From NCBI GenBank assembly GCA_030533405.1, contig JAUNJF010000014.1:16004-80003 (forward strand): 64,000 bases of DNA. Direction: 5' to 3'. Each line of letters opens with the position of its first letter. Position 1 is the first letter of the stretch. The DNA is from Eubacteriales bacterium. GTDB taxonomy: Bacteria > Bacillota > Clostridia > Lachnospirales > Lachnospiraceae. Shown piece by piece: positions 1 to 64,000 of the stretch. The position numbers and the translations under genes were made by a program. Below the pieces are notes generated by a model. That model had not been told where the DNA came from and searched no databases. It saw only the letters and a program-made list of their open reading frames with translations.

Positions 1-294
1 ATCAGCATCTCTTAATGCCACCATATATACATCCTTATTCTGTTGCTCATTGTAAAATGTATAAATCATATTGTGATCTTCATTCTCAGCAAACCAGCTC
101 ACAACCTTCTTAATAATCTCATTCGATTTTTCATTGTGACAATTCAATAAGCTTTTTCCAACCAGCTTGGCGCCACCTCTTTTTTCATAATTTGCAATTG
201 CAGCTGGGTTCATATAAATGATGGTGTGCTCCAAATCACAAATCACCACTGATGCTCTATCCTGATCAATAATACTCTTAAAAAATGCTTCCAT
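1..294 (-). CDS. PAS-domain protein, 3' part beyond window
   Basis: The frame opens at an ATG at 294 behind a good ribosome site (AGGAGA, about 7 nt upstream) and stays open for 98 codons to the window edge, so only the N-terminal part is visible. The segment looks like a PAS fold: it starts MEAFFKSIIDQDRASVVICD, continues with an IIYMNPAA motif, a VGKSLLNCHN segment typical of the PAS helix region, then a beta strand with MIYTFY. PAS domains sense ligands or redox state and usually sit next to signalling outputs, but no output domain can be seen here. The gene is preceded by a dispersed intergenic repeat. Confidence 0.75.
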   Translation of the reverse strand, partial: MEAFFKSIIDQDRASVVICDLEHTIIYMNPAAIANYEKRGGAKLVGKSLLNCHNEKSNEIIKKVVSWFAENEDHNMIYTFYNEQQNKDVYMVALRDAD

Positions 295-349
295 AATTCT
301 TCTCCTATTCTTTCTTTTTATTCTTTTGTGTGCTTTGCATGCTAGCCGC

Positions 350-432
350 AAAGCGGCGTATGTTCGGATATTGTCTCGTGCCTTGTGGACGAGACCTATA
401 GGAAATTCAAAGAATTTCCTATAAAATAAAAA
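350..432. repeat. Dispersed intergenic repeat, copy A
   Basis: This block of about 80 bp matches a second copy at 12625-12710. Both begin AAAGCGGCGTATGTTCG and contain two inverted repeats: a GTCTCGT/ACGAGAC stem (372-394) and an ATAGGAAATTC/GAATTTCCTAT stem (397-421). In each copy the block lies between a minus-strand terminator and the next minus-strand gene. The stem carries a paired C-G to T-A change between copies, which suggests selection for the fold. Confidence 0.7.
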
Positions 433-455
433 GGCATGGTAGAAACTACCATGCC
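421..455 (-). terminator. Rho-independent terminator of the 36-aa peptide unit
   Basis: A perfect 10-bp stem, GGCATGGTAG with CTACCATGCC and a 3-nt loop (433-455), is followed in the minus direction by a T-rich tract (432-421). On the plus strand there is no T-tract, so it works for minus-strand transcripts, namely the small-peptide unit at 496-606. Confidence 0.85.
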
Positions 456-495
456 CTAAATTCAATATGAAATAAAACTATAGATGTCGATTCGT

Positions 496-606
496 CTATA
501 GGATATTCCTACTTATGGAGGTAATTTCATGCATAAATATATCTCTGTTGTCTGTAATATGTGTTGATACATATCTAGTTTCGTGAATTCTAATCATTGT
601 AAACAT
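496..606 (-). CDS. 36-aa peptide with its own promoter and terminator
   Basis: A 36-codon frame starts at ATG 606, 8 nt after a near-perfect AAAGGAGG ribosome site. An ATG at 612 is in the same frame but too close to the site. The peptide begins MFTMIRIHETRYVSTHITDN and ends in SRNIL; it is basic and not obviously hydrophobic. A sigma-A type promoter (TTGACA, 17 nt, TAATTT; 706-678) lies upstream and an intrinsic terminator lies 40 bp downstream, so this is a complete short transcription unit. I recognise no family. It could also be a small RNA whose frame is incidental, but the strong ribosome site argues for translation. Confidence 0.6.
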   Translation of the reverse strand: MFTMIRIHETRYVSTHITDNRDIFMHEITSISRNIL

Positions 607-677
607 GTTCATTACCTCCTTTCTTAATCATTATTATTTTCTAGTTACAATTCTGTTTTACAAAACCATTAATCAAT

Positions 678-706
678 AAATTACAAAAGATTTCCTCTTC
701 TGTCAA
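678..706 (-). promoter_or_regulatory. SigA promoter of the 36-aa peptide unit
   Basis: Minus strand: TTGACA at 706-701, a 17-nt spacer, and TAATTT at 683-678. The consensus -35 and the ideal spacing make this convincing. It leads to the small open frame at 606-496. Confidence 0.7.
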
Positions 707-847
707 GTTTTTTTATTTTCTTGAATAACATCTACCATATCCTTAACGACAATCTTCTCATCCAGAATAACATATTAATTGTATCAAAATTAATTAAATG
801 TTATAATTATTGTCATACAAAACAATCAAATATGGAGGTACTACAAA

Positions 848-3226
848 ATGCTATACGATATCGATTTTGCACTTGCAGGACTCATATTCCTGTTTATTTT
901 ATATTTGTTTTTAACAATTCAATACAATAAACTAATGCCAAGCATTATGCAACTCCGAAAGCTATTTTTATGCCTAATTTTAGCGGATTTTACAGATATT
1001 CTTACGGCATTTACCATCTCCTACTCACAATCCGTACCATTGTGGATTAACTATATCTTAAATATGATCTTTTTTGAATTAGAAGTCATCTGTATTTCGC
1101 TATTTCCAAAATACATTCGTTCCATGTTATCTGACGAACAAAAAAATGCACTTATTTTTGATAAAATAAATGACATCATACTTTTCATTTATGCTCTTAT
1201 CTGTGTCTCCACACCGCTTACACACAGTATCTTTTATTTTGATGAAAACAAAGAATATCAGCATGGCTTTTTATATCTGATTATTTATATATTGCCTTTA
1301 TATTTCTTTGTTTATTCTTTTGTAAGATTAATCGTTAACAAAAAATCCTTTAACAAACGTCAGTTTTATTCTATTATTGGCTTTATTATCGTTGCTACGA
1401 GTGGTCCAGCCCTTCAAATGCTATTGCCTGGCAATCGAATCATAGATTTCTTTGCCTTAAGCATAGCAGCCATTATCGTTGTAATCGGATTAGAAACACC
1501 AGATTTTCTTGCCCTTGAAAAAACATTAGCCGAGTTGGAAACACACAAAGAATTGTTAGAAAAAGCAAAACGTAAAGAGGAAGAACGAAGCAAGGTCATC
1601 CACGAAATGACAAAATCAGCATCCTGGAGTATTCACCTCGATGCCAATCATAACATAACCGAATCCTTTTGGAGCGATGAATTTTTCTGGCTATTAGGCT
1701 ATGAAAGAGAAGAACTCGCCGGTAAAGAAGATACTTTTTGGTTTGACTCTTTGCATCCAGACGAGGCAAACAGTACCTTAGAAGCCTTCGGCAAAGGATT
1801 ACAAGGCATAGAACAATACGATGTTATTTATCGTTTACGGAGCAAAAACGGAGAATACAAATGGTATCGTGGAACTGGCGAGTTAAAATCAGATCCTAAC
1901 GCAGAAGGAACTGTATATCACGGTATTATTCAAGATGTAAATGACAAAATCATCAAAGAAGATCTCATAAAAGAAAAAACAGCAGCCCTTGAGGAATTAG
2001 AAAAATCACAGTTAGCACTAAAGGAAGCGCTCCAAAAAGCAGAGGCAGCTGATAAAGCCAAATCAGATTTCCTTGCAAATATGTCACATGAAATCCGTAC
2101 GCCAATCAATGCGGTTCTTGGCATGAATGAATTAATTGCAAGAGAAAGTACGGAACCCACCATACAAACATACTCTGCAAATGTTGCGGATGCTGGCAAT
2201 GCGCTATTGTCCCTTATAAACGATATTTTAGATTTTTCGAAAATTGAAGCTGGTCGCATGGAATTAGCACCTGCCGATTATGAACTGTCTGTCCTTCTTC
2301 GTGAAGTGAACAATATTATTCGCGTTCGATGTATTGACAAGGGATTAAATTTCATCATTCAAAACAATCCAGACATTCCAAATCACCTTTATGGCGATGA
2401 GGTTCGTCTCCGCCAGATAATAATTAATCTTTTAAACAACGCACTAAAGTACACTGATCAAGGATCAGTCACACTGGATGCAAATTTTGAGACAACACAA
2501 GATGGAAATATCACATTGATAATGTCCGTCACAGACACCGGAATTGGAATTAAAGAAGAAGATCTTCCTTTATTATTTGAATCCTTTAAACGAATTGATT
2601 TAAAACAGAACCGAAAACGAGAAGGAACTGGTCTAGGACTTAATATCACAAAGTCTTTCGTAGAAATGATGCATGGTGTAATCGAGGTACACAGTGTATA
2701 CGGCAAAGGTTCTACCTTCCTTATCCGAATCCCACAGGTTGTAACGGCTGACACTAAAATCGGAGTATTTGATACATCATTAAATGCTCCAAAGAAAAAG
2801 AAATTTGAACCTTCTTTTACAGCACCTGAAGCACGTATCCTTGTTGTAGATGATGTTGCTATCAATCTAAAGGTAATGAAAGGTCTTCTAAAACAAACCG
2901 CAATTACCGTTGACACGGCTAGTTCTGGACAGGAATGTCTAAATGCAATTGTTGATACACTATATGATATCATTCTTCTTGACCATATGATGCCTGAAAT
3001 GGATGGCATTGAAACTATGGATTGCATCCATCAGGATCACACACATGTTAATCAAGCAACCCCTATTATCATGCTTACAGCAAACGCAATTATAGGTGCG
3101 AAAGAGGAATACTTAAAAATGGGCTTTATTGATTATCTTTCAAAGCCAGTTCATCCACAAGAACTTGATGCAATGCTTATAAAACATTTGCCAAAAGAAA
3201 AGGTAATTCCCAACACACATTTATAA
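848..3226 (+). CDS. Membrane hybrid sensor histidine kinase
   Basis: 792 residues. Residues 1-215 hold about seven hydrophobic segments, followed by a short coiled coil, a PAS_3 domain (about 255-370, with HPDE and WYRGTGEL), a second coiled coil, and HisKA with the phosphoacceptor in NMSHEIRTP (His414). HATPase_c follows, with N-box NLLNNALKYT (about 528-536), DTGIGI (563-568) and GTGLGL (593-598). A C-terminal receiver domain has acceptor Asp712 in LLDHMMPEMDG and a conserved SKP near 765. The start follows GGAGG by 8-9 nt. No HPt domain is present, so the relay partner must be elsewhere; the kinase at 14213-16837 does carry one. Its stop codon overlaps that of the convergent thiD. The signal is unknown. 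Confidence 0.93.
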   Translation: MLYDIDFALAGLIFLFILYLFLTIQYNKLMPSIMQLRKLFLCLILADFTDILTAFTISYSQSVPLWINYILNMIFFELEVICISLFPKYIRSMLSDEQKNALIFDKINDIILFIYALICVSTPLTHSIFYFDENKEYQHGFLYLIIYILPLYFFVYSFVRLIVNKKSFNKRQFYSIIGFIIVATSGPALQMLLPGNRIIDFFALSIAAIIVVIGLETPDFLALEKTLAELETHKELLEKAKRKEEERSKVIHEMTKSASWSIHLDANHNITESFWSDEFFWLLGYEREELAGKEDTFWFDSLHPDEANSTLEAFGKGLQGIEQYDVIYRLRSKNGEYKWYRGTGELKSDPNAEGTVYHGIIQDVNDKIIKEDLIKEKTAALEELEKSQLALKEALQKAEAADKAKSDFLANMSHEIRTPINAVLGMNELIARESTEPTIQTYSANVADAGNALLSLINDILDFSKIEAGRMELAPADYELSVLLREVNNIIRVRCIDKGLNFIIQNNPDIPNHLYGDEVRLRQIIINLLNNALKYTDQGSVTLDANFETTQDGNITLIMSVTDTGIGIKEEDLPLLFESFKRIDLKQNRKREGTGLGLNITKSFVEMMHGVIEVHSVYGKGSTFLIRIPQVVTADTKIGVFDTSLNAPKKKKFEPSFTAPEARILVVDDVAINLKVMKGLLKQTAITVDTASSGQECLNAIVDTLYDIILLDHMMPEMDGIETMDCIHQDHTHVNQATPIIMLTANAIIGAKEEYLKMGFIDYLSKPVHPQELDAMLIKHLPKEKVIPNTHL

Positions 3227-4009
3227 ATCAGAAATTGCATATCCATGATTCATCGGACCACTGCCTTTTCCCAAATCCAGCATCGCCCCAAGCGCCCCTG
3301 ATATATAAGCTTTCGCATTTTTTACAGACTCCGAAAGGGACTTTCCTTTTGCTAAATTCGAAGCAATTGCACTCGATAGCGTACAACCAGTTCCGTGACT
3401 GTTCGGATTATCAATTCTTTCTCCATAAAACCATTCATACGAACTATCTCGGTACAACAAATCATTTGCATCATTCGTTTTGTGTCCGCCTTTTAATAGG
3501 ACATGGCAATGATATGTCTCACTAATAGATTTTGCTGCAGCGACCATATCCTCTGCATTGGTAATTTTCATACCCGAAAGTATTTCTGCTTCTGGAATAT
3601 TCGGTGTAATTACTTCTGCTAACGGAATTAAATGCGTTGTCAAAGCTTCCAAAGCCTCATCAGCCATCAGCTTGGAACCACTTGTCGCAACCATGACAGG
3701 ATCTAACACAATATGTTTTGCTTCATATTGCTTGAGTTTTTCAGCAATTACAAGAATCAGCTCTTTGTCTGATACCATACCGATTTTCACTGCATCTGGA
3801 TAAATATCTGTAAAAATGCAATCCAACTGCTTACCCAAAAAATCTGGTGTTGCATTTAAAATGTCAACAACTCCTGTTGTATTTTGTGCGGTTAGTGCTG
3901 TAATGGCTGTCATAGCGTAAACACCATTTGCCATCATCGTCTTAATATCTGCCTGAATTCCTGCTCCACCGCTGGAATCACTCCCTGCTATCGATAATGC
4001 TGTATACAT
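3221..4009 (-). CDS. thiD: Hydroxymethylpyrimidine (phosphate) kinase ThiD
   Basis: 262 residues, full length for the ribokinase-fold HMP/HMP-P kinases that make the pyrimidine half of thiamine. It opens with ALSIAGSDSSGGAGIQADIKT, the family hallmark, has LDPVMVATSG mid-protein and ends with the anion-hole/catalytic loop NPNSHGTGCTLSSAIA. The start follows AAGGAGAATGAT. No other thi gene is nearby, so the enzyme may work in salvage as well as synthesis. The stop codon (TAA at 3223-3221) lies inside a TTATAA shared with the convergent kinase. The hypothetical gene at 4027-4551 ends 17 bp upstream and is probably cotranscribed. Confidence 0.95.
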   Translation of the reverse strand: MYTALSIAGSDSSGGAGIQADIKTMMANGVYAMTAITALTAQNTTGVVDILNATPDFLGKQLDCIFTDIYPDAVKIGMVSDKELILVIAEKLKQYEAKHIVLDPVMVATSGSKLMADEALEALTTHLIPLAEVITPNIPEAEILSGMKITNAEDMVAAAKSISETYHCHVLLKGGHKTNDANDLLYRDSSYEWFYGERIDNPNSHGTGCTLSSAIASNLAKGKSLSESVKNAKAYISGALGAMLDLGKGSGPMNHGYAISDL

Positions 4010-4026
4010 ATCATTCTCCTTTTTCT

Positions 4027-4551
4027 TTAGCCAAACTGTTCCTCTGCCTGGCGCTTTGCCTCATCAATTTGTGCCTGCTTCTTCGCCTCATCCTCTGCCG
4101 CTTCTCGATTCAATCGTTCCATAATCTCCATGGCACGACGCATCTCGTCATCACTTGGCGCAGGAGCCGCCTGCTCTACACTTTCCTCTTTTAGCTGTTC
4201 TACCTCAGAAGCAGCTTTTCCCGCCTGAATGAAAGAATTCACATCCACTTTGTTGGCATTCATAATCGCATCAATACGCGCCTTCTCATCTGCTTCACGT
4301 TTTGCTTTCTCTAACGCTTGTTCTTTCTCCTGATTAATTCGATTTAACACTGCAAGCGCATCCATGTCACCATCACCATTTGCTTCTTGTCCCACTGCAT
4401 CAGAACTCACTTCCTGCATCGGCTGTGTTGGAGCAGATTCACTTGTACGAACAGGATTCTGCGTATTATTGTTATTAATCCTTAACACTGGAAGAATGAC
4501 AAGTTGCCACCACTTCACAATATTTCCAGTAATTACCTTAAATATATTCAT
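4027..4551 (-). CDS. Charged, helical protein with internal repeat, unknown function
   Basis: 174 residues, not recognised. A hydrophobic N-terminus (IVKWWQLVILPVLRI, about 12-26) could be a membrane anchor or peripheral helix. It is followed by an Asn/Ser/Thr linker and a long, strongly charged region predicted to be helical or coiled coil. Two segments resemble each other: about residues 63-95 (ALAVLNRINQEKEQALEK) and about 135-172 (AMEIMERLNREAAEDEAKKQ), which suggests an internal duplication. The start follows GGGAGATTATAGC. It sits 17 bp upstream of thiD on the same strand, but nothing in the sequence ties it to thiamine metabolism. Confidence 0.7.
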   Translation of the reverse strand: MNIFKVITGNIVKWWQLVILPVLRINNNNTQNPVRTSESAPTQPMQEVSSDAVGQEANGDGDMDALAVLNRINQEKEQALEKAKREADEKARIDAIMNANKVDVNSFIQAGKAASEVEQLKEESVEQAAPAPSDDEMRRAMEIMERLNREAAEDEAKKQAQIDEAKRQAEEQFG

Positions 4552-4662
4552 GCTATAATCTCCCTAAATATTATGTCTTTTTTTATTTTATCGAACAATT
4601 TCTGCATTTTCAATACTATCTATTCTTTTTACAACATATAAAGTATATCAAATCCCTATAAT

Positions 4663-5643
4663 CTAATCGTTCTGAAATCTCGATAAATGTTCAAACGGAA
4701 GAATCTGTCGACCGCGAAACAAACCGCAACCATCATTAATGCGGTAATTATCAATTGCCTTAAACATATTCACATCTACTTCCGCAAGACGAATATTCCG
4801 AAGCATTTGAATTCTCTCACAAGCCTCATCAAAATACTTACACTCACCAACAGGAATGTTCTGATTTCTTACACGGTCTAATTCCTGCTGTTTTTCATAG
4901 CCAAAATGATTCGCCTCGCCGATTTCTGCATTATCATCCATTTCCTTCGTACGTAACTGCACCTCTGTGAAGCATCTCGAAAAGTTATCATAAAGCGTAA
5001 TATGCAGTGACTGATAACCATGTGGCTTTGTATTAACAATATAATCTCGAAAATACGGACGTACTGACTCATCCATTTGTGGAGAATATTGTCCCGATGT
5101 GATCCCCGAAAGTTCTGCTGTAAATCCACGTTCCTCTAAAAATGCAGGAATCATATTGGCAATTTGATAAAGGTATTTTATCTCCAATTCTTCCTGACTC
5201 TCGCCTTCTTTTACCTGACATTTCGGAAGTGATATTACAATTCGATATGCGATAATATCTCGAAAACACATCAATCGATTCTTTATCTCAAGCTCTGTCG
5301 GAAACTTTCCATTCGCTATATAATAATCTGAAATATATTCCACAATATACCCATTTATTTTTTCCTCCGCGCGAATCAGAGACTTAATTCTTCCCTTAAA
5401 TGTGAAAGCAAGAAATGGATATTCATGAAGCATTTGCTTATATAATTCCTTAATTCTCTGTGATTGCGATGTCAGGAAATCGTTATGCTCTAAAATTTCT
5501 TTAATTTGAATAAGAATATTACAATGTGCAACATCAATTGTATTATGATTCACCCTGGCACTTTCCATCAGATCCTCGATATATTGATGCAGTATTTTCA
5601 ATACTGTATTCCCAGAATATAAATAATCATTTAATGTAACCAT
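4663..5643 (-). CDS. RelA/SpoT-domain protein, probable small alarmone synthetase
   Basis: 326 residues. The central part matches the (p)ppGpp synthetase fold: GRIKSLIRAEEKI (about 84-96, substrate-binding basic region), RDIIAYRIVI (about 128-137, the metal-binding Asp region), then KPHGYQSLHITLYDN (206-220), TEVQLRTKEMD (226-236, with the catalytic-type Glu227) and AEIGEANHFGYE. There is no HD hydrolase domain and no TGS or ACT domain. An N-terminal helical extension of about 80 residues makes it longer than typical small synthetases (210-250 residues). Cytoplasmic, monocistronic, with a good site AGGAAGGTGGAATAA. Synthesis of ppGpp, pppGpp or another pyrophosphorylated product is inferred, not shown. 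Confidence 0.8.
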   Translation of the reverse strand: MVTLNDYLYSGNTVLKILHQYIEDLMESARVNHNTIDVAHCNILIQIKEILEHNDFLTSQSQRIKELYKQMLHEYPFLAFTFKGRIKSLIRAEEKINGYIVEYISDYYIANGKFPTELEIKNRLMCFRDIIAYRIVISLPKCQVKEGESQEELEIKYLYQIANMIPAFLEERGFTAELSGITSGQYSPQMDESVRPYFRDYIVNTKPHGYQSLHITLYDNFSRCFTEVQLRTKEMDDNAEIGEANHFGYEKQQELDRVRNQNIPVGECKYFDEACERIQMLRNIRLAEVDVNMFKAIDNYRINDGCGLFRGRQILPFEHLSRFQND

Positions 5644-5736
5644 TTATTCCACCTTCCTTATATATTTCACCTTCCTCATCACACATATATTATAACATAT
5701 TTCATACAAATATACATGCATATGTAGCCATTTTCA

Positions 5737-6261
5737 TCACTTCAAATCACAAAAATACAGATCCTCATGTGGGTTAGTCTTTGCCAATCCCAATCGAACA
5801 ACAGTTGCCTCAAATGGTTGAAAACCTTCCTGCATAATTTGAAATGCAATTTGCATCTGCTCTTTTTCCAACGTTTTCCCTAGTGTAACATGTGGCAACC
5901 ACTGCATTGGCTGATAATACCGACTTACCGTTGTTTCCGGAACACAAGCAACCGTATCATAAATCTGCTTTGACAATCCCTGTAGATAAGCGTTTAATAC
6001 CGGGGTTGCATAAAGTACATAAGGAAAAAAAGCGCCAACCGACATAAACCGGATGGTGCCCTTCTTAAGCTTTGCTTCTAGTTGCTTTACATACGGAATC
6101 AGAAGTTCTCCACTTCTCGCTTCAACGGATGAAATGGTCATATGGGGAGGCACACGATAGTCAGTCATAAATGTATTCCCTGTCCGCTCCGCAATTTTAG
6201 CAATATGACGATTTAATATTTTATTTGCATTTTCATCAAAATATATCGATATCAAATACAT
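5737..6261 (-). CDS. 2H phosphoesterase (2'-5' RNA ligase family)
   Basis: 174 residues with the two HxT/S motifs of the 2H superfamily: PPHMTIS (about residues 38-44) and LPHVTLG (about 122-128), separated by the usual distance. Members hydrolyse or ligate 2'-5' or cyclic phosphodiesters; the bacterial LigT/YjcG-like proteins are often of unknown substrate. Start ATG 6261 follows GAGGAGGACGTTGGATTT. The gene stands alone between the RelA/SpoT gene and acyP, all on the same strand. The specific reaction cannot be read from sequence. Confidence 0.85.
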   Translation of the reverse strand: MYLISIYFDENANKILNRHIAKIAERTGNTFMTDYRVPPHMTISSVEARSGELLIPYVKQLEAKLKKGTIRFMSVGAFFPYVLYATPVLNAYLQGLSKQIYDTVACVPETTVSRYYQPMQWLPHVTLGKTLEKEQMQIAFQIMQEGFQPFEATVVRLGLAKTNPHEDLYFCDLK

Positions 6262-6308
6262 AAATCCAACGTCCTCCTCGCATCTATTATTACATACTTA
6301 GGTAAATT

Positions 6309-6581
6309 TCAGCCTCTGATGTGAAATCCCCGTTCATACTCTTCCTCCGGGATATTTTTACACACCATGTCTCTCACATCAATGTATTTTCCATCTTGAA
6401 TCATTTTTATTGTTTCTTGAATCTCTGCTTCTGTTCCCTGAACTTCCATCGTCACAGAACCATCCCATTCATTTAAAACCCAACCAGTAACACCGCAACT
6501 CTCTGCAGCATACTTTGCACGATACCGAAATCCGACACCCTGCACATCACCAAAAAATTGTATTTTTTTACGAGTTTTCAT
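6309..6581 (-). CDS. acyP: Acylphosphatase
   Basis: From ATG 6581 this is 90 residues, the usual acylphosphatase length. The signature GDVQGVGFRYRAKYAAE carries the phosphate-binding Arg, and GWVLNEWDGSVTMEVQG carries the catalytic Asn. The enzyme hydrolyses acyl phosphates in the cytoplasm. Starts further upstream (a TTG at 6614) would add a hydrophobic, non-conserved stretch. The nearest GGAG lies 17 nt from ATG 6581, so the exact start is slightly uncertain. Confidence 0.92.
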   Translation of the reverse strand: MKTRKKIQFFGDVQGVGFRYRAKYAAESCGVTGWVLNEWDGSVTMEVQGTEAEIQETIKMIQDGKYIDVRDMVCKNIPEEEYERGFHIRG

Positions 6582-6653
6582 AATAAAACAAATCTTAACT
6601 CCTATTCTTATCAATCATTTTATCTATTATATCATTTATCCATCCAATAGGAT

Positions 6654-6998
6654 TTATTTTTCTTTTATTCGGTATTTCTTTTCAATCAAAAAAACATAAA
6701 CAATCATTAACGCTATACACTCTACAATCGTCCCACCACCAGTCACGAACAAAATAAGGGGAACACTTTCTTCCCCTTCTTGTAAAAGTGGAATTCCAAG
6801 ACAACAAAGAACAACTGCAAATATCATCCAAAGAATTCCCATCGCGCGATTGTACGCTTTCACGTCTGTAACTTCCAGTTTTTGACTACTATTTGCCCAA
6901 AATCCAACTGCTTTCTTAGAACAAAAGCATACAACAGCTAAAACCACAAAAATCATTGCCGATATACACCAAACAATAAATCCTACCATAATTTTCAT
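6654..6998 (-). CDS. Small membrane protein of Clostridia (DUF3784-like)
   Basis: About 114 residues with three hydrophobic helices (about 5-25, 48-68 and 75-100), a conserved-looking central loop FWANSSQKLEVTDVKAYNRAMG and a basic C-terminal tail ending EKKYRIKEK. This resembles the DUF3784-type small membrane proteins common in Clostridia, whose function is unknown. ATGs at 6998 and 6989 are both possible; GGAAAGG lies 2 and 11 nt upstream respectively, so the second may be the true start. It lies just downstream of the PadR/DUF3887 operon on the same strand. Confidence 0.7.
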   Translation of the reverse strand: MKIMVGFIVWCISAMIFVVLAVVCFCSKKAVGFWANSSQKLEVTDVKAYNRAMGILWMIFAVVLCCLGIPLLQEGEESVPLILFVTGGGTIVECIALMIVYVFLIEKKYRIKEK

Positions 6999-7065
6999 AT
7001 CCTTTCCATTACCAGCTGCAATGTTCAAAAAGATGCTACGCGAATTTCTTTGATCATTGCAACCA

Positions 7066-7713
7066 TTATTTTAAATACAATCCAGCCACATGCATATTTT
7101 CATCAAAACTGATGGTATAGATAACATTGACATTCTCATAGCTAGCACTTACCTGACACGTAGCAAAATGATTCTTTTTCTGTGTAATCTCCATAGCATA
7201 AATTTTACCCAGTGATATTCTTTTTCCCCAGTCTTCTCTGAGTTTATCCTTTACCGGATCCATGATATCTGCAGTTAAAATATTTGCCATATCCTCTCGT
7301 GCATTCTTCTGTAATGCATCGTAATCACCTTCATCCAGCCAATCAATGGTCTGTACAACTGCTGCATTTACTTCATCAACATCAAAAACATCACTCTTTG
7401 CTATATCACTCTGTTTTGGAAGAATCAACAGTGCGATTAAAATCATACCTGCAAGAACACCAACAATGGACAAAATAGCCATGAACAATTTCTTATTAGA
7501 ACGACTTTTGTTTATGGCAATTGTCGGTGTCTCATTGAAGCTTGCAGCAATCTCTTTTACAGATCCCATATCTTCCATAATATCCTCTAACTTTTCACCA
7601 GCTGCCAATCTCTCTTTAACCTCTGAAAGCAGCTGCTTTTGAATATCTTTCCCCCGTTTCTTGTCACACTGAATTCCCTTCACAATATCTTTTACATACT
7701 TCTCTGCTGTCAT
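7066..7713 (-). CDS. DUF1700-like N-terminus fused to DUF3887-like domain, membrane protein
   Basis: 215 residues. The N-terminal 60 residues (KRGKDIQKQLLSEVKERLAAG, then SVKEIAASFNE) resemble the helical DUF1700 head that accompanies PadR regulators. One TM helix follows (about 74-93, LFMAILSIVGVLAGMILIALL), then an extracytoplasmic domain of about 120 residues resembling DUF3887. The start ATG directly abuts the TAA of padR (TAAATG), with the GGAGG of the pair inside the padR 3' end, so translation is coupled. In known PadR-DUF1700 operons the second gene is cotranscribed and autorepressed; the physiological role is not established. Confidence 0.8.
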   Translation of the reverse strand: MTAEKYVKDIVKGIQCDKKRGKDIQKQLLSEVKERLAAGEKLEDIMEDMGSVKEIAASFNETPTIAINKSRSNKKLFMAILSIVGVLAGMILIALLILPKQSDIAKSDVFDVDEVNAAVVQTIDWLDEGDYDALQKNAREDMANILTADIMDPVKDKLREDWGKRISLGKIYAMEITQKKNHFATCQVSASYENVNVIYTISFDENMHVAGLYLK

Positions 7714-8052
7714 TTACTTATCCTCCATAATCTGTTCTACACCATTTGCAATATTCTTCCACACGGAGTAAATGTGTGCAAGTGCTTCTAATCCTTTATC
7801 CGTAATACGATAATACTTTCTTGGAACTTGTTTTCCCTCTGCTTCGCTCCACTCACTAACAACCATCTCATCATCTTCTAAACGATACAAAATGGGATAT
7901 AATGTACCATCTTTCAATGCAAAAACGTCTTCACTTTTCTCCTTCATTTCCTGAATAATCTGGTATCCATACTTCGTCTCTCCACTGAGAAGCTTTAATA
8001 CCAGCATTTCCAGGACTCCTTTTTTCATTTGCTTATCATATTTTTCATTCAT
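7714..8052 (-). CDS. PadR-family transcriptional regulator
   Basis: 112 residues of the compact PadR-s2 type. The winged-helix N-terminus reads LEMLVLKLLSGETKYGYQIIQE, then DGTLYPILYRLEDD (recognition helix/wing) and RKYYRITDKGLEAL, with a short C-terminal dimerisation helix. It is the first gene of an operon with the DUF3887-like membrane protein. Its only upstream promoter is buried in a 51-bp palindrome, which makes negative autoregulation very likely. Ligand unknown. Confidence 0.93.
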   Translation of the reverse strand: MNEKYDKQMKKGVLEMLVLKLLSGETKYGYQIIQEMKEKSEDVFALKDGTLYPILYRLEDDEMVVSEWSEAEGKQVPRKYYRITDKGLEALAHIYSVWKNIANGVEQIMEDK

Positions 8053-8106
8053 TCATGCACCTCTTAGCATCTGCGTCTCCTCAAAAGACGCATCTTTGTC
8101 CAAATC

Positions 8107-8166
8107 ATTATACAAGGCTATATACTTTGTATTACAAAGTATATAGCCTTGTATAATAATTGTCAA
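8107..8166 (-). promoter_or_regulatory. padR promoter inside a 51-bp perfect palindrome
   Basis: Minus-strand promoter: TTGACA at 8166-8161, a 17-nt spacer and TATACT at 8143-8138. A perfect inverted repeat with 25-bp arms and one central base covers 8107-8157, so the spacer, the -10 and the start region all lie within it. Its centre, TACTTTGTATTACAAAGTA, looks like a PadR box. Repressor binding there would exclude polymerase. Confidence 0.88.
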
Positions 8167-8251
8167 TCTTTTTTCTAATTCGAGAACGCCCACAGCGTTC
8201 TTGCTGCGGAATGTGCGTCAGCTTTGCTGACATCTCCAATGAGACAAAAAC
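8167..8251. other. Intergenic region with two short hairpins
   Basis: Between the padR promoter and the aat terminator there are two small inverted repeats, GAACGC/GCGTTC (near 8180-8196) and GTCAGC/GCTGAC (near 8217-8231). Neither has a T-tract and no open frame with a ribosome site was found. Confidence 0.4.
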
Positions 8252-8291
8252 GGTTGTGAAAATGACACATTATCATCTCATTTTCACAACC
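8246..8291 (-). terminator. Terminator of the clpS-clpA-aat operon
   Basis: A 14-bp stem (GGTTGTGAAAATGA with TCATTTTCACAACC, 8252-8291) overlaps the last codons of aat and is followed in the minus direction by GTTTTTG. Confidence 0.85.
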
Positions 8292-8940
8292 CTAAAATAC
8301 CCTCATCTAAAAGTGCGCGATATTCATCCCAACCAATTCTTTCTCCACCCATACTTTCCAAATGGTCTGTGTGAAATTGGCAGTCAATCATCACAAAATC
8401 ATTATCCTCCAACAATTGCGCCAACAAAATCAATGCAACTTTCGAACCATTTTCCATATCTGAAAACATACTCTCCCCAAAGAAACATCGTCCAAGACAG
8501 ACACCATATAATCCACCTGCTAATGTTCCGTCAATGTAAGACTCCACGCTAAGCGCATAATCATTTTCAAATAGTCGGAAATAGGCTTCCTCCATCTCAT
8601 CCGTAATCCAGGTTCCCTCTTGAAATTCCCGCTTCATTCTACATCGATGCATGGTATCCGCAAAATCTCGATTTACCATAATTCGAACATCATGCTTTTT
8701 CATAAACTTTTTCATCGAATGAGAAATATGAATCTTCGCTGGTCTTATAATAAAACGCTCTTTCGGACACCACCACATAATCGGATTCTCTTTGTTATAC
8801 CATGGGAAAATTCCATTCGTGTACGCCAACACAAGACGCTCTAACGACAAATCACCACCCACAGCAAGAAGACCATCGTCCTCTGCCAACGTCGGATTTG
8901 GAAAATATATATCATTTTCTTCCAATGCATAAACTGCCAT
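8284..8940 (-). CDS. aat: Leucyl/phenylalanyl-tRNA--protein transferase
   Basis: 218 residues, the full family length. Hallmarks are LLAVGGDLSLERLVLAY, GIFPWYN, PIMWWCPKERFII, GTWITDEMEEAY and GGLYGVCLGRCFFGESMFS. The enzyme moves Leu or Phe from charged tRNA to the N-terminus of proteins that begin with Arg or Lys, creating N-degrons for ClpS. It is the third gene of clpS-clpA-aat, 12 bp after clpA, so the modifying enzyme, adaptor and unfoldase are coexpressed. Aat is common in Proteobacteria and absent from Bacillus subtilis, so its presence here is notable. The start follows TAGGTGATGAT. Confidence 0.96.
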   Translation of the reverse strand: MAVYALEENDIYFPNPTLAEDDGLLAVGGDLSLERLVLAYTNGIFPWYNKENPIMWWCPKERFIIRPAKIHISHSMKKFMKKHDVRIMVNRDFADTMHRCRMKREFQEGTWITDEMEEAYFRLFENDYALSVESYIDGTLAGGLYGVCLGRCFFGESMFSDMENGSKVALILLAQLLEDNDFVMIDCQFHTDHLESMGGERIGWDEYRALLDEGILGL

Positions 8941-8952
8941 ATCATCACCTAA

Positions 8953-11175
8953 TTATTTCTTTGTCACACGGATTGCAAACACATCCTCTTTCACTGTGAG
9001 AGTAAGTTTGCCACCCTTCTTTAACTTACCAAATAAAATCTCATCCACAAAAAGAGATTTGACATCATTTCGAATGACGCGGTCCACCTCTCTGGCACCA
9101 AATTCGTGACTAATTCCCTTCTTCTTTACAAGCAACTTTGCTTCTTCCTCTGCTGTAAATGTAATAGACTTCTCCTGCAACTGCTTTAACAGCTCGTCCA
9201 GTTTCTTTTCCACAACCAAAGTCGCCATCGCATCATCCATACTGTTAAACACTACTATTTTGTTCAATCGATTACGAAATTCCGGCTGAAATGTATTCTT
9301 TACCGCGTCCATAATCACACCATTTGATGCATTTACACTTTGGAATCCAATACCATTCTTTCCAATCTGCTTGGCACCTGCATTGGATGTCATAATTACA
9401 ATAATATTTCTAAAATCTGCCTTTCGTCCCTGATTGTCCGTAAGCGTTGCATAATCCATAACCTGAAGCAAAACATTATAAATGTCCGCATGTGCCTTTT
9501 CAATCTCATCTAACAATAAAACCGCCGAAGGATTTTTGCGAACCGCTTCCGTCAAAAGTCCACCCTCTTCATATCCAACATAACCAGCCGGAGAACCAAT
9601 CAACTTAGCTACCGCATGCTTTTCGCCATACTCACTCATATCAAAACGAATCAACTTCACGCCAAGCTCTTTTGCCAACGTCCTTGCAATCTCTGTTTTA
9701 CCAACGCCTGTCGGACCAACAAATAATAAACTCGCCAAAGGCTTGTTCTCTTCTAACAATCCTGCTTTAGAATATTTGACTGCATTTACAACTTGATCAA
9801 TTGCTTCATCCTGACCGAATATCTGATTCTTTAATCGCTTCTCCAAATCTACCAAACCAGATACATCATCTGTTTTCACGGTTTCTATCGGCACACGGCA
9901 AATCTTCGTCAAAACCTCATTGATTACCGCCTTATCTACTGTCTGTGTTTTCTTCTCTGTTGGATGCAACTTTCTGTATGCGCCAGCCTCGTCCATCAAA
10001 TCAATCGCTTTATCTGGAAGAAATCGCTCATGAATATATTTTGCACTCATCTCAGCAGCATATGCAATCACACCCTTTGCAAACTTAACACCATGGTATT
10101 TTTCATATTTTGATTGCAATCCTTCAAGAATTTCAATCGTCTCATCAATACTCGGCTCTGATATCTCCACATTTTGAAATCTTCTGACAAGACTTTTGTT
10201 CTTCTCAAAATATTTCTTATATTCCTCATAAGTCGTTGCACCAATAAAACGAATATGGCCATCTGTAAGATATGGTTTTAACAAATTCGATGCATCAAAA
10301 GAACTCTCTCCCACAGCACCTGCACCCGAAAGATTGTGAATCTCATCTATATAAATGATTGGCTTTTCTTCCTTTCCAATCTCCGCCAAGACCTTCTTAA
10401 ATCGTTTTTCAAAATCTCCTCGATACTGCGTTCCTGCAAGCATCCCACCAAGATCAAGCGCAAATACCTTTGCACCTGCAAGTGGTTCTGGCACACGATC
10501 CTCCTGTATCATTTTTACTAATCCATATGTAATCGCTGTCTTACCAACACCAGGCTCACCAATATGAAGTGGATTGTTTTTATCCTTACGACACAGAATT
10601 TGAATGGTTCGATCAAGTTCAACTTCTCGCCCAATCAACGGATTCGCGTCAGCAAGTGTATCATTCAAACAAGGTGCATACAACTTCTGACTATTTGTCT
10701 GCTCATCCTCTTCTTCCATGTAATATACCGATTCTTCAATCTCTTCCGAATGTTCATCTTCAATATTCGCGAATTCCTGCAGCAAACTCGCCTCTTTCAC
10801 ATCCTGCTTTTCCATAAAATATGTCGCATAACTGTTCTCAAGATTCCAAATTGCATGAAGAATATGTCTGACGCACACCTCATCACAACCACTGTTGTAC
10901 GCACTCTGTCCAGCGAAGCTAAGAAGCTGGTTCACCCCCATAGATAATTCCGGTGTCACACCTTTTACCTGCTCCATATAGTTCTCATTATATTCTTCAA
11001 TATCTGAAACTAACATCCGAAGATTTCCACCACACTCTTTAAATGCCCATCGAAAGGTATCATCATCAAGCATCATGAGCAAGATAATCTCTGGTGTTAC
11101 ATATTCATAATGATTGGACTGCGCATATTTTATTGCCTGCTGCAATATCCACATCACTTCTTTTGATAATTCCAT
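8953..11175 (-). CDS. clpA: ATP-dependent Clp protease ATP-binding subunit ClpA
   Basis: 740 residues. The N-domain (1-145) binds the adaptor. The first AAA+ module has Walker A GEPGVGKT (206-213) and Walker B IIYIDEIHN. The second has Walker A GPTGVGKTE and Walker B LLLDEIEKA, followed by the ClpP-docking loop IGKNGIGFQS. There is no ClpB/ClpC middle domain, which together with the neighbouring clpS marks it as ClpA rather than ClpC. It unfolds substrates and threads them into ClpP; no clpP is in this window. The start at 11175 follows AGGAGGAACACTA. This 16-bp initiation region is duplicated 93 bp upstream across the clpS stop. Confidence 0.95.
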   Translation of the reverse strand: MELSKEVMWILQQAIKYAQSNHYEYVTPEIILLMMLDDDTFRWAFKECGGNLRMLVSDIEEYNENYMEQVKGVTPELSMGVNQLLSFAGQSAYNSGCDEVCVRHILHAIWNLENSYATYFMEKQDVKEASLLQEFANIEDEHSEEIEESVYYMEEEDEQTNSQKLYAPCLNDTLADANPLIGREVELDRTIQILCRKDKNNPLHIGEPGVGKTAITYGLVKMIQEDRVPEPLAGAKVFALDLGGMLAGTQYRGDFEKRFKKVLAEIGKEEKPIIYIDEIHNLSGAGAVGESSFDASNLLKPYLTDGHIRFIGATTYEEYKKYFEKNKSLVRRFQNVEISEPSIDETIEILEGLQSKYEKYHGVKFAKGVIAYAAEMSAKYIHERFLPDKAIDLMDEAGAYRKLHPTEKKTQTVDKAVINEVLTKICRVPIETVKTDDVSGLVDLEKRLKNQIFGQDEAIDQVVNAVKYSKAGLLEENKPLASLLFVGPTGVGKTEIARTLAKELGVKLIRFDMSEYGEKHAVAKLIGSPAGYVGYEEGGLLTEAVRKNPSAVLLLDEIEKAHADIYNVLLQVMDYATLTDNQGRKADFRNIIVIMTSNAGAKQIGKNGIGFQSVNASNGVIMDAVKNTFQPEFRNRLNKIVVFNSMDDAMATLVVEKKLDELLKQLQEKSITFTAEEEAKLLVKKKGISHEFGAREVDRVIRNDVKSLFVDEILFGKLKKGGKLTLTVKEDVFAIRVTKK

Positions 11176-11208
11176 TAGTGTTCCTCCTATTCAAGGTATC
11201 GGCACGAT

Positions 11209-11268
11209 TCATGAAATGAATCCTGCCATGTCGTCGGAACACATTCCAGTTATGAAACTTCGTTTCAT
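11209..11268 (-). other. 19-codon frame overlapping the clpS stop; duplicated initiation region
   Basis: The 16 bases AGGAGGAACACTAATG occur twice on the minus strand, at 11281-11266 and 11188-11173. The second copy starts clpA. The first encodes the last residues of clpS (EEEH, stop) and also presents an ATG in the overlap TAATG that opens a 19-codon frame (MKRSFITGMCSDDMAGFIS). It may be a leader that couples clpS to clpA, or the scar of a small tandem duplication. Confidence 0.45.
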
Positions 11269-11570
11269 TAGTGTTCCTCCTCTGTCACCATTCGGAATGG
11301 GAACCCCTCAGCCTTTGCTCGTGCAAGGGCTTCTCCAACCTTGGTGGTAGCAATATCATATGGGTATTTTCCAACAATTGCCTTTCCATTTTTATGCACC
11401 TGCATCATAATCGCCTGTGCCGTCATTTCATCCTTATGAAAAATATCCATTAATACCTCTACAACAAATTCCATTGTCGTAAAATCATCATTTAGCATAA
11501 TCACATGATACTGCTTAGGCTCCTTTATTCTATGTTTCGTACGTTCTTTTATCGCGTCTTTTGTTGCCAT
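11268..11570 (-). CDS. clpS: ATP-dependent Clp protease adaptor ClpS
   Basis: 100 residues with the ClpS core: YHVIMLNDDFTTMEFVVEVL (about 21-40, the N-degron pocket with NDD), then MTAQAIMMQVHKNGKAIVG with the conserved His that contacts the alpha-amino group, and GEALARAKAEGFPFRMVTEEE. ClpS hands proteins with N-terminal Leu, Phe, Tyr or Trp to ClpA. A basic 18-residue N-terminal extension corresponds to the arm that enters the ClpA pore in the family. It is the first gene of the operon. Its last codons double as a copy of the clpA ribosome-binding region. Confidence 0.96.
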   Translation of the reverse strand: MATKDAIKERTKHRIKEPKQYHVIMLNDDFTTMEFVVEVLMDIFHKDEMTAQAIMMQVHKNGKAIVGKYPYDIATTKVGEALARAKAEGFPFRMVTEEEH

Positions 11571-11693
11571 CTATTTCTCCCTCTATAAACCTTTGCTTCC
11601 AATATATTTCCGTAAAAAGTATTATATCATACTTATACTTTGTTTTCCTAGATTCGCTCATAGAACTTTACACATAAAAACAATGCCGGCTTT

Positions 11694-12503
11694 TCATTTT
11701 TTATAAATTGCATATACGTTGCTACCACTCAATCTTCTTACATTGAGTGCAACAAGATAAACATGTTCACCCTTTCTGATCCCAATTGCCTGACTGCCGG
11801 GCATAACAGCATTCACAACACCACTATGATATCTTACTTCTGCAAACTTTTTCACAAAAGTATGTCTGGATGCGTGATTAAACTTAGATAATACCGTGCC
11901 TTCTATTACTTGATAATCTCTTCTTAGTATACACATTAACTTGCGACCATCATACCAAAGAAATGCTACGCATGTAACAAATGCAAGAATACCTAAAGCC
12001 ACATATTTCATTATCGCCGTAAAAACAGAGGCACCTCCATTTACGGATGAATGGGCTGCAATATACTCCTGCTTTCTCTCTTCTAACAAACCCCTCACTT
12101 TTTCGTGATCAACCATCGCATCATATTCTTCTAAAAAGCTATTATAATATGCCTCAAATGCTTCCTTATCGTAAGTAATTTCGCCTGTTTTTCTGGTGGC
12201 CTCTTTATCCAGAAAATCTACTTCTTTATGAAATGTTTTTCCATCTGCATATGCTTTTCTATCGCCATACAACTCTTTTGTTATGGTCTCCTCTGTTTCG
12301 TAAAATCCCGATAAATCCGGGCCCGAAACAGACTCTTTTACTACACCGGTACTAAGCTTTGCCACCATCCCGCCGGCAATCACTGTAATAGAAAGAAACA
12401 TAAAAATCATAAGTATAGTAAATTCCAAACTAGCTAATTTTTGTGATTGTAAAATCCTCTGATGCACATATTCATCTGGCGCACTCCATTCTTCTTCCCA
12501 CAT
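11694..12503 (-). CDS. Two-TM membrane protein, unknown function
   Basis: 269 residues, not recognised. A cytoplasmic N-terminus (1-25, MWEEEWSAPDEYVHQR) leads to a TM helix (about 26-50), a mostly hydrophilic extracytoplasmic segment of about 115 residues rich in Glu and Lys (50-165), a second TM helix (about 165-185), and a C-terminal cytoplasmic domain of about 80 residues with beta character (EGTVLSKFNHASRHTFVKKF, then EHVYLVAL). The start follows AGAGAGGTTGGGTTT. Copy B of the dispersed repeat lies 120 bp upstream. It stands alone between clpS and lysC on the same strand. Confidence 0.7.
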   Translation of the reverse strand: MWEEEWSAPDEYVHQRILQSQKLASLEFTILMIFMFLSITVIAGGMVAKLSTGVVKESVSGPDLSGFYETEETITKELYGDRKAYADGKTFHKEVDFLDKEATRKTGEITYDKEAFEAYYNSFLEEYDAMVDHEKVRGLLEERKQEYIAAHSSVNGGASVFTAIMKYVALGILAFVTCVAFLWYDGRKLMCILRRDYQVIEGTVLSKFNHASRHTFVKKFAEVRYHSGVVNAVMPGSQAIGIRKGEHVYLVALNVRRLSGSNVYAIYKK

Positions 12504-12624
12504 AAACCCAACCTCTCTTTTTTAGTAAACGGATTCTTCGCATTTCGCTTTGCTACATATTCAAGAACACTTAATTTTATCTATTTTTTTAATTATAACA
12601 AAAATGAAAACCTGTTTCTAGAAC

Positions 12625-12710
12625 AAAGCGGCGTATGTTCGAGTATTATCTTGAGTCCTGTGGCCAAGACCTATAGAAAATTCAAGTAATTTCCTATAAA
12701 GTATAAAAAG
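12625..12710. repeat. Dispersed intergenic repeat, copy B
   Basis: This is the second copy of the block at 350-432, about 80% identical by eye. It again starts AAAGCGGCGTATGTTCG and holds the same two inverted repeats. In the first stem C-G has become T-A at one pair relative to copy A, while another pair is lost. It directly follows the lysC terminator in the minus direction. Confidence 0.7.
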
Positions 12711-12743
12711 CCGCAATCCCTTTATCATCAAAGGATTGCGGCT
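12702..12743 (-). terminator. lysC: lysC terminator
   Basis: An 11-bp stem, AGCCGCAATCC with GGATTGCGGCT (12709-12743), is followed by TTTTATAC in the minus direction, 45 bp after the aspartokinase stop. Confidence 0.88.
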
Positions 12744-12787
12744 ATATTGACATTTTTAACCCATGGCAACCAGATGTTTTACACTGA

Positions 12788-14098
12788 TTATTTAATAAAT
12801 GTCTTATAAATCGCACGAATTGCTGTATCAAAATCTTTGTTCTGTACACCAATAATGATATTCAACTCAGAAGAACCCTGATCAATCATTTTAATGTTGA
12901 TTCCTTCTTTTGCCAATGCTGTAAACAACTTACCAGCAGTACCACTCGCAGACTTCATACCACGACCTACTACTGCAATCAATGCCAAACCGGCTTCAAT
13001 CTCCACAGAATCTGGCTCAGCCAAACGATGAATTGAAGAAACAACACTCTGTTCCTTGTCAATAAACTCATCTGCATGAACAACAATTGTCATAGTATCA
13101 ATACCTGATGGCATATGCTCAAATGAAATATTGTTCTCCTCAAATGCCTGAAGAACCTTACGACCAAATCCGATTTCTGCATTCATCATAGCCTTTGTAA
13201 TAAAGATAGTACAGAAGTCCTTCTTACCAGCAATACCTGTAATAACATGATCCTGCTTCTGACATGTACTCTCAACAATCCATGTACCTGGATCCTCTGG
13301 TGCATTTGTATTACGGATATTGATTGGAATACCACAATGACGAACTGGGAAAATAGCATCCTCATGAAGAACAGAAGCACCCATGTAAGAAAGCTCACGA
13401 AGCTCTCTATAAGTGATATACTTAATTGGCTCTGGATTGTCAACAATACGAGGATCTGTTACTAAGAATCCAGATACATCTGTCCAGTTCTCGTATACAT
13501 CTGCCTTACTAGCTCTTGCAACAATAGAACCAGTCACATCAGAACCACCACGTGAAAATGTCTTCACATTGCCATCCTTACCCATTCCATAAAATCCTGG
13601 GATAACAGCTGTCTCACACTCAGCCAATCGCTCTCTTAACTTGCGATATGTTTTATAATCATTTAAGTTACCCTCTTCGTTGAAGTAAATAACTTCTGCT
13701 GCGTCGATAAATGTAGCACCTAAATAGCATGCCATAATCTTACCATTTAAAAACTCACCTCTGGATGCAGCAAAATCACTCTGTGGATTCTCACGAAGTG
13801 TTGCTTCAATCTCCTTAAAATCCTCATCCAAAGAAAAATCTAAACCTAAACCAGTGATAATCTCATCGTAACGAACTTTGATTGCTTTCATCTCATCCGC
13901 AATATCCACGCCATTATTAGCACTCTCATATGCATGAAGTAACATATCTGTTACCTTTGTATCATCATCAAATCTCTTACCAGGAGCAGAAGGAACCACA
14001 TAAACACGATCTGGATCTGCTTTAATAATCTTTCCAACTTTTTCAAACTGCTCTGCACTAGCTAATGAACTACCACCAAATTTTACTACTTTTTTCAT
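12788..14098 (-). CDS. lysC: Aspartate kinase
   Basis: 436 residues. The amino-acid kinase N-domain starts MKKVVKFGGSSLASAEQF and has FSRGGSDVTGSIVA for substrate/ATP binding. The C-terminus holds two ACT domains (about 300-436: FCTIFITKAMMN..., then GLALIAVVGRGMKSASGTAGKLF and NIKMIDQGSSELNIIIGV), so feedback regulation by lysine or threonine is likely. It catalyses the first step from aspartate to Lys, Met, Thr and diaminopimelate. The gene is monocistronic with its own promoter and terminator. The 110-bp upstream gap is too short for a lysine riboswitch. Confidence 0.95.
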   Translation of the reverse strand: MKKVVKFGGSSLASAEQFEKVGKIIKADPDRVYVVPSAPGKRFDDDTKVTDMLLHAYESANNGVDIADEMKAIKVRYDEIITGLGLDFSLDEDFKEIEATLRENPQSDFAASRGEFLNGKIMACYLGATFIDAAEVIYFNEEGNLNDYKTYRKLRERLAECETAVIPGFYGMGKDGNVKTFSRGGSDVTGSIVARASKADVYENWTDVSGFLVTDPRIVDNPEPIKYITYRELRELSYMGASVLHEDAIFPVRHCGIPINIRNTNAPEDPGTWIVESTCQKQDHVITGIAGKKDFCTIFITKAMMNAEIGFGRKVLQAFEENNISFEHMPSGIDTMTIVVHADEFIDKEQSVVSSIHRLAEPDSVEIEAGLALIAVVGRGMKSASGTAGKLFTALAKEGINIKMIDQGSSELNIIIGVQNKDFDTAIRAIYKTFIK

Positions 14099-14149
14099 AT
14101 TACAACGCCTCTCTTATTTATATGCATTTATAAAATCCTAAACGATTCC

Positions 14150-14178
14150 ATTTTATAGGCAAAAGAACAAATTGACAA
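14150..14178 (-). promoter_or_regulatory. lysC: lysC promoter
   Basis: Minus strand: TTGTCA at 14178-14173, a 17-nt spacer, TAAAAT at 14155-14150. It gives a leader of about 45 nt before the lysC ATG. Confidence 0.6.
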
Positions 14179-14212
14179 GTAAAAGTCGATATTTTTTTCA
14201 TTTTTTTGTATT

Positions 14213-16837
14213 CTAACGAATCACATCACCAATTTCATCTATCAGTGTCTGATATTCTTTCATAAAGGAATCATGGTTATTATCTATATACTCTACATTT
14301 TCTTCTCTTGCAGCCATTTCAAGTGCCAATGCAAGTTCAAATAAATCATTCGCCCCAATATTTTTGGAATTGGACTTAACCGCATGTATTTTCACTGTAT
14401 ATTCCTTCCAATTCTTCTCGGAATAAAGCGTATTCAACGCTTCAACTTCATTGTTTGAAGCATATAGTCCAACGATTTCCTCATAGAGGTCCTGATCTTC
14501 CATACAATACTTTAATCCATCTTGCATGTTAATTTTCAGTGTAGTCTGTAGGAACTGTTTTAGTGATTTCTTTGGTTTTTCGTGGTTTTCTAAAACAGTT
14601 GCATCGATTTCAACATCATTTGACGAATCACTCTTCATAACTAACTCTTTTGGCAAATACTGAATCAAAATCTCCTCCAATTTCTCGCCCTTTACTGGTT
14701 TGGACATAAAGTCGTCAAAGCCATTTCCAAGAAACATCTCTCTGGCACCATGAATTGCATTTGCCGTTAACGCTATAATTGTTGCATTTGCGGATTCATT
14801 ATGCGATAACTTTCTAATACGTTTTACAGTTTCAATACCATCCATTTCAGGCATCATATAATCCATAAAAATAACATCGTACGTATTTGTTTTTACAAGT
14901 TCTATACTTGCCTGTCCACTCAAAGCGGTTGTAATTTGAATCCCTGTCTGTTTCAGCAACGCTTTGACAATTTGGAGATTCATCTCGTTATCATCTACAA
15001 CCAAAATCTTAGCTTCAGGAGCATGGAAAGATTCTTTATATTTTTTCCTTGTCATTTCAGAACTCCTGATTATTTCACTCATATCGCCAATCGGAGCTTC
15101 GTTAATAATCTTTTGTTCCAGATCGAAATAAAACTCAGAACCTTCTCCATAGATACTCTCTAATTTTAATTCTGTATTCATCAGCTTTAACAGACTCATT
15201 GTGATACTAAGCCCCAGACCTGTTCCCTCAATATTTCTGTTAATATCCTCATCTACGCGCTGAAAAGCGCTAAACATTTTATCAATGTCTTCTTGACGTA
15301 TACCAATTCCCGTATCCTTCACACTCACACGAAGCTTAACCATTCCGTCATGCTTCCCTTTTAGGGACAATGCAAATGACACCTGACCTTCTCTCGTATA
15401 CTTAATTGCATTTGTAAGCAGGTTCATAATAATCTGTCTAAGTCTAACATCGTCTCCATACATCTCAGCTGGTATATTAGAATCAATCTCAAACTCCAAA
15501 TCCAGATTTTTCTTTCTTGCACGATCATAACTCATCACATATAAATCATGAATCAAAGACGGGGTATCATATGTAGCTGGCACAATATCCATCTTACCAT
15601 TTTCAATCTTTGAAAAATCCAAAATATCGTTAATTAACGACAAAAGTAGCGTACCCGCATCTTTTATATTTCCTGCATATCCAAGAATCTTTTCATCTTC
15701 ACATTCACGAATAATCAATTCATCCATACCAAGTACAGCATTAATTGGTGTTCTAATCTCATGACTCATATTGGCAAGAAAATCACTCTTCGCTTTATTT
15801 GCATTTTCAGCCATTCTCTGACTTGCCTTTGCTTCTCTAAGATTTTTTCTTTCCTGTGTGATGTCATGTAAAAAATAAATTGAGTACATCAAATCCCCGA
15901 ATTCATCTTTTACATCTGTCTGCTCAAGGTTACAGACCATTTCCTTATTCTTAATCGATACGATATCATCTTGACGACCGTCAAATAAGATATCTAACCC
16001 ATTTTCCTCCAGTTCCTGATGGGTAACCCCTAGATTCTCATATGTAATATCATTGCACATTACAATTTTCCCTTCACTATCTGCAATGAGAACAGGAACA
16101 CGCACATCTCTAAATACATACTCAGACACATGCTCCTTCGTAAGACCAAACATCTTATGATTGGTAGAAATCTGGAACAAAACCATGGCTGAAATAAATG
16201 CACTAATACAACTGCCTGGAATTGCCGCAGTATGGAATATAGACGGCACCAATGTATCTAAAATATATCCCGTAAATAAGATTGGTCCAAAGAGACAATA
16301 TTTCTTTAATACATATCTCTCTCTTTCCTTTGTCGCCTTCTTCCAACCATATCGAAGTATGACATAATACTGACAAAGTGCCGCCAAAATACTTGCAAAC
16401 TGCACCATTCTAGCCCAAGACATATCCGACCTGTACCAGTATCCCCAAGGTGTTGTAACAAATGTAACCGCCTTTTTTTGAATAATCTGTGTCCAAGCAA
16501 TCAAGGATGCAATCGTAAATCCCAACAAAAATATTTGTTCCTTTCTCCGACTGTAATCCGTTATCTCCGCCACATATCGAATAATATACATCATGTACAC
16601 CGTAACTGCCAAAAGCGCAATGGCCCTTGCAAAATATGCAACATCCGAATCATAGCAAAGACTCATCCATGCATATCCAAAATTCCAGAAAAATACACAC
16701 CAACATACATTCCACATAAAAGCCCCTACCAAGGTTCTTCCAGTAGAACGATAATTAATCACCCCAAGTATAAATGCTGTTAACCCCATTCCTACTAAGA
16801 CAAATGCGATCAAAGAACTAATAACATACTGATTCAT
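14213..16837 (-). CDS. Membrane hybrid histidine kinase with receiver and HPt domains
   Basis: 874 residues. Seven hydrophobic helices (about 8-225, an N-terminal 7TM histidine-kinase sensor layout), a PAS-like domain (about 243-330), HisKA with NMSHEIRTP (His359), HATPase_c with NLLTNAIKY, DTGIGI (508-513) and GTGLGL (538-543), a receiver domain with Asp659 in MDYMMPEMDG, and a C-terminal HPt domain with His818 in KIHAVKSNSKNIGA. All modules of an internal phosphorelay are present, so only a terminal regulator is missing. The HisKA-receiver part is closely similar to the plus-strand kinase at 848-3226, which lacks an HPt. Cell-membrane protein; signal unknown. Confidence 0.94.
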   Translation of the reverse strand: MNQYVISSLIAFVLVGMGLTAFILGVINYRSTGRTLVGAFMWNVCWCVFFWNFGYAWMSLCYDSDVAYFARAIALLAVTVYMMYIIRYVAEITDYSRRKEQIFLLGFTIASLIAWTQIIQKKAVTFVTTPWGYWYRSDMSWARMVQFASILAALCQYYVILRYGWKKATKERERYVLKKYCLFGPILFTGYILDTLVPSIFHTAAIPGSCISAFISAMVLFQISTNHKMFGLTKEHVSEYVFRDVRVPVLIADSEGKIVMCNDITYENLGVTHQELEENGLDILFDGRQDDIVSIKNKEMVCNLEQTDVKDEFGDLMYSIYFLHDITQERKNLREAKASQRMAENANKAKSDFLANMSHEIRTPINAVLGMDELIIRECEDEKILGYAGNIKDAGTLLLSLINDILDFSKIENGKMDIVPATYDTPSLIHDLYVMSYDRARKKNLDLEFEIDSNIPAEMYGDDVRLRQIIMNLLTNAIKYTREGQVSFALSLKGKHDGMVKLRVSVKDTGIGIRQEDIDKMFSAFQRVDEDINRNIEGTGLGLSITMSLLKLMNTELKLESIYGEGSEFYFDLEQKIINEAPIGDMSEIIRSSEMTRKKYKESFHAPEAKILVVDDNEMNLQIVKALLKQTGIQITTALSGQASIELVKTNTYDVIFMDYMMPEMDGIETVKRIRKLSHNESANATIIALTANAIHGAREMFLGNGFDDFMSKPVKGEKLEEILIQYLPKELVMKSDSSNDVEIDATVLENHEKPKKSLKQFLQTTLKINMQDGLKYCMEDQDLYEEIVGLYASNNEVEALNTLYSEKNWKEYTVKIHAVKSNSKNIGANDLFELALALEMAAREENVEYIDNNHDSFMKEYQTLIDEIGDVIR

Positions 16838-17058
16838 CCTTTGTCCTCCATATCCAAATCGTTTTTCAATTCAAATTCCACCGTACCCGAAATATATTCT
16901 TTTCCCAATGTACTTCTATCTTACCACAATTACCGCAAAATGTCCTTATGATAAATAAATTTACCTATTTATTTCAAATCATTTTTTGCTTCTTCGAACC
17001 AACCTACTACCGCCCACGATGTACCTTCTACATAACATTTATAAAATCGCCATTCCCC

Positions 17059-17799
17059 TTATTTATCATACTTTTCAAAGCTGTATCTGCGTCGCTTACT
17101 TGATTGATTATTAAACTGCACATGCGGACACTTTATACATGCCATACAACGAACACATTTGTCTTCCATCCACTGCGGCTTTCCATCTACCATTTTAATT
17201 AAACTGGATGGACAATTTTTTGCGCACATACCACACCCTGTGCACCCCTCATCTGCGTGGAATTTCTTAACAGACATGTATTTATCACAAAGAAATTTCA
17301 TACTTGAAGTCAAAATACCATCTATAAAAGTCCACTTTGGAAGCATATGTTCTTTGCGGTCCACCTGTGTTTTAACTTTCTCGATTAAAGATTTTGATGC
17401 CTTTATTTCCGCAAAAACTCTTTCATCTGGCCTTAAATCACTGAACATAATATAATTGCTTGTCATTTCAATATCAAAGCATGCATGAAGTGGATATCCT
17501 TTTTTCTCAAGTTCCTTTTTAAGCATTGTACCAGCACCACCTGGACCTCCGCCATGTGTAAAAATGTTATACAAATACTCAATGTGACCATTCAAACTTA
17601 ATTTTCGAATAAATTCTAAAACAGTCTTAGGAATACCCGAATAATACACTGGCATAACAAAACCAACAGACTCACCTTCTAACACCTCATAAACATATTC
17701 CTGCTTCTTCATGGCATCACTGATATCAATTTTGTGTTCATCACGCATACAGTGTGCGACATATTTTGAATTACCCGTTCCAGAAAAATAAAAAATCAT
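17059..17799 (-). CDS. EFR1-family ferredoxin (flavodoxin-like plus 2x[4Fe-4S])
   Basis: 246 residues. The N-terminal flavodoxin-like domain begins MIFYFSGTGNSKYVA (FMN phosphate loop) and has GFVMPVYYSGIP and THGGGPGG. The C-terminal ferredoxin domain has one canonical cluster CTGCGMCAKNCP and a second written CVRCMACIKCPH, which is one residue shorter than the normal CxxCxxCxxxCP. It is a probable cytoplasmic electron carrier between flavin and iron-sulfur centres; partners unknown. The start follows AAAAGGAGAATAGT. Whether the shortened second motif still binds a cluster is open. Confidence 0.9.
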   Translation of the reverse strand: MIFYFSGTGNSKYVAHCMRDEHKIDISDAMKKQEYVYEVLEGESVGFVMPVYYSGIPKTVLEFIRKLSLNGHIEYLYNIFTHGGGPGGAGTMLKKELEKKGYPLHACFDIEMTSNYIMFSDLRPDERVFAEIKASKSLIEKVKTQVDRKEHMLPKWTFIDGILTSSMKFLCDKYMSVKKFHADEGCTGCGMCAKNCPSSLIKMVDGKPQWMEDKCVRCMACIKCPHVQFNNQSSKRRRYSFEKYDK

Positions 17800-17887
17800 A
17801 CTATTCTCCTTTTATCGTAATGTAAATCCATTGTATCACATTTACTTCATGCTTTGTGAGTAAAAAAACGCAAATCTTTTACAAGTA

Positions 17888-17930
17888 TAAAAAATAGGAA
17901 ACCCATCTATAAGGTTTCCCACTATTTTCC
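17888..17930 (-). terminator. Terminator of the orphan blaI gene
   Basis: The stem GGAAACC with GGTTTCC (17897-17919), extended by AAATAG/CTATTTT, is followed in the minus direction by TATTTTTTATAC. Confidence 0.7.
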
Positions 17931-17975
17931 AATCAATTATAAGATAATATCACTTTTACAAAAATTTGATAATTC

Positions 17976-18341
17976 CTATTCATCATCACGATGTTCCTCA
18001 ATCAACTGAATCAACTCATCCGCTTCCGATTTTGAAAGATTGCCATTGCCAAGAAAAGAAGAAATAAATGCTGGCAAAGAACCACCAAAACTCTTCTGAA
18101 CAATACGCTCACTTTCATATTTCTGTACACGTTCTCTAGGAACCAAAACACTTACAACACTCTCTTCATTCTGAACCAATCCCTTTGCACAGAGTTTTCT
18201 AAGAATTGTATACGTTGTAGACTTCTTCCATTCTAATTCCGCTTCACATAATTTTACTAACTTTCCTGATTCTACTGGCGCATGATTCCAAATCACATTC
18301 ATCATACGATATTCACTTTCACATAATAGTAATTCATCCAT
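17976..18341 (-). CDS. BlaI/MecI/CopY-family repressor, orphan
   Basis: 121 residues from ATG 18341, which follows GGGAGGCTAGAAAA; longer starts would run through the promoter itself. Winged-helix BlaI signature: ESEYRMMNVIWNHAPVESGKLV, then WKKSTTYTILRKLCAKGLVQ (recognition helix), followed by a C-terminal dimerisation/cleavage domain. No blaR1 is adjacent. Its promoter carries the same compound operator as the lipoprotein and blaI-blaR1 promoters, so it probably belongs to one local regulon. It is clearly related to, but divergent from, the BlaI at 22597. Confidence 0.9.
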   Translation of the reverse strand: MDELLLCESEYRMMNVIWNHAPVESGKLVKLCEAELEWKKSTTYTILRKLCAKGLVQNEESVVSVLVPRERVQKYESERIVQKSFGGSLPAFISSFLGNGNLSKSEADELIQLIEEHRDDE

Positions 18342-18361
18342 TTTTCTAGCCTCCCAATCAG

Positions 18362-18413
18362 GTTTATAATCATAAACTGTTTGTAGTTTATCATTGTAAA
18401 CCGCTTCTGTCAA
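18362..18413 (-). promoter_or_regulatory. BlaI-type operator/promoter of the orphan blaI
   Basis: Minus strand: TTGACA 18413-18408, a 17-nt spacer, TAAACT 18390-18385. The -10 is the first half of operator TAAACT-N6-AGTTTA (18373-18390). A second palindrome GTTTAT-N4-ATAAAC (18362-18377) overlaps it by 5 bp. The same arrangement recurs at 18459-18511 and 22529-22586. Confidence 0.85.
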
Positions 18414-18458
18414 TCTTTTTTCAAAAACAAATTAGTTCTGCAAAAGTAAAAAAATGTA

Positions 18459-18511
18459 TTGACAAAGCTGTTTATTCAGAGTAAACTGACGTCAGTTTAT
18501 TGACAATAAAC
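18459..18511 (+). promoter_or_regulatory. BlaI-type operator/promoter of the lipoprotein unit
   Basis: TTGACA 18459-18464, a 17-nt spacer, TAAACT 18482-18487. The operator TAAACTGACGTCAGTTTA (18482-18499) is a perfect palindrome that includes the -10. A second perfect palindrome GTTTATTGACAATAAAC (18495-18511) overlaps by 5 bp. Confidence 0.87.
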
Positions 18512-18611
18512 AGGAGAGGGCTAAAAATCATTTTTTAATGTAAATGGAACTGTATCCTTGATTCTTTCAAAGGATGCTTCCAAAAAATCAATGTATGAAT
18601 ATAAAATTTAA
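18512..18611 (+). pseudogene. Decayed blaI fragment behind a BlaI-type promoter
   Basis: Right after the ribosome site (CAGGAGAG), the DNA aligns with codons about 50-66 of the blaI at 22597. The frame reads KSFFNVNGTVSLILSKD, against DKNIFQNIDGTVSSIVSKD in the intact gene, then diverges and stops at 18611. The first 48 or so codons are missing, so an internal deletion joined the ribosome site to the middle of the gene. The promoter survives and now serves the lipoprotein gene at 18636. Confidence 0.75.
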
Positions 18612-18635
18612 TCGATTTAGCAAGGAGAAAAGAAG

Positions 18636-19277
18636 ATGAGAAAAAAAACTTATGCAATTATGTTTATACTAATGAGTCTTTCGTTAAGTGCTTGTGGAAC
18701 AACAACTGTTCAAAAGTCTTCCACGGAAATATCAACCGTCGAAGAGACATCTGAGGCGACAACAGCAGACGCCACCACAGAAACATCAACAACGAATGAT
18801 ACCACAGAAGCAACAACAGTTGACGAAACCACAGAAACAACAACAGCTGCAGAAACAACCGATACATCAATAACAAATGAAATCTCAACAACAACCGACG
18901 TTGATTCGAAGGAAATTACGGTCAATTATCCAAGTGGATATTTCGAGGATGAAGTCGATATTGTGTTGGAAATGGATTCTGAGAAGACACAGGCAAATCT
19001 AAAAAATAGCAGTGATCTATACGAACTTTTTGGTTCTAGTCTTAGTATGGGCTCGTTCCTCGGAATTGAGGATAACGGCTATTTTCTCATGATAATCGGT
19101 GCTGGTGTATATTATGAGGGAACTTGGAAGAGAAATGGTGAAGATGGATTTATAGCAACTGTCAAAAATTTAAATTCAGGAGAAGAAGAATCCTTAGAAA
19201 TTCACTTAGATGATGAAAGTGGACAATTTGTTACAACTGTATACGGCGAAAAAGTATATTGGAAGAACAAATATTGA
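18636..19277 (+). CDS. Thr-rich lipoprotein, BlaI-regulated
   Basis: 213 residues. A lipoprotein signal peptide MRKKTYAIMFILMSLSLSAC ends in the lipobox LSAC (Cys20). A low-complexity linker of about 65 residues follows, made almost only of Thr, Glu, Ala, Ser and Asp (repeats of TTETTT and TTAETT type), then a C-terminal domain of about 110 residues, probably beta-rich (YYEGTWKRNGEDGFIATVKN), which I do not recognise. The linker would span the cell wall and display the domain. The gene follows the BlaI-type promoter at 18459 across the blaI remnant, with ribosome site AAGGAGAAAAGAAG. The repetitive linker DNA may vary in length. Confidence 0.82.
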   Translation: MRKKTYAIMFILMSLSLSACGTTTVQKSSTEISTVEETSEATTADATTETSTTNDTTEATTVDETTETTTAAETTDTSITNEISTTTDVDSKEITVNYPSGYFEDEVDIVLEMDSEKTQANLKNSSDLYELFGSSLSMGSFLGIEDNGYFLMIIGAGVYYEGTWKRNGEDGFIATVKNLNSGEEESLEIHLDDESGQFVTTVYGEKVYWKNKY

Positions 19278-19292
19278 TGTTTTAGCAGAAGC

Positions 19293-19319
19293 AAAAGAGA
19301 GTCATCACGACTCTCTTTT
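19293..19319 (+). terminator. Terminator of the lipoprotein unit
   Basis: A perfect 11-bp stem, AAAAGAGAGTC with GACTCTCTTTT and a 5-nt loop, is followed by T-rich sequence on the plus strand. It can also act on the minus strand, facing the remnant at 19320-19541. Confidence 0.85.
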
Positions 19320-19541
19320 CTCTCATGTCTTGTAATTACAGTCTTTCCATTACAAGTAACTACCCCAATAATAGTCTTACCATAAGAAACCACTGGTCCT
19401 GCAAACATCATGCTTTTAATCTCATAATTACCATATTTTACTGGAATATCAGCCACTGTAAGATTGGTAATACTGTAGTCCTTTGTTTTACCAACATAGC
19501 CCATGAGCTTAGCCAGACTATAGGATACTTTGCTTTTAGAC
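19320..19541 (-). pseudogene. Remnant of a condensation/acyltransferase-type protein C-terminus
   Basis: A minus-strand frame without its own ribosome site reads SYSLAKLMGYVGKTKDYSIT, then NLTVADIPVKYGNYEIKSMM and CNGKTVITRHERK before running into the terminator. The pattern SITNL, IP, then GVVTCNGKTVIT recalls the C-terminus of WS/DGAT- or PapA-like acyltransferases (SITNLG...P...G.isy.gkl.it). Upstream in the same frame a TAA occurs at about 19546, so no N-terminal part is left. It lies between the lipoprotein terminator and the MBL gene. Confidence 0.45.
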
Positions 19542-19581
19542 TTATTATTTTAAGTTATCTGTTACGATTTGAATTTTCATT

Positions 19582-20394
19582 TCACAAAACAAATTCTTCG
19601 CCAGGTTTTAGTATCATAACTCTTTCAGGGTTTACAACATTTTTTAACACATGATCTGGATTACCATTGAATGGTGTCATCTCAGGTGCATCTACAGTTC
19701 CCCAATGAATTAAAATCAGCTTTGAATCTGGGTATGTATTTGCTAGTTTATATGCATTCTTCAAACCAATATGGTACTCATTGTCTGCAAAATCGAACAA
19801 GATTATATCTGGTTCTTCCATATGCAATTGTTCTTCCATTAGTCTTGAATCACCTACATACCAGATTTTCTTGCCATGGGTAGTAACATAAAAACCACAA
19901 TATTCTTCCTTTTTCCAAACTCTATAGTTATACTCTTCAAAATCACTTTGCCAATTGTGGTCTGCTGGAGTAAATTTAACCTTCACATCATCAATAATCA
20001 CTTCATCCCACCAGGTATGACCATATGCATCCACACCACATTCTTCTTTCATTAGAGATGCAACATAATACGATGAATGCACTTCCTTTGTAACAGAAGC
20101 GATATCAACAAGAGTTGGTCTGGAATAGTGATCATTATCTACATGTGATACGAAATAACCATCTACTTTCTCAACATCATCCGTTTTCGCAACCATATCA
20201 ATTAACAAAGGCATATCAAAACCCTTTAACAATGGATCAATCATGATGATTGTTCCAAATGAATTAATCATAGCCCCACCACCACCTAACCAGTAAACAC
20301 CTATGTGGTGATTGTTTTCAAAATCTTTTTTCGTAAGTTTAACCGTACCCGAAGCCTGAGCCTGCCCCTTTTCATTTATAAAAAAACTTGGCAT
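19582..20394 (-). CDS. MBL-fold metallohydrolase (UlaG-like)
   Basis: 270 residues. Beta-lactamase-fold features: GGGGAMINSFGTIIMIDPLLKG (first strand/Asp), SHVDNDHYSRPT (the HxxxDH metal motif appears as HVDNDH), FTPADHNWQSDF, VGDSRLMEE (metal-bridging Asp) and LILIHWGTVDAPEM (last His). This resembles UlaG/YtkL-type cytoplasmic hydrolases, not secreted beta-lactamases; no signal peptide is seen. The substrate cannot be told. The start follows AAAGGAGAAGAAGTGTAAT. It is transcribed alone, away from the BlaI regulon, so its position there is not evidence for beta-lactam hydrolysis. Confidence 0.85.
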   Translation of the reverse strand: MPSFFINEKGQAQASGTVKLTKKDFENNHHIGVYWLGGGGAMINSFGTIIMIDPLLKGFDMPLLIDMVAKTDDVEKVDGYFVSHVDNDHYSRPTLVDIASVTKEVHSSYYVASLMKEECGVDAYGHTWWDEVIIDDVKVKFTPADHNWQSDFEEYNYRVWKKEEYCGFYVTTHGKKIWYVGDSRLMEEQLHMEEPDIILFDFADNEYHIGLKNAYKLANTYPDSKLILIHWGTVDAPEMTPFNGNPDHVLKNVVNPERVMILKPGEEFVL

Positions 20395-20462
20395 ATTACA
20401 CTTCTTCTCCTTTGTTCATGTTTATATTTCCCAAAATGATAATACATCTTAGCAACATTGTA

Positions 20463-20729
20463 TCATAAAAGTGAAGCCAATACATTTTCTTTTTCCATTT
20501 CAGCCAATTGCTTCTTAAGTCTTTTTGTTGTTTCACAGTTACTACACAACACAGTAGTAAAACTACACATCATTGCAGTAGAACTACCATCTGTTTTACT
20601 ACCAGTAATCAAACCAAAAGCACTCAATACTATAACCGCAATAATAATAGCAGATGAAATGTTGCAAATCTTAATTGTTTTCTTCATTTCCTGTACACTC
20701 ATTGTTTTTTCTTTGTTCTTCATCATGTT
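20463..20729 (-). CDS. Small single-TM membrane protein
   Basis: 88 residues from ATG 20729, which follows AAGAGGGCAAAC; a longer frame would not have a ribosome site. A charged N-terminus MMKNKEKTMSVQEMKKTIKI precedes one or two hydrophobic stretches (about 22-42 and 50-62), then a basic/acidic tail CETTKRLKKQLAEMEKENVL. Not recognised. Its upstream 130 bp match the region at 27229-27363, where only a short remnant of a similar gene remains. Confidence 0.6.
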   Translation of the reverse strand, partial: NMMKNKEKTMSVQEMKKTIKICNISSAIIIAVIVLSAFGLITGSKTDGSSTAMMCSFTTVLCSNCETTKRLKKQLAEMEKENVLASLL

Positions 20730-20849
20730 TGCCCTCTTTTCTTTCTTTTTGTTTATCGCGCATCTCTTTGTTGAACTAATCATATCATTGACAAACATGA
20801 TGAGCCATTTATTTACCTTACACCTAACTTACAATGTTGTAAGATAAAA
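20720..20849 (-). repeat. Shared 5' control module, copy 1
   Basis: About 130 bp matching 27229-27363. In minus direction: a CTTACAACATTGTAAG palindrome (20827-20842), TAAGGTAAATAAATGG, a GTTTGT block, GTTCAACAAAGAGATG and the ribosome site/start of the small membrane protein. The palindrome is likely an operator; the regulator is unknown. Confidence 0.65.
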
Positions 20850-20898
20850 TTTCATCTCACCCACTTACTCTAACACGTCAAAGGTTATGGTTCCCTTA

Positions 20899-22293
20899 TT
20901 ATCTTTCCTCCAAAAGGCTATAATGCTCGACGTGCTGACCCACATATTTATATGCGGGACGTATAATTTTATTTCCATTTAACAGCTCTTCAAGTCGATG
21001 CGAACACCATCCTGGAATTCGAGCAATCGCAAAAATAGGGGTAAATAATTCTTCTGGTATTCCGAGCATTGTATATACCATACCACTATAAAAATCCACG
21101 TTAGCACAAACGTTTTTATTAACTTTATGTTTTTCCATAATTAGCTTCGCTGATAGACGTTCTACACTGTCATAAAACAAAAATTCATCCATCATTCCTT
21201 TTTCCTCGGACAATCTTCTGGCATATTCTTTCAAAATCACTTCTCTCGGATCTGACAAAGTATACACAGCATGACCCATTCCATAGATTAATCCCGAACG
21301 ATCAAAGGCATCCTTATTCAATATTTTGATTAAATAACTCTGTAATGCATCTTCATCATTAATATTGGCAACATTTTTCCTAATATCTCGAAACATATTC
21401 TGTACCTTAAGATTTGCTCCACCATGTCTAGGACCTTTCAGTGAACCAATAGAAGCAGATATTGATGAATATGTATCCGTACCTGAGGATGTCACAACGT
21501 GAGTTGTAAATGTTGAATTATTACCACCACCATGCTCTGCGTGCAAAATCAACGCAATATCTAACACCTTTGCTTCTAACTCAGTATATTTCCCATCATA
21601 TCGTACCATCTGTAATATATTTTCTGCCAAAGATAATCCCTTCATTGGATTTCGTATTTGTAGCGATTCATTTTTTCTAAAATGACAATATGAACTATAT
21701 GAATATACCGCAATGAGCGGTAATTTATTTATCAGTTCCAACGATTGCCTTAACACATTCATCGGCGATATATCATCTGGATCCGAATCATAAGTATACA
21801 ATGTCAATATACATCTTTGCATTGCGTTCATAATATTTGAGTTTGATGCTTTCATAACTACATCTCTTACAAATCTGTTGCTAAGTGTCTGCATCTTCTC
21901 CATTACAACAAGAAAATCTTTGAATTCCTGTTCATTTGGTAATTTCCCAAATAGCAGTAAATACACAATTTCTTCAAACCCAAATCTTCTCCCCTCTAAT
22001 CCTTCTATCAAAGTCTTTACATCATATCCTTGATAATACAATCTGCCATCTGACGCAATTTGCTCATTGTTAACATTTTGATACGCCGATACATCGGAAA
22101 CCTCCGTCAATCCCGTTAATACACCCTTACCATTTGTGTCACGCAATCCTCTTTTTACATCATATTTTGTATATAATTCTTTTTCAATTCTGTGATTTTT
22201 TAACAACTCAACATTTAAGGTTTCTACCAAATCTCTCAATTCACCAAGTTCTTCAATATTTAGCATTTCACCCAATTCATTTGTTTTATCCAT
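20899..22293 (-). CDS. Citrate synthase
   Basis: 464 residues from ATG 22293, placed 8 nt after GGAGG. Family marks: SDGRLYYQGYDVKTLIE, ALILHAEHGGGNNSTFTTHVV (catalytic His region), SLKGPRHGGANLKV (second His), GLIYGMGHAVYTLSDPRE and CANVDFYSGMVYTMLGIP (catalytic Asp). It condenses acetyl-CoA and oxaloacetate. In anaerobic clostridia this feeds 2-oxoglutarate and glutamate synthesis. An N-terminal extension of about 60 residues precedes the core, as in other Clostridia enzymes. The 110-nt leader folds into two hairpins. No aconitase or isocitrate dehydrogenase gene is adjacent. Confidence 0.95.
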   Translation of the reverse strand: MDKTNELGEMLNIEELGELRDLVETLNVELLKNHRIEKELYTKYDVKRGLRDTNGKGVLTGLTEVSDVSAYQNVNNEQIASDGRLYYQGYDVKTLIEGLEGRRFGFEEIVYLLLFGKLPNEQEFKDFLVVMEKMQTLSNRFVRDVVMKASNSNIMNAMQRCILTLYTYDSDPDDISPMNVLRQSLELINKLPLIAVYSYSSYCHFRKNESLQIRNPMKGLSLAENILQMVRYDGKYTELEAKVLDIALILHAEHGGGNNSTFTTHVVTSSGTDTYSSISASIGSLKGPRHGGANLKVQNMFRDIRKNVANINDEDALQSYLIKILNKDAFDRSGLIYGMGHAVYTLSDPREVILKEYARRLSEEKGMMDEFLFYDSVERLSAKLIMEKHKVNKNVCANVDFYSGMVYTMLGIPEELFTPIFAIARIPGWCSHRLEELLNGNKIIRPAYKYVGQHVEHYSLLEER

Positions 22294-22313
22294 ACATATT
22301 ACCTCCATCAAAC

Positions 22314-22392
22314 ACAAAGAGGTCCACCTTTTCATCGGTGAACCTCTTTGTTCTCTATAATTAAAGATGCCAAGCATTTGCTATGCATCTTT
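22314..22392 (-). promoter_or_regulatory. Structured 5' leader of citrate synthase
   Basis: Two inverted repeats lie between the presumed start of transcription (TAGAAT near 22412-22407) and the ribosome site. One is AAAGATGC/GCATCTTT (22363-22392). The other has 15-bp arms with one wobble, ACAAAGAGGTTCACC/GGTGGACCTCTTTGT (22314-22351), ending 10 nt before GGAGG. There is no T-tract after the second, so control of translation or stability is more likely than termination. Confidence 0.6.
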
Positions 22393-22528
22393 ACTTGACC
22401 GTATTCTAAAAACAATAATAATCACAAATAATAATGTATGTCAATAGAACAGCTTAAATTGACGGATTTACTAATAAAATAAAGTTATTTCAACAAAATC
22501 TCTTTTTTAATAAACATAAAAAAAAGGA

Positions 22529-22586
22529 TTGACAAAGCTGTTTATCCAGAGTAAACTACCATTAGTTTATTGTCAATAAACAGGAG
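22529..22586 (+). promoter_or_regulatory. BlaI-type operator/promoter of blaI-blaR1
   Basis: TTGACA 22529-22534, a 17-nt spacer, TAAACT 22552-22557. Operator TAAACTACCATTAGTTTA (22552-22569) and overlapping palindrome GTTTATTGTCAATAAAC (22565-22581). Over about 55 bp it is nearly identical to the promoter at 18459. Confidence 0.9.
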
Positions 22587-22596
22587 GAGAAAAAAT

Positions 22597-22956
22597 ATGG
22601 TCGATATTAAATTAGGCGTTGTAGAAACACGTTTTGCTGAGATTATTTGGGAAAATGAACCAATTGGATCTCGTGATTTGGCAGAGATTTGTAACAAGGA
22701 ATTAAGTTGGAAAAGACCAACAACTTACAATGTACTTAGAAAACTTTGCGATAAAAACATTTTTCAAAATATTGATGGAACCGTATCTTCGATTGTTTCA
22801 AAGGATGAATTTTATGGAATGCAAGGTGAAGAGTTTGTGGAGGAAGCATTTAACGGATCTCTTCCCGCTTTCGTCGCAGCATTCACATCTAGAAAAAAGT
22901 TGTCTGACAAAGACATTGATGAATTGATTCATATTATCCAAAATAAGAAAGGTTGA
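22597..22956 (+). CDS. blaI: BlaI/MecI-family repressor
   Basis: 119 residues from ATG 22597, 7 nt after GGAGGAG. Winged-helix signature: ETRFAEIIWENEPIGSRDLA, then WKRPTTYNVLRKLCDKNIF, with the C-terminal dimerisation helices. In the BlaI-BlaR1 family the membrane protease partner triggers cleavage of the repressor; the partner is the next gene, whose ATG overlaps this stop codon (TGATG). The promoter contains its probable operators. The gene symbol names the family role; a beta-lactam signal is not shown. Confidence 0.93.
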   Translation: MVDIKLGVVETRFAEIIWENEPIGSRDLAEICNKELSWKRPTTYNVLRKLCDKNIFQNIDGTVSSIVSKDEFYGMQGEEFVEEAFNGSLPAFVAAFTSRKKLSDKDIDELIHIIQNKKG

Positions 22957-24443
22957 TGCATATGATACGTACCCTGATTCATTTTTTATCAAATGTCGTT
23001 TTCCCACAAATATTGGAAATGACAGTTATTGCAAGTATTGTAATCTTGGCGGTAGTCATAGTAAGATTTTTCATTCGAAAATCTCCTAAGGTATTTTCCT
23101 ATTTACTATGGAGTGTTGTACTTTTTCGATTACTTTGCCCGATCTCTTTTTCGACAAATATGTCGATGTTTAATTTAAATCTATTTGATATACCTATGGT
23201 CCATGATGTGCAAAATGCAGCCACTCGTATTGAAATAACTAACAATAATCAAACTGCAGAGACTCCAGGGACAGCTGTAGCAAACGATATTTCCAAGTCA
23301 AAAATCGAAACGACTACTACGGAGAACATAACTGACAACAATAAATCAATCACAGCCATTTCGGTTATTACAACCGTATGGTTTGTAGGTATGCTTCTTT
23401 TGTTTGTTACGAACTTGATTAGTTTTTTGAAACTAAAGATAAAAACAGCAGCTTGCTTAAAAGTAAGGGATAACATTTATATTGCGGATGAAATCGATAC
23501 ACCATTTTGTTTCGGTTTCGTTCATCCAAAAATCTATCTCCCATCCAATCTTCAGGAACGGGAAATGGAATATATCATTATCCACGAGCAGACACACATT
23601 CGCAGAATGGATCATATTGTAAAAATGTTAGCTTTTGTGGCACTTATCGTCCACTGGTTTAATCCACTTGTCTGGTTGGCATTTATCCTTGCATGCAAGG
23701 ATATTGAAATGAGCTGTGACGAGACAGTATTGAGAAAAATGAAAGGAGATATTCGACAAGAGTATTGTATGTCAATTCTTCAGTTGGCAACAAGAAAACG
23801 GATTTCCTTAGCTTCCCCTCTATCTTTTGCAGATGGCGATCCAAAACGTCGAATAAAAAATGTTATGAATTATAAAAAACCTAGAATAGGCATCACTATA
23901 TTATCTATACTTATCTGTATCTTTGCAGGTGTAGGTCTTAGTTCAAATGCGAAGACTACTAAGGCAGATCATAATGTAATTGCAGAAAATACAGAAAACA
24001 CTATCGTTCAAGAAACGACTGACAACAACACAACTACCGATTCATTACAAGAAATTACAGATGAGCAAGTTATAAATGAACATCTTCATGACTTTTGCGT
24101 TCCAACAGATATGAACATATCAGATATTAAATATTATTTATATGACAACACACTTGAAATACATTTTGTGTATGAAGATCATACTTACCTGATAGCGAAA
24201 ATAGCTGAAGCAACTTCTTACGAAGATATATCTGATGCAAATTATCCATGGACATTTGAAACAGACGAACTTTCACTTTTAGATCGTCCTACTCATACAA
24301 CATCTTATTTCTCAGATACAGAATCCGTTATGTTACTTACATGGTTTGAAGCGAACAAAGGTGTAAACGTTTCCTTAGAAGCTATGGGGCAGGATTTAGA
24401 TGGTTTTGATTTATTTACCGTTGCCGAAAGAATGCTTCCCTAA
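22956..24443 (+). CDS. BlaR1-like M56 membrane metalloprotease
   Basis: 495 residues. Hydrophobic helices at about 8-40, 45-60, 130-155, 225-245 and 305-325 frame a cytosolic zinc-protease loop with HEQTH in EYIIIHEQTHIRRMDHI (about 207-223) and the downstream CDETVLRKM. The extracytoplasmic C-terminus (about 335-495) starts with a Thr/Asn-rich linker and ends in a domain of about 130 residues. It is not the penicillin-binding transpeptidase-like sensor of classical BlaR1: no SxxK/SxN/KTG set is visible. The ligand is therefore probably not a beta-lactam. It is translationally coupled to blaI. Confidence 0.9.
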   Translation: MHMIRTLIHFLSNVVFPQILEMTVIASIVILAVVIVRFFIRKSPKVFSYLLWSVVLFRLLCPISFSTNMSMFNLNLFDIPMVHDVQNAATRIEITNNNQTAETPGTAVANDISKSKIETTTTENITDNNKSITAISVITTVWFVGMLLLFVTNLISFLKLKIKTAACLKVRDNIYIADEIDTPFCFGFVHPKIYLPSNLQEREMEYIIIHEQTHIRRMDHIVKMLAFVALIVHWFNPLVWLAFILACKDIEMSCDETVLRKMKGDIRQEYCMSILQLATRKRISLASPLSFADGDPKRRIKNVMNYKKPRIGITILSILICIFAGVGLSSNAKTTKADHNVIAENTENTIVQETTDNNTTTDSLQEITDEQVINEHLHDFCVPTDMNISDIKYYLYDNTLEIHFVYEDHTYLIAKIAEATSYEDISDANYPWTFETDELSLLDRPTHTTSYFSDTESVMLLTWFEANKGVNVSLEAMGQDLDGFDLFTVAERMLP

Positions 24444-24501
24444 TTTGGCACAACCTCTTAATATTTAGTCAAAAAATGTCGATAAATTATTATAGGTTAC
24501 C

Positions 24502-24516
24502 AAAAAAAGGGGGGGG
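24502..24516 (+). repeat. A7-G8 mononucleotide tract in the pilin ribosome site
   Basis: Seven A followed by eight G stand 6 nt before the ATG of the pilin gene and form its only ribosome site. Homopolymers of this length slip during replication, so spacing to the start codon could vary between cells. Confidence 0.6.
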
Positions 24517-24522
24517 ACGCTT

Positions 24523-25137
24523 ATGCATAAACATAACAAAGGATTCACATTAGTGGAATTAATCGTTGTCCTTGTCATTTTAGCTATCCTTGCAGCGATT
24601 TTGATACCGGCACTTCTTGGTTATATTGACAGAGCCAAAGAAGGGCAGGATATGCTGAATGCAAAAAATATGCTAACTGCTACGCAAGCAGAGCTTACAG
24701 ATTACTACGCACGCGGAGATGATCCTCGCGATGGCAGAAAAAATGACTATGACGTAAACACAACCTTTGCAAAAAAAGTTCGAGAAACCGCAGACGACGA
24801 TCCTTATTTGGTTATCATCGGCGTTGGAGTCGGAGATGACGAAGATAAACGCAAAGCAGAACACGAGAAGTACACCGCTTATTTTGTGGCATATTGGGAA
24901 ACAAAAGAAAAAGAGCCACTTTTCTTTAACGGACAGGAGTGGAGTATGGATTATCCATGGGCAGACGGAGAGAGTGGTTCAAATTACAATTACTTTACCG
25001 TAAATGGAGAGAGAAAACATTTGACCTTTATTTTTGTAGCCAACAAAACTGGTCAATCTAATCCATGGAATTATTTACAAAACACAATAAAAACCAACAA
25101 AAGAAATCGCGCCCCAAAGGGTACTACAAAAAAATAG
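24523..25137 (+). CDS. Type IV pilin-like protein (class III signal)
   Basis: 204 residues. The N-terminus MHKHNKGFTLVELIVVLVIL is a textbook prepilin: short basic leader, cleavage after Gly7, N-methylated Phe, Glu+5 and a hydrophobic helix to about residue 34. The rest is a hydrophilic, Asp/Lys-rich head (GDDPRDGRKNDYD, WSMDYPWADGESGS) with a Lys-rich tail. No prepilin peptidase, ATPase or platform gene is near, so it is an orphan pseudopilin or pilin that depends on a distant system. It starts 80 bp after blaR1; readthrough from that operon is possible. Confidence 0.88.
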   Translation: MHKHNKGFTLVELIVVLVILAILAAILIPALLGYIDRAKEGQDMLNAKNMLTATQAELTDYYARGDDPRDGRKNDYDVNTTFAKKVRETADDDPYLVIIGVGVGDDEDKRKAEHEKYTAYFVAYWETKEKEPLFFNGQEWSMDYPWADGESGSNYNYFTVNGERKHLTFIFVANKTGQSNPWNYLQNTIKTNKRNRAPKGTTKK

Positions 25138-25165
25138 CATTTCTAATGTTTATAACGCACTAATC

Positions 25166-25212
25166 AAAAAAGACTGTCTTTCAACTTTCATCGTTGAAAC
25201 GACAGTCTTTTT
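25166..25212. terminator. Bidirectional terminator after the pilin gene
   Basis: A 12-bp outer stem, AAAAAGACTGTC with GACAGTCTTTTT, encloses an inner TTTCAAC/GTTGAAA stem. T-tracts exist on both strands, so it can serve the pilin gene and the convergent GNAT gene. Confidence 0.9.
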
Positions 25213-25243
25213 CTTCTGTTAAATTAATTTCAATGACGAGAAT

Positions 25244-26026
25244 TCACAAAATTCCATTCATCTCATCAATCATCTCGAGTGACTTTACAGTCATTTGTAC
25301 CCACGCAGGATGAAATCCACTTTTGATTGCATTTCTTGCCGATTTGATATTGGACCATGCACAACAATAAAATGGTACCTTTCCCCGATTCAAAATCTCC
25401 AATGCCAGTCGACTGGTAAGCGCTGACGCAATTCCTTGTTTTCTGTATTCTGGCAAAACATCAATTCCAATCTGCCACATGGTATCACAATCCGCCGAAC
25501 AGCCAGCAAGACCAATTAGCTTATCATTATCGTATGCGCCAACACCTAAAACATCTAATTGCTTCCGATCTTCACATAAGGCGTTACTCCATTCTGGCTT
25601 GTAAAGCTCTGCAAAATCCTCCTGCGTTAGCACACGAAGTTCGTATTCACATGGCAAAGCTTCTAGCACATTCATATCTGGCAAAAAATATTCTGCCATA
25701 AAACAAACCCCAAAACCATATGGTCGAAATGCTTCGTTAAGCACATGCATATTAGGCGTTTCAAAGCAATGCTCCATCGCATATTTGTCAATATAATGCT
25801 CAACAATTTCTCTATATTCCTCTGTAATTGTCGCAACAATGTTATTTCCGTAACTCGTCAAATCACATATATGGGGAAGCTTTAAATATCTTCTAGCCTC
25901 TGGATTCGCCTTAGATTCTACCACTACATTTTCCTTCTTCAGAAAATCTTCTACGTTGCAGTTTGAATCAATTGCAGATTGTTCCATGGCAATCTGTAGT
26001 ATTTTCTTATTTGTAATTGCATCCAT
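25244..26026 (-). CDS. GNAT-family N-acetyltransferase
   Basis: 260 residues from ATG 26026, which follows AGGTAAGAAA; an upstream ATG at 26077 lacks a good site. The C-terminal third is the GNAT fold: YDNDKLIGLAGCSADCDTMWQIGIDVLPEYRKQGIASALT carries the acetyl-CoA loop (RKQGIA). The N-terminal 130 residues (with GNNIVATITEEYREIVEHYI) are a family-specific extension. It lies 120 bp downstream of the radical SAM gene on the same strand, beyond a 12-bp hairpin. Substrate unknown. Confidence 0.85.
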   Translation of the reverse strand: MDAITNKKILQIAMEQSAIDSNCNVEDFLKKENVVVESKANPEARRYLKLPHICDLTSYGNNIVATITEEYREIVEHYIDKYAMEHCFETPNMHVLNEAFRPYGFGVCFMAEYFLPDMNVLEALPCEYELRVLTQEDFAELYKPEWSNALCEDRKQLDVLGVGAYDNDKLIGLAGCSADCDTMWQIGIDVLPEYRKQGIASALTSRLALEILNRGKVPFYCCAWSNIKSARNAIKSGFHPAWVQMTVKSLEMIDEMNGIL

Positions 26027-26090
26027 TTTCTTACCTGTTTTCCTTTTCTTTAATATCAGTGTTACATTCTGATCCATAAAACAATCAGGA

Positions 26091-26130
26091 GCAACGACCT
26101 TTATCCTGTTATTGCACGAAAGGTCGTTGC
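26091..26130 (-). terminator. Hairpin between radical SAM and GNAT genes
   Basis: Perfect 12-bp arms GCAACGACCTTT/AAAGGTCGTTGC. The following minus-strand bases (TCCTGATTGTTTT) are only weakly T-rich, so it may attenuate rather than fully end transcription into the acetyltransferase gene. Confidence 0.55.
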
Positions 26131-26146
26131 CCCCTTAATATTCATC

Positions 26147-26899
26147 TTATGGCTGGTACGCTTCTAAAATCTCCATTATATTTTTCTCGTACAAATTGCC
26201 ATTCAACACCTTGCCATCTGGCTCAAATGATAGTGCTCTGATATCCTTTGGATCATCTTCATAAGGATTCTCAAATGGAACCGACAAATCAAAAAACTCA
26301 CTCAAGTGTACTCTGGCATTTCCTTCCGGCCAAATCACGTTACCATTTGCAAGTTCAAATCCGTCATCCAAAAATAACTGCAAGAGTTCTCTTGTTTTCA
26401 CATTGTAAGGATTATTATCTTCCTCACTTACAAGCCATGCTGGATTAACTTCAACATTTATGCCTCTCTCTCGAATGCATTTTGCAAAATAAAATACCGG
26501 TTCAATTGGTATCGTTTCCTGATGAAATGCATCAACAGATAGCATGATATACATGACTCCACTGTCAGCCAACATAGTAGCTACCTCTTCAATCCGTTTT
26601 TTATCCTTACTGAAATATCCATTGGTAATCATATCTCTCTGCGGAATCTTTGCTTCTGCTCCAGCCCGAAATATCTTACAAACCTCCTCTGGATATAACA
26701 AAGGTTCACCACCAAATACCATAAGAGAATCTATTTTATACTGCTTGCAAATCTGCAAAATTGCCTGACCGGAAACTTGTCCGTCCAAATGCTCCGTGCA
26801 GGATTCATGACTACCTTCCGAACAATGCTTACATTTTCCAGTGCATGCCATAGTAACAATAAACTCTAATCGGTTCAAATTTCTCAAATACTCATTCAT
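26147..26899 (-). CDS. Radical SAM protein
   Basis: 250 residues. The [4Fe-4S]-SAM motif is CTGKCKHC in VTMACTGKCKHCSEGSHESC (CxxxCxxC, about residues 19-26), followed by MVFGGEPLLYPEE (SAM-binding GGEP), MITNGYF and MLSVDAFHQETIP. There is no SPASM or second-cluster Cys set at the C-terminus, so it is a minimal radical SAM core of the elongator/activase-like sort. The start follows AAAGGAATGTAGTTTATT. Short candidate frames lie upstream (26900-27112), but a peptide substrate is not demonstrated. Confidence 0.87.
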   Translation of the reverse strand: MNEYLRNLNRLEFIVTMACTGKCKHCSEGSHESCTEHLDGQVSGQAILQICKQYKIDSLMVFGGEPLLYPEEVCKIFRAGAEAKIPQRDMITNGYFSKDKKRIEEVATMLADSGVMYIMLSVDAFHQETIPIEPVFYFAKCIRERGINVEVNPAWLVSEEDNNPYNVKTRELLQLFLDDGFELANGNVIWPEGNARVHLSEFFDLSVPFENPYEDDPKDIRALSFEPDGKVLNGNLYEKNIMEILEAYQP

Positions 26900-27106
26900 A
26901 ATAAACTACATTCCTTTCAAAAATCAATTTGTGTGATATCATTTTGATGATGCAGCCCTGACAACATAACATTATAAATCAACCTCGATACAACCTGCTG
27001 TCAGTGTTAGAACTGCATCGAGTTTATAATTCGTTTTCTCACCATAAATATTATCTCCTTTATATGTATTATAACATGAATCATTCTGATTAGATAGTCC
27101 CCAGAC
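26900..27106 (-). other. Leader region of the radical SAM gene with short frames and a hairpin
   Basis: In minus direction there is a TATAAT (27076-27071) and, just after it, AAGGAGAT followed 7 nt later by a 12-codon frame MVRKRIINSMQF. A CTCGATGC/GTATCGAG inverted repeat follows. An overlapping 46-codon frame (27112-26972), ending KLDAVLTLTAGCIEVDL, lacks a ribosome site. No annotated gene fits this stretch. Confidence 0.4.
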
Positions 27107-27199
27107 AAACATAGAAAAGAGGACATCAAAGACGCCCTCTTACTAACCTTACTCTATTCATATTACTGATTGTTTGCAGCCTTCTCTGCTTTTTTCTTG
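27107..27199 (-). repeat. 3'-end/terminator module, copy 1
   Basis: About 93 bp repeated at 29324-29415 and 31158-31250. In minus direction it comprises codons for a Lys-rich tail (KKAEKAANNQ), stop, TAATATGAATAGAGTAAGGT, and a terminator stem GAGGGCGTC/GATGTCCTC with TTTTCT. At the third copy these are the last codons of an intact membrane-protein gene. Confidence 0.85.
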
Positions 27200-27276
27200 C
27201 TCTCTTTGTGTTCTTGTTTGTCTTCATAATATTTGTCCTCTTTTCTTTCTTTGTTAGCGATTTGTTTATCGCTCAT
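27163..27276 (-). pseudogene. 37-codon Lys-rich frame, probable remnant of a small membrane-protein gene
   Basis: From ATG 27276 the frame reads MSDKQIANKERKEDKYYEDK and ends KKKAEKAANNQ before the repeated terminator. The 5' side matches the control module of the gene at 20463-20729, while the 3' side matches the end of the membrane-protein gene at 31215-31526. The two conserved ends with no membrane segment between them suggest a deletion that fused a 5' module to a 3' module. The ribosome site is weak (AACAAAGAG). Expression as a small basic peptide is possible. Confidence 0.5.
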
Positions 27277-27363
27277 CTCTTTGTTGAACTTATATTATCA
27301 TTTACAAACAGGAGTATCCATTTATTTACCTTACACTTTCCTTACAAGGTTGTAAGATAAAAC
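27229..27363 (-). repeat. Shared 5' control module, copy 2
   Basis: Matches 20720-20849. It has the palindrome CTTACAACCTTGTAAG (27341-27356) where copy 1 has CTTACAACATTGTAAG, then TAAGGTAAATAAATGG and GTTCAACAAAGAGATG. The two central bases differ while the arms are kept. Confidence 0.65.
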
Positions 27364-27458
27364 ATATGCTACCTCATACCCATGCATCCCGAATCGACTT
27401 TACTGTTCTTGGGATACAAACGGGAAACCCCATCCTATACACGACTCCGCAAACAAAT

Positions 27459-28604
27459 CTATTTCTCATCAAATTGCAGATTAATGGTAAATGGTTCACC
27501 AACCGGTTTCTTTTTCACATCATCCATAGAACCACTTTCCTCTGGGTACTCCTTTGCAAAAGCAGTCACCATGAAACTTGTTACATTAGTCATATCTGCA
27601 GTACTATTAACACTATTATGATTATATTCTTCATCAAAATAGATTATTTCAAACACTAGATCATTTTCACGTTGTCTTTTCATATAAATCTCCATAGTAC
27701 GTCCCAAATTATCCGTTCCTGTCATCGTGACATCATAATTACAATTTCCCATCTCACTAGGGATAATCTTTCCATATATTTTTTGCACTATAGGACTTGA
27801 AGTATATCTCTCTAAGGCTATCTTCGAACCATCTTCGAATTCTAATGTCTGATTCAATTCACATTGTTTCGTTTCCGCCATTAATTCTTCACTGGATGCA
27901 ACAATGGATACTGCTCCAATCTTTTTCCGAGGAACAAATGGTGTTAAACTACTTTTGCAAAACAAAAAGTCAATGGTTTGATCTTTCGATAAATCTATAT
28001 TCTCTACGCTGATTTCTTCATATCTCAATTCCGTCACTTCTGTATCTGTGTAACCAATTACTTCTGAACTTCCACCCATTCCACCGGAAACGGTTTCTCC
28101 ATTTACCTGTACATCTATATCCACATCCTTATCTACAGGGATGCGAACCCGATTCAACTCCATATCCATTCCCTTTACATCGACCGGAGCTGTAACTGTG
28201 TACGTTAAATAAACACTATCCCAATCAATCGCTACATCTACAAACGTTATATTATAACCATGCTTGCTTATTGTCTTATTAACTACCGTAGTTGGTGTAT
28301 AGGATGAATTTCCAATTAATTCTTGCAGTGTATACTTCATACTATTGAACTGCGCAGATACTTCCCCTCGCACTGCCCACAACACCACAACACATACAAG
28401 TAATGATGCAACCATTGCATATTTCATACATGTTTTTCCCCAAGCTTCTCTCTTTATTCCGCGTGATTGATAAAACGCCTTTTCCCACTTTTTAAGTTCT
28501 TCTTTTGATACAGATTGTTTCTCATATCCAGACAAATCCTGCTCCATATCATTTAACAAATCGTATATGTTCTTTTCTGTATCAACATAATAATCTGTAC
28601 TCAT
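27459..28604 (-). CDS. DUF4179-type anti-sigma factor
   Basis: 381 residues. The cytoplasmic N-terminus (1-60, with IYDLLNDMEQDLSGYEKQSV) would bind the sigma factor. One TM helix follows (about 61-80, MKYAMVASLLVCVVVLWAV), then an extracytoplasmic beta-rich region of about 300 residues (TVVNKTISKHGYNITFVDVA) typical of DUF4179 proteins. The ATG overlaps the stop of the cognate sigma gene by 4 bp (ATGA), a standard sigma/anti-sigma arrangement. Paralogue of the gene at 29429-30454. Confidence 0.88.
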   Translation of the reverse strand: MSTDYYVDTEKNIYDLLNDMEQDLSGYEKQSVSKEELKKWEKAFYQSRGIKREAWGKTCMKYAMVASLLVCVVVLWAVRGEVSAQFNSMKYTLQELIGNSSYTPTTVVNKTISKHGYNITFVDVAIDWDSVYLTYTVTAPVDVKGMDMELNRVRIPVDKDVDIDVQVNGETVSGGMGGSSEVIGYTDTEVTELRYEEISVENIDLSKDQTIDFLFCKSSLTPFVPRKKIGAVSIVASSEELMAETKQCELNQTLEFEDGSKIALERYTSSPIVQKIYGKIIPSEMGNCNYDVTMTGTDNLGRTMEIYMKRQRENDLVFEIIYFDEEYNHNSVNSTADMTNVTSFMVTAFAKEYPEESGSMDDVKKKPVGEPFTINLQFDEK

Positions 28605-29149
28605 AACACATTTCCTCCATATTGTTTTCTAATCTTCTTTTTTGCCCTGGACAACCGATTGTATAAAACTGATTTTTCAACTTGCATTTGCTCTTGTATT
28701 TCGTCCATGGTTTCCTCTTCAACATACAAACGATAAAATAACTCTTTGTCCTGCTTTTTCAAACAAGAAAGAAGATGTTCCATTTCTTCCGATAAATGTT
28801 GCGTCAATTCCGTGCTAGATACATCTGGAATTTTTTCAATTTCCTCTTCGTTGTAATTAAGTTCAACCTGTGCTATTGCATACTTTCGAACGTAATCAAG
28901 TGCCTTTAATCTTGCAATTCCTGCAATCCAGTTTGCAAAACTATTCTTCTCTTCTTTATAATTGGAAATGTGAGTCCACACAGCATAAAAAACTTCATTT
29001 ACACAATCATCCTCATATTGAGACAGGCTATATAAATGCCGTCTCACAACAAACTGTACAAGACTACCATACTGCTCCATAACATATATAAGAGCGGCTT
29101 CATTTCCCCGTTTTAATTGTTTGAGATAATTTCTTTCAGTTATCTTCAC
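28601..29149 (-). CDS. ECF-type RNA polymerase sigma factor
   Basis: 182 residues with sigma2 (RGNEAALIYVMEQYGSLVQF, then DDCVNEVFYAVWTHISNY and FANWIAGIARLKALDYVRK) and sigma4 (QDKELFYRLYVEEETMDEIQEQM, with a C-terminal helix-turn-helix). The start is GTG 29149, 10 nt after AGGAGG. It is held by the membrane anti-sigma encoded next, with a 4-bp overlap. The 180-bp upstream region shares its outer part with the region upstream of the sigma gene at 30451. Confidence 0.92.
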   Translation of the reverse strand: MKITERNYLKQLKRGNEAALIYVMEQYGSLVQFVVRRHLYSLSQYEDDCVNEVFYAVWTHISNYKEEKNSFANWIAGIARLKALDYVRKYAIAQVELNYNEEEIEKIPDVSSTELTQHLSEEMEHLLSCLKKQDKELFYRLYVEEETMDEIQEQMQVEKSVLYNRLSRAKKKIRKQYGGNVL

Positions 29150-29275
29150 AAAACTGTATCCTCCTGCCTTATTACCATTTCTCTAAAGTCACAAATTATT
29201 TTGTAATTGTTTTCTACACTGTATATTCGTAATTAGTTTCTATAATCTATCACTTTTCTAAATTTTTATCAAAAA

Positions 29276-29415
29276 AGTTGTAACCTATTAGCCACAATGA
29301 ATCCTACCATATTTTTTCTGAATAAACATAGAAAAGAGGGCATCCGAAGACGCCCTCTTACTAACCTTACTCTATTCATATTACTAATTGTCTGCAACCT
29401 TCTCTACTTTTTTCT
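29276..29415 (-). repeat. 3'-end/terminator module, copy 2 (remnant gene end)
   Basis: About 140 bp matching 31115-31250. Minus direction: codons FVKKKVEKVADN, stop, the same post-stop block, the stem GAGGGCGTC-TTCG-GATGCCCTC plus TTTTCT, then a shared CCTATTAGCCACA block on the plus strand. There is no start codon or membrane segment, so it is the tail of a lost paralogue. It also terminates the anti-sigma gene at 29429. Confidence 0.85.
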
Positions 29416-29428
29416 TTACAAAAATAAC

Positions 29429-30454
29429 TTAGTTCGCCTCTGCCTTTTTATACTCTAAAGGAAATGTCACCTCCCAGTCACCATAGATTGGCCCGCTGTT
29501 ACAGGTAGTGAATTCTCCCCACATCTCATAGTTTTTTAGTTCTTCAACTGGTATATCAAATATATACTCCTCATAACTATTGATTCTTTCCGAATCCCAG
29601 AAGGAAATAGAAGAAGCGTATTCTACCACTTCACCTGCACTATTTTTCAGAACAAGTACACCGTGATTATCTGTATTCAAAATGTCATCATAACAAATTT
29701 GAACATGTAGCCTTCCATCTATTTCGCCATATCCTGTCATTATAACACCCATTGTAAGCTGTATTGCATTCTCTTTCTCTGGCTTAATCAGTTTTTCTAA
29801 ATCATTTTTATCCTCACCAGATAAGCCTCTGATATCTGGATTATCAGCAAATTCATCTACCGAAGGAAGATTTATCATATCTATTTGACTTATTACAATA
29901 TTGTCTTCTCGCTTTTGACTCAATAACTGATCTACCGAAAAAGTAATCTTATCACCTGAAACCAGCTTTTTCTCCCCCATCGCCTGTATAGCAATAGAAA
30001 AAAATGCCGTCCTTGTTTCTTCATTGTAATCAATTAGTGAACAACCTGAACTCGTATCACAAGGTGCATGAATTCCATAACTGTCGAAGAGATCGGTTGT
30101 CTCATCCAAGCGATTACCTTCTGTATCTCGCATGGATAACACCACTTCTGCCGTGTCACCTTCAATCTTAGCCGCCACTACATTCATTTCAATTCCATTA
30201 TACACACAGCTTTTGTTCACTGGCTTCAATCTCTGAGCAATATCTGGTGAAATTGAATAAAGCAGGTTATAGGTTGCTTCATTTCCTGTTGCAGCCAGTA
30301 CTGGCACTGAACAACAAATCAAGCAAAAACAGGCCGCCAGGGTTGCCACTTTCATCCATGTAAATGTATTTTTCTTACTTTTAAAATTATCTGCAATGTC
30401 TAAATACTGATCATCAATGTCTGTGATTATTTCATATATATTTTGTTTCGTCAT
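29429..30454 (-). CDS. DUF4179-type anti-sigma factor
   Basis: 341 residues. A short cytoplasmic anti-sigma region (1-35, IYEIITDIDDQYLDIADNFK), a TM helix (about 35-54, VATLAACFCLICCSVPVLAA), then the DUF4179 extracytoplasmic domain (YNLLYSISPDIAQRLKPV, then CVYNGIEMNVVAAKIEGDTA). It overlaps the sigma gene 30451-31017 by 4 bp. The extracytoplasmic part is shorter than, and divergent from, that of the paralogue at 27459, so the two probably sense different things. Confidence 0.88.
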   Translation of the reverse strand: MTKQNIYEIITDIDDQYLDIADNFKSKKNTFTWMKVATLAACFCLICCSVPVLAATGNEATYNLLYSISPDIAQRLKPVNKSCVYNGIEMNVVAAKIEGDTAEVVLSMRDTEGNRLDETTDLFDSYGIHAPCDTSSGCSLIDYNEETRTAFFSIAIQAMGEKKLVSGDKITFSVDQLLSQKREDNIVISQIDMINLPSVDEFADNPDIRGLSGEDKNDLEKLIKPEKENAIQLTMGVIMTGYGEIDGRLHVQICYDDILNTDNHGVLVLKNSAGEVVEYASSISFWDSERINSYEEYIFDIPVEELKNYEMWGEFTTCNSGPIYGDWEVTFPLEYKKAEAN

Positions 30455-31017
30455 AATTCAAATCCCCTTTCTATCAGATAGGCTCTCAATTTCTTCCGGA
30501 GACGATTCAGACTTACCGATACATGATTCTCGCTCATTCCGTATCGACTAGCTATTTCTGCTATATTATCAGAGTACCAATATCGTCTTACAAAAAGTGC
30601 ACATTTTTCTTTCGACAAAGTTCCAAGAAAAGAATTAATCGCCTCTAACAATTGCTTTTGATCTAAAATCTTCTCCGGATTATTATCTCCTGCAATACAT
30701 TCTTCTAATTCATCAAGAACCATTGCAATTTGTCCCTTTCCTCTCTTCTGCGCATTCATCTTCTTGTATAAATCAAAAGCTTGATTTCTTGTAATTCTTC
30801 CGATAAATGTTCTCAACACTTCTGGTCGATTTGGCGGAATGGAATTCCATATCTTCAAGTATGTATCGTTTACACATTCCTCCACATCTTCTTTATTGTT
30901 CAGAATATTATTTGCAATCGCAGTACAGTAATTATTGTACTTCTGTGATATAAACTCCAGTGCATTTTGCTCTCTGTCAAATAAGAGTTCAATAATATCA
31001 TCATCTTCTATGGCCAT
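30451..31017 (-). CDS. ECF-type RNA polymerase sigma factor
   Basis: 188 residues: sigma2 (EQNALEFISQKYNNYCTAIA, then VEECVNDTYLKIWNSIPP, with TFIGRITRNQAFDLYKK) and sigma4 (LGTLSKEKCALFVRRYWYSD, then IAEIASRYGMSENHVSVSLN). The start follows AAAGGAGGTTAATCAT. Coupled to the anti-sigma gene by a 4-bp overlap. This is the upstream one of two tandem sigma/anti-sigma modules. Confidence 0.92.
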   Translation of the reverse strand: MAIEDDDIIELLFDREQNALEFISQKYNNYCTAIANNILNNKEDVEECVNDTYLKIWNSIPPNRPEVLRTFIGRITRNQAFDLYKKMNAQKRGKGQIAMVLDELEECIAGDNNPEKILDQKQLLEAINSFLGTLSKEKCALFVRRYWYSDNIAEIASRYGMSENHVSVSLNRLRKKLRAYLIERGFEL

Positions 31018-31114
31018 ATGATTAACCTCCTTTCACCTATATAGACGAATTCTTCTTTTTAATCTTACACTCTATTTAAAAAAATACTATAAATACTATA
31101 ATTGAGCAAAAGTT

Positions 31115-31250
31115 TTACCTATTAGCCACAGTAAATTCTACCACATTTTTTCTAAACAAACATAGAAAAGAGGACATCCAAAGACGCCCTCTTACTAACC
31201 TTACTCTATTCATATTACTGATTGTCTGCAACCTTCTCTACTTTTTTCTT
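31115..31250 (-). repeat. 3'-end/terminator module, copy 3 (intact gene end)
   Basis: Same module as at 27107 and 29276. Here it includes the final codons KKKVEKVADNQ of the intact gene 31215-31526 and its terminator stem GAGGGCGTC/GATGTCCTC with TTTTCT, so this copy is the probable source form. Confidence 0.85.
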
Positions 31251-31526
31251 GTTCTTTGCAATGCCAGCAAATCCAATGGTAATCATTGCAAAGATTGGTG
31301 TGAACTGTGCCCATGGAATCATTGCTCCGTTTACGACGAATTCCTTTACATGATATGCAAATACTGTAAGTGTCATTCCTAATAAAAATAAAAGTACTTT
31401 CTCCAATTCTTTCATTGGATAACGTATGATTGGTGCATACCAAATTACAATATATAATGCAGCAAATGCAATTATAAATAACACGATTAATACTATTTTT
31501 CTTTTATTCATCTTACTATTTATCAT
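31215..31526 (-). CDS. Small three-TM membrane protein
   Basis: 103 residues (98 if the second Met is used). Hydrophobic helices at about 9-28, 41-58 and 72-88, a PWAQFTPIFAMITIGFAGIA segment and a Lys-rich tail KNKKKVEKVADNQ. Not recognised; small membrane proteins like this often accompany ABC or sigma loci in Clostridia. It starts 5 bp after the end of a Nudix remnant and has no strong ribosome site. Its 3' end is the source of the repeated module. Confidence 0.65.
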   Translation of the reverse strand: MINSKMNKRKIVLIVLFIIAFAALYIVIWYAPIIRYPMKELEKVLLFLLGMTLTVFAYHVKEFVVNGAMIPWAQFTPIFAMITIGFAGIAKNKKKVEKVADNQ

Positions 31527-31530
31527 TCAA

Positions 31531-31815
31531 CTAATATTCTGATATTTCAAGATTCGGAATCATTTCAAATACTCTAGTTGTACACAAATCCTCTTTTTCC
31601 TTAAGGACTTCACTTTTTGTAACCCACCTGTAAGCGATTGTTTCTCCTTCTTGCAAGGTTACAGATGTTTTATTGCATGATACAGTAGCCATATACACTA
31701 CATAGTGACAATGTGTTGTATCAACCGTCTTTCTTCCAACTTCATTTAACTTATCCGCAACAAGTCCTGTCTCCTCTAAAATATTACCACAGCAAATAGT
31801 GACATAGCAACCTGA
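31531..31815 (-). pseudogene. 5'-truncated Nudix hydrolase
   Basis: An open minus-strand frame without start reads GNILEETGLVADKLNEVGRK, then HYVVYMATVSCNKTSVTLQE and GETIAYRWVTKSEVL, ending at TAG 31533-31531. EETGL is the C-terminal half of the Nudix box and ETIAYRWVTKSEV matches the following Nudix strand/helix (E..EYRWVS.eEL). About 50 N-terminal residues, including the first half of the box, are gone. Confidence 0.7.
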
Positions 31816-31831
31816 TAATAAAAAATAAGAA

Positions 31832-31866
31832 AAAAGCCATCAACTCAGTAATGAAGTTGATAGCTT
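31832..31866 (-). terminator. Terminator of the XRE gene
   Basis: Stem AAGC-ATCAACT with AGTTGAT-GCTT, one mismatch, about 45 bp after the stop at 31912; TTTTTT-rich sequence follows in the minus direction. Confidence 0.75.
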
Positions 31867-31911
31867 TCCTGCATTTTCATTTACTCTTGTTTTATACAAC
31901 AAAAAAACAAT

Positions 31912-32937
31912 TTATAACTGGTATATTCTCTCCCTGAACTCTTTAGCAATTGACTCATATTCTTCCTCGGAATAAACATTGTTGTCCTTAATCTGTTTAA
32001 GATAATTCTCACAAATTTCATTTGCTTTTTCCTTATCTCCAGCCCTATCAAATACAATCATTTTATTGTGATTTATCTTTTTTACAATGAATTTTAACCG
32101 ATCTGATGTATATTCTGGACGTGTTGCATAGGCCTCTACTACACGTTCTGCCCATTCAATATTTTCAAGAGCTTCCTCCTTATTTCCGTTGTAAGCATAT
32201 GTTTCTACGATAGAATTCAGTTGCTTGGCCAATATATCGAATATCAATTTGTTGGTGGACATTAAACTGTCCTTCATCGCATCAAAACCTTGTTCAAAAA
32301 ATACCAACTCACCAAAAATGGATTCCTTGATTATGTTATTCTCCAAGCTAGGTAAGACATTAATATGTTCTCTGGCATTTGAAAAATCCTTCTTGTGAAT
32401 ATAAATCCAAGCAAGAGCGTAGTGTGCATTATCAATCAAACGCTGATTACTTGCGTAGCGTATAATATTTACACCCTTTTTAATTCCATCCTCTAGTATA
32501 GCTTCTGCTCTTTGAGGATTGTCTGAAAGCAAACCTTCCATATCAATGTAATAACTTAAGCCTGCAACCTCCTGAACATACATAAGGCATATTTCAAAAT
32601 TCATGGGATTCTTATTGGATTCTTCTGCAAGAAACTCTGTACATTTCAATGCACTTCCTTTGGTATCAGAAATATCCCACATTGCATCCAACTGCTCTTT
32701 TAACTTGGTTGCAAGATAATCATCCTGATTTGCCACATTATATCCAAGCAGCATATCTGTTGTAATATTCAAAGCCTGCGCAATTGGCACAATCATGGAT
32801 ACATCTGGAAGTCCTGCTTCTGATTCCCATCTACTGATTGCCTGAGGTGTAACACCTAGCATTCCTGCCAATTCTTCCTGTGTAAAGCCTTTGTTTTTTC
32901 TATAATTCTTGATATTCAATCCTAAATTGTTGTTCAT
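31912..32937 (-). CDS. XRE-family regulator with helical repeat domain
   Basis: 341 residues. N-terminal HTH_3 (1-65): LGLNIKNYRKNKGFTQEELA, GVTPQAISRWESEAGLPDVS, ending LNITTDMLLG. The remaining 270 residues are helical with TPR-like pairs (NAHYALAWIYIHKKDFSNAR, then IVETYAYNGNKEEALENIEWA, and GDKEKANEICENYLKQI). This layout is typical of peptide- or protein-responsive regulators in Clostridia. Start ATG 32937; the ribosome site (AAGGAGTACAG) is clear. Target unknown; the ABC operon lies upstream on the same strand. Confidence 0.88.
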   Translation of the reverse strand: MNNNLGLNIKNYRKNKGFTQEELAGMLGVTPQAISRWESEAGLPDVSMIVPIAQALNITTDMLLGYNVANQDDYLATKLKEQLDAMWDISDTKGSALKCTEFLAEESNKNPMNFEICLMYVQEVAGLSYYIDMEGLLSDNPQRAEAILEDGIKKGVNIIRYASNQRLIDNAHYALAWIYIHKKDFSNAREHINVLPSLENNIIKESIFGELVFFEQGFDAMKDSLMSTNKLIFDILAKQLNSIVETYAYNGNKEEALENIEWAERVVEAYATRPEYTSDRLKFIVKKINHNKMIVFDRAGDKEKANEICENYLKQIKDNNVYSEEEYESIAKEFRERIYQL

Positions 32938-33147
32938 AATCTGTACTCCTTATCTATTCAATTTTATTACATAAATAAACTGCAGATTTATTTTGTGATT
33001 TTATTATATCAAGATTTCTCATATATTCAATCAATGTACTATTGAATAAAAAACAAGCCCACATTGAGTAACTACTCTCATTTTATCTCTCATAGCACAA
33101 ACAGCTTTAGTAAATTCATTATGAACTTCATTAAATATCTAATACAA

Positions 33148-34332
33148 TTACCTGCTTTCCACCTGTGATTTTCTATAGGATGCTAATAGTACTACTATAA
33201 GTACAGCGATGCACAAACCATAAATCACAACAGAAGCTTCCACATTGTTCATTTTTCCATATCTGTAGGTATTACAAAACGTACCATAATACAAAGCCAT
33301 CGTCGGACGAAGTTGCCAAAGCTTTGCAATTATTCCAAGGCTTTTAGGAACATTAAATAATCCTACAAATAGAATAGCAGCATGAATCGCCAAAGTCGCT
33401 ACCGAAGAATGGGTAATATGAGACAGAAGCATATTCGTAAGCGCAAAAAGGATTGTGGTTATCATCGCAAGCAAAATAAAGATGCCAACCATCTGACCAA
33501 TTGTAATATTCCAAGGCGAAGAAGGAATAACATTCTGAATCATCCCCAGACTTCCCTCTGCTCCAAAAAATGCGAACATAATTCCAAATAATGTACCAAT
33601 AATAACGATCCCCTGAAATAATACAACAGAGATTCCGGCGGCTATTTTAGCAAGGCAAATTGGCATCCGTCCTTTTCTGGTAGATAAAATAATAGCATCT
33701 GTCCTATATGTTTTCTCATCCGCAAATACACCTGCAAGCGCCACTGCTATATTTAGGAAAAGCACCCATCCAACAAAAAATGATACATCTAAAATATTGG
33801 AATAACTTCCTGCATAATAATATTTCATCGGCTGGTTTATACTGTCATATTCTTTAAGCCAGACATTTATCTCCTCCTCACTTGCACCAAGCTCCCTTCC
33901 ATCATTTATAATATCCTCGCGCATTTTTTCATAGAACGCATCACCTGTTATTGTCTCTACAAGACTTCTGTCACGAACCACATTGTAAATGAAATCAAAC
34001 AATGACTTTTTACCAATAGCATTTGCCCCATTCATGAATGCAACTCCCGAATCATAGGCCATCAATTTCTCATATTGAACTGAATTCGCCTTAAGTTCTT
34101 CTATCACTTCGTTTTGGAAATTCATAAAAAACGAATCATCCATTGCTTTCCCTTCTATTTTGGCAAGCTCCGTTCTCGAATCCTTCACATAACTGATATG
34201 CCCTTCTGCTGAAAGGTTTGTCACCCCTACAAGGAGTACAAAAGCCAGACCAATTGTCATAGCAATCCACACGGCTTTTTTCGCTAGAATCTTTTTTATT
34301 TCTGCTGTGTACATTGTAAAACAATTATTCAT
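33148..34332 (-). CDS. ABC-2 type transporter permease
   Basis: 394 residues from ATG 34332, overlapping the ATPase stop by 8 bp. One N-terminal TM (IKKILAKKAVWIAMTIGLAF), a long extracytoplasmic loop (about 45-185), then five or more TM helices (FFVGWVLFLNIAVALAGVF, ISVVLFQGIVIIGTLFGIMF, FILLAMITTILFALTNMLL and others). The layout fits ABC-2 exporters of the antimicrobial/lantibiotic-type or NatB-like family. Works with the ATPase encoded just upstream. Confidence 0.87.
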   Translation of the reverse strand: MNNCFTMYTAEIKKILAKKAVWIAMTIGLAFVLLVGVTNLSAEGHISYVKDSRTELAKIEGKAMDDSFFMNFQNEVIEELKANSVQYEKLMAYDSGVAFMNGANAIGKKSLFDFIYNVVRDRSLVETITGDAFYEKMREDIINDGRELGASEEEINVWLKEYDSINQPMKYYYAGSYSNILDVSFFVGWVLFLNIAVALAGVFADEKTYRTDAIILSTRKGRMPICLAKIAAGISVVLFQGIVIIGTLFGIMFAFFGAEGSLGMIQNVIPSSPWNITIGQMVGIFILLAMITTILFALTNMLLSHITHSSVATLAIHAAILFVGLFNVPKSLGIIAKLWQLRPTMALYYGTFCNTYRYGKMNNVEASVVIYGLCIAVLIVVLLASYRKSQVESR

Positions 34333-35053
34333 TTTCAGTCTCCTCCTCTTCCTCCTCAAAATTCTGAAGATAAAACGCTTCCAAATCCATGCCCACTTCA
34401 TCAAGGGTTCCGTCAAATATAAACTGACCGTCTTTCATCATAAGAATCCTGTCTGCGATATGTTCTACGTCAGACACTATATGAGTTGAAAGAATTACAA
34501 TACTGTCCTTACCGAGTTCTGCGATAAGGTTACGAAAGCGCACTCTCTCCTTCGGATCCAGACCAGCGGTTGGTTCATCAAGCACAAGAATTTTAGGATC
34601 ATTCAATACCGCCTGCGCAATTCCTAAACGTTGCTTCATTCCACCAGAATATGTCTTTATTTTTTTATTCGCAGCAGTTTCCAAATTAACCGCTTTAAGA
34701 AGTTCATTACATTTTCTTTTTGCAGTCGCTTTATCAATTCCTTTCAGCGCCGCAATATACATAAGAAAATCTTTTCCAGTAAAATTCGGATAATAGCCAA
34801 AATCCTGAGGCAAATATCCAAGTGCATCTCTATACATCTCTTCTGACGAATCAAGACTTTCATTTTCTGTTTTAAAACAAATTGTTCCACTTGTAGAAAT
34901 TAAAATCCCACATATCATACGCATAAGCGTTGTTTTACCTGCTCCATTGGCTCCAAGCAGGCCAATTACTCCCGGCTTTAGGGTGGCAGATAATCGATCC
35001 ACCGCTATTTTATTTGAATACTGTTTTGTTACTCTATCTAATACAAGTTCCAT
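34325..35053 (-). CDS. ABC transporter ATP-binding protein
   Basis: 242 residues. Walker A GANGAGKTT (about 34-42), Q-loop YLPQDFGYYP, signature YSGGMKQRLGIAQ, Walker B ILVLDEPTAGLDP, H-loop STHIVSD. The C-terminus ends in a run of Glu (FEEEEEETENE). It overlaps the preceding membrane-protein gene (35038-35053) and the following permease gene, so the four genes 36211-33148 form one operon led by a sigma factor. Confidence 0.94.
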   Translation of the reverse strand: MELVLDRVTKQYSNKIAVDRLSATLKPGVIGLLGANGAGKTTLMRMICGILISTSGTICFKTENESLDSSEEMYRDALGYLPQDFGYYPNFTGKDFLMYIAALKGIDKATAKRKCNELLKAVNLETAANKKIKTYSGGMKQRLGIAQAVLNDPKILVLDEPTAGLDPKERVRFRNLIAELGKDSIVILSTHIVSDVEHIADRILMMKDGQFIFDGTLDEVGMDLEAFYLQNFEEEEEETENE

Positions 35054-35751
35054 GATAAATCAGACCTTTCATTTACATATTTTATACTTTCATTTACAAT
35101 CCCGCCTAAAAGAGCTACTACCAAAAAAACATACATAGAGTCAGAAACAAAATTCACCTGTCTAAACTCCCGTATAATTGTTGGCAAAAATCCTGTCGTC
35201 AGGCAAACAAGAGGCACACCAATAACGCTTTCTTTTCCATGCCATTTTCTTGCAACCAAAAGACCTCCCCAAACACTTACAAAATATGGAAAGAGCAGAT
35301 ACATCACAATATCAATCATTCCAGTTTTCCATAAACTATTAAGAAAGATACTTCCACAAATGGTAACGACTCCACTAAATATTCCAAGAATAAGCATTCT
35401 TATAATCCGAATAAATCTAAGTGAAAATCTGGTACTTGCCTCTAATTCACACATTCCATATCTTTCAGAACAAAATATAAGAGACATAGGAACTATGGAA
35501 CAGATTGGAATGATTGAAGAAGCAATCCACATCATATTTTCATCACCCTTTTGCGCTGTTGCCAGAAATAAGGCACAAAGAAAAATACCCGCAAAAATAC
35601 TTTTTACACCCATATATCGAAGCTCATTCTTGATAATGTCACAAAACTGGCGTGATCTTCTTTCGTGCATTTTAATAAATCTACATCCATTATCCGTTTC
35701 CGATACACAATAAGCATTTTTTAGCAGTTGCTTTAATTTTCTATCTGTCAT
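35038..35751 (-). CDS. Six-TM membrane protein, possible anti-sigma or transporter subunit
   Basis: 237 residues. A cytoplasmic N-terminus of about 45 residues (LKQLLKNAYCVSETDNGCRF, then HERRSRQFCDIIKNELRYMG) is followed by about six TM helices. It directly follows the ECF sigma gene with an 11-bp overlap, the position usually held by an anti-sigma factor. The basic N-terminal segment could bind the sigma factor. Not recognised as a known family, so the anti-sigma role is inferred from position. Confidence 0.7.
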   Translation of the reverse strand: MTDRKLKQLLKNAYCVSETDNGCRFIKMHERRSRQFCDIIKNELRYMGVKSIFAGIFLCALFLATAQKGDENMMWIASSIIPICSIVPMSLIFCSERYGMCELEASTRFSLRFIRIIRMLILGIFSGVVTICGSIFLNSLWKTGMIDIVMYLLFPYFVSVWGGLLVARKWHGKESVIGVPLVCLTTGFLPTIIREFRQVNFVSDSMYVFLVVALLGGIVNESIKYVNERSDLSWNLY

Positions 35752-36211
35752 CTTCGTCCTCTCCTTCCATATATTTTTTTAAGAGTTTAAGCCCTTCCTT
35801 TAGGCGTCTGTTTACTGAAAACCTGGATAAATTCATAACCTTTCCAATATCTGCACTAGACATATCACTTATATAACGCAACGTTATAATCTCTTTTAAT
35901 TCCTCTGGCAATTTTTCAAGTGCTTCTGTTATTGCAAGTGATTCAATAATACTATCCGACTGTGAATTTCTGCATTCTAACAATTCCGTATAATCATCGA
36001 TATCAACATCCTTGCGTCTTCTGAACTCGTCCATACACAAATTTCTTGCAATCGTATATAGATATGCCATTTCCTTACCAGTATCCTCATAGGTATGACT
36101 TTTCCACAACTTGAGAAATGTCTCCTGCACAATATCTTCAGCGGTAAATCGATCTTTCGTTTTCATATAACAGTACCTGAGGAGCTTATCGTACTGTACT
36201 TTCAAATCCAT
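35741..36211 (-). CDS. ECF-type RNA polymerase sigma factor
   Basis: 156 residues, compact. Sigma2: YDKLLRYCYMKTKDRFTAED, then IVQETFLKLWKSHTYED and AYLYTIARNLCMDEFRRRKD. Sigma4: LPEELKEIITLRYISDMSSA, then IGKVMNLSRFSVNRRLKEGL. The start follows GAGGAGGAAATAATTC. First gene of an operon with a membrane protein and an ABC exporter; sigma-led ABC operons commonly answer envelope stress or antimicrobial peptides. Confidence 0.92.
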   Translation of the reverse strand: MDLKVQYDKLLRYCYMKTKDRFTAEDIVQETFLKLWKSHTYEDTGKEMAYLYTIARNLCMDEFRRRKDVDIDDYTELLECRNSQSDSIIESLAITEALEKLPEELKEIITLRYISDMSSADIGKVMNLSRFSVNRRLKEGLKLLKKYMEGEDEDDR

Positions 36212-36404
36212 GAATTATTTCCTCCTCTATATGTGTAACGATTTAAGCACCCTTTTTGTGCGCATGGTTTTAAAAAAAGGAAAAGAGGCTGTCGCACTAA
36301 AAATTTAGAGCGGCGCCCCTTTAACTTTTGTAATGGCTCTCCTAACTTATACTACGCACTTAATAGATTGCCTTTATGTAACAATTATTCGTTTAATATC
36401 CTAG

Positions 36405-37010
36405 CTAAAAAATATGAAATGCTGCACATAAGCCTGAAAAAATATTAGAAATTGCATGAATGGTCCAGCTTGGAAAAATAGATCCTTCTGCTTTTTTCTC
36501 ATTGATGTAACCCATTCCCCATGCAATTGCAGTTGTAAATACAATAATTAATACTGCCTTCACCATATCTACAATTGATATAAACATTACACCATGAAGT
36601 AAACCAAACAAGATTGCCTGAATGCTATTGGCTACTGTAAAACCAAATTTATTCTGCATTCTCTTTAATAAAAATCCTCTAAAAAGAATTTCCTCCGAAA
36701 GAGCTGTGTTAAATACCGCATATACAAGAACTGCTGGGATTGCAACTGCGCCAAGTCCTGTGAAATCTGAAGTTGCTGTTTCAACTCCCTGTAAAGTTAA
36801 AAGAGTAAATGCTCCACATAAAAGAAATGCTACAGAAGTAATGATTATAGAAACAAACGTTTTTCTACCGCCTGCCATTTTCTTTATGCCAAGCCACTCG
36901 GCAAATTTCTGTTTTTTTCTTGCTGTACATAACCACCATACAAAAGGGATTACTGTAAATAATATTACCTGTACCATACTGCTCACAATTTTCTTTACTA
37001 AAAGTTCCAT
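36405..37010 (-). CDS. CPBP-family intramembrane metalloprotease
   Basis: 201 residues from ATG 37010, 8 nt after GGAGG. Multi-pass membrane protein with the CPBP/Abi motifs EEILFRGFLLKRM (Glu-Glu...Arg, about 112-124), FGLLHGVMF (second motif His) and PSWTIHAISNIFSG (third motif). Type II CAAX-protease relatives act in bacteriocin self-immunity or in processing of membrane proteins. The promoter has two tandem 11-bp repeats just upstream of -35, so control by a response regulator is likely. Confidence 0.9.
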   Translation of the reverse strand: MELLVKKIVSSMVQVILFTVIPFVWWLCTARKKQKFAEWLGIKKMAGGRKTFVSIIITSVAFLLCGAFTLLTLQGVETATSDFTGLGAVAIPAVLVYAVFNTALSEEILFRGFLLKRMQNKFGFTVANSIQAILFGLLHGVMFISIVDMVKAVLIIVFTTAIAWGMGYINEKKAEGSIFPSWTIHAISNIFSGLCAAFHIF

Positions 37011-37066
37011 TTTCGATTCCTCCACTTTTTTGTCCTTTAGAAATTCATGTTCCTTGTTTTTATGGT

Positions 37067-37126
37067 ATTATCATAATCCCCATGTCTTTAGGCAAAATAA
37101 ACGCAACCTAAAGATAACCTAAAGAT
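37067..37126 (-). promoter_or_regulatory. CPBP promoter with tandem 11-bp repeats
   Basis: Minus strand: TTGCCT 37095-37090, a 17-nt spacer, GATAAT 37072-37067. Upstream, two exact direct repeats ATCTTTAGGTT (37126-37116 and 37115-37105) stand one helical turn apart, with an inverted CCTAAAG overlapping the -35. Direct repeats with an 11-bp period just upstream of -35 are the classic site for OmpR/PhoB-type activators. Confidence 0.65.
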
Positions 37127-37155
37127 TGCGTTTTCTTAATAGAGCAAAACCAGAG

Positions 37156-37497
37156 CTAGCACTCTGGGGTTCTTTTAGCAAAAATATTTCTTCTTTCACC
37201 TATATTATATATATGTTTTCCCCACGCAATTCCCTGAACTGCGCTAAATGGTTTTTCTATCTTTTCTCCACCTGGTAATCCTTCTTGAATAATCTCTGCC
37301 TTTGGGATATTCCAGATAATCCAATGTGTAAAAGAATCTCTAAATGGCACATCTAAATCATCCATAACAATCGCTAATGATACAGTATCATCAGGGATAT
37401 CATTAAGCATGAGTTCTGGCGATATATCCTCGCCAAACCCAGTATGTTTCTTTGGAATCATACCATTATTCTCAAACGACTTACTTTTTATAATCAC
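37156..37497 (-). pseudogene. C-terminally truncated PEBP-family protein (YbhB/YbcL type)
   Basis: 113 residues. The start matches PEBP proteins: SFENNGMIPKKHTGFGEDIS, PELMLNDIPDDTVSLAIVMD-DLD, then THWIIWNIP. Intact members run about 150-180 residues with a conserved YRGP(x)PP...H segment after the AWGKH. Here the frame after GIAWGKHIY turns into NIGERRNIFAKRTPEC and stops inside a terminator stem (CCAGAG/CTCTGG). The last third is therefore lost by deletion or frameshift. A stable product is doubtful. Confidence 0.75.
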
Positions 37498-37540
37498 TGC
37501 TTTACTCTCCTGACTTCATTTGTTAACTCAAATGATTTCT

Positions 37541-38131
37541 TTATAAACCAAACTGATTACTTTCTATTCCATCAACAACATTTCTTCGAAAATTCACAAC
37601 ATGTTCCATCAAAGCATTTTTAGTCTCTTCCGAAATCTCAGATTCATTTGAATAAAGAAAAAATGGAGCATAAAGTTCTATGGCATACACCTTCGGATCA
37701 CCATCTTTCATATATCCTTTATTTATCAATTTTCTAAAATGCTCAGTCGTAGCTTTAATCGGATAATCAATAAAAATATCTTTATATAGCTTTCCCATTT
37801 CTGGATTCTTAAACTGTTCAACAAGAAGTAGTTTCCTGAACATAACAATCCATTCATCCTTTGTAAGAAACTCATATCTGTCTAGGCAAACCTTTTCCAT
37901 CTCTTGCCAACTGATGGAATCAAGACTGACTTCATTCCTCTTTGTTTCAAACTTTTCATGACATAATTTTACAATCGTATCGAAAATCTCCTGCTTGCTA
38001 TCGAAATGTTTATAAATTACGGTATCCGAAGCATTTATTGCTCGTGCAATCATCCTTGTGGATACTGCATCATAACCATTTGTAGAAAATAATTTCAGTG
38101 ATTCATACAGAATTGATTCTTTTGTTGTCAT
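37541..38131 (-). CDS. TetR-family transcriptional regulator
   Basis: 196 residues from ATG 38131, which follows ATGGAGATTTGT. HTH: ESILYESLKLFSTNGYDAVS, TRMIARAINASDTVIYKHFD, SKQEIFDTIV. The ligand-binding half has TetR_C helices. Its promoter has one operator in the spacer and a second downstream of -10, so it is almost certainly autorepressed. The 3' neighbour is the truncated PEBP gene, which may once have been in the regulated operon. Confidence 0.92.
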   Translation of the reverse strand: MTTKESILYESLKLFSTNGYDAVSTRMIARAINASDTVIYKHFDSKQEIFDTIVKLCHEKFETKRNEVSLDSISWQEMEKVCLDRYEFLTKDEWIVMFRKLLLVEQFKNPEMGKLYKDIFIDYPIKATTEHFRKLINKGYMKDGDPKVYAIELYAPFFLYSNESEISEETKNALMEHVVNFRRNVVDGIESNQFGL

Positions 38132-38160
38132 ACAAATCTCCATTTCAAACATTAATCTCA

Positions 38161-38220
38161 GGTAAGCAGACGCTTACCAAATATAAATATAATTATAGTA
38201 AGCATTTGCTTACTTGTCAA
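38161..38220 (-). promoter_or_regulatory. tetR promoter with two operators
   Basis: Minus strand: TTGACA 38220-38215, a 17-nt spacer, TATAAT 38197-38192. The spacer is almost exactly the palindrome GTAAGCAAATGCTTAC (38213-38198). A second palindrome GGTAAGCGTCTGCTTACC (38178-38161) lies downstream of -10. Consensus GTAAGC-N4-GCTTAC. Confidence 0.93.
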
Positions 38221-38244
38221 TAGTCTCATTATAACCACAAAAAA

Positions 38245-38274
38245 TGATCGATACTCATTATTGAATATCGATCA
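38245..38274 (-). terminator. Terminator, probably the original guaA terminator
   Basis: A 9-bp stem, TGATCGATA with TATCGATCA, is followed by TTTTTTG in the minus direction. No gene lies just upstream of it on this strand except the element; removing 38306-54302 would place it about 40 bp after the guaA stop. Confidence 0.75.
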
Positions 38275-38499
38275 AACCATTCTTTTTATATGTAAACCAC
38301 TGGGAACTACTCAAACTCTTGATTTTAATTTCCATACCCATATGATAGGGTGGATAAACGGCTTAAAATCAAGGGTGTTTTGTATGTAATTGATGTGGTT
38401 TACTGGGTTTGTGGAAGTTTTATTGTCATTTTATTGTCAGTATTTAACTATAAATCTTATCTATCTTCACATCATTTCATTATTCCTTCAAAGCCTTTG

Positions 38500-39507
38500 C
38501 TATAATCGCTCTATCAACTTTTTTTGAACATCATCAATTTCCATTCCAAATATATGTATCTTTTTTCTTAACGCTTTCCATTCATCAATGGATATTTTAA
38601 AAGAATCAACATGTTGTGCACAACTATCCGGACATTTACGTGCTCTTAGTTGCTTCATTGTATCATAATACAAAATATTTTTTTGCATTTTACATACGTC
38701 AAGTTTTTTATGCGCCAAAGTATTTCTTGCTTTAACAATTTCAGATAAATATTGCCCTATTGTTATTTCTGAGAAAGTTAAATCAACATCAAATTCTATC
38801 ATCTTAGCAAAAATTTCATACTTTAACTCTATAGGAAAGAGTTCACTACTCAATCCCAAAACCTTGTTAATACTTTTAATTCCATCTTTTTTCAAGTTTT
38901 CTAACGTATCGTCAATCTGCGTAGAAAATTTATCTTTTTTATTCTCCATGTATCCAATAAGAATTTCAGTAATTTCTTCTTTTTGCTTGGATGTTAAGTC
39001 TTCAAACTTTTCCATTATATATGATTTTACTGTAAAATCATTTTCAGATGTTTGATCCATGAGATAGCCTCTGATATTCGACAAGGATGTCAAACATTTT
39101 GCATTTTTGCTAATAAGCATATAGCTTTTATCATCAAAATTATTCTTATTTGCAACATACACTCCCTCAAATGATCCCACATCTTTTTCAATGGTTTCTC
39201 TAATTGATTTTTCGTTATCTGATGAATAAAATAAAATATCCGCATTTATTTTCTTTGTTCTAAGCATTGATATTAATTCACTTCCCACAACTCCCCATGA
39301 TAACGAATAATCAATAAAATAAATGTCAAATAATTTAAACCCATCCTCATTGTTACTCATTTTCTTATAGAAGTCATTGACGTCCTGAATATAATGAAAC
39401 TTTACTGAGATACCACTATCCTCAGCGTATCCTTCTAAAATTTCTTTAGCTTCCTCATAATAAGTTGATGTATCTTCAACCCATAGTATATTTAAATCAT
39501 ATCTCAT
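38500..39507 (-). CDS. Receiver-domain protein of the R-M operon
   Basis: 335 residues. The N-terminal 130 residues look like a receiver: NILWVEDTSTYY (acidic pair Glu11/Asp12), DIYFIDYSLSW (acceptor Asp66), ILFYSSDNE (Ser95/96) and VANKNNF (Lys121). All key positions of a phosphorylatable receiver are present, though spacing is unusual. The remaining 200 residues are helical and of no known output family, with no HTH seen; ARNTLAHKK near 262-270 resembles the RN..aH turn of HEPN-like bundles. It overlaps the kinase-like gene upstream by 11 bp, so the two form an obligate pair. It is the last gene of the operon. Confidence 0.8.
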   Translation of the reverse strand: MRYDLNILWVEDTSTYYEEAKEILEGYAEDSGISVKFHYIQDVNDFYKKMSNNEDGFKLFDIYFIDYSLSWGVVGSELISMLRTKKINADILFYSSDNEKSIRETIEKDVGSFEGVYVANKNNFDDKSYMLISKNAKCLTSLSNIRGYLMDQTSENDFTVKSYIMEKFEDLTSKQKEEITEILIGYMENKKDKFSTQIDDTLENLKKDGIKSINKVLGLSSELFPIELKYEIFAKMIEFDVDLTFSEITIGQYLSEIVKARNTLAHKKLDVCKMQKNILYYDTMKQLRARKCPDSCAQHVDSFKISIDEWKALRKKIHIFGMEIDDVQKKLIERL

Positions 39508-41683
39508 ATTTTTTAAACCTCACCATTAAATCAAAACCTTTAGTTTCTTCTAGATTGATATCTACTGTACCTTTTAATTCTTCTTCAACAATACTTTTAA
39601 TATGATATAAACCTACTCCGGTTCCAGTAAATGTATAACCCTTTCCAAATTCAAACAGTTCACTTACATCTTCAATATTAGGCTCCAAACCATCTCCATT
39701 ATCAATAAAATTTATTGTGTAAAAATCCCCATCCCTATTCAATACTATTTTCAATAATGTAGCATTATATTTTATTGAATTACTTATTACATTATCAAGA
39801 ATAACAGCAATATCTTGGGGAACGAACCTAACAATAACACCGTTTTCATCTTCTCTTAGTACTTCAACTTTTATATCCTCATTTTGAGCCAAGACATTTT
39901 CACAATACTCTTCAATAAATTCAAATAAATTGTCTTCAATAAATTCTTCTTTAGTATTGAATTTAGCCATCGCACTATATTCCAAAACAGCTTGCATTCT
40001 TGAATTTAAATAAGATATTTTTTTTAATAAATTCCACGCATCATCTTCTTTAAATTTACCACGTTTCAATTTGTTGACATTGTTTTTTATAACTTTAGAA
40101 ATGGTAGATGCATTTATACGAATCATATGCAAACGTTTTGCAAAATTTAGTTGATCATCATCTAGTGAGTTAATCAGAAAATGATTTCTTTTCTTCTCGC
40201 TACCCAAATTTACTGACAATTTTTCCGCTCTATTTACTGCCAGTTGTTTTTCTTTTTCAGCTTCTTTTTGCTTTTTTTCTGCTTCGGCTTTCTTTTGTTC
40301 CGCTTGTTTGGCTTGTTCTTCAGCCTTTCGACGTGCTGATTCCTCTTGTATACGTTTTTCTTCTTCTTGTTTCCTTAGATTTTCTTCATAATCTTCATTT
40401 TCTTTCCTGATTTTCTGTCCTATATCATTTCTAACTTTAAACATTGCATTGACAATAGGATCAATTAATGATATCAACAATTCTACACGTTCATCATCCA
40501 AGAAATCTTGACGGCTTGATGTCGCAATATCTGGCAAATCATCATCATCTAAAATATTGAAAGATATATCTCCTTCTATATAATTCGATCCAATCTGTGT
40601 ACTAGGATGCATTTCAAAAAAATCAGCTACAGCCAATTTATTTCTAACATATATTCTTAATTTGTTGGGTTGATAAATATCATTTCTGATAAATCTCTTG
40701 TCTATAGCATTCTTTACTTCAATTGTTGAATGCACACCAATCCATCCATGCAATTCGTATTCTTTCTCTATTAATTCTCCATTCTCTGTTTTAAATTCTT
40801 TCTTTCCTTTGTAACAAAAATCATCCTTTCCGTAAACAATCGTATCCCTTTTTTTATTTGCAATATGTTCATATTTGGACAACCATTTATACTGAATATA
40901 TTTACCAATAGATTTATTATCACTATCTCCTGTATTATCATATATCGCATAAAAATTCTTATATGCTACATTTTTTTCTACCTGTTCAAATTTAACTTTT
41001 GATTTATTTTCTGTTTTTACAGCTACATATATTTTAGCTGTCAATTCATCTACCAAATAATAATCTGCAAACACTCTTTTTAATGCTTCTATTCTCTTTG
41101 TTCCATTCCTTCTTAAATCAACATTATTCAATACAATTGCTGTTCCCTGTTGATTTTGCTCCCATAAATTTTCATTTATCAAATTAATCTTTTGACTAAT
41201 TCTATCGAGTTTTGGAAAATCTGAATCTTGATATTTAGAAAGATTTATTTCCCATTGATTAATTCTCGAATCACCTTTCTTTTTGGTAAGAATATAGTAA
41301 TTATTTGACAAATACAACGCCGCCAATTTACCTATACCCTTTCGTCCCATCAAATTCTTTTTTTCTTCTTCAACAACTTCCTCATCATTTCTCTTATTTC
41401 TACCTATCCACACATATTTACTCGCCAAATCATTGTAATCCATTCCTAATCCGTCATCAATTATTTCGATAATTGAATGTTCCTTATCGGACATGTCAAT
41501 ATATACATACACTTTTTTTGCTTTTGCATCTAAACCATTTGCAACTAATTCTGATATGGCATTAGCTGCATTACTATACAAGTTTTTCCCCAAAAGTTTC
41601 AGCGCTGCATACGAAAAATCAAAATAAATAGCATTGTCCGTATTTTTACTATTAACTTCTTTTTTATTATCAGGTGCAACCAT
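39497..41683 (-). CDS. Dual GHKL ATPase: MORC/MutL-like N-terminus, histidine-kinase-like C-terminus
   Basis: 728 residues. N-terminal GHKL ATPase: NAISELVANGLDAKA (Glu45, Asn49, Asp52), IIDDGLGM (77-81) and GRKGIGKLAAL (113-123), as in MORC, MutL and Hsp90; an S5-like transducer region follows (to about 420). A charged coiled coil runs 425-490. The C-terminal module has a helical DHp-like segment with FAKRLHMIRINAS (His519) and a second GHKL domain: N-box ILDNVISNSIKYN (628-640), DNGDGL (661-666) and GTGVGLYHIK (687-696). Two ATPases of different type in one chain, paired with a receiver protein, suggest a DNA-clamp-like sensor that signals by phosphotransfer. It starts behind AAAGGATAGAAAGC. 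Confidence 0.85.
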   Translation of the reverse strand: MVAPDNKKEVNSKNTDNAIYFDFSYAALKLLGKNLYSNAANAISELVANGLDAKAKKVYVYIDMSDKEHSIIEIIDDGLGMDYNDLASKYVWIGRNKRNDEEVVEEEKKNLMGRKGIGKLAALYLSNNYYILTKKKGDSRINQWEINLSKYQDSDFPKLDRISQKINLINENLWEQNQQGTAIVLNNVDLRRNGTKRIEALKRVFADYYLVDELTAKIYVAVKTENKSKVKFEQVEKNVAYKNFYAIYDNTGDSDNKSIGKYIQYKWLSKYEHIANKKRDTIVYGKDDFCYKGKKEFKTENGELIEKEYELHGWIGVHSTIEVKNAIDKRFIRNDIYQPNKLRIYVRNKLAVADFFEMHPSTQIGSNYIEGDISFNILDDDDLPDIATSSRQDFLDDERVELLISLIDPIVNAMFKVRNDIGQKIRKENEDYEENLRKQEEEKRIQEESARRKAEEQAKQAEQKKAEAEKKQKEAEKEKQLAVNRAEKLSVNLGSEKKRNHFLINSLDDDQLNFAKRLHMIRINASTISKVIKNNVNKLKRGKFKEDDAWNLLKKISYLNSRMQAVLEYSAMAKFNTKEEFIEDNLFEFIEEYCENVLAQNEDIKVEVLREDENGVIVRFVPQDIAVILDNVISNSIKYNATLLKIVLNRDGDFYTINFIDNGDGLEPNIEDVSELFEFGKGYTFTGTGVGLYHIKSIVEEELKGTVDINLEETKGFDLMVRFKKYEI

Positions 41684-41688
41684 GCTTT

Positions 41689-42912
41689 CTATCCTTTCAA
41701 CAATTTTTCAATCTGTTTTGCCAATATCAAGGCCATTAATGGTGGAACAGCATTTCCAATCTGCGTAGTCACTCTACCTACTCCACCTCTGAACTCAAAC
41801 CAATCAGGAAACGATTGTATTCTTGCACCCTCTCTGGGTGTTAATGCTCTATTTTGAGAATAATGTATACATCTTAACCCTGATGGTGCTGTCATATTAT
41901 TCGTTATAGTAGGTGCTGGTATATTTTCAATCAATCTGCCATATGTATTCTTATAACCAGAAGTCAATTTGTATTTTTTATCAATTACTCCTGATTGAAC
42001 CAATTTATTGAATTCTTCCTTGCCTTCTCCCTGTTTAACATTTTGAATCACAGTCCTTATCTTGTCCCCGTATACTCCACAATAATGTTCCGTCAACACA
42101 TTGTTATCCCCTCTCATCAATCGTTGATATTCATTTTGAGGCTGTGATGTATAATTTGTAATATTTTGATTTTCCAAAACCACCGGCAAATCCGATATAG
42201 CATCTTTAATAGAAAGTTTGTCATTCTTAATTGCAGTTGGATACTTCCATTCTATATCTAAATCCTTTCTTATTCCAACAACAAAAACTCTCTCCCTATT
42301 CTCTGGCACACCATAATCTACCGTATTAAGAACCTCACAACTAATATTGTACCCCAAATCATCTGTTATAAACGCAAATTTTTCTTTAATAATGTCAATT
42401 ATTTTTCTCCCATATCCTTCCACAACAGGATACTTTCTTTCACTTCCTGTTTCCTTATTCTTCTTCTTCTCGTATACTATATTCCCCTCACTATCTGTCT
42501 TATAGAAGGTTTCTCTCATCGAAAGCATTCCTTTGACATTCTCAAAAAGAAAAATCTTAGGTTTTGCAATACTTAAAATTCTTAAATATTCTTCATATAA
42601 TGTTGCCTTTTCATCAAACACCCTCTGTCCTACTGTACTAAAAGACTGGCAAGGAGGACCTCCAATAATTAAATCTACTGGCTCATCTCCTATTAATTTC
42701 TCAATTCTCTCCTTATTCAAAAGTTTTATATCTTCATTTAACATTGTTATATCTGGAAAATTTGCTTCAAACGCCTCAGCTGCATATGGATCTATTTCGT
42801 TTGCAAAAACAAAAGAATTCTTTCTGTTTCTTACAAATCTATTCTGTTTTGTTCTGTAATAGAATCCAAAGGTTAACCCTCCTGCACCCGAAAATAAATC
42901 TATAATTCTCAT
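41689..42912 (-). CDS. DNA (cytosine-5)-methyltransferase B
   Basis: 407 residues. Motif I IDLFSGAGGLTFGF (4-17), motif IV GGPPCQSFSTVGQR with catalytic Cys88, motif VI FENVKGM (ENV 124-126), motif VIII ENRERVFVVGIRKD, a variable target-recognition region (about 230-320), motifs IX/X with LTPREGARIQSFPDWF and QIGNAVPPLMALILA. All catalytic motifs are intact. Together with methyltransferase A it probably protects the two strands of a non-palindromic site, or two sites. Start after AGGAGGATTT; 5 bp before the dual-ATPase gene. Confidence 0.95.
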   Translation of the reverse strand: MRIIDLFSGAGGLTFGFYYRTKQNRFVRNRKNSFVFANEIDPYAAEAFEANFPDITMLNEDIKLLNKERIEKLIGDEPVDLIIGGPPCQSFSTVGQRVFDEKATLYEEYLRILSIAKPKIFLFENVKGMLSMRETFYKTDSEGNIVYEKKKNKETGSERKYPVVEGYGRKIIDIIKEKFAFITDDLGYNISCEVLNTVDYGVPENRERVFVVGIRKDLDIEWKYPTAIKNDKLSIKDAISDLPVVLENQNITNYTSQPQNEYQRLMRGDNNVLTEHYCGVYGDKIRTVIQNVKQGEGKEEFNKLVQSGVIDKKYKLTSGYKNTYGRLIENIPAPTITNNMTAPSGLRCIHYSQNRALTPREGARIQSFPDWFEFRGGVGRVTTQIGNAVPPLMALILAKQIEKLLKG

Positions 42913-42944
42913 AAATCCTCCTGCCTTTGCTACTTATTTCAAAA

Positions 42945-44222
42945 TTATGCCATCATTCTTTTCTCAGTTTTGCGAACAATCACATGCTTTATATTTTCTT
43001 GTTCTTTCGCAAATTCCGCAATTGGCTCAGCAACCGCTAATGCCAATCTAACAGGAACTGCATTTCCAATCTGCTTATAAACCAAATCAAGTTTGGAATT
43101 CTCATTCCTTTTACTTGTTCCTCTACTAAATTCATACCAATCTGGAAAAGTCTGAATTCTAGCTATTTCTTTAACAGATAATCGTCTGTTATTCTCTTCT
43201 CCATCACTAAAAATATATCTGTCTTTTCCAACATGTTCCATAGGAGCTCCTGCCGGATGAATAGGAGCCTGTCGACCTGAAGCTTGAATCGTAAAGCTTG
43301 GCTGGGACCAATTCTTTTTTCTGTTTCGCGACATAAAAATAGTCGAATAAGAACCTACAAAATAATCTCCAGGATCCTCTTCCAAATCACCAATAGCATC
43401 TCGAAGTGTTACAACCTCTTCCAAACCTTCAACTCCATAACCATGAGTAGCCTCTGGGTGAACATATTCAAAATCAATATCATTACGCACCCCCACAAGA
43501 ATAACTCTCTCTCTTATCTGTGGTACTCCGTATTCTGCCGAATTAAGGAGCTTATGATATACCGTATAACCAGCAGCAGAAAAATCCTGAACTATCTGCT
43601 TAAACACTTCCCCTTTACCCAAAGTCATCATGCCTTTTACATTTTCAGCCACAAAAATCTTTGGTTTGCTCTGCATTAAGCAACGAATAAAATGAAGATA
43701 TAAAAAATTTCTTTCATCATCCACTAATCTTGGTCCTGCCTCCGAAAATCCAGGGCATGGGAAACCGCCAAGAACGATATCAGCTTGTGGAAATTCCTTT
43801 ATTTTTCTTATATCACTCTTATCCATATATATGTATTTTCCGGCATTTTGAGCATATGTCTCTCTTGCTTCATCAAAAATATCATTTACATATATAGTAT
43901 TGAAAACATTATTATTAATGTTCTCATCAAACACTCTTTTATCTGCAAATGCAGACTCCATTACATCTTCTCCCATAACAGCCTTCAATCCAGCTAATTC
44001 AAAACCTAGATCAAGTCCTCCACAACCAGAAAACAGCGACAACAGATTCCATTTATTAGGATCATACTGAAGTTTATCAAATTCAATTTCCTCACTACAA
44101 TCTGCAAATGCCTGTCTTTCTTGTTCAATTTTTTCATTAAGAAGTTTTTTTACTTCATCTACTTTATAATCAGGAGCAGGCTTAAACTTACCTCTCCCTC
44201 GTTCTTCCAATATTACAGCCAT
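42945..44222 (-). CDS. DNA (cytosine-5)-methyltransferase A
   Basis: 425 residues. An N-terminal helical extension of about 55 residues, then motif I LLSLFSGCGGLDLGFELAG (60-78), motif IV GGFPCPGFSEAGPR with catalytic Cys156, motif VI AENVKGM (193-199), motif VIII QIRERVILVGVRND, and motif X QIGNAVPVRLALAVAEPI. It differs clearly from methyltransferase B in the recognition region, so the two read different sequences or strands. The recognition site cannot be read from the sequence. Start after AGAGGTGAAAAC, 10 bp after the nuclease gene. Confidence 0.95.
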   Translation of the reverse strand: MAVILEERGRGKFKPAPDYKVDEVKKLLNEKIEQERQAFADCSEEIEFDKLQYDPNKWNLLSLFSGCGGLDLGFELAGLKAVMGEDVMESAFADKRVFDENINNNVFNTIYVNDIFDEARETYAQNAGKYIYMDKSDIRKIKEFPQADIVLGGFPCPGFSEAGPRLVDDERNFLYLHFIRCLMQSKPKIFVAENVKGMMTLGKGEVFKQIVQDFSAAGYTVYHKLLNSAEYGVPQIRERVILVGVRNDIDFEYVHPEATHGYGVEGLEEVVTLRDAIGDLEEDPGDYFVGSYSTIFMSRNRKKNWSQPSFTIQASGRQAPIHPAGAPMEHVGKDRYIFSDGEENNRRLSVKEIARIQTFPDWYEFSRGTSKRNENSKLDLVYKQIGNAVPVRLALAVAEPIAEFAKEQENIKHVIVRKTEKRMMA

Positions 44223-44232
44223 GTTTTCACCT

Positions 44233-45114
44233 CTAATTTATTCTATCCGTTCCAGCGTTATTATCATCTATATCATCTGTATTCTTGATGTTAAGCTGTT
44301 TCATATAATGCAATAATCGATTTGCAACTTCATTGCCCTTAACAGTCAATGGTTTGTCATATACTAATTTAGGCACTAATTTATTATCTTCAGCATCCCA
44401 AAGAACTTGAACAGATAAAGGTCTGTCTCCATCCCACTTTTCTGCAAAAGAACGATAATTCAATGCTTTACATGCAAAGTAAATATCTGGGTGCATCATA
44501 ACATATTCTTCAATCGGAACCATTTTATCAATCACTTCTTGAGCAGAATTAATGTTTTCGTCCATCAAAATATAATTTGCAACACCACTATTCTCAATTA
44601 CTTGACCAGCAACCGTAGCATTTCTTTTATCTTCAGATAAATTACCACCCGCATATACATCAATAACCTGTTCATCAGTTAAAAGCATTTTTCCTGACAA
44701 GTCTCCACTACTTTTATTCAACAATTCGAACTTCCAACCTAGTGTAATTGCACCCTTTTCAGTTCGCTTGAATTTATTCTTGTATATCAGCATTCTTTCA
44801 GCAAATCTATCACTAATTGCTGTGGTTGATTGCTCTATTATATTTGCCCAGTCGTTGCCAAATAGTTGCTCTGCTCTTTCAGCACTCATCTTGTTCTCTA
44901 TAAAATCAGCATTTTCCTTTTTGTATGAAATCTTTATCTCAATTTCATCTAATTCCGATTTTGCCTGAATATAAATGTCAGTCTTAGGTTCTCCTTTATG
45001 GCAGGTTGGTTTTCCAGAAAGAACTACAGAATAATTCTTACCTTGAAAAACAAATTGAGTGCCTACTGACATAAATGCTAATATTCTTCTTTCTGCATCT
45101 CCAAAATCTCCCAT
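44233..45114 (-). CDS. Probable type II restriction endonuclease (PD-(D/E)XK)
   Basis: 293 residues. The segment HKGEPKTDIYIQAKSELDEI followed by EIKISYKKENADF has the order P-K-T-D46 ... E59-I-K61 of the PD-(D/E)XK nuclease core, with the two strands and spacing typical of restriction enzymes; ADFIENK after it is common in the helix that follows. The C-terminal part (ALNYRSFAEKWDGDRPLSVQ, then LTVKGNEVANRLLHYM) is likely to contribute target reading. It stands directly upstream of the two methyltransferase genes, with 10-bp gaps on each side. The start follows AGGAGGTCAGTT. No close family is recognised; assignment rests on motif and context. Confidence 0.75.
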   Translation of the reverse strand: MGDFGDAERRILAFMSVGTQFVFQGKNYSVVLSGKPTCHKGEPKTDIYIQAKSELDEIEIKISYKKENADFIENKMSAERAEQLFGNDWANIIEQSTTAISDRFAERMLIYKNKFKRTEKGAITLGWKFELLNKSSGDLSGKMLLTDEQVIDVYAGGNLSEDKRNATVAGQVIENSGVANYILMDENINSAQEVIDKMVPIEEYVMMHPDIYFACKALNYRSFAEKWDGDRPLSVQVLWDAEDNKLVPKLVYDKPLTVKGNEVANRLLHYMKQLNIKNTDDIDDNNAGTDRIN

Positions 45115-45124
45115 AACTGACCTC

Positions 45125-45598
45125 CTAATAGTATTTTCTACAAATATCTTCTTTAGCTACACTATCAAATGAGTTAACTTGTAATTCCCCCACATCAACT
45201 GCATTTGCTTTTATATACTCAAACAAGTCTGGATAATTCTCTAAATAATAGTACATCTGAGGACATACAAATTTAGGATTGAATTTACGAAGTTCATCCA
45301 AACTTATTTCTTTTGTCATTTGAAAGGATAGAACTGGCATAGCATACTCATGTCTCGTAAGAAAATCGTCTACTCTTGCACAAACCTCATCATCCTCCCG
45401 ATACTGCTCTTTCCATGTGTTGATGTTAATCTTACGCCCCAAATGAATTTTTCCGACAATCATTTTCATAGGGCTACTGACATACATATATGCCATTATC
45501 TCCTCATCTGGAAATGTTCTTCTATATTCGTATATTTTGCTTCCATCTTTTATTCTATTAAACCACTCGGGCTTAAAGCTTAATAACATTGTTCTCAT
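45125..45598 (-). CDS. ASCH/PUA-like domain protein, first gene of the R-M operon
   Basis: 157 residues. LLSFKPEWFNRIKDGSKIYE followed by YRRTFPDEEI, YMYVSSPMKMIVGKIHLGR and a C-terminal helical part matches the ASCH pattern (kPe....I..G.K..E.R...p......Y.s.P...ivG). ASCH and related PUA-like folds bind nucleic acid or modified bases, so it may read methylated DNA, or be a small regulator of the operon. It is the promoter-proximal gene, 10 bp before the nuclease gene. Start ATG 45598 has a modest site (AGGATGATTCAGTA). Confidence 0.7.
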   Translation of the reverse strand: MRTMLLSFKPEWFNRIKDGSKIYEYRRTFPDEEIMAYMYVSSPMKMIVGKIHLGRKININTWKEQYREDDEVCARVDDFLTRHEYAMPVLSFQMTKEISLDELRKFNPKFVCPQMYYYLENYPDLFEYIKANAVDVGELQVNSFDSVAKEDICRKYY

Positions 45599-45746
45599 TA
45601 CTGAATCATCCTAAAGCGTTATTTATCATACGGTATGTCGCTGTTTCCCACTACCTAAATTTTACACTTTTAGCAGTCCAAAAAAACGGTCTTCTAACTC
45701 AAATCAACCAATTTTCTTAATTATATCACCCTCATTGGTCAAAATA
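45599..45746 (-). promoter_or_regulatory. Probable promoter region of the R-M operon
   Basis: The 150 bp between the mob terminator and the operon contain a minus-strand TATAAT (45726-45721) and a CATACGGTATG inverted repeat near 45628-45638. No well-spaced -35 was found, which may point to an activator. Low certainty. Confidence 0.35.
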
Positions 45747-45791
45747 GGGCACAACAAACCCATAATATATTATTTTATGATAATTGTGCCC
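45747..45791. terminator. Terminator between mob and the R-M operon
   Basis: GGGCACAA with TTGTGCCC around an AT-rich loop, with CTTTTTT on the plus side and TATTTTG on the minus side. It ends the mob transcript, whose stop is at 45819. Confidence 0.75.
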
Positions 45792-45818
45792 TTTTTTCAA
45801 TAGATACCAGTTAAAAAC

Positions 45819-47462
45819 TCACCTTCTGAAAACCCTCTCAACCACCTGTTCCATCTTCTCCAAGAACATCTCTAGAATAGTTTTTCCTTTAATCGTAAAC
45901 TGCTTCATAAACTCATATGCCTGTTCCAATTTATACCTTAACTGCCTATTCTCCTGCTTTAACGCTTCATTCTCCATCGCTATCTTAAGACTTTGCTCTC
46001 GAAGCTCGTAATGTGCTCCCAGCGGATCGTTAGCAAACATCTTAGCTATGCGTTCTAATTCCTGTGCCTTTCGTTCTAGCATCAGCACATTCGCTTCCTT
46101 ATCTTCCATTACCTCTATTGCTATCTTAGCACGCATAACAGCATCCTGTTCTTCAGCTTTAGCCTTTTCTAACACCGCTCTTGAATCGTCTATATCTTCG
46201 GTCAAGCTTTCAGATTCTCTTTTCTTATCTGTAATCTCTGTATTCAGTTCATCTAATCTTTGGTTTGCAACTCCAATACTATCAACAACCTTTTCCAAGT
46301 CAGTCATTTTTACTGCCATCACTCGTTTATAGTCATCTATGCCATCTGACAATGCCTTATATGTGTTTGTCATAGAGTTCACCTTTTGCTCAACATTCAC
46401 ATATTCTTGTTGCTTTTCAGCTAATTCTTCTTTGGTAACCCCTACCAATTCTTGACTCTCACGCAGTTCTTGATTTGTTTGTGCAAGCTCTCGCTTTTCT
46501 ACTTCTACCTCACTTTTTATTTCATTCAACTTCTCTTTTTCTCTATCAGCAGCATTAGAATAAAAATCACGTCTAAACTCTGCCCGTTCCTGCATCAGTT
46601 CTGCTTCTTCTGCTCGTTTAGCTGCCATTTCACGTCTATAATCAGATAAGAGCAAATTGCCACGCGGATTAGAACCTTTATAAAGTCGTTCCCAACCATA
46701 TCGTTCTTCCATCATCGCCTGCAAAACCATTTTCTGTTCTTCGACCCAGTCCACACCACCAAATGATACTCGTTTCTTTTGCGCTACCTTTTCGCCTTTT
46801 TCATTTGTCTGCCACACCAGATTTCCATCTTTATCCGTAGCTTGCGCATCCTTTGTATAATAACCCATACCCTCAAATGCTTTTGTAAATGCATTCTGAA
46901 CGGAACACCCTCGCTTCATATTTCTTACATACGGTATATATGTCATATGAACATGGGGAGAATTCTCGTCCCCATGATAGGCAGCTTCGTATATTACAAG
47001 ACCACTTTCAAATGGTGGCTCCCAGTCAGGATCACTCATGTTTTCTTCTGTAACCATACATATGTTAGGCTGTTGCAAAATATAAACCATAAAATCTTTC
47101 AACAATTCTTCAGCCTTTTTTGCATCCTCAGGATTCAAATCAAAACCTGTATCCATCATATCGCCAATCTGCCATATAATTTCATACAAAGGCTTTTTCT
47201 TCTTGTCCTGCATTATTTTGTCGTAGTAGGTTGCAGGCGCACGCTCACCCCTGCTCTTCTTAATTTGAATCCCTCTCCATTTTTGATAGGACTCCTCAAA
47301 CAACTTCTCATAAATCTGTTTAAGTGAAAACTCTCCACATCTAAAAATAAAATTATCACCCAGTCTGCTCACGTCTGAATTTGGTGGAATATGCTCTCTT
47401 CTGTTATGCGATAGATTTGGAATACTCTCCATCGCGCCACTAATTGTTTTCTTCTTTGCCAT
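45819..47462 (-). CDS. MobV (Mob/Pre) family relaxase
   Basis: 547 residues from ATG 47462, which follows AAAAGGAGGAGATTTTG. The catalytic histidine motif YEAAYHGDENSPHVHMTYIP (about 183-202) fits HxDExxPHxH of Mob/Pre relaxases, and HNRREH near the N-terminus is the family's first motif. The C-terminal 270 residues are a long coiled coil (RAEEAELMQERAEFRRD onward). The protein nicks at oriT and leads the strand into a helper conjugation channel. The probable oriT lies just upstream (47583-47637). Confidence 0.9.
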   Translation of the reverse strand: MAKKKTISGAMESIPNLSHNRREHIPPNSDVSRLGDNFIFRCGEFSLKQIYEKLFEESYQKWRGIQIKKSRGERAPATYYDKIMQDKKKKPLYEIIWQIGDMMDTGFDLNPEDAKKAEELLKDFMVYILQQPNICMVTEENMSDPDWEPPFESGLVIYEAAYHGDENSPHVHMTYIPYVRNMKRGCSVQNAFTKAFEGMGYYTKDAQATDKDGNLVWQTNEKGEKVAQKKRVSFGGVDWVEEQKMVLQAMMEERYGWERLYKGSNPRGNLLLSDYRREMAAKRAEEAELMQERAEFRRDFYSNAADREKEKLNEIKSEVEVEKRELAQTNQELRESQELVGVTKEELAEKQQEYVNVEQKVNSMTNTYKALSDGIDDYKRVMAVKMTDLEKVVDSIGVANQRLDELNTEITDKKRESESLTEDIDDSRAVLEKAKAEEQDAVMRAKIAIEVMEDKEANVLMLERKAQELERIAKMFANDPLGAHYELREQSLKIAMENEALKQENRQLRYKLEQAYEFMKQFTIKGKTILEMFLEKMEQVVERVFRR

Positions 47463-47582
47463 CAAAATCTCCTCCTTTTATCTGTCTAGTGGGTATGTAA
47501 AATTCACCAAACCATTCGTCTAGGAGCAGTCCTTTTAACTTTCTTTGGGCAGATTCAAAAGTGCTATTTCCTAAAGTAATGT

Positions 47583-47637
47583 CCCCTTATTGTTTTGGGA
47601 AATCCCAAAAACAAACGGGGCAAGCGTGCGCCGCTTG
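47583..47637. other. Probable oriT
   Basis: The 195-bp gap upstream of the relaxase gene contains nested inverted repeats: CCCC/GGGG outside, TTGTTTTGGG/CCCAAAAACAA inside (47590-47614), and an adjacent CAAGCG/CGCTTG (47621-47637). Relaxase origins of MobV plasmids have this layout and location. The nick site is not predictable here. Confidence 0.6.
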
Positions 47638-47660
47638 AGCACTCATATTAATAACTTTTA

Positions 47661-48050
47661 TCAGTGCCAAACCTTAACAACATCAACCATAACCATCTCC
47701 TCTGCCATCATTCTTGCCTGCATTCGTAACTGATACATTTCCCAAAAGGAATCTCTCTGCTTCGGCTTATGTTGACTGAGCCATTCGCTTTCTATATCAT
47801 CCAGTAACTCATATGCTAATTCATTTACCATGCACGCCTTATCTTGCAACTCACCAAATCGTAGCAAAGCATGGTAACGAATCGGATAGTTTGCTTTCAT
47901 ATGATCAACCCATAAAAGACCATATTTGCCAATATCACCAAGCTGCTCTTTTTCAGTCGGAATACTATCTAATTTGGGATAAAAAATCCCATCTACTTCC
48001 TCATATTCCACACCTAATTTTTCAAATATTGTTTGTTCTTCAATGCTCAT
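47661..48050 (-). CDS. TnpV-like element protein
   Basis: 129 residues from ATG 48050, following AAAGGATGATTTTT. IGKYGLLWVDHMKANYPIRY, then LLRFGELQDKACMVNELAYE and RMQARMMAEEMVMVDVV resemble TnpV proteins (IG.yG.....YLKEhr...Y..LL.sGkL...L.evd..A) found on mobilizable elements of Clostridia. Function unknown; probably DNA-associated. Lies between the RepA-like ATPase and oriT. Confidence 0.7.
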   Translation of the reverse strand: MSIEEQTIFEKLGVEYEEVDGIFYPKLDSIPTEKEQLGDIGKYGLLWVDHMKANYPIRYHALLRFGELQDKACMVNELAYELLDDIESEWLSQHKPKQRDSFWEMYQLRMQARMMAEEMVMVDVVKVWH

Positions 48051-48078
48051 AAAAATCATCCTTTCAAAATACATTTTC

Positions 48079-48118
48079 AAGACCGCAACACCGCAGACAA
48101 TTAGGTAATTGCGGTCTT
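48079..48118 (-). other. Intercistronic hairpin
   Basis: Perfect 10-bp arms AAGACCGCAA/TTGCGGTCTT between the RepA-like gene and tnpV. No T-tract on either side, so it is perhaps an mRNA processing or stability element. Confidence 0.45.
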
Positions 48119-48186
48119 ATATACAACAGATAAAGAATGCAATTTAAGTCTACAAAATTCTAACACCTTGCAGTGTTGCGCCCTTA

Positions 48187-49164
48187 TCATTTTTGAATGT
48201 CGCTTAAATCCCAGTACCAGTTGTTATTTATACGCTTCGCCTTAATTCCTAGTTCCTTTTTAGCACTTTCCAAAGTTCTCTTTGAAATGCCCTCTTCTTC
48301 TGCCATAGCAACAATCTCATTACTAAGCATTTTTACATCTGGTCCTGATAATTCTCGCAGTAGTTTTTTCGCAGACTCTAATTTACTAGCCTTTGGCACC
48401 ATTTCGCCAAGCACCTCATCTGCAGTAATATCATAATCTCCACACCACACAAATCCATTTTCTGTTAGTTCAAAAGCCTTAGAATGTCCAAATGGTGCCA
48501 GATTATTTTTTATCTGTACAACTGCTCTCATATTGTCATTTCCCTGAATCCTACCAACTAGCACTACACTTCTTGCTACTGCAAAGAAATCAATAGAACC
48601 CATTCCTCTATATGCAGCCTTGTTTCCACCTGCCTTATTCATATGACCGATAAGAACAATTGCACATCCAGTTCGTTCCGCTAACGCACCTAATTTCTTG
48701 GTCATATCTCTTGCTTCATTTGCACGATTCATGTCCGTACCACTACCCAAATACGCTTGGATTGGATCAAGTATCAAAAGCTTTGCACCCGTCTTTTCAA
48801 TCGCCTGCTCTAATCGCTCATCAATCATAGAAATAGATTTCTCACTTTCATCTATAATACTGATACGATTACAGTCTGCATTTGCTGATTCCAATCGTGG
48901 TTTCACAGTATCCGCTAACCCATCCTCAGCCGTTTGATAAATGACATTTATAGGGGCATCTAACAGCATATCTTCATCTAAACCCTCACCTCTAGATAAT
49001 CTAGCAGCAATGTTTAATATTAGCGTACTTTTTCCATCTCCAGGATCACCTTGAATAATCGTGAGTTTCCCATATGGAATAAATGGATACCACAGCCATT
49101 TAATCTCACTTGCCTCAACCTCTGACATTTGTATAATTTTAAGTGTTGTCTTCTGTTCTTCCAT
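48187..49164 (-). CDS. RepA-like AAA/RecA-fold ATPase
   Basis: 325 residues from ATG 49164, about 8 nt after GAGGTG. RecA-type core: Walker A IIQGDPGDGKSTL (about 36-48), YQTAEDGL, Walker B LLILDPIQAYLG, then CAIVLIGHMNK. The C-terminal 80 residues form a winged-helix-like part (NEIVAMAEEEGISKRTLESA, then RINNNWYWDL). Relatives are plasmid RepA helicases and element ATPases. It overlaps mobC by 26 bp. A role in replication of the excised circle or in mobilization is inferred. Confidence 0.87.
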   Translation of the reverse strand: MEEQKTTLKIIQMSEVEASEIKWLWYPFIPYGKLTIIQGDPGDGKSTLILNIAARLSRGEGLDEDMLLDAPINVIYQTAEDGLADTVKPRLESANADCNRISIIDESEKSISMIDERLEQAIEKTGAKLLILDPIQAYLGSGTDMNRANEARDMTKKLGALAERTGCAIVLIGHMNKAGGNKAAYRGMGSIDFFAVARSVVLVGRIQGNDNMRAVVQIKNNLAPFGHSKAFELTENGFVWCGDYDITADEVLGEMVPKASKLESAKKLLRELSGPDVKMLSNEIVAMAEEEGISKRTLESAKKELGIKAKRINNNWYWDLSDIQK

Positions 49165-49618
49165 CAAATTCACCTCTTTCTATTTTGTTCATGCACTGCC
49201 TTAGATTCTGCAATTTCTTTTCTGCGCTATATCTCTTTCGAATAATATCAATCCGATCTAACAGCAACTCAGAAATTTCTTCCCTATTATCCTTTGCTTC
49301 CAACTCATAACCTTGTAATATTTCTAGCATTGTTCGAATCGGAGTTAACAATTCTTCTTCCATCTCAGATATGCTTTGCAACCTTTCTAGCTCCGTTTCA
49401 ATATGCTGAAGATTTTTTCGAAAGGTTAGCATCATCAACGGATTACCTACTGTCACAATTTTCTGATGAAGCACACTATGAACAAGGTAATCCTGCTTAC
49501 TTTGAAATCCCGAAAGTTTCACGCGATTATCTAGTTCATCGCGTTCCTCTGGAGAAACACGAAATGCAACCACAACATTTCTCCAGCGATTCTTATCGTC
49601 TTTATTCTTTTTTGACAT
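49139..49618 (-). CDS. MobC-like relaxosome protein
   Basis: 159 residues. The N-terminal ribbon-helix-helix VVVAFRVSPEERDELDNRVK followed by SGFQSKQDYLVHSVLHQKI matches MobC-type accessory proteins that bind oriT and assist the relaxase. A helical C-terminal half carries many charged residues. It overlaps the integrase stop by 17 bp and the ATPase start by 26 bp, so all three are cotranscribed. Confidence 0.82.
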   Translation of the reverse strand: MSKKNKDDKNRWRNVVVAFRVSPEERDELDNRVKLSGFQSKQDYLVHSVLHQKIVTVGNPLMMLTFRKNLQHIETELERLQSISEMEEELLTPIRTMLEILQGYELEAKDNREEISELLLDRIDIIRKRYSAEKKLQNLRQCMNKIERGEFDGRTEDNT

Positions 49619-50696
49619 TGATCATACCCTCCCTTTCTTGGCTTAACTTATCTGCCATTTCTGTTTGCACTGTAGGAAATAAATGTGCATATCGATACGT
49701 TATCTTTACAGCCTCATGCCCAACTCTTTCAGCTATTGCAAGTGCCGAATAACCAAGTTGAATCAGCAGCGACACATGTGAATGTCGCAAATCATGCACT
49801 CTTATTTTCTGTAATCCTGCCAGCTTTGACCCTCTTGCCAATTCATTATGCAGCGAGGTTTTAGAAATTTGAAAGATTCTATCATCCGGCTTATATCCAT
49901 ATAAACCTTTTGTGTATTCTTCCATTTCCTCTACCAAGAAATCTGGCATAATGATAATTCGATTACTCTTTCTCGTCTTAGGATCAGTGATTACATCTTT
50001 TCCTTTTATCCGTTGATACGATTTATTGATTCTTAATTTCTTATTCTCAAAATCAATATCCTCGGTTGTAAGTGCAAGCAACTCTCCACATCGAATTCCT
50101 GTCCAGTACAACATTTCAAATGCATAATAGAATTGTGGTTTGTCTGCTATCTGCTCGATAAACAGTTGATATTCGTCCTGTGTCCAAAATAACATTTCCT
50201 TTGATTCTTCTTTACCAATTGTTCCAGCCTTGCGAGCTGGATTAGAAGATAATCCATAAAAATCGACTGCATGGTTAAAGATTGCACTTAACTGTGCATG
50301 AATCGTTTTAATATATGTGGGAGAATACTTCTCGCCATTGGACTTTCTCATATTCAATAATTCTGTTTGCCACTTTCTCACATCAGCCGGCTTGATAGAA
50401 TTAATTGGTTTCTTTCCAAAGAACGGAAGTATTTTCTTCTCCACCACTATCACCTTACTATTGGTGCTATTCTCTTTTATTCGTGCAGAAATGTCCTCCA
50501 AGTAAATCTTGTAGAAATCCTCGAAGGACATATTCAAGTCATTATCCTGCTGCAGTTTAAAAGAGCGTTCCCAATCTAAGGCTTCACTTTTCTTCGCAAA
50601 ACCACGCTTGGTCTTTTGCTTTCTGTTGCCTAAAATGTCTTTGTAATAAGTTCTTACTTCCCAGCAACCTGTCTTTTCGTTCTTAATAACTGCCAT
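49602..50696 (-). CDS. int: Tyrosine recombinase/integrase of the element
   Basis: 364 residues. N-terminal AP2-like arm-binding part (CWEVRTYYKDILGNRKQKTK), core-binding SAM-like domain (about 55-150), and catalytic domain with Arg202 (WTGIRCGELLAL), HDLRH (His301/Arg304), His327 (VGHEAVKIT) and nucleophile Tyr336 (YRYAHL). The ATG overlaps the xis stop (TGATG). Target: the 3' end of guaA, judged from the flanking repeats. Its gene is 3.6 kb from the guaA junction, with the XRE gene and HEPN operon in between. Confidence 0.95.
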   Translation of the reverse strand: MAVIKNEKTGCWEVRTYYKDILGNRKQKTKRGFAKKSEALDWERSFKLQQDNDLNMSFEDFYKIYLEDISARIKENSTNSKVIVVEKKILPFFGKKPINSIKPADVRKWQTELLNMRKSNGEKYSPTYIKTIHAQLSAIFNHAVDFYGLSSNPARKAGTIGKEESKEMLFWTQDEYQLFIEQIADKPQFYYAFEMLYWTGIRCGELLALTTEDIDFENKKLRINKSYQRIKGKDVITDPKTRKSNRIIIMPDFLVEEMEEYTKGLYGYKPDDRIFQISKTSLHNELARGSKLAGLQKIRVHDLRHSHVSLLIQLGYSALAIAERVGHEAVKITYRYAHLFPTVQTEMADKLSQEREGMINVKKE

Positions 50697-50890
50697 CACG
50701 ATACTCCTTTCTTAGCTACTCCGTAGACTCGCTCTTCAAAATATTGTCTACTCACTCTGCCTCTAACAGTATAGAAACCTTTTTGCTTAAGTTCTTCATT
50801 CAAGGTACGAATGAGCTTATAAGCACTAGCTTCTGAGATATCAAGTTCCTTGACGATCTCTTCCACTCTAATGAACGTTGTTTCAGCCAT
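50696..50890 (-). CDS. xis: Excisionase-like small DNA-binding protein
   Basis: 64 residues from ATG 50890 after GAGGTGAGGATT. A single winged HTH: RVEEIVKELDISEASAYKLI followed by RTLNEELKQKGFYTVRGRV. The size, basic charge and one-base overlap with int are typical of excisionases, which bend DNA and steer the integrase toward excision. It shares the repressed promoter at 50980-50957. Confidence 0.8.
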   Translation of the reverse strand: MAETTFIRVEEIVKELDISEASAYKLIRTLNEELKQKGFYTVRGRVSRQYFEERVYGVAKKGVS

Positions 50891-50920
50891 AATCCTCACC
50901 TCTTTTCTCTAATGTATGTA

Positions 50921-51020
50921 ACCGTTCGTTTCTGTACTGTTTTGTTTGTGTTTTATAATATAACAGTTCATTTATGTACTGTCAATAGTTTTTACAAAAA
51001 ACATTTCATTTTTGAACTGT
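50921..51020. promoter_or_regulatory. Three-operator array between xis-int and the XRE gene
   Basis: Three 20-bp near-palindromes of type ACAGTTCATTTATGTACTGT stand at 50921-50940, 50963-50982 and 51001-51020, i.e. 42 and 38 bp apart (about four turns). The middle one fills the spacer of the minus-strand promoter TTGACA (50985-50980), 17 nt, TATATT (50962-50957) that drives xis-int-mobC. The array is likely bound by the divergent XRE protein. Confidence 0.85.
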
Positions 51021-51075
51021 TGTATGTTATACTCATTTTACATAGTTAACTTCAAACCTAGAAAGGACGGGGATT

Positions 51076-51918
51076 ATGGCTAAAAAAGAAATGACCGGAA
51101 AAGAATTAAATGAACTTGCTCTAATAAATAGTCTTACTGGAAAAAACTATAAGAAAATCGAAAGTGCCAGAAAATATGTTAAAGATAATAATTTAAACGA
51201 TATACAAGAACTCATTGATAATATAGAATTCAACGACGAATATGAAGAATATTCATATACCGATGAAGAAAGACAAGCTATGAGCAATGAACTCATTTAT
51301 GCAAATCACACATATACATTGCGTTCACTGGAACTATGTAATGCTAATCTTGGACAACGCATTCGCTATTACAGACAAATTGCAGGAATGACTCAAAAAG
51401 AATTAGCCAACTTATGTGAGCTTAATGAATCAACAATTAGAAATTATGAGTTAGGTAATCGCTGCCCTGACTACGACACCTTAGCGGTTCTTGCCACCGC
51501 TTTAGAGGTAAGTGTTTTTGCCTTAAATGATCGCCAAAGACCAAGCGCACCACAAAGCGCCCTTAAATTTCTTTTTGATATGGAAAAATACTATCTCTTA
51601 AAACCTGTCGAAATTGATGGTCGAATGTACCTTGGATTTGATTATGATATAGAATCACTTGATCCAAATTCATTAGATGACATGTTATCATTTACTCCTG
51701 CTATGATGGAAAGACTTGTAATGATATGGGAACGATTCTATAAAATGTTCCAATCCGGAGAAATTGATGAAGACACCTACCTTTTATGGCAAAGCAAATA
51801 TCCTACATTTGCAACACCCAATCCAAAGGATATATTTGGTGCGAAACGTGATAATGATGTTACTATAGATCAGAAAATTGCTGAGGCAAAGAAGCGTGTT
51901 AGAAAAACAAAGATATAA
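51076..51918 (+). CDS. XRE-family regulator of the element
   Basis: 280 residues. Unlike most XRE repressors the HTH is central (about 93-150): LGQRIRYYRQIAGMTQKELA, then LNESTIRNYELGNRCPDYDT. The N-terminal 90 residues are helical and acidic (DNNLNDIQELIDNIEFNDEY), and the C-terminal 130 residues (YYLLKPVEIDGRMYLGFDYD and FYKMFQSGEIDEDTYLLWQS) may hold an effector or dimer domain. The start follows AAAGGACGGGGATT. Divergent from xis-int across the three-operator array, it is the probable switch for excision. Confidence 0.87.
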   Translation: MAKKEMTGKELNELALINSLTGKNYKKIESARKYVKDNNLNDIQELIDNIEFNDEYEEYSYTDEERQAMSNELIYANHTYTLRSLELCNANLGQRIRYYRQIAGMTQKELANLCELNESTIRNYELGNRCPDYDTLAVLATALEVSVFALNDRQRPSAPQSALKFLFDMEKYYLLKPVEIDGRMYLGFDYDIESLDPNSLDDMLSFTPAMMERLVMIWERFYKMFQSGEIDEDTYLLWQSKYPTFATPNPKDIFGAKRDNDVTIDQKIAEAKKRVRKTKI

Positions 51919-52045
51919 TTCATACAATGGAGTAGGTTGAACACCACTCATTCGTGGTTGTCGTTCTCTTATCCTCAATGAATTAGTTATTGACTGGAAA
52001 AATTTCTTATAAAATAGAATATTGCTAGAATATTAGAGAAGCATT

Positions 52046-52078
52046 AAAAAGGCAGGTATGAAATGAATCATGCCTGCC
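52046..52078 (-). terminator. Terminator of the HEPN/zinc-ribbon operon
   Basis: An 11-bp stem with one wobble, GGCAGGCATGA with TCATACCTGCC, is followed in the minus direction by TTTTTAAT. Confidence 0.75.
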
Positions 52079-52214
52079 AAATTTGTAAATACTTAATCTA
52101 AATTTTAGCCGAATGTATTTCGGATATAATCACTTGTAATGTGGTCTTTTCTTTTCCTTTATTAAATAGTAGCATATTGATTTTTCAAAAGCAGCAGAAC
52201 TCAAAATCAACAAT

Positions 52215-52997
52215 TTAACTATTTTGAATTCGGTTCATATCATTCGTTGCATTAAAATAATCTACAAAATCCATTTTGTTATTTCTATATTCAATTAACG
52301 GAGGCATAATCTCAGAAATAATGGATTCAAAATAAGGAATAAATAATTTGTGATATGCAAAAAGCATGTTTTCTAATTCTTCAAATGAGAATTCAGGTCT
52401 ATCTAATGTTTTTACCTCAACAAAACCTACCATAGTATTGTTATTATATTCTAAATCTTTTATCGAAATTGTTCCTCTATGTTTTATAGTGTTATACACT
52501 TTTCGTAAAGCAATAACTTCTGATTTGTTTTGGAACTTTGACATGATTTTCTTCAGATTTTTTGCATGTTCATCGTTATTTGAAATTAATTCTGCTAATT
52601 TTGAATAAACCGCCGTAGTATTGCATAATTCCTCAGATAACATATAACCATTCTTTAATAAATGTTCAGCCGTTTTGGGTTGTGTATAGTACCATATAAC
52701 TTGCCAACTCAAATCTAAACACATAGAATATACAAGTATAGCATTCTTTAAGAATAACGATTTCATATATAATTTGGATGTATCGTCATCAGCGCAACAA
52801 TCACCATAATCACGCCCATCAGCAAACATGAAAGATGCCTTTGCATCTGAAAATGTCCTATATACATCTGCAATTTTATGCCCACATGCTATAATCTCAG
52901 GATTGTTTTTATAGTATCGAGCATATTGTGTATCGAATGGCTCATATTCATGCCATTTATGAAATGTGTTATCACTATTTAATTCTGAATAATCCAT
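52215..52997 (-). CDS. HEPN-like helical protein, unknown function
   Basis: 260 residues from ATG 52997 after AGGAGATATT. All helical. ALRKVYNTIKHRGTISIK (about 171-188) is the R...N..KH.G turn found in HEPN-like (Cthe_2314-type) bundles, and MCLDLSWQVIWYYTQ lies in the preceding helix pair. The canonical HEPN RNase motif RX4-6H is not exact here (R with seven residues before H), so RNase activity is uncertain. Last gene of a three-gene operon at the right end of the element, a usual place for defence cargo. Confidence 0.55.
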   Translation of the reverse strand: MDYSELNSDNTFHKWHEYEPFDTQYARYYKNNPEIIACGHKIADVYRTFSDAKASFMFADGRDYGDCCADDDTSKLYMKSLFLKNAILVYSMCLDLSWQVIWYYTQPKTAEHLLKNGYMLSEELCNTTAVYSKLAELISNNDEHAKNLKKIMSKFQNKSEVIALRKVYNTIKHRGTISIKDLEYNNNTMVGFVEVKTLDRPEFSFEELENMLFAYHKLFIPYFESIISEIMPPLIEYRNNKMDFVDYFNATNDMNRIQNS

Positions 52998-53011
52998 AAT
53001 ATCTCCTGTTA

Positions 53012-53713
53012 TTACCACATTCGTTTACAGTTTTCACACTTAAAATTTTGCCCTATTTTGGAAGAAGCTATACCCCAAAATGCAATTGAATATCTTTTAT
53101 CTTCCCATTTAGAATATCTAACCTTATAGTGTCCACAATATGGACATGGATCTGTGAAGTATCTTACAGTCCAAGCTTGTCCGCTTGTTTGAGTATACTC
53201 CGCATATTCTTTTTCTTGTTGCAAAGCATTTGCTTCGGCTATCATTCTTTGCTTATGTGCGTCTATTCTTCCTTGTATGATTTTTTCATATTCAGAAATA
53301 TCTTTTTCTGCAATTCTTAAATCATCGTTCATTTGTTCTAGTGAACCTCTGCATAAATATATTCCTCCCCACCCAACAACAGAAAAAAATAACGATATAA
53401 CTATTAATAATCCATGAGAACCATGTTCACTTACGGAAAAACTCCATACTACTATAATCGTCCATATAATTGCCCAAGCAAACCAAAAAATTTTATACTT
53501 TAGCTCTTCATTTCTTTGTTGCTTTAATCTCGAAAGGATGCGTTCCCTCTTTGCTTCAGCTTCACTAAGCCTTCTGCTGATATTTTCATCAAACAAATTG
53601 TTTTGTGTCTTTTCTCTGATAAACTGTGCAATTTTAAAACCACAATGCGGACATTTTTCCGCTTTATCAGAAACATTTTCGTGTTTACATTCTGGACATT
53701 TTACCAAAGCCAT
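53012..53713 (-). CDS. Membrane protein with zinc ribbons at both ends
   Basis: 233 residues. N-terminal zinc ribbon KCPECKHENVSDKAEKCPHC (Cys pairs), a coiled segment (SRRLSEAEAKRERILSRLKQ), two TM helices (about 75-93 and 102-121), a second coiled coil (EQMNDDLRIAEKDISEYEK, to about 165) and a C-terminal zinc ribbon (DPCPYCGHYKVR, later FKCENCKRMW). The two TM helices place both zinc ribbons on the same, probably cytoplasmic, side. Not a recognised family. It lies 4 bp after the preceding gene and 14 bp before the HEPN-like gene, so the three products likely work together. Confidence 0.65.
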   Translation of the reverse strand: MALVKCPECKHENVSDKAEKCPHCGFKIAQFIREKTQNNLFDENISRRLSEAEAKRERILSRLKQQRNEELKYKIFWFAWAIIWTIIVVWSFSVSEHGSHGLLIVISLFFSVVGWGGIYLCRGSLEQMNDDLRIAEKDISEYEKIIQGRIDAHKQRMIAEANALQQEKEYAEYTQTSGQAWTVRYFTDPCPYCGHYKVRYSKWEDKRYSIAFWGIASSKIGQNFKCENCKRMW

Positions 53714-53717
53714 TTAC

Positions 53718-53993
53718 TCATTCCCCCTTGTATCTCGCAAGTATAATCGCTGGTTTATTACCAAATAACCCTTTTTTATTCATTTGCAATAATTCATATT
53801 CTATATCTGCCAAGCTATCTGCATCTAACATTTTTCTGGCATTTTCCAATGCTATATCAAGAGTTTTAGCAGTCACAGAAACGCACTCGGTAGTTCTCGT
53901 CTTTTTCTCTTTTACAGGAAATCCACAAAATGGACATGTCTCTAAATTGTCTCCAATTAAAGTTTTACATTCTGGACATTGTATATTAGCCAC
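53718..53993 (-). CDS. Zinc ribbon fused to a Jag_N-like domain
   Basis: 91 residues from GTG 53993, 8 nt after AAGGAGG; an earlier GTG at 54002 overlaps that site. The N-terminal zinc ribbon is CPECKTLIGDNLETCPFCGF. The C-terminal 55 residues (VSVTAKTLDIALENARKMLD, then EYELLQMNKKGLFGNKPAII) follow the Jag_N/KhpB N-terminal pattern (v.gkT.eeAi..Al..L......veyevle..kkGlfG...A.v). Jag_N precedes KH and R3H RNA-binding domains in KhpB; here it stands alone with a zinc ribbon. First gene of the operon. Confidence 0.65.
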   Translation of the reverse strand: MANIQCPECKTLIGDNLETCPFCGFPVKEKKTRTTECVSVTAKTLDIALENARKMLDADSLADIEYELLQMNKKGLFGNKPAIILARYKGE

Positions 53994-54302
53994 ATTTATC
54001 ACCTCCTTTTTTTATAAATATAACATATGAAACATAATATATCTATTTATTTTATTTCAAATAGGATATAATAGAAGTATCAATCCTATTATACCCCAAC
54101 GCTTACGATACCACATGATAAAATGATACAACACAGAGCAGATAAAATATAGTGCAGTATTTATCACTCCCCCACGAAGAAACCACTTCAGTCTTTGAAG
54201 AAAGCACCGACGAATAGCCTATTTTTTATTGTCATTCTATTGTCACGCCGACACAAAACAAGCCACAAACCGCGTATTTACGCGACTTGTGGCTTTTACT
54301 TT
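53994..54302. other. Right end of the element: promoter region and integrase arm sites
   Basis: No gene is seen. It holds an ATAGGAT/ATCCTAT inverted repeat (near 54060-54090), AT-rich sequence that probably carries the promoter of the zinc-ribbon operon, and the tandem TTATTGTCA arm-type repeat at 54225-54245. Chromosomal sequence starts at the core at 54303. Confidence 0.5.
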
Positions 54303-54303
54303 A

Positions 54304-55848
54304 CTACTCGAACTCAATCGTTCCAGGCGGTTTACTCGTTAAATCATAGAATACGCGATTCACGCCCTTCACTTCGTTAATAATTCTTGTCATAACTGTC
54401 TGCAATACTTCCCATGGAATCTCTGCACTTTCTGCAGTCATGAAATCGATTGTCTTAACAGCTCTCAATGCAACTGCATAATCATAGGTTCTCTCATCAC
54501 CCATAACACCAACAGAACGCATGTTAGTAAGCGCTGCAAAATACTGATTGATATCACGATCAAGACCAGCCTTTGCAATCTCCTCACGGTAAATTGCATC
54601 TGCATCCTGCACAATACGAACCTTCTCAGCATTAACTTCACCGATGATACGGATTCCAAGTCCTGGACCTGGGAATGGCTGACGGAATACTAAGTACTCC
54701 GGAATGCCTAACTCAAGACCAACCTTACGAACCTCATCCTTGAACAGGTCGCGAAGTGGCTCAATAATCTCTTTGAAATCAACATAGTCAGGAAGTCCTC
54801 CAACATTGTGATGAGACTTGATGACAGCCGACTCACCGCCCAAACCACTTTCTACAACATCTGGATAAATAGTACCCTGTACCAAGAAATCAACAGCGCC
54901 AATCTTCTTTGCCTCTTCCTCAAATACACGGATAAATTCCTCACCAATAATCTTACGCTTCTGCTCTGGCTCTTCTACACCTTTTAACTTTTCATAGAAA
55001 CGCTCTTGCGCATTTACACGAATGAAATTCAATTCATAATTGCCTTCTGGTCCAAATACAGCCTCAACCTCGTCACCTTCATTTTTACGAAGAAGACCCT
55101 GATCTACAAATACACAGGTAAGCTGATCACCAATCGCTTTAGAAAGTAATACAGCGGCAACGGAAGAATCCACACCACCAGAGAGTGCGCAAAGCACTTT
55201 TCCGTCTCCAACCTTCTCACGAATCGCTTTAATCTGATTCTCAACAAATGCATCCATTTTCCAATCACCAGAACAGTGACAAACATTATATACAAAATTT
55301 GAAAGCATCTTAGTACCTTCAACCGTATGAAGTACTTCAGGATGGAACTGAATAGCATATAAATTCTTTTCTGGATATTCAGCAGCAGCAACTGGGCAAT
55401 CTGCTGTTGTCGCACATACACTAAAACCAGGTGCAGTTTTTGAAATATAATCAAAATGACTCATCCAACATACGGTATCCTTTGCAACATCTGTAAATAA
55501 TGCAGAAGCCTGATTCACTCTGACGTTTGTCTTACCATACTCACGAACAGGAGCTTTCTCAACCTTTCCACCTAATACATGTTGCATAAGCTGCGCACCA
55601 TAGCAAAGTCCCAAAACAGGAATTCCCATTTCAAACAACTCTTTCGAATAAGTAGGTGCACCCTCCTCATAACAACTATTCGGACCACCTGTCAAAATGA
55701 TACCCTTTGGATTCATTTCCTTAATCTTTGCGATATCCGTCTTATAAGAATAAATTTCACAATATACATTGCACTCTCTTACGCGGCGCGCTACCAACTG
55801 GTTATACTGTCCACCAAAATCAAGAACAATTACTAATTCTTTCTCCAC
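54304..55848 (-). CDS. guaA: GMP synthase (glutamine-hydrolysing)
   Basis: 514 residues, full length. Class I glutamine amidotransferase domain with [17 protein letters not shown] (Cys82) and QFHPEVLHT; the ATP-pyrophosphatase loop [18 protein letters not shown]; and the C-terminal dimerisation domain ending [19 protein letters not shown]. It converts XMP to GMP. The last codons (ATTGAGTTCGAGTAG) form the attachment core of the element, and the reading frame is kept intact after integration. The terminator now lies beyond the element (38245-38274). Confidence 0.97.
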
Positions 55849-55939
55849 CTTTGTACCTCCTTATCTTTTCCTCTTATATAAAATATATAGTATACAATCT
55901 CTTCGAATAAGTCAAACCCTATACTCCACAAAATGATAA

Positions 55940-55964
55940 AAAGAGGAATATTTTATCCCTCTTT
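55940..55964 (-). terminator. Terminator of the ftsEX-M23-ctpA operon
   Basis: AAAGAGG with CCTCTTT around a short AT loop, 50 bp after the ctpA stop, followed by TTTATC in the minus direction. Confidence 0.7.
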
Positions 55965-56014
55965 CCATCATTGATTCTATATCATCAGTAAATTTACCAA
56001 TGACTGACAATCCA

Positions 56015-57256
56015 TTATTTCTTGCCCATTTTCTCAAGAACATTATCAATTGCAGCCTGCAACTGGTTATCCTTTTCACCCTTTGACTCTTTATATGCCT
56101 CAGTATCTAATTCCACTTCAATATCTGGTTTGATACCAATCTTATGAATGTCATTTCCCTTTGGTGTAAAATATTTTGCAATCGTCAACTTAATTGCAGA
56201 ACCATCATTCAATGGGAACATTCTCTGAACAATTCCCTTACCAAATGTGTTGGTTCCTACCAAAGTTCCAATTTCATAATCCTTTACAGCACCTGCAAAA
56301 ATCTCAGATGCAGAAGCACTATACCCATTTACCAAAACAGCCAATGGTTTTGTAAACTGCTCATCGTCCGTTGAATTAGACTCACTTAAAATGTTACCAT
56401 CCTTATCTGCAGTATACACAATCTTACCTGCTGGAAGAAGATAATCCAACATATCAACGGCAACATCCAAAAGTCCACCGCCATTACCACGAAGATCAAC
56501 AATCAAACCTTCCATGCCCTGCTGTTCCAAATCTTCTACAGCCTTTTTAAATTGCTGTCCTGTTACTTCATAAAAGCTTGACACTTCAACATATCCAATG
56601 TTGTCATCTAACATTTTATACTGCACAGTTGGATTCTCTACCTTACGACGTGGCATTGTGAAGTCATGATCCTTACCATCAGAGGCTCTATACACGGTAA
56701 TGGTAACCTCTGTGCCTTCTTCACCTTTAATCTTATCTACAACCGCATCAATCTCCTGATCACTGATATCCTCACCATTGACATGTGTGATAACATCCTC
56801 TGCCTCGATACCAGCTTCCAAAGCTGGACCATCAAATACCTTTACAACTGTGATAACCTTGGTTTCCACAGATTGCGATACCTGGACGCCAACACCAACA
56901 TACTCACCCTCTGTACTTTCCATAAAGTCTGCATATTCTTCTTTGGTGTAATACACAGAGTATGGATCATTCAAGGATTCCACATATCCTTTAATCATGC
57001 CATCCTGTTTTGCCTGTTCATCTTCCTCAAAATAGAAATTCTTATCAATCAAGGAGTCAATCAGTTCTAACTTGTCATTTGTCGTTCTTCCAACGACCGT
57101 ACTTCCAGTTAATGTCTTTAAATTTACTTCCTGTGTTGTTGCCTCTGCATTCACTGCCTCATCAGCAACCATCTTGACATTGTTGCATCCTGTTACACCA
57201 AACAACATTGTTGCGACTATCGTAAATGTTGCTATCGTTGTCTTCTTTATCTTCAT
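56015..57256 (-). CDS. C-terminal processing peptidase (S41), lipoprotein
   Basis: 413 residues from ATG 57256 after AGAAGGAAAAAA. Lipoprotein-type signal peptide with FGVTGCNN; a helical segment; a PDZ domain (about 105-190, VGVGVQVSQSVETKVITVVK); and the S41 core with VDLRGNGGGLLDVAVDMLDY, nucleophile Ser in NGYSASASEIFAGA and Lys in TNTFGKGIVQRMF, the Ser-Lys dyad of CtpA/CtpB. The exported protease trims C-termini of exported proteins. It ends an operon after ftsE, ftsX and an M23 hydrolase, so regulation of cell-wall hydrolases is a likely task. Confidence 0.94.
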   Translation of the reverse strand: MKIKKTTIATFTIVATMLFGVTGCNNVKMVADEAVNAEATTQEVNLKTLTGSTVVGRTTNDKLELIDSLIDKNFYFEEDEQAKQDGMIKGYVESLNDPYSVYYTKEEYADFMESTEGEYVGVGVQVSQSVETKVITVVKVFDGPALEAGIEAEDVITHVNGEDISDQEIDAVVDKIKGEEGTEVTITVYRASDGKDHDFTMPRRKVENPTVQYKMLDDNIGYVEVSSFYEVTGQQFKKAVEDLEQQGMEGLIVDLRGNGGGLLDVAVDMLDYLLPAGKIVYTADKDGNILSESNSTDDEQFTKPLAVLVNGYSASASEIFAGAVKDYEIGTLVGTNTFGKGIVQRMFPLNDGSAIKLTIAKYFTPKGNDIHKIGIKPDIEVELDTEAYKESKGEKDNQLQAAIDNVLEKMGKK

Positions 57257-57286
57257 TTTTTTCCTTCTTTCCACTTCTCGATCAAT

Positions 57287-58525
57287 CTATCGCAAATATC
57301 CCATCGGATCGACATAATTACCATCTACACGCACACCAAAATGACAGTGCGGACCAGTTGAAATACCAGTAGAACCAGCCAAAGCAATCGTCTGACCTGC
57401 AGAAACATGCTCTCCTACAGAAACATTTAACTGCGAATTATGCATATATACAGTAACAACACCGCCACCATGATCGATACACACATAATTACCCTCTGCA
57501 TAGTTATAAGTTGCTACAATAACGGTTCCAGACGATGCAGCCACAATTGGATCACCTGTGGAGCACTTAATATCAATGCCTCGATGATTTGAACTAGCAC
57601 CCGCAACTGGTGAGGTACGAGAACCAAATTGCGAACTAATTTCGTAATTACCTGGTGCAGGCCATGTAAACACACCGCCAGAATACGTGCTCGTGCTACT
57701 AGTACTTGCGGCAAGCTCTGCTGCGGCAATAATCGATTCCGCTTCTGCGATCGCTGCATTATATTTTGCAACTTCGTCTTCCTTCACCGCAATCGCATTT
57801 TTATACTCGTTTACCTGCTTCGTCTTTTCCTCAACTAATTGCTCCATTGTTTTCTTTTGTTTTTTTACCTGTTTCTGCAATGACTCGTTACTAGCCATAT
57901 CTCTTTCTAACTTTAACTTCAAATTACCAATCTTTTCTTTGGCCAATCGTAATTGTGTCAATACACTATAATCATATGCAGAAACCTGAGAAGCATACTC
58001 ACTTTTATTCAACATGTCCGTCATAGAAGTCGCAGTTAACAAAATATCGAGATATCTCTTATTCCCTGACTCATACACCATTTGAATTCTCTGCTTCATT
58101 TCAGCGTACTGCGTTGTCCACGCACGTCTTGCTTCCTCTAATTCCTTCTCTGTTTTTGAAATTCTTTCTTCAAGTTCCTTTTGGTCTTTTTCCAAATGCG
58201 CAATTTCAATTTGCAACTCATTGAGGTTCTTATCCAAATTAACAATATAATCCTCAATATTTTCCTTAACACCCTTTAATTTATCAATAACCTCTTGTGC
58301 TTCTTTTTTGTTCTTTTTTGCTTCTTCCGCATCTTGTCTAGCCTTTGATACAGACGCATCTGTCACATCATTATCGTTCGATGTAGCCTGTGTTGTCTCT
58401 TGCGTAGCCTCACTTGTAATACCTGGCATCATTGCGCCATTCACCACTAGCATGAGTGCCAAAAGAACACTCATACCCTTACGAAAGCGTCTGCTATTTT
58501 TTCTACACTGGTACCTTTTCAACAT
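57287..58525 (-). CDS. Murein hydrolase activator-like M23 peptidase (EnvC/PcsB type)
   Basis: 412 residues from ATG 58525 after ATGGAGGCATTTT. Signal peptide (to about 35), long coiled coil (about 50-285, SKARQDAEEAKKNKKEAQEV onward), a Ser/Thr linker, and a C-terminal LytM domain with NHRGIDI and GPHCHFGVRVDG; the metal ligands His/Asp and HxH are present, so it may be an active endopeptidase. EnvC, PcsB and RipC-type coiled-coil proteins are gated by FtsEX, encoded immediately upstream. Confidence 0.94.
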   Translation of the reverse strand: MLKRYQCRKNSRRFRKGMSVLLALMLVVNGAMMPGITSEATQETTQATSNDNDVTDASVSKARQDAEEAKKNKKEAQEVIDKLKGVKENIEDYIVNLDKNLNELQIEIAHLEKDQKELEERISKTEKELEEARRAWTTQYAEMKQRIQMVYESGNKRYLDILLTATSMTDMLNKSEYASQVSAYDYSVLTQLRLAKEKIGNLKLKLERDMASNESLQKQVKKQKKTMEQLVEEKTKQVNEYKNAIAVKEDEVAKYNAAIAEAESIIAAAELAASTSSTSTYSGGVFTWPAPGNYEISSQFGSRTSPVAGASSNHRGIDIKCSTGDPIVAASSGTVIVATYNYAEGNYVCIDHGGGVVTVYMHNSQLNVSVGEHVSAGQTIALAGSTGISTGPHCHFGVRVDGNYVDPMGYLR

Positions 58526-58539
58526 AAAATGCCTCCATA

Positions 58540-59451
58540 TCAAACACGTAAATGCTTGTGCGTTGTCAACAAACTACCAAAGAATCCAACGCCAACTCCA
58601 ATCAATAACGAAATTGGCAACATTCCATGAAACACTTCCTGTACTGGCACAAACTCAACCATATTCGCAACAATCGAAAAATGTTCTACCAAATAATTAG
58701 TCATTGTATTATAAAGCAAATAAATAATTGCAGAAGGAACGACTGCTCCTACCAAACCAATCATCACACCTTCTACTAAAAATGGTGCACGGACAAAGAA
58801 ATCCTTTGCTCCGATTAACTTCATAATTGCAATCTCTTCTTTACGAACAGAAATACCAATTGTAATGGTATTGCTAATCAAAAATAACGATACTAATAAT
58901 AACACGCCAATTACACCAAGTGACGCATAGCTTACCAAACGACTGATTGCACTCAGACTTTTAGCAGTTCCATCACTACTATTGACCTGACGTACACCGC
59001 TAATTGCCTTAATCGTTTCTACAGTCTCAGCCTGTTTACCAATATCATTTAACGTAATTTCATAAGAGGATGAATTCGATAACGGATTATCATCTCCAAA
59101 TACAGAATCTACATATTCCTTATCTCCCTTATAAACATCATCAATATATAAATTCCATGCTGCATCTGCAGATATATATTGCATCGTATCTACATTAGAA
59201 ATCTTTTGAATCTCATTTCCTATGTTTTGAATCTGATTCTCACTTGTACCCTCTTCAAAAAATACGGATATCGTTAATGAACTCTCAATAGCAAGAATCT
59301 CTGTTCTCATATTTAACACAATCGAATAAAATACACCGAACAAAAACAAACATGCGATAATTGTTCCCACTGAAGCAAGCGAAAACAGCAGGTTGCGTCG
59401 GATATTTTTAAGTCCCTGCTTGATACTATATCCTAACGTACTAATCTTCAT
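58540..59451 (-). CDS. ftsX: Cell-division protein FtsX
   Basis: 303 residues from ATG 59451, which overlaps the ftsE end by 11 bp. TM1 at about 20-45 (SLASVGTIIACLFLFGVFYS), an extracytoplasmic domain of about 115 residues (SLTISVFFEEGTSENQIQNI), then three TM helices with the cytoplasmic coupling helix VRKEEIAIMKLIGAKDFFVR. The four-TM layout is that of FtsX. With FtsE it couples ATP hydrolysis to peptidoglycan hydrolase activation at the septum. Confidence 0.96.
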   Translation of the reverse strand: MKISTLGYSIKQGLKNIRRNLLFSLASVGTIIACLFLFGVFYSIVLNMRTEILAIESSLTISVFFEEGTSENQIQNIGNEIQKISNVDTMQYISADAAWNLYIDDVYKGDKEYVDSVFGDDNPLSNSSSYEITLNDIGKQAETVETIKAISGVRQVNSSDGTAKSLSAISRLVSYASLGVIGVLLLVSLFLISNTITIGISVRKEEIAIMKLIGAKDFFVRAPFLVEGVMIGLVGAVVPSAIIYLLYNTMTNYLVEHFSIVANMVEFVPVQEVFHGMLPISLLIGVGVGFFGSLLTTHKHLRV

Positions 59452-60127
59452 CTCTATACCCACCTTTTTCTTCATCGCTTACAACGACACCCTTTTTCAG
59501 CGTAATAACACGCTTTTGCATCATATTCACGATTTCTTTGTTATGTGTAACAACTACTACTGTTGTTCCTCTTCGATTGATTTCCTCTAAAAGCCTCATA
59601 ATCTCTAAAGAGTTTTTGGGATCAAGATTTCCGGTTGGCTCATCTGCCAAAATGATTTCCGGACGATTCACAATCGCTCTTGCAAGCGCAACTCTCTGCT
59701 GCTCACCACCGGAAAGTTCTTTCGGAAACTGTTTGTATTTGTCCGCCAAACCAACCATTGTAAGCGTTGCTGGAACCTCACGTCTAATCTCTTTTGCCGA
59801 TTTTTCTACCACCTGCTGTGCAAATGCAACATTTTCAAAAACAGTGCGATCCTTCAACAAACGGAAATTCTGAAACACTACGCCAAATTTTCTACGTAAC
59901 ATCGGAATCTCTCGTCTTTTCATCTTTCCATATGGACGATTCTCAACCGATATCTCTCCCGATGTAGGTTTCAATTCCTTTAATAATAGCTTGATTAAAG
60001 TTGTCTTTCCAGAACCACTGCTTCCAACAATGAATACAAAATCTCCCTTTTTAATACGGAATGTCACATTATCTAACGCCTTAATTCCTGTTGGATACTG
60101 CATGGTCACATGATCTAGCACTAACAT
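59441..60127 (-). CDS. ftsE: Cell-division ATP-binding protein FtsE
   Basis: 228 residues. Walker A GSSGSGKTTL, Q-loop VVFQNFRLL, signature LSGGEQQRVALARA, Walker B IILADEPTGNLDP, H-loop VVTHNKEIV. The opening IKALDNVTFRIKKGDFVFIV and overall length fit FtsE. It is the first gene of ftsE-ftsX-M23-ctpA; the start ATG 60127 follows AGGAACAGGATAATG-type sequence. Confidence 0.96.
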   Translation of the reverse strand: MLVLDHVTMQYPTGIKALDNVTFRIKKGDFVFIVGSSGSGKTTLIKLLLKELKPTSGEISVENRPYGKMKRREIPMLRRKFGVVFQNFRLLKDRTVFENVAFAQQVVEKSAKEIRREVPATLTMVGLADKYKQFPKELSGGEQQRVALARAIVNRPEIILADEPTGNLDPKNSLEIMRLLEEINRRGTTVVVVTHNKEIVNMMQKRVITLKKGVVVSDEEKGGYRDED

Positions 60128-60179
60128 TATCCTGTTCCTTTCTCTCTAGGTCTTCATTTTCCAATCATTAACGTATATT

Positions 60180-61268
60180 CTAATACTCTAATGACTCCAT
60201 GTATTTCATATATTTCACAACCATAAGTGCAATCTTAAATGTAATCGCATCTTCAAACACACGAAGATCCAATCCAGTGCTCTTTTGCAATTTATCCAAA
60301 CGATATACCAATGTATTACGATGAATATAAAGCTGTCTTGATGTCTCTGATACATTCAAACTATTCTCGAAGAACTTATTGATTGTTGTAAGTGTCTCCT
60401 CATCAAAATCATCTGGAGAGCGATTTTCAAAAATCTCTTTGATAAACATTTTACAAAGAGGAATTGGCAACTGGTAAATCAAACGGCCAATACCTAAATT
60501 ACTGTATGCAATAATATTGCGATTGCCGTAGAAAATCTTACCAACATCTAATGCCATCTTTGCTTCCTTATATGAACGTGAAACTTCCTTAATCTCATTG
60601 ACAATCGTTCCAAATGCAACACGTACAGTCGACATTGCTTCTGAATTAAGCATATCCACAATCACTTTCGCAATCTTATTCATATCTTCATAGGTCTCTG
60701 TCTGTTTTACTTCCTTAACAAGGATGATATTCTTCTCATCTACTGCTGTTACAAAATCCTTTGCCTTTGTTGAGAAAATATTACGTACAGTCTCTAATGC
60801 ATTCGTATCTTTTTCGTTCTTTGTCTCAATAATAAACACAATTCTACGAACATCTGTGTCTACGTGAAGCTTCTTCGCACGGTTATAAATATCTACAAGT
60901 AATAAATTATCTAATAACAAATTCTTAATGAAGTTGTCCTTATCAAATCTCTCCTTGTACGCAACCAACAGATTCTGCACCTGAAATGCTGCAATCTTAC
61001 CAATCATATATACATCATCAGCTTCACCCTTTGCAATGATGACATACTCTAACTGGTTATCATCAAACACCTTAAAGAATTGGTAACCCTGAAGCATCTG
61101 ACTCTCAGCGGGAGAATCTACAAATGCCAATACAGACTGTTCATATTCATCTGTATCATGGAGCGTTGTAGCTAGGGCTTTTCCTTCTGTGTCCATTACA
61201 CACAAATCAATTCTTGTAATCGCTTTGATACCCTCAATAGTATCCTGTAAAATTTGATTCGAAATCAT
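60180..61268 (-). CDS. PucR/CdaR-like transcriptional regulator
   Basis: 362 residues. An N-terminal sugar-diacid-recognition-like part (MISNQILQDTIEGIKAITRI, GKALATTLHD, KGEADDVYMIGKIAAFQVQN), a GGDEF-like middle region (RVAFGTIVNEIKEVSRSYKE, AKMALDVGKIF) and the C-terminal PucR HTH (FFENSLNVSETSRQLYIHRN followed by TLVYRLDKLQKSTGLDLR). Effector and targets are unknown. It lies 50 bp upstream of ftsE on the same strand, so readthrough into the division operon is possible. The start at 61268 follows AAGGAGTGTGGAGAG. Confidence 0.9.
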   Translation of the reverse strand: MISNQILQDTIEGIKAITRIDLCVMDTEGKALATTLHDTDEYEQSVLAFVDSPAESQMLQGYQFFKVFDDNQLEYVIIAKGEADDVYMIGKIAAFQVQNLLVAYKERFDKDNFIKNLLLDNLLLVDIYNRAKKLHVDTDVRRIVFIIETKNEKDTNALETVRNIFSTKAKDFVTAVDEKNIILVKEVKQTETYEDMNKIAKVIVDMLNSEAMSTVRVAFGTIVNEIKEVSRSYKEAKMALDVGKIFYGNRNIIAYSNLGIGRLIYQLPIPLCKMFIKEIFENRSPDDFDEETLTTINKFFENSLNVSETSRQLYIHRNTLVYRLDKLQKSTGLDLRVFEDAITFKIALMVVKYMKYMESLEY

Positions 61269-61442
61269 CTCTCCACACTCCTTACATTATTGTATATATA
61301 CCTAACATACATTTTAACGGAAATGATAAAAAAAAGAAAGTAAATGTTTTATTTTTTACAAACTTTTCACAAAACAGTGCTCTATTTTTCATCAGTATGA
61401 TGAAAAAGGTGTGTCTTTCTCCTATTTTTTAACAACTCAAAA

Positions 61443-61469
61443 CAGGCGGTTGCATATAGCAACCGCCTG
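61443..61469 (-). terminator. Terminator of the ugpC-like gene
   Basis: Perfect 11-bp stem CAGGCGGTTGC with GCAACCGCCTG and a 5-nt loop, followed by TTTTGAG in the minus direction. Confidence 0.9.
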
Positions 61470-61490
61470 CTTATGATAAACATGAGAAAA

Positions 61491-62603
61491 TTAGTCTAAA
61501 ATCTTCTGCTCTGTTTCTTTATCAAAGATATGAATCTTGCTTAAGTCAAATGCTAACTGAACTGTATCACCAGGTCTAGCTGTTGTACGAGCATTAACTC
61601 TAGCAGTAATATCGAACTGATCGATTGTGAAGTATAAGTAAACTTCAGCACCTAACATCTCGTAGATAGAAATTCTAGCATCAATGATACTTTCTGGAGA
61701 TGACTCAAGGAATAACTGCTCATCATGAATATCCTCTGGACGGATACCTAATACAACTTCCTTGTCAATGTAGTTCTGCTCGATTAAGATCTGTGCCTTA
61801 GACTCAGGAATCTTGATTGAGTGAGAACCAAACATTAATAATACGTCTGATCCAGACTTAACTACCTTACTCTCGATGAAGTTCATTGGTGGCATACCCA
61901 TGAAACCAGCAACGAAAAGGTTAGTTGGCTTATCATATAAGTTCTGTGGTGTATCTACCTGCTGAATGATACCATCCTTCATAACTACGATTCTTGTACC
62001 AAGAGTCATAGCCTCTGTCTGGTCATGTGTTACGTAGATGATTGTTGTCTGTAATCTCTGATGTAACTTAGAAATCTCAACACGCATCTGTACACGCAAC
62101 TTAGCATCCAAGTTTGATAAAGGCTCATCCATTAAGAATACCTTTGGCTCACGCACGATGGCACGTCCCATAGCTACACGCTGTCTCTGACCACCTGATA
62201 AAGCCTTTGGCTTTCTGTCAAGTAAGTGCTCAATGTCAAGAATCTTAGCAGCTTCATGTACCTGCTTGTCAATCTTCTCCTTTGGAACTTTTCTTAACTT
62301 AAGACCGAATGCCATATTGTCATATACTGACATATGTGGGTACAAAGCGTAGTTCTGGAATACCATGGCGATATCTCTATCCTTTGGCTCAACATCATTA
62401 ACCATCTTATCACCAATCCATAACTCACCCTGGCTGATTTCCTCAAGTCCAGCGATCATACGAAGTGTTGTTGACTTACCACATCCTGATGGTCCTACGA
62501 AAATGATGAATTCCTTGTCTTCAACTTCAAGATTGAAATCCTTAACAGCGTTAAATCCGTTAGGATAAATCTTATAAATATTTTTAAGTGATAAACTAGC
62601 CAT
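61491..62603 (-). CDS. ugpC: Carbohydrate ABC transporter ATP-binding protein (UgpC/MsmK/MsmX type)
   Basis: 370 residues. Walker A VGPSGCGKST, Q-loop VFQNYALYPHMSV, signature LSGGQRQRVAMGRA, Walker B FLMDEPLSNLDAKLR, H-loop VTHDQTEAM. The C-terminal TOBE/OB part has GIRPEDIHDE. It stands alone without permease or binding protein, which in Firmicutes is typical of shared MsmX/MsmK ATPases that energise several sugar importers. Codon use looks strongly optimised, in line with high expression. Strong AAGGAGGAAGATTAAAA site. Confidence 0.94.
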   Translation of the reverse strand: MASLSLKNIYKIYPNGFNAVKDFNLEVEDKEFIIFVGPSGCGKSTTLRMIAGLEEISQGELWIGDKMVNDVEPKDRDIAMVFQNYALYPHMSVYDNMAFGLKLRKVPKEKIDKQVHEAAKILDIEHLLDRKPKALSGGQRQRVAMGRAIVREPKVFLMDEPLSNLDAKLRVQMRVEISKLHQRLQTTIIYVTHDQTEAMTLGTRIVVMKDGIIQQVDTPQNLYDKPTNLFVAGFMGMPPMNFIESKVVKSGSDVLLMFGSHSIKIPESKAQILIEQNYIDKEVVLGIRPEDIHDEQLFLESSPESIIDARISIYEMLGAEVYLYFTIDQFDITARVNARTTARPGDTVQLAFDLSKIHIFDKETEQKILD

Positions 62604-62893
62604 TTTTAATCTTCCTCCTTGGGTTATATAAATTTTGCTGACTAACTCATAGGGCTATCATACAACATTTAGTGTTTAAATGAAATATTACTATTCAACA
62701 AAGAAATTTTGTTTTCTTTGTTCAAAATGTCATTTTGAAAATTATTCACATCAATATGCACATCATTTTCACATTTTATTATTCAAAATTGCCATTGCAT
62801 TTCCAATTCACATCATTTTAAACAATTTTCCCATGCTATTTTGTGTGCCATTCGTGTTTTTTCACAAAATGTTGTTGGTTTTTTAATGAATTA
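62604..62893. other. AT-rich intergenic region upstream of ugpC
   Basis: No gene is seen. In minus direction a TTTCAT-17-TATGAT promoter-like pair (near 62681-62653) precedes the ugpC leader. The rest is AT-rich, with several TTCACAT and CATTTT stretches and no clear inverted repeat. Confidence 0.45.
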
Positions 62894-63628
62894 TTACTCA
62901 TCGTCTTCTTTTCCAAGCTGTTTCAAATGGAATTTAATCTTAACATTAGCCCAAAAAGCCTTCCATCTTCCTCCCATTCGGAACCATTTGTACAAATTAC
63001 CAATCTTTAATTTCTCAATAGACTGGGGAACCTGCGACTCCGATACCGCTTGGTTATACAATGTATTACCTGTAAATAGCATCAAACCTGCGTTGATTTG
63101 ATTTCGATACTGCTTTAGAATTGTCAATTGTTCTTGTTCATTCAATGCAAACAGCAATATATCCGGTGCGACCGAATTAATTTCATTCACGATGTGACCA
63201 AGTGACTGTTCCGTCTCCGTCATATACACCCCACTAATTGTAACAAGTGGGCGTTTTTCATGGATGCTTTCCTGCATAAATGTAAACTTACTCTCATTTT
63301 CTGCTACAATGAGCATCTCATGCCCCATTTCTATAGAATAATCAAGCACCGCATCGATATAACTTTCCAAAAAGAATGACTCACGCTTATGACCTAGCAC
63401 ATGATCAATACTCGCACTTACATTTGCATTTGCTGGCAAAATGAGTTCACTCTCGGCCACAAGGCTTTTCCATTCCTGCTCTTTTTTTAGGAGAAACAGT
63501 GTTTCGCTGTTCACAAGATAAACAACACGACTGCCCTCTTCCTCAAGATACCGCACAGTACACTCTACAGCGTCCTTCGTTGAAACGCTATCCAGTGCAA
63601 TATCTAGCAGCTGAATTCTTTTTTCCAT
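62894..63628 (-). CDS. Divergent WecG/TagA-family protein, probably not an active glycosyltransferase
   Basis: 244 residues. Overall order fits WecG/TagA/CpsF: NSETLFLLKKEQEWKSLVAE (from the NaE..... region), SELILPANANVSASIDHVLG, an SGVYMTETEQSLGHIVNEIN segment, APDILLFALNEQEQLTILKQ (for PDIl.VglG.PkQE) and a C-terminal KIGNLYKWFRMGGRWKAFWA (for LEWlyRl..eP.R). The conserved active-site ADG(x)G reads PANANVS, and GxPkQE is also degraded, so the catalytic Asp is missing. It follows a LytR_C-domain gene by 12 bp. A structural or regulatory role in cell-wall polymer assembly is possible. Confidence 0.7.
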   Translation of the reverse strand: MEKRIQLLDIALDSVSTKDAVECTVRYLEEEGSRVVYLVNSETLFLLKKEQEWKSLVAESELILPANANVSASIDHVLGHKRESFFLESYIDAVLDYSIEMGHEMLIVAENESKFTFMQESIHEKRPLVTISGVYMTETEQSLGHIVNEINSVAPDILLFALNEQEQLTILKQYRNQINAGLMLFTGNTLYNQAVSESQVPQSIEKLKIGNLYKWFRMGGRWKAFWANVKIKFHLKQLGKEDDE

Positions 63629-63640
63629 AAAATACCTCTA

Positions 63641-64000
63641 TTACTGGACTGTTGTATCACTATTTCCTATTACAATGTAAATTTCTGTGCCACTCTCTGA
63701 CATTCCTGGTGATGCTGTATATGTACCAGCAGCTGGCTTACCGATCTCGATTACTGCATCTTTAAAGTAACTTACTAAATCATTACCCATTCCTTCTTCT
63801 GGAACATAAATTTTAGTCTGTGCAGATGCACCAGCAGTGTAATTACCTGTAATTGTCTGTGCAAAACCTGCTCCTGATAATTTCTGAGACCAACCTCTTG
63901 CAAGTCCTGAAACATTAGTACTGTTTAACAACATAATCTTTTTATCTGTTGAAGGAATATCAAGCTGTTCTGTTGTTGGTTCCTCTGTTGTTACTTCTTC
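63641..64000 (-). CDS. LytR_C-domain protein, 5' part beyond window
   Basis: The frame is open to the window edge (120 codons seen). A Thr/Glu-rich linker (EEVTTEEPTTEQLDIPSTDK) is followed by a LytR_C domain: IMLLNSTNVSGLARGWSQKL, then GAGFAQTITGNYT, TKIYVPEEGMGNDLVSYFKD and TEIYIVIGNSDTT. LytR_C domains form the C-terminus of many LCP and other wall-associated proteins in Gram-positives. Whether an LCP catalytic domain lies upstream cannot be seen. It is followed closely by the WecG/TagA-like gene. Confidence 0.8.
   Translation of the reverse strand, partial: EEVTTEEPTTEQLDIPSTDKKIMLLNSTNVSGLARGWSQKLSGAGFAQTITGNYTAGASAQTKIYVPEEGMGNDLVSYFKDAVIEIGKPAAGTYTASPGMSESGTEIYIVIGNSDTTVQ

Follow-up and report, generated by a model that had tools for sequence, protein, structure and literature searches.

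Gene content of the operon

The window, a stretch of 64,000 nucleotides, contains an operon of six minus-strand genes whose coordinates (38500-45598) were confirmed at base resolution and which sits on a mobile element (Table 1). In the order of transcription, the genes encode an ASCH-like protein, a nuclease, the two C5-methylases A and B, a protein that joins a MORC-type ATPase to a histidine kinase (MORC-kinase), and a receiver protein with a HEPN-like half, which we named REC-HEPN. The first five genes follow each other at distances of 10, 10, 32, and 5 bp, respectively, and the MORC-kinase and receiver genes overlap by 11 bp, the overlap that a preliminary description of this DNA had given for its six tightly packed genes. 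The gene starts are preceded by purine-rich stretches, which we read as ribosome-site-like. The 3′ end of guaA was considered as an attachment core, a second copy of which was not found elsewhere within the window. Both genes described earlier as C5-methyltransferases match the Pfam family DNA_methylase. The nuclease is matched by PADLOC REase_II (5e-53) and by no Pfam family; a PD-(D/E)XK site, as assigned earlier, is at most putative, since an alignment of three sequences keeps the D but has the E of ExK at a different position. The ASCH assignment agrees with a Pfam match (5.6e-4) that lies below the cut-off. On a Psychrobacter plasmid, a homolog of the window nuclease adjoins a C5-methylase that is closer to methylase A (4e-66) than to methylase B (1e-32) of the window. 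Nuclease and C5-methylase A, perhaps together with the ASCH-like protein, look like a second restriction-modification (R-M) unit that has been appended to the other three genes.

Table 1. Features of the operon and its surroundings, in coordinates of the window.
Feature	Position	Strand	Basis and remarks
Terminator-like hairpin, 13 pairs, downstream of REC-HEPN	38245..38274	-	matches not above shuffled counts
REC-HEPN protein, 335 aa	38500..39507	-	receiver residues ~1-141, HEPN-like residues ~142-335
HEPN-like motif R261-N-T-L-A-H266	38710..38727	-	R and H in 32/32, N in 31/32
Receiver phospho-acceptor D66 codon	39310..39312	-	D66 in 32/32
MORC-type ATPase fused to histidine kinase, 728 aa	39497..41683	-	Pfam, NCBIfam, fold model
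Kinase half (DHp and CA), residues 495-728	39500..40201	-	alignment, model, fold match
Predicted phospho-acceptor H519 codon	40127..40129	-	H519 in 30/30; aligned with HK853 phospho-histidine
Sensor (MORC/BbrUII-like) half, residues 1-430	40394..41683	-	NCBIfam, model, fold match
C5-methylase B, 407 aa, partner methylase of the module	41689..42912	-	Pfam DNA_methylase
C5-methylase A, 425 aa, in putative appended R-M unit	42945..44222	-	Pfam DNA_methylase
Type II restriction nuclease-like protein, 293 aa, putative appended R-M unit	44233..45114	-	PADLOC REase_II 5e-53
ASCH-like protein, 157 aa	45125..45598	-	Pfam ASCH 5.6e-4, below cut-off
Promoter-like site upstream of operon	45772..45800	-	matches not above shuffled counts

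The ATPase-kinase protein and its receiver partner

In the 728-aa protein, a MORC-type ATPase continues into a histidine kinase of DHp-CA architecture, and its sole match in its own genome is itself. Pfam assigns HATPase_c_3 to residues 40-169 (5.9e-26) and HATPase_c to residues 623-725 (1.3e-18). In the fold search residues 3-245 match SMCHD1 (17.9) and MORC2 (17.5), and the GHKL residues of this MORC half, E45, N49, D76, G78, G80, and K115, are each present in 30/30 proteins. Residues 430-495 form mainly one long helix in the predicted model, located between the sensor and kinase halves. The kinase fold was found for the C-terminal half using a model of modest quality (pLDDT 65), and the features of the HisKA type, namely the DHp helix pair, a predicted phospho-histidine and the N and G boxes, are present. 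Helices 509-540 and 546-568 of the model surround H519, which aligns with the phospho-histidine of HK853, and H519, N631, N635, G689, and G691 are each conserved in 30/30 proteins, which cannot be ascribed to chance. The preliminary description had named all ATPase motifs together with H519 and had made its reading depend on a DHp helix pair around this residue and a receiver fold in the partner protein; the named residues were found throughout the aligned proteins, and both structural elements were recovered in the predicted models. Kinase and receiver are nevertheless atypical, because H519 is followed by an acidic residue in only 1/30 kinases (M520 in the window) and the β5 lysine of the receiver is an arginine in 30/32 proteins.

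The Pfam match of the receiver protein to Response_reg (1e-3) is below the cut-off, and a receiver fold was recovered for its N-terminal part by fold search. Among the receiver residues listed earlier, D12, D66, and S95 hold in 32/32 proteins and E11 nearly so (E in 29/32, D in 3/32), but K121 does not, since lysine is found in only 2/32 proteins, one of them that of the window, and arginine in the other 30. The C-terminal half of this protein, residues ~142-335, had been overlooked as a possible output domain and looks like a HEPN ribonuclease domain, with a motif of the Rx4-6H type (R261-N-T-L-A-H266). The conservation of this motif (Table 1) is partly conditioned on the search, as the tblastn step favours proteins that are alike along their whole length. 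The window domain alone scores 28.0 bits against the curated Pfam cut-off for HEPN of 28.4 bits, and the HEPN matches of the other members are weak among Pfam matches listed up to an E-value of 10. HEPN was not supported by a profile search of the PDB, was not matched in NCBIfam, and reached at best CARF_HEPN (0.013) in 1/32 proteins in PADLOC. An hhalign comparison with one HEPN-like protein gave a probability of 3.3 with an alignment confined to the motif, and a search for relatives of that comparison protein returned none. The model of the full chain is mainly helical past residue 141, and its fold-search lists are filled by the receiver. The top viral entry, a phage "response regulator protein," is aligned along its length with an rmsd of 19.6 and can serve as a lead only.

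Conservation and origin of the three-gene unit

Relatives, gathered by receiver motifs and by tblastn of the full receiver protein, were found in 2/120 viral and 29/90 genome stretches, giving 31 loci. The 29 genome loci belong to nine phyla, Bacillota, Spirochaetota, Calditrichota, Bacteroidota, Verrucomicrobiota, Melainabacteria, Campylobacterota, Pseudomonadota, and Parcubacteria. The unit of C5-methylase, MORC-kinase, and REC-HEPN is present in 30/30 testable loci, one locus that begins at the receiver gene (L049) being left out, and in 25/25 testable loci without the five of the 31 that were also query seeds. Hence, the association of a MORC-type ATPase-kinase with a receiver partner and with C5-methylases, which the preliminary description had proposed and wished to see checked for co-occurrence, is conserved in the relatives. 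The MORC-kinase gene lies directly upstream of the REC-HEPN gene in 30 loci, intact in 29 and split by an inserted transposase-like gene in one (L034), and the two genes overlap in 26/29 loci and are 2 bp apart in 3/29. The adjacent C5-methylase is located upstream on the same strand in 28 of 30 loci and convergently downstream in two; a locus from another genome (L036) has the same layout. Homologs of the window nuclease and ASCH-like protein were not found at an E-value of 1e-3 in 36 relative loci with flanks of up to 10 kb. Among 101 neighbouring genes, taken at most two per side, DNA_methylase is the commonest Pfam family (4), and no nuclease family occurs more than three times among the best 25 families per library.

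The three-gene unit is rare. In the class of the window's genome 391 genomes gave 20 matches to the receiver protein, of which five, the own one included, are full-length and 15 were set aside as partial matches. The order-level search of 392 genomes gave six matches; the own one and those of G136 and G142 are real, and three were dropped, L005 and L006 resembling regulators of the LytTR type and L007 a LysR protein. No relatives of the window receiver protein were found in the plasmid collection, and none of the L034 receiver protein in the phage and plasmid collections.

Co-variation was determined from pairwise distances of 30 complete sets, window included. The methylase follows the MORC half most closely (r 0.94) and REC-HEPN the kinase half (r 0.88), whereas the other cross pairs reach 0.57-0.72; each correlation beat 2000/2000 permutations. 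The partial correlations are 0.91 for methylase and MORC half, 0.79 for REC-HEPN and kinase half, and 0.40 for methylase and REC-HEPN, and the remaining three lie between -0.25 and 0.13. The contrast holds without L067 and also without near-copies (20 sets kept), but without the window subclade (four rows) all six pairs are at 0.82-0.89, and it therefore rests mainly on deep exchanges. The kinase protein of L067 is 40-73% identical to that of the window up to about residue 500, but only 13-14% over residues 481-620 and 17-34% beyond (overlapping windows in each case), while its methylase is 66% and its REC-HEPN 19% identical. As judged from these sequences, L067 appears to be a natural chimera that switches at the sensor/kinase junction; its kinase is encoded by one uninterrupted reading frame on a contig of metagenomic origin, and an assembly chimera is unlikely.

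Residues 24-478 of the window protein match the NCBIfam family of BbrUII/HgiDII with 7e-48, at a score of 163.6 against a cut-off of 550 and over positions 6-416 of the 659 in the profile, and three members of the other subclade match it at 9e-19 to 6e-25 over only about 200 residues. The MORC half is 26% identical (residues 23-424) to a full protein of this family, which adjoins its methylase gene. Both systems thus share the family match of the MORC half and a methylase gene just upstream, but in the window the family cut-off is missed, a histidine kinase makes up the C-terminal half, and the next gene encodes REC-HEPN. A tree of 28 sensor halves places the window subclade with seven BbrUII-type sequences apart from the other 17 (100/100), with long branches flagged and its exact place weak (85/81). 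The unrooted tree of 28 methylases separates three groups and does not indicate which two are closest, and the view that the window-subclade methylases join those of BbrUII was withdrawn. In our reading, a kinase took the place of a nuclease, and the exchange may also have run in the reverse direction.

Proposed mechanism and comparison with known systems

We consider it probable that the unit is a restriction-like system in which a His-Asp relay leading to a HEPN RNase stands in for the endonuclease and which acts in abortive infection and/or addiction. Methylase B would mark host DNA at its own recognition sequence, and the MORC half would survey DNA for unmethylated copies of this sequence. 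At an unmethylated site the MORC half would change its ATP-driven clamp state and switch on the kinase half, whereupon H519 would be phosphorylated and hand its phosphate on to the receiver at D66. Phosphorylated receivers would then pair, whereby two HEPN domains meet and form an active RNase, and the resulting RNA cleavage would halt the cell, which means abortive infection by unmodified phage DNA. Loss of the methylase would likewise be punished by RNA cleavage (addiction). In the window, this three-gene unit would share its operon with an ordinary restriction unit of nuclease and C5-methylase A, possibly with the ASCH-like protein. Receivers often dimerise upon phosphorylation. As HEPN RNases are typically dimeric according to the available text of PMC13092281, phosphorylation-driven HEPN pairing would be the simplest switch. 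The abortive response offered by the preliminary description as one branch fits such a system, although the HEPN-like effector had been missed. The other branch, in which the relay gates the nuclease of the operon, is very improbable: the nuclease does share the operon in the window, but it was not found in the 36 relative loci scanned, the methylase of its plasmid homolog is closer to A than to B, and REC-HEPN carries a predicted output domain of its own.

Histidine kinases are often phosphatases too, and the logic might be reversed, with the MORC-kinase restraining the HEPN protein, in a complex or as a phosphatase, and releasing it when a phage disables the neighbouring restriction machinery. 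A release of this kind, as in PrrC, has been published as the model for HEPN proteins at R-M loci (available part of PMC3710099), and a restriction unit adjoins the module in the window. However, the 36 relative loci yielded no such unit, so that in most cases nothing adjoins the module that could be guarded, and the co-variation of the methylase with the MORC half points to methylation sensing; we regard the reversed logic as rather unlikely. A relay controlling RNA processing, e.g., of methylase expression, through a HEPN domain that would bind RNA or trim it mildly, would fit the tight coupling to the methylase gene, and some HEPN families are described as non-catalytic in the same partly available source (PMC3710099). 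Such a housekeeping role appears distinctly improbable given the catalytic-type R and H in 32/32 proteins, the patchy spread over nine phyla, and, in the window, the position on a mobile element.

Returning to the relay-activated RNase, we tentatively put forward, as a view about evenly poised between acceptance and doubt, that a branch of R-M has turned into a signalling system, in which a MORC sensor of BbrUII-like type recognises unmethylated DNA and, with a kinase in place of the nuclease, phosphorylates an RNase composed of receiver and HEPN domains. Control of a HEPN toxin by a His-Asp phosphorelay would then be known for the first time, in a system spread over nine phyla and built of two exchangeable halves, methylase plus sensor and kinase plus effector. 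If true, it would join MORC-type ATPases in R-M, kinase/receiver pairs at R-M loci for which no output has been named, and HEPN toxins, which the papers covered treat separately, into one testable circuit, in which self/non-self discrimination of DNA is wired to cell arrest by two-component chemistry instead of DNA cutting. It would also open a route to the signal recognised by prokaryotic MORC ATPases, in which autophosphorylation would report the DNA methylation state.

The system was earlier called under-described, which applies to the HEPN output, as this is not found in the searchable papers, but not to the pairing of MORC-kinase and receiver at R-M loci, which was published in 2021 (Bellieny-Rabelo et al., 2021, PMC8011034). 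According to the accessible part of that paper, HEF_HK and Response_reg_2 (PF19191/PF19192) are linked in 91.6% of 644 regions with C5-methylases nearby, and HEF_HK likewise combines an N-terminal HATPase_c_3, a DHp, and a C-terminal HATPase_c in one soluble protein with an adjacent receiver gene; a term search of the same text returned no HEPN or output domain for the pair. PF19192 has no match at E≤1 in the window receiver and one below the cut-off (0.027) in 1/32 members, and PF19191 none at E≤1 in the kinases of the window and four relatives. PF19192 members were found in 0/299 genomes of the window's phylum, where the control was silent, for 0/6 handles, and in 3/240 genomes of the class to which a Roseobacter genome belongs. 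The PF19192-linked kinases have H-E in 3/3 cases read, whereas 29/30 module kinases lack an acidic residue after H519. The three PF19192 proteins read are open frames of 527-649 aa without RNxxxH; R and H do occur at Rx4-6H spacing, and in our reading they are probably not HEPN proteins.

No receiver-HEPN or kinase-HEPN defence system was found in the searchable literature, which comprises neither preprints nor most subscription papers. A figure legend in PMC13092281, of which parts were available, names HATPase and REC in its set of predicted but still untested systems, one of which might be the present module. As far as the available text of the sources goes, paraMORC ATPases occur in R-M operons (PMC2292703), and HEPN in R-M loci includes paraMORC-HEPN (Ymh) fusions (PMC3710099), which resemble our module in bringing a MORC-type ATPase together with HEPN beside a methylase. 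In the module, however, the two are separate proteins with a predicted His-Asp relay between them, and no helicase was seen as their constant partner. Detocs, as defined in the accessible text of PMC11728103, would share with the module a cytoplasmic two-component logic in which a receiver protein serves as the effector against phages, but the module operon has one receiver gene and no separate buffer receiver, and it adds a MORC sensor, a predicted HEPN output, and the tie to a methylase. Further literature, likewise available in part, is PMC12839542, PMC7159879, PMC12137116, and PMC5867850. PrrC and RloC also place a HEPN RNase under a DNA-surveying ATPase (PMC3710099, available part), which is of the ABC type and in the same chain, whereas the module has a MORC-kinase and a predicted phosphorelay.

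A direct repeat and mobility-type genes near the operon

The operon lies next to one copy of an imperfect 22-bp direct repeat (21/22 identical), and the two copies, which enclose an integrase and a relaxase-like gene, may represent the boundaries of an integrated mobile element of ~15.8 kb. The ASCH-like protein of the operon matches the PADLOC candidate family PDC-M11B (4e-15).

Features of the window at and between the repeat copies
Feature	Window position	Location
Repeat copy 1	38418-38439	directly downstream of REC-HEPN
ASCH-like protein	45125-45598	
Relaxase-like gene	45819-47465	between both repeat copies
Integrase	49602-50699	between both repeat copies
Repeat copy 2	54224-54245	directly downstream of guaA

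Variants of the module in other genomes

A Klebsiella variicola plasmid (L010:4658-9545) harbors a relative of the module arrangement with a different output, consisting of an N6-methylase, a MORC-kinase spread over several ORFs, a receiver-only protein of 168 aa and one further gene. Two spirochaete loci (L046:5564-7955 and L050:12309-14700) each contain an additional C5-methylase gene pair downstream of the module. On a contig from a viral collection (L034:4021-8004), a transposase-like gene on the opposite strand interrupts the MORC-kinase gene, and the methylase and REC-HEPN frames remain open.

Response_reg_2 proteins

Three proteins with a Response_reg_2 receiver (PF19192; L072, L073 and L074) have long open frames of 527-649 aa and share a C-terminal region, which ends in a sequence similar or related to NLSRVGLDFL in at least two of them. 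This common region is a putative output domain.
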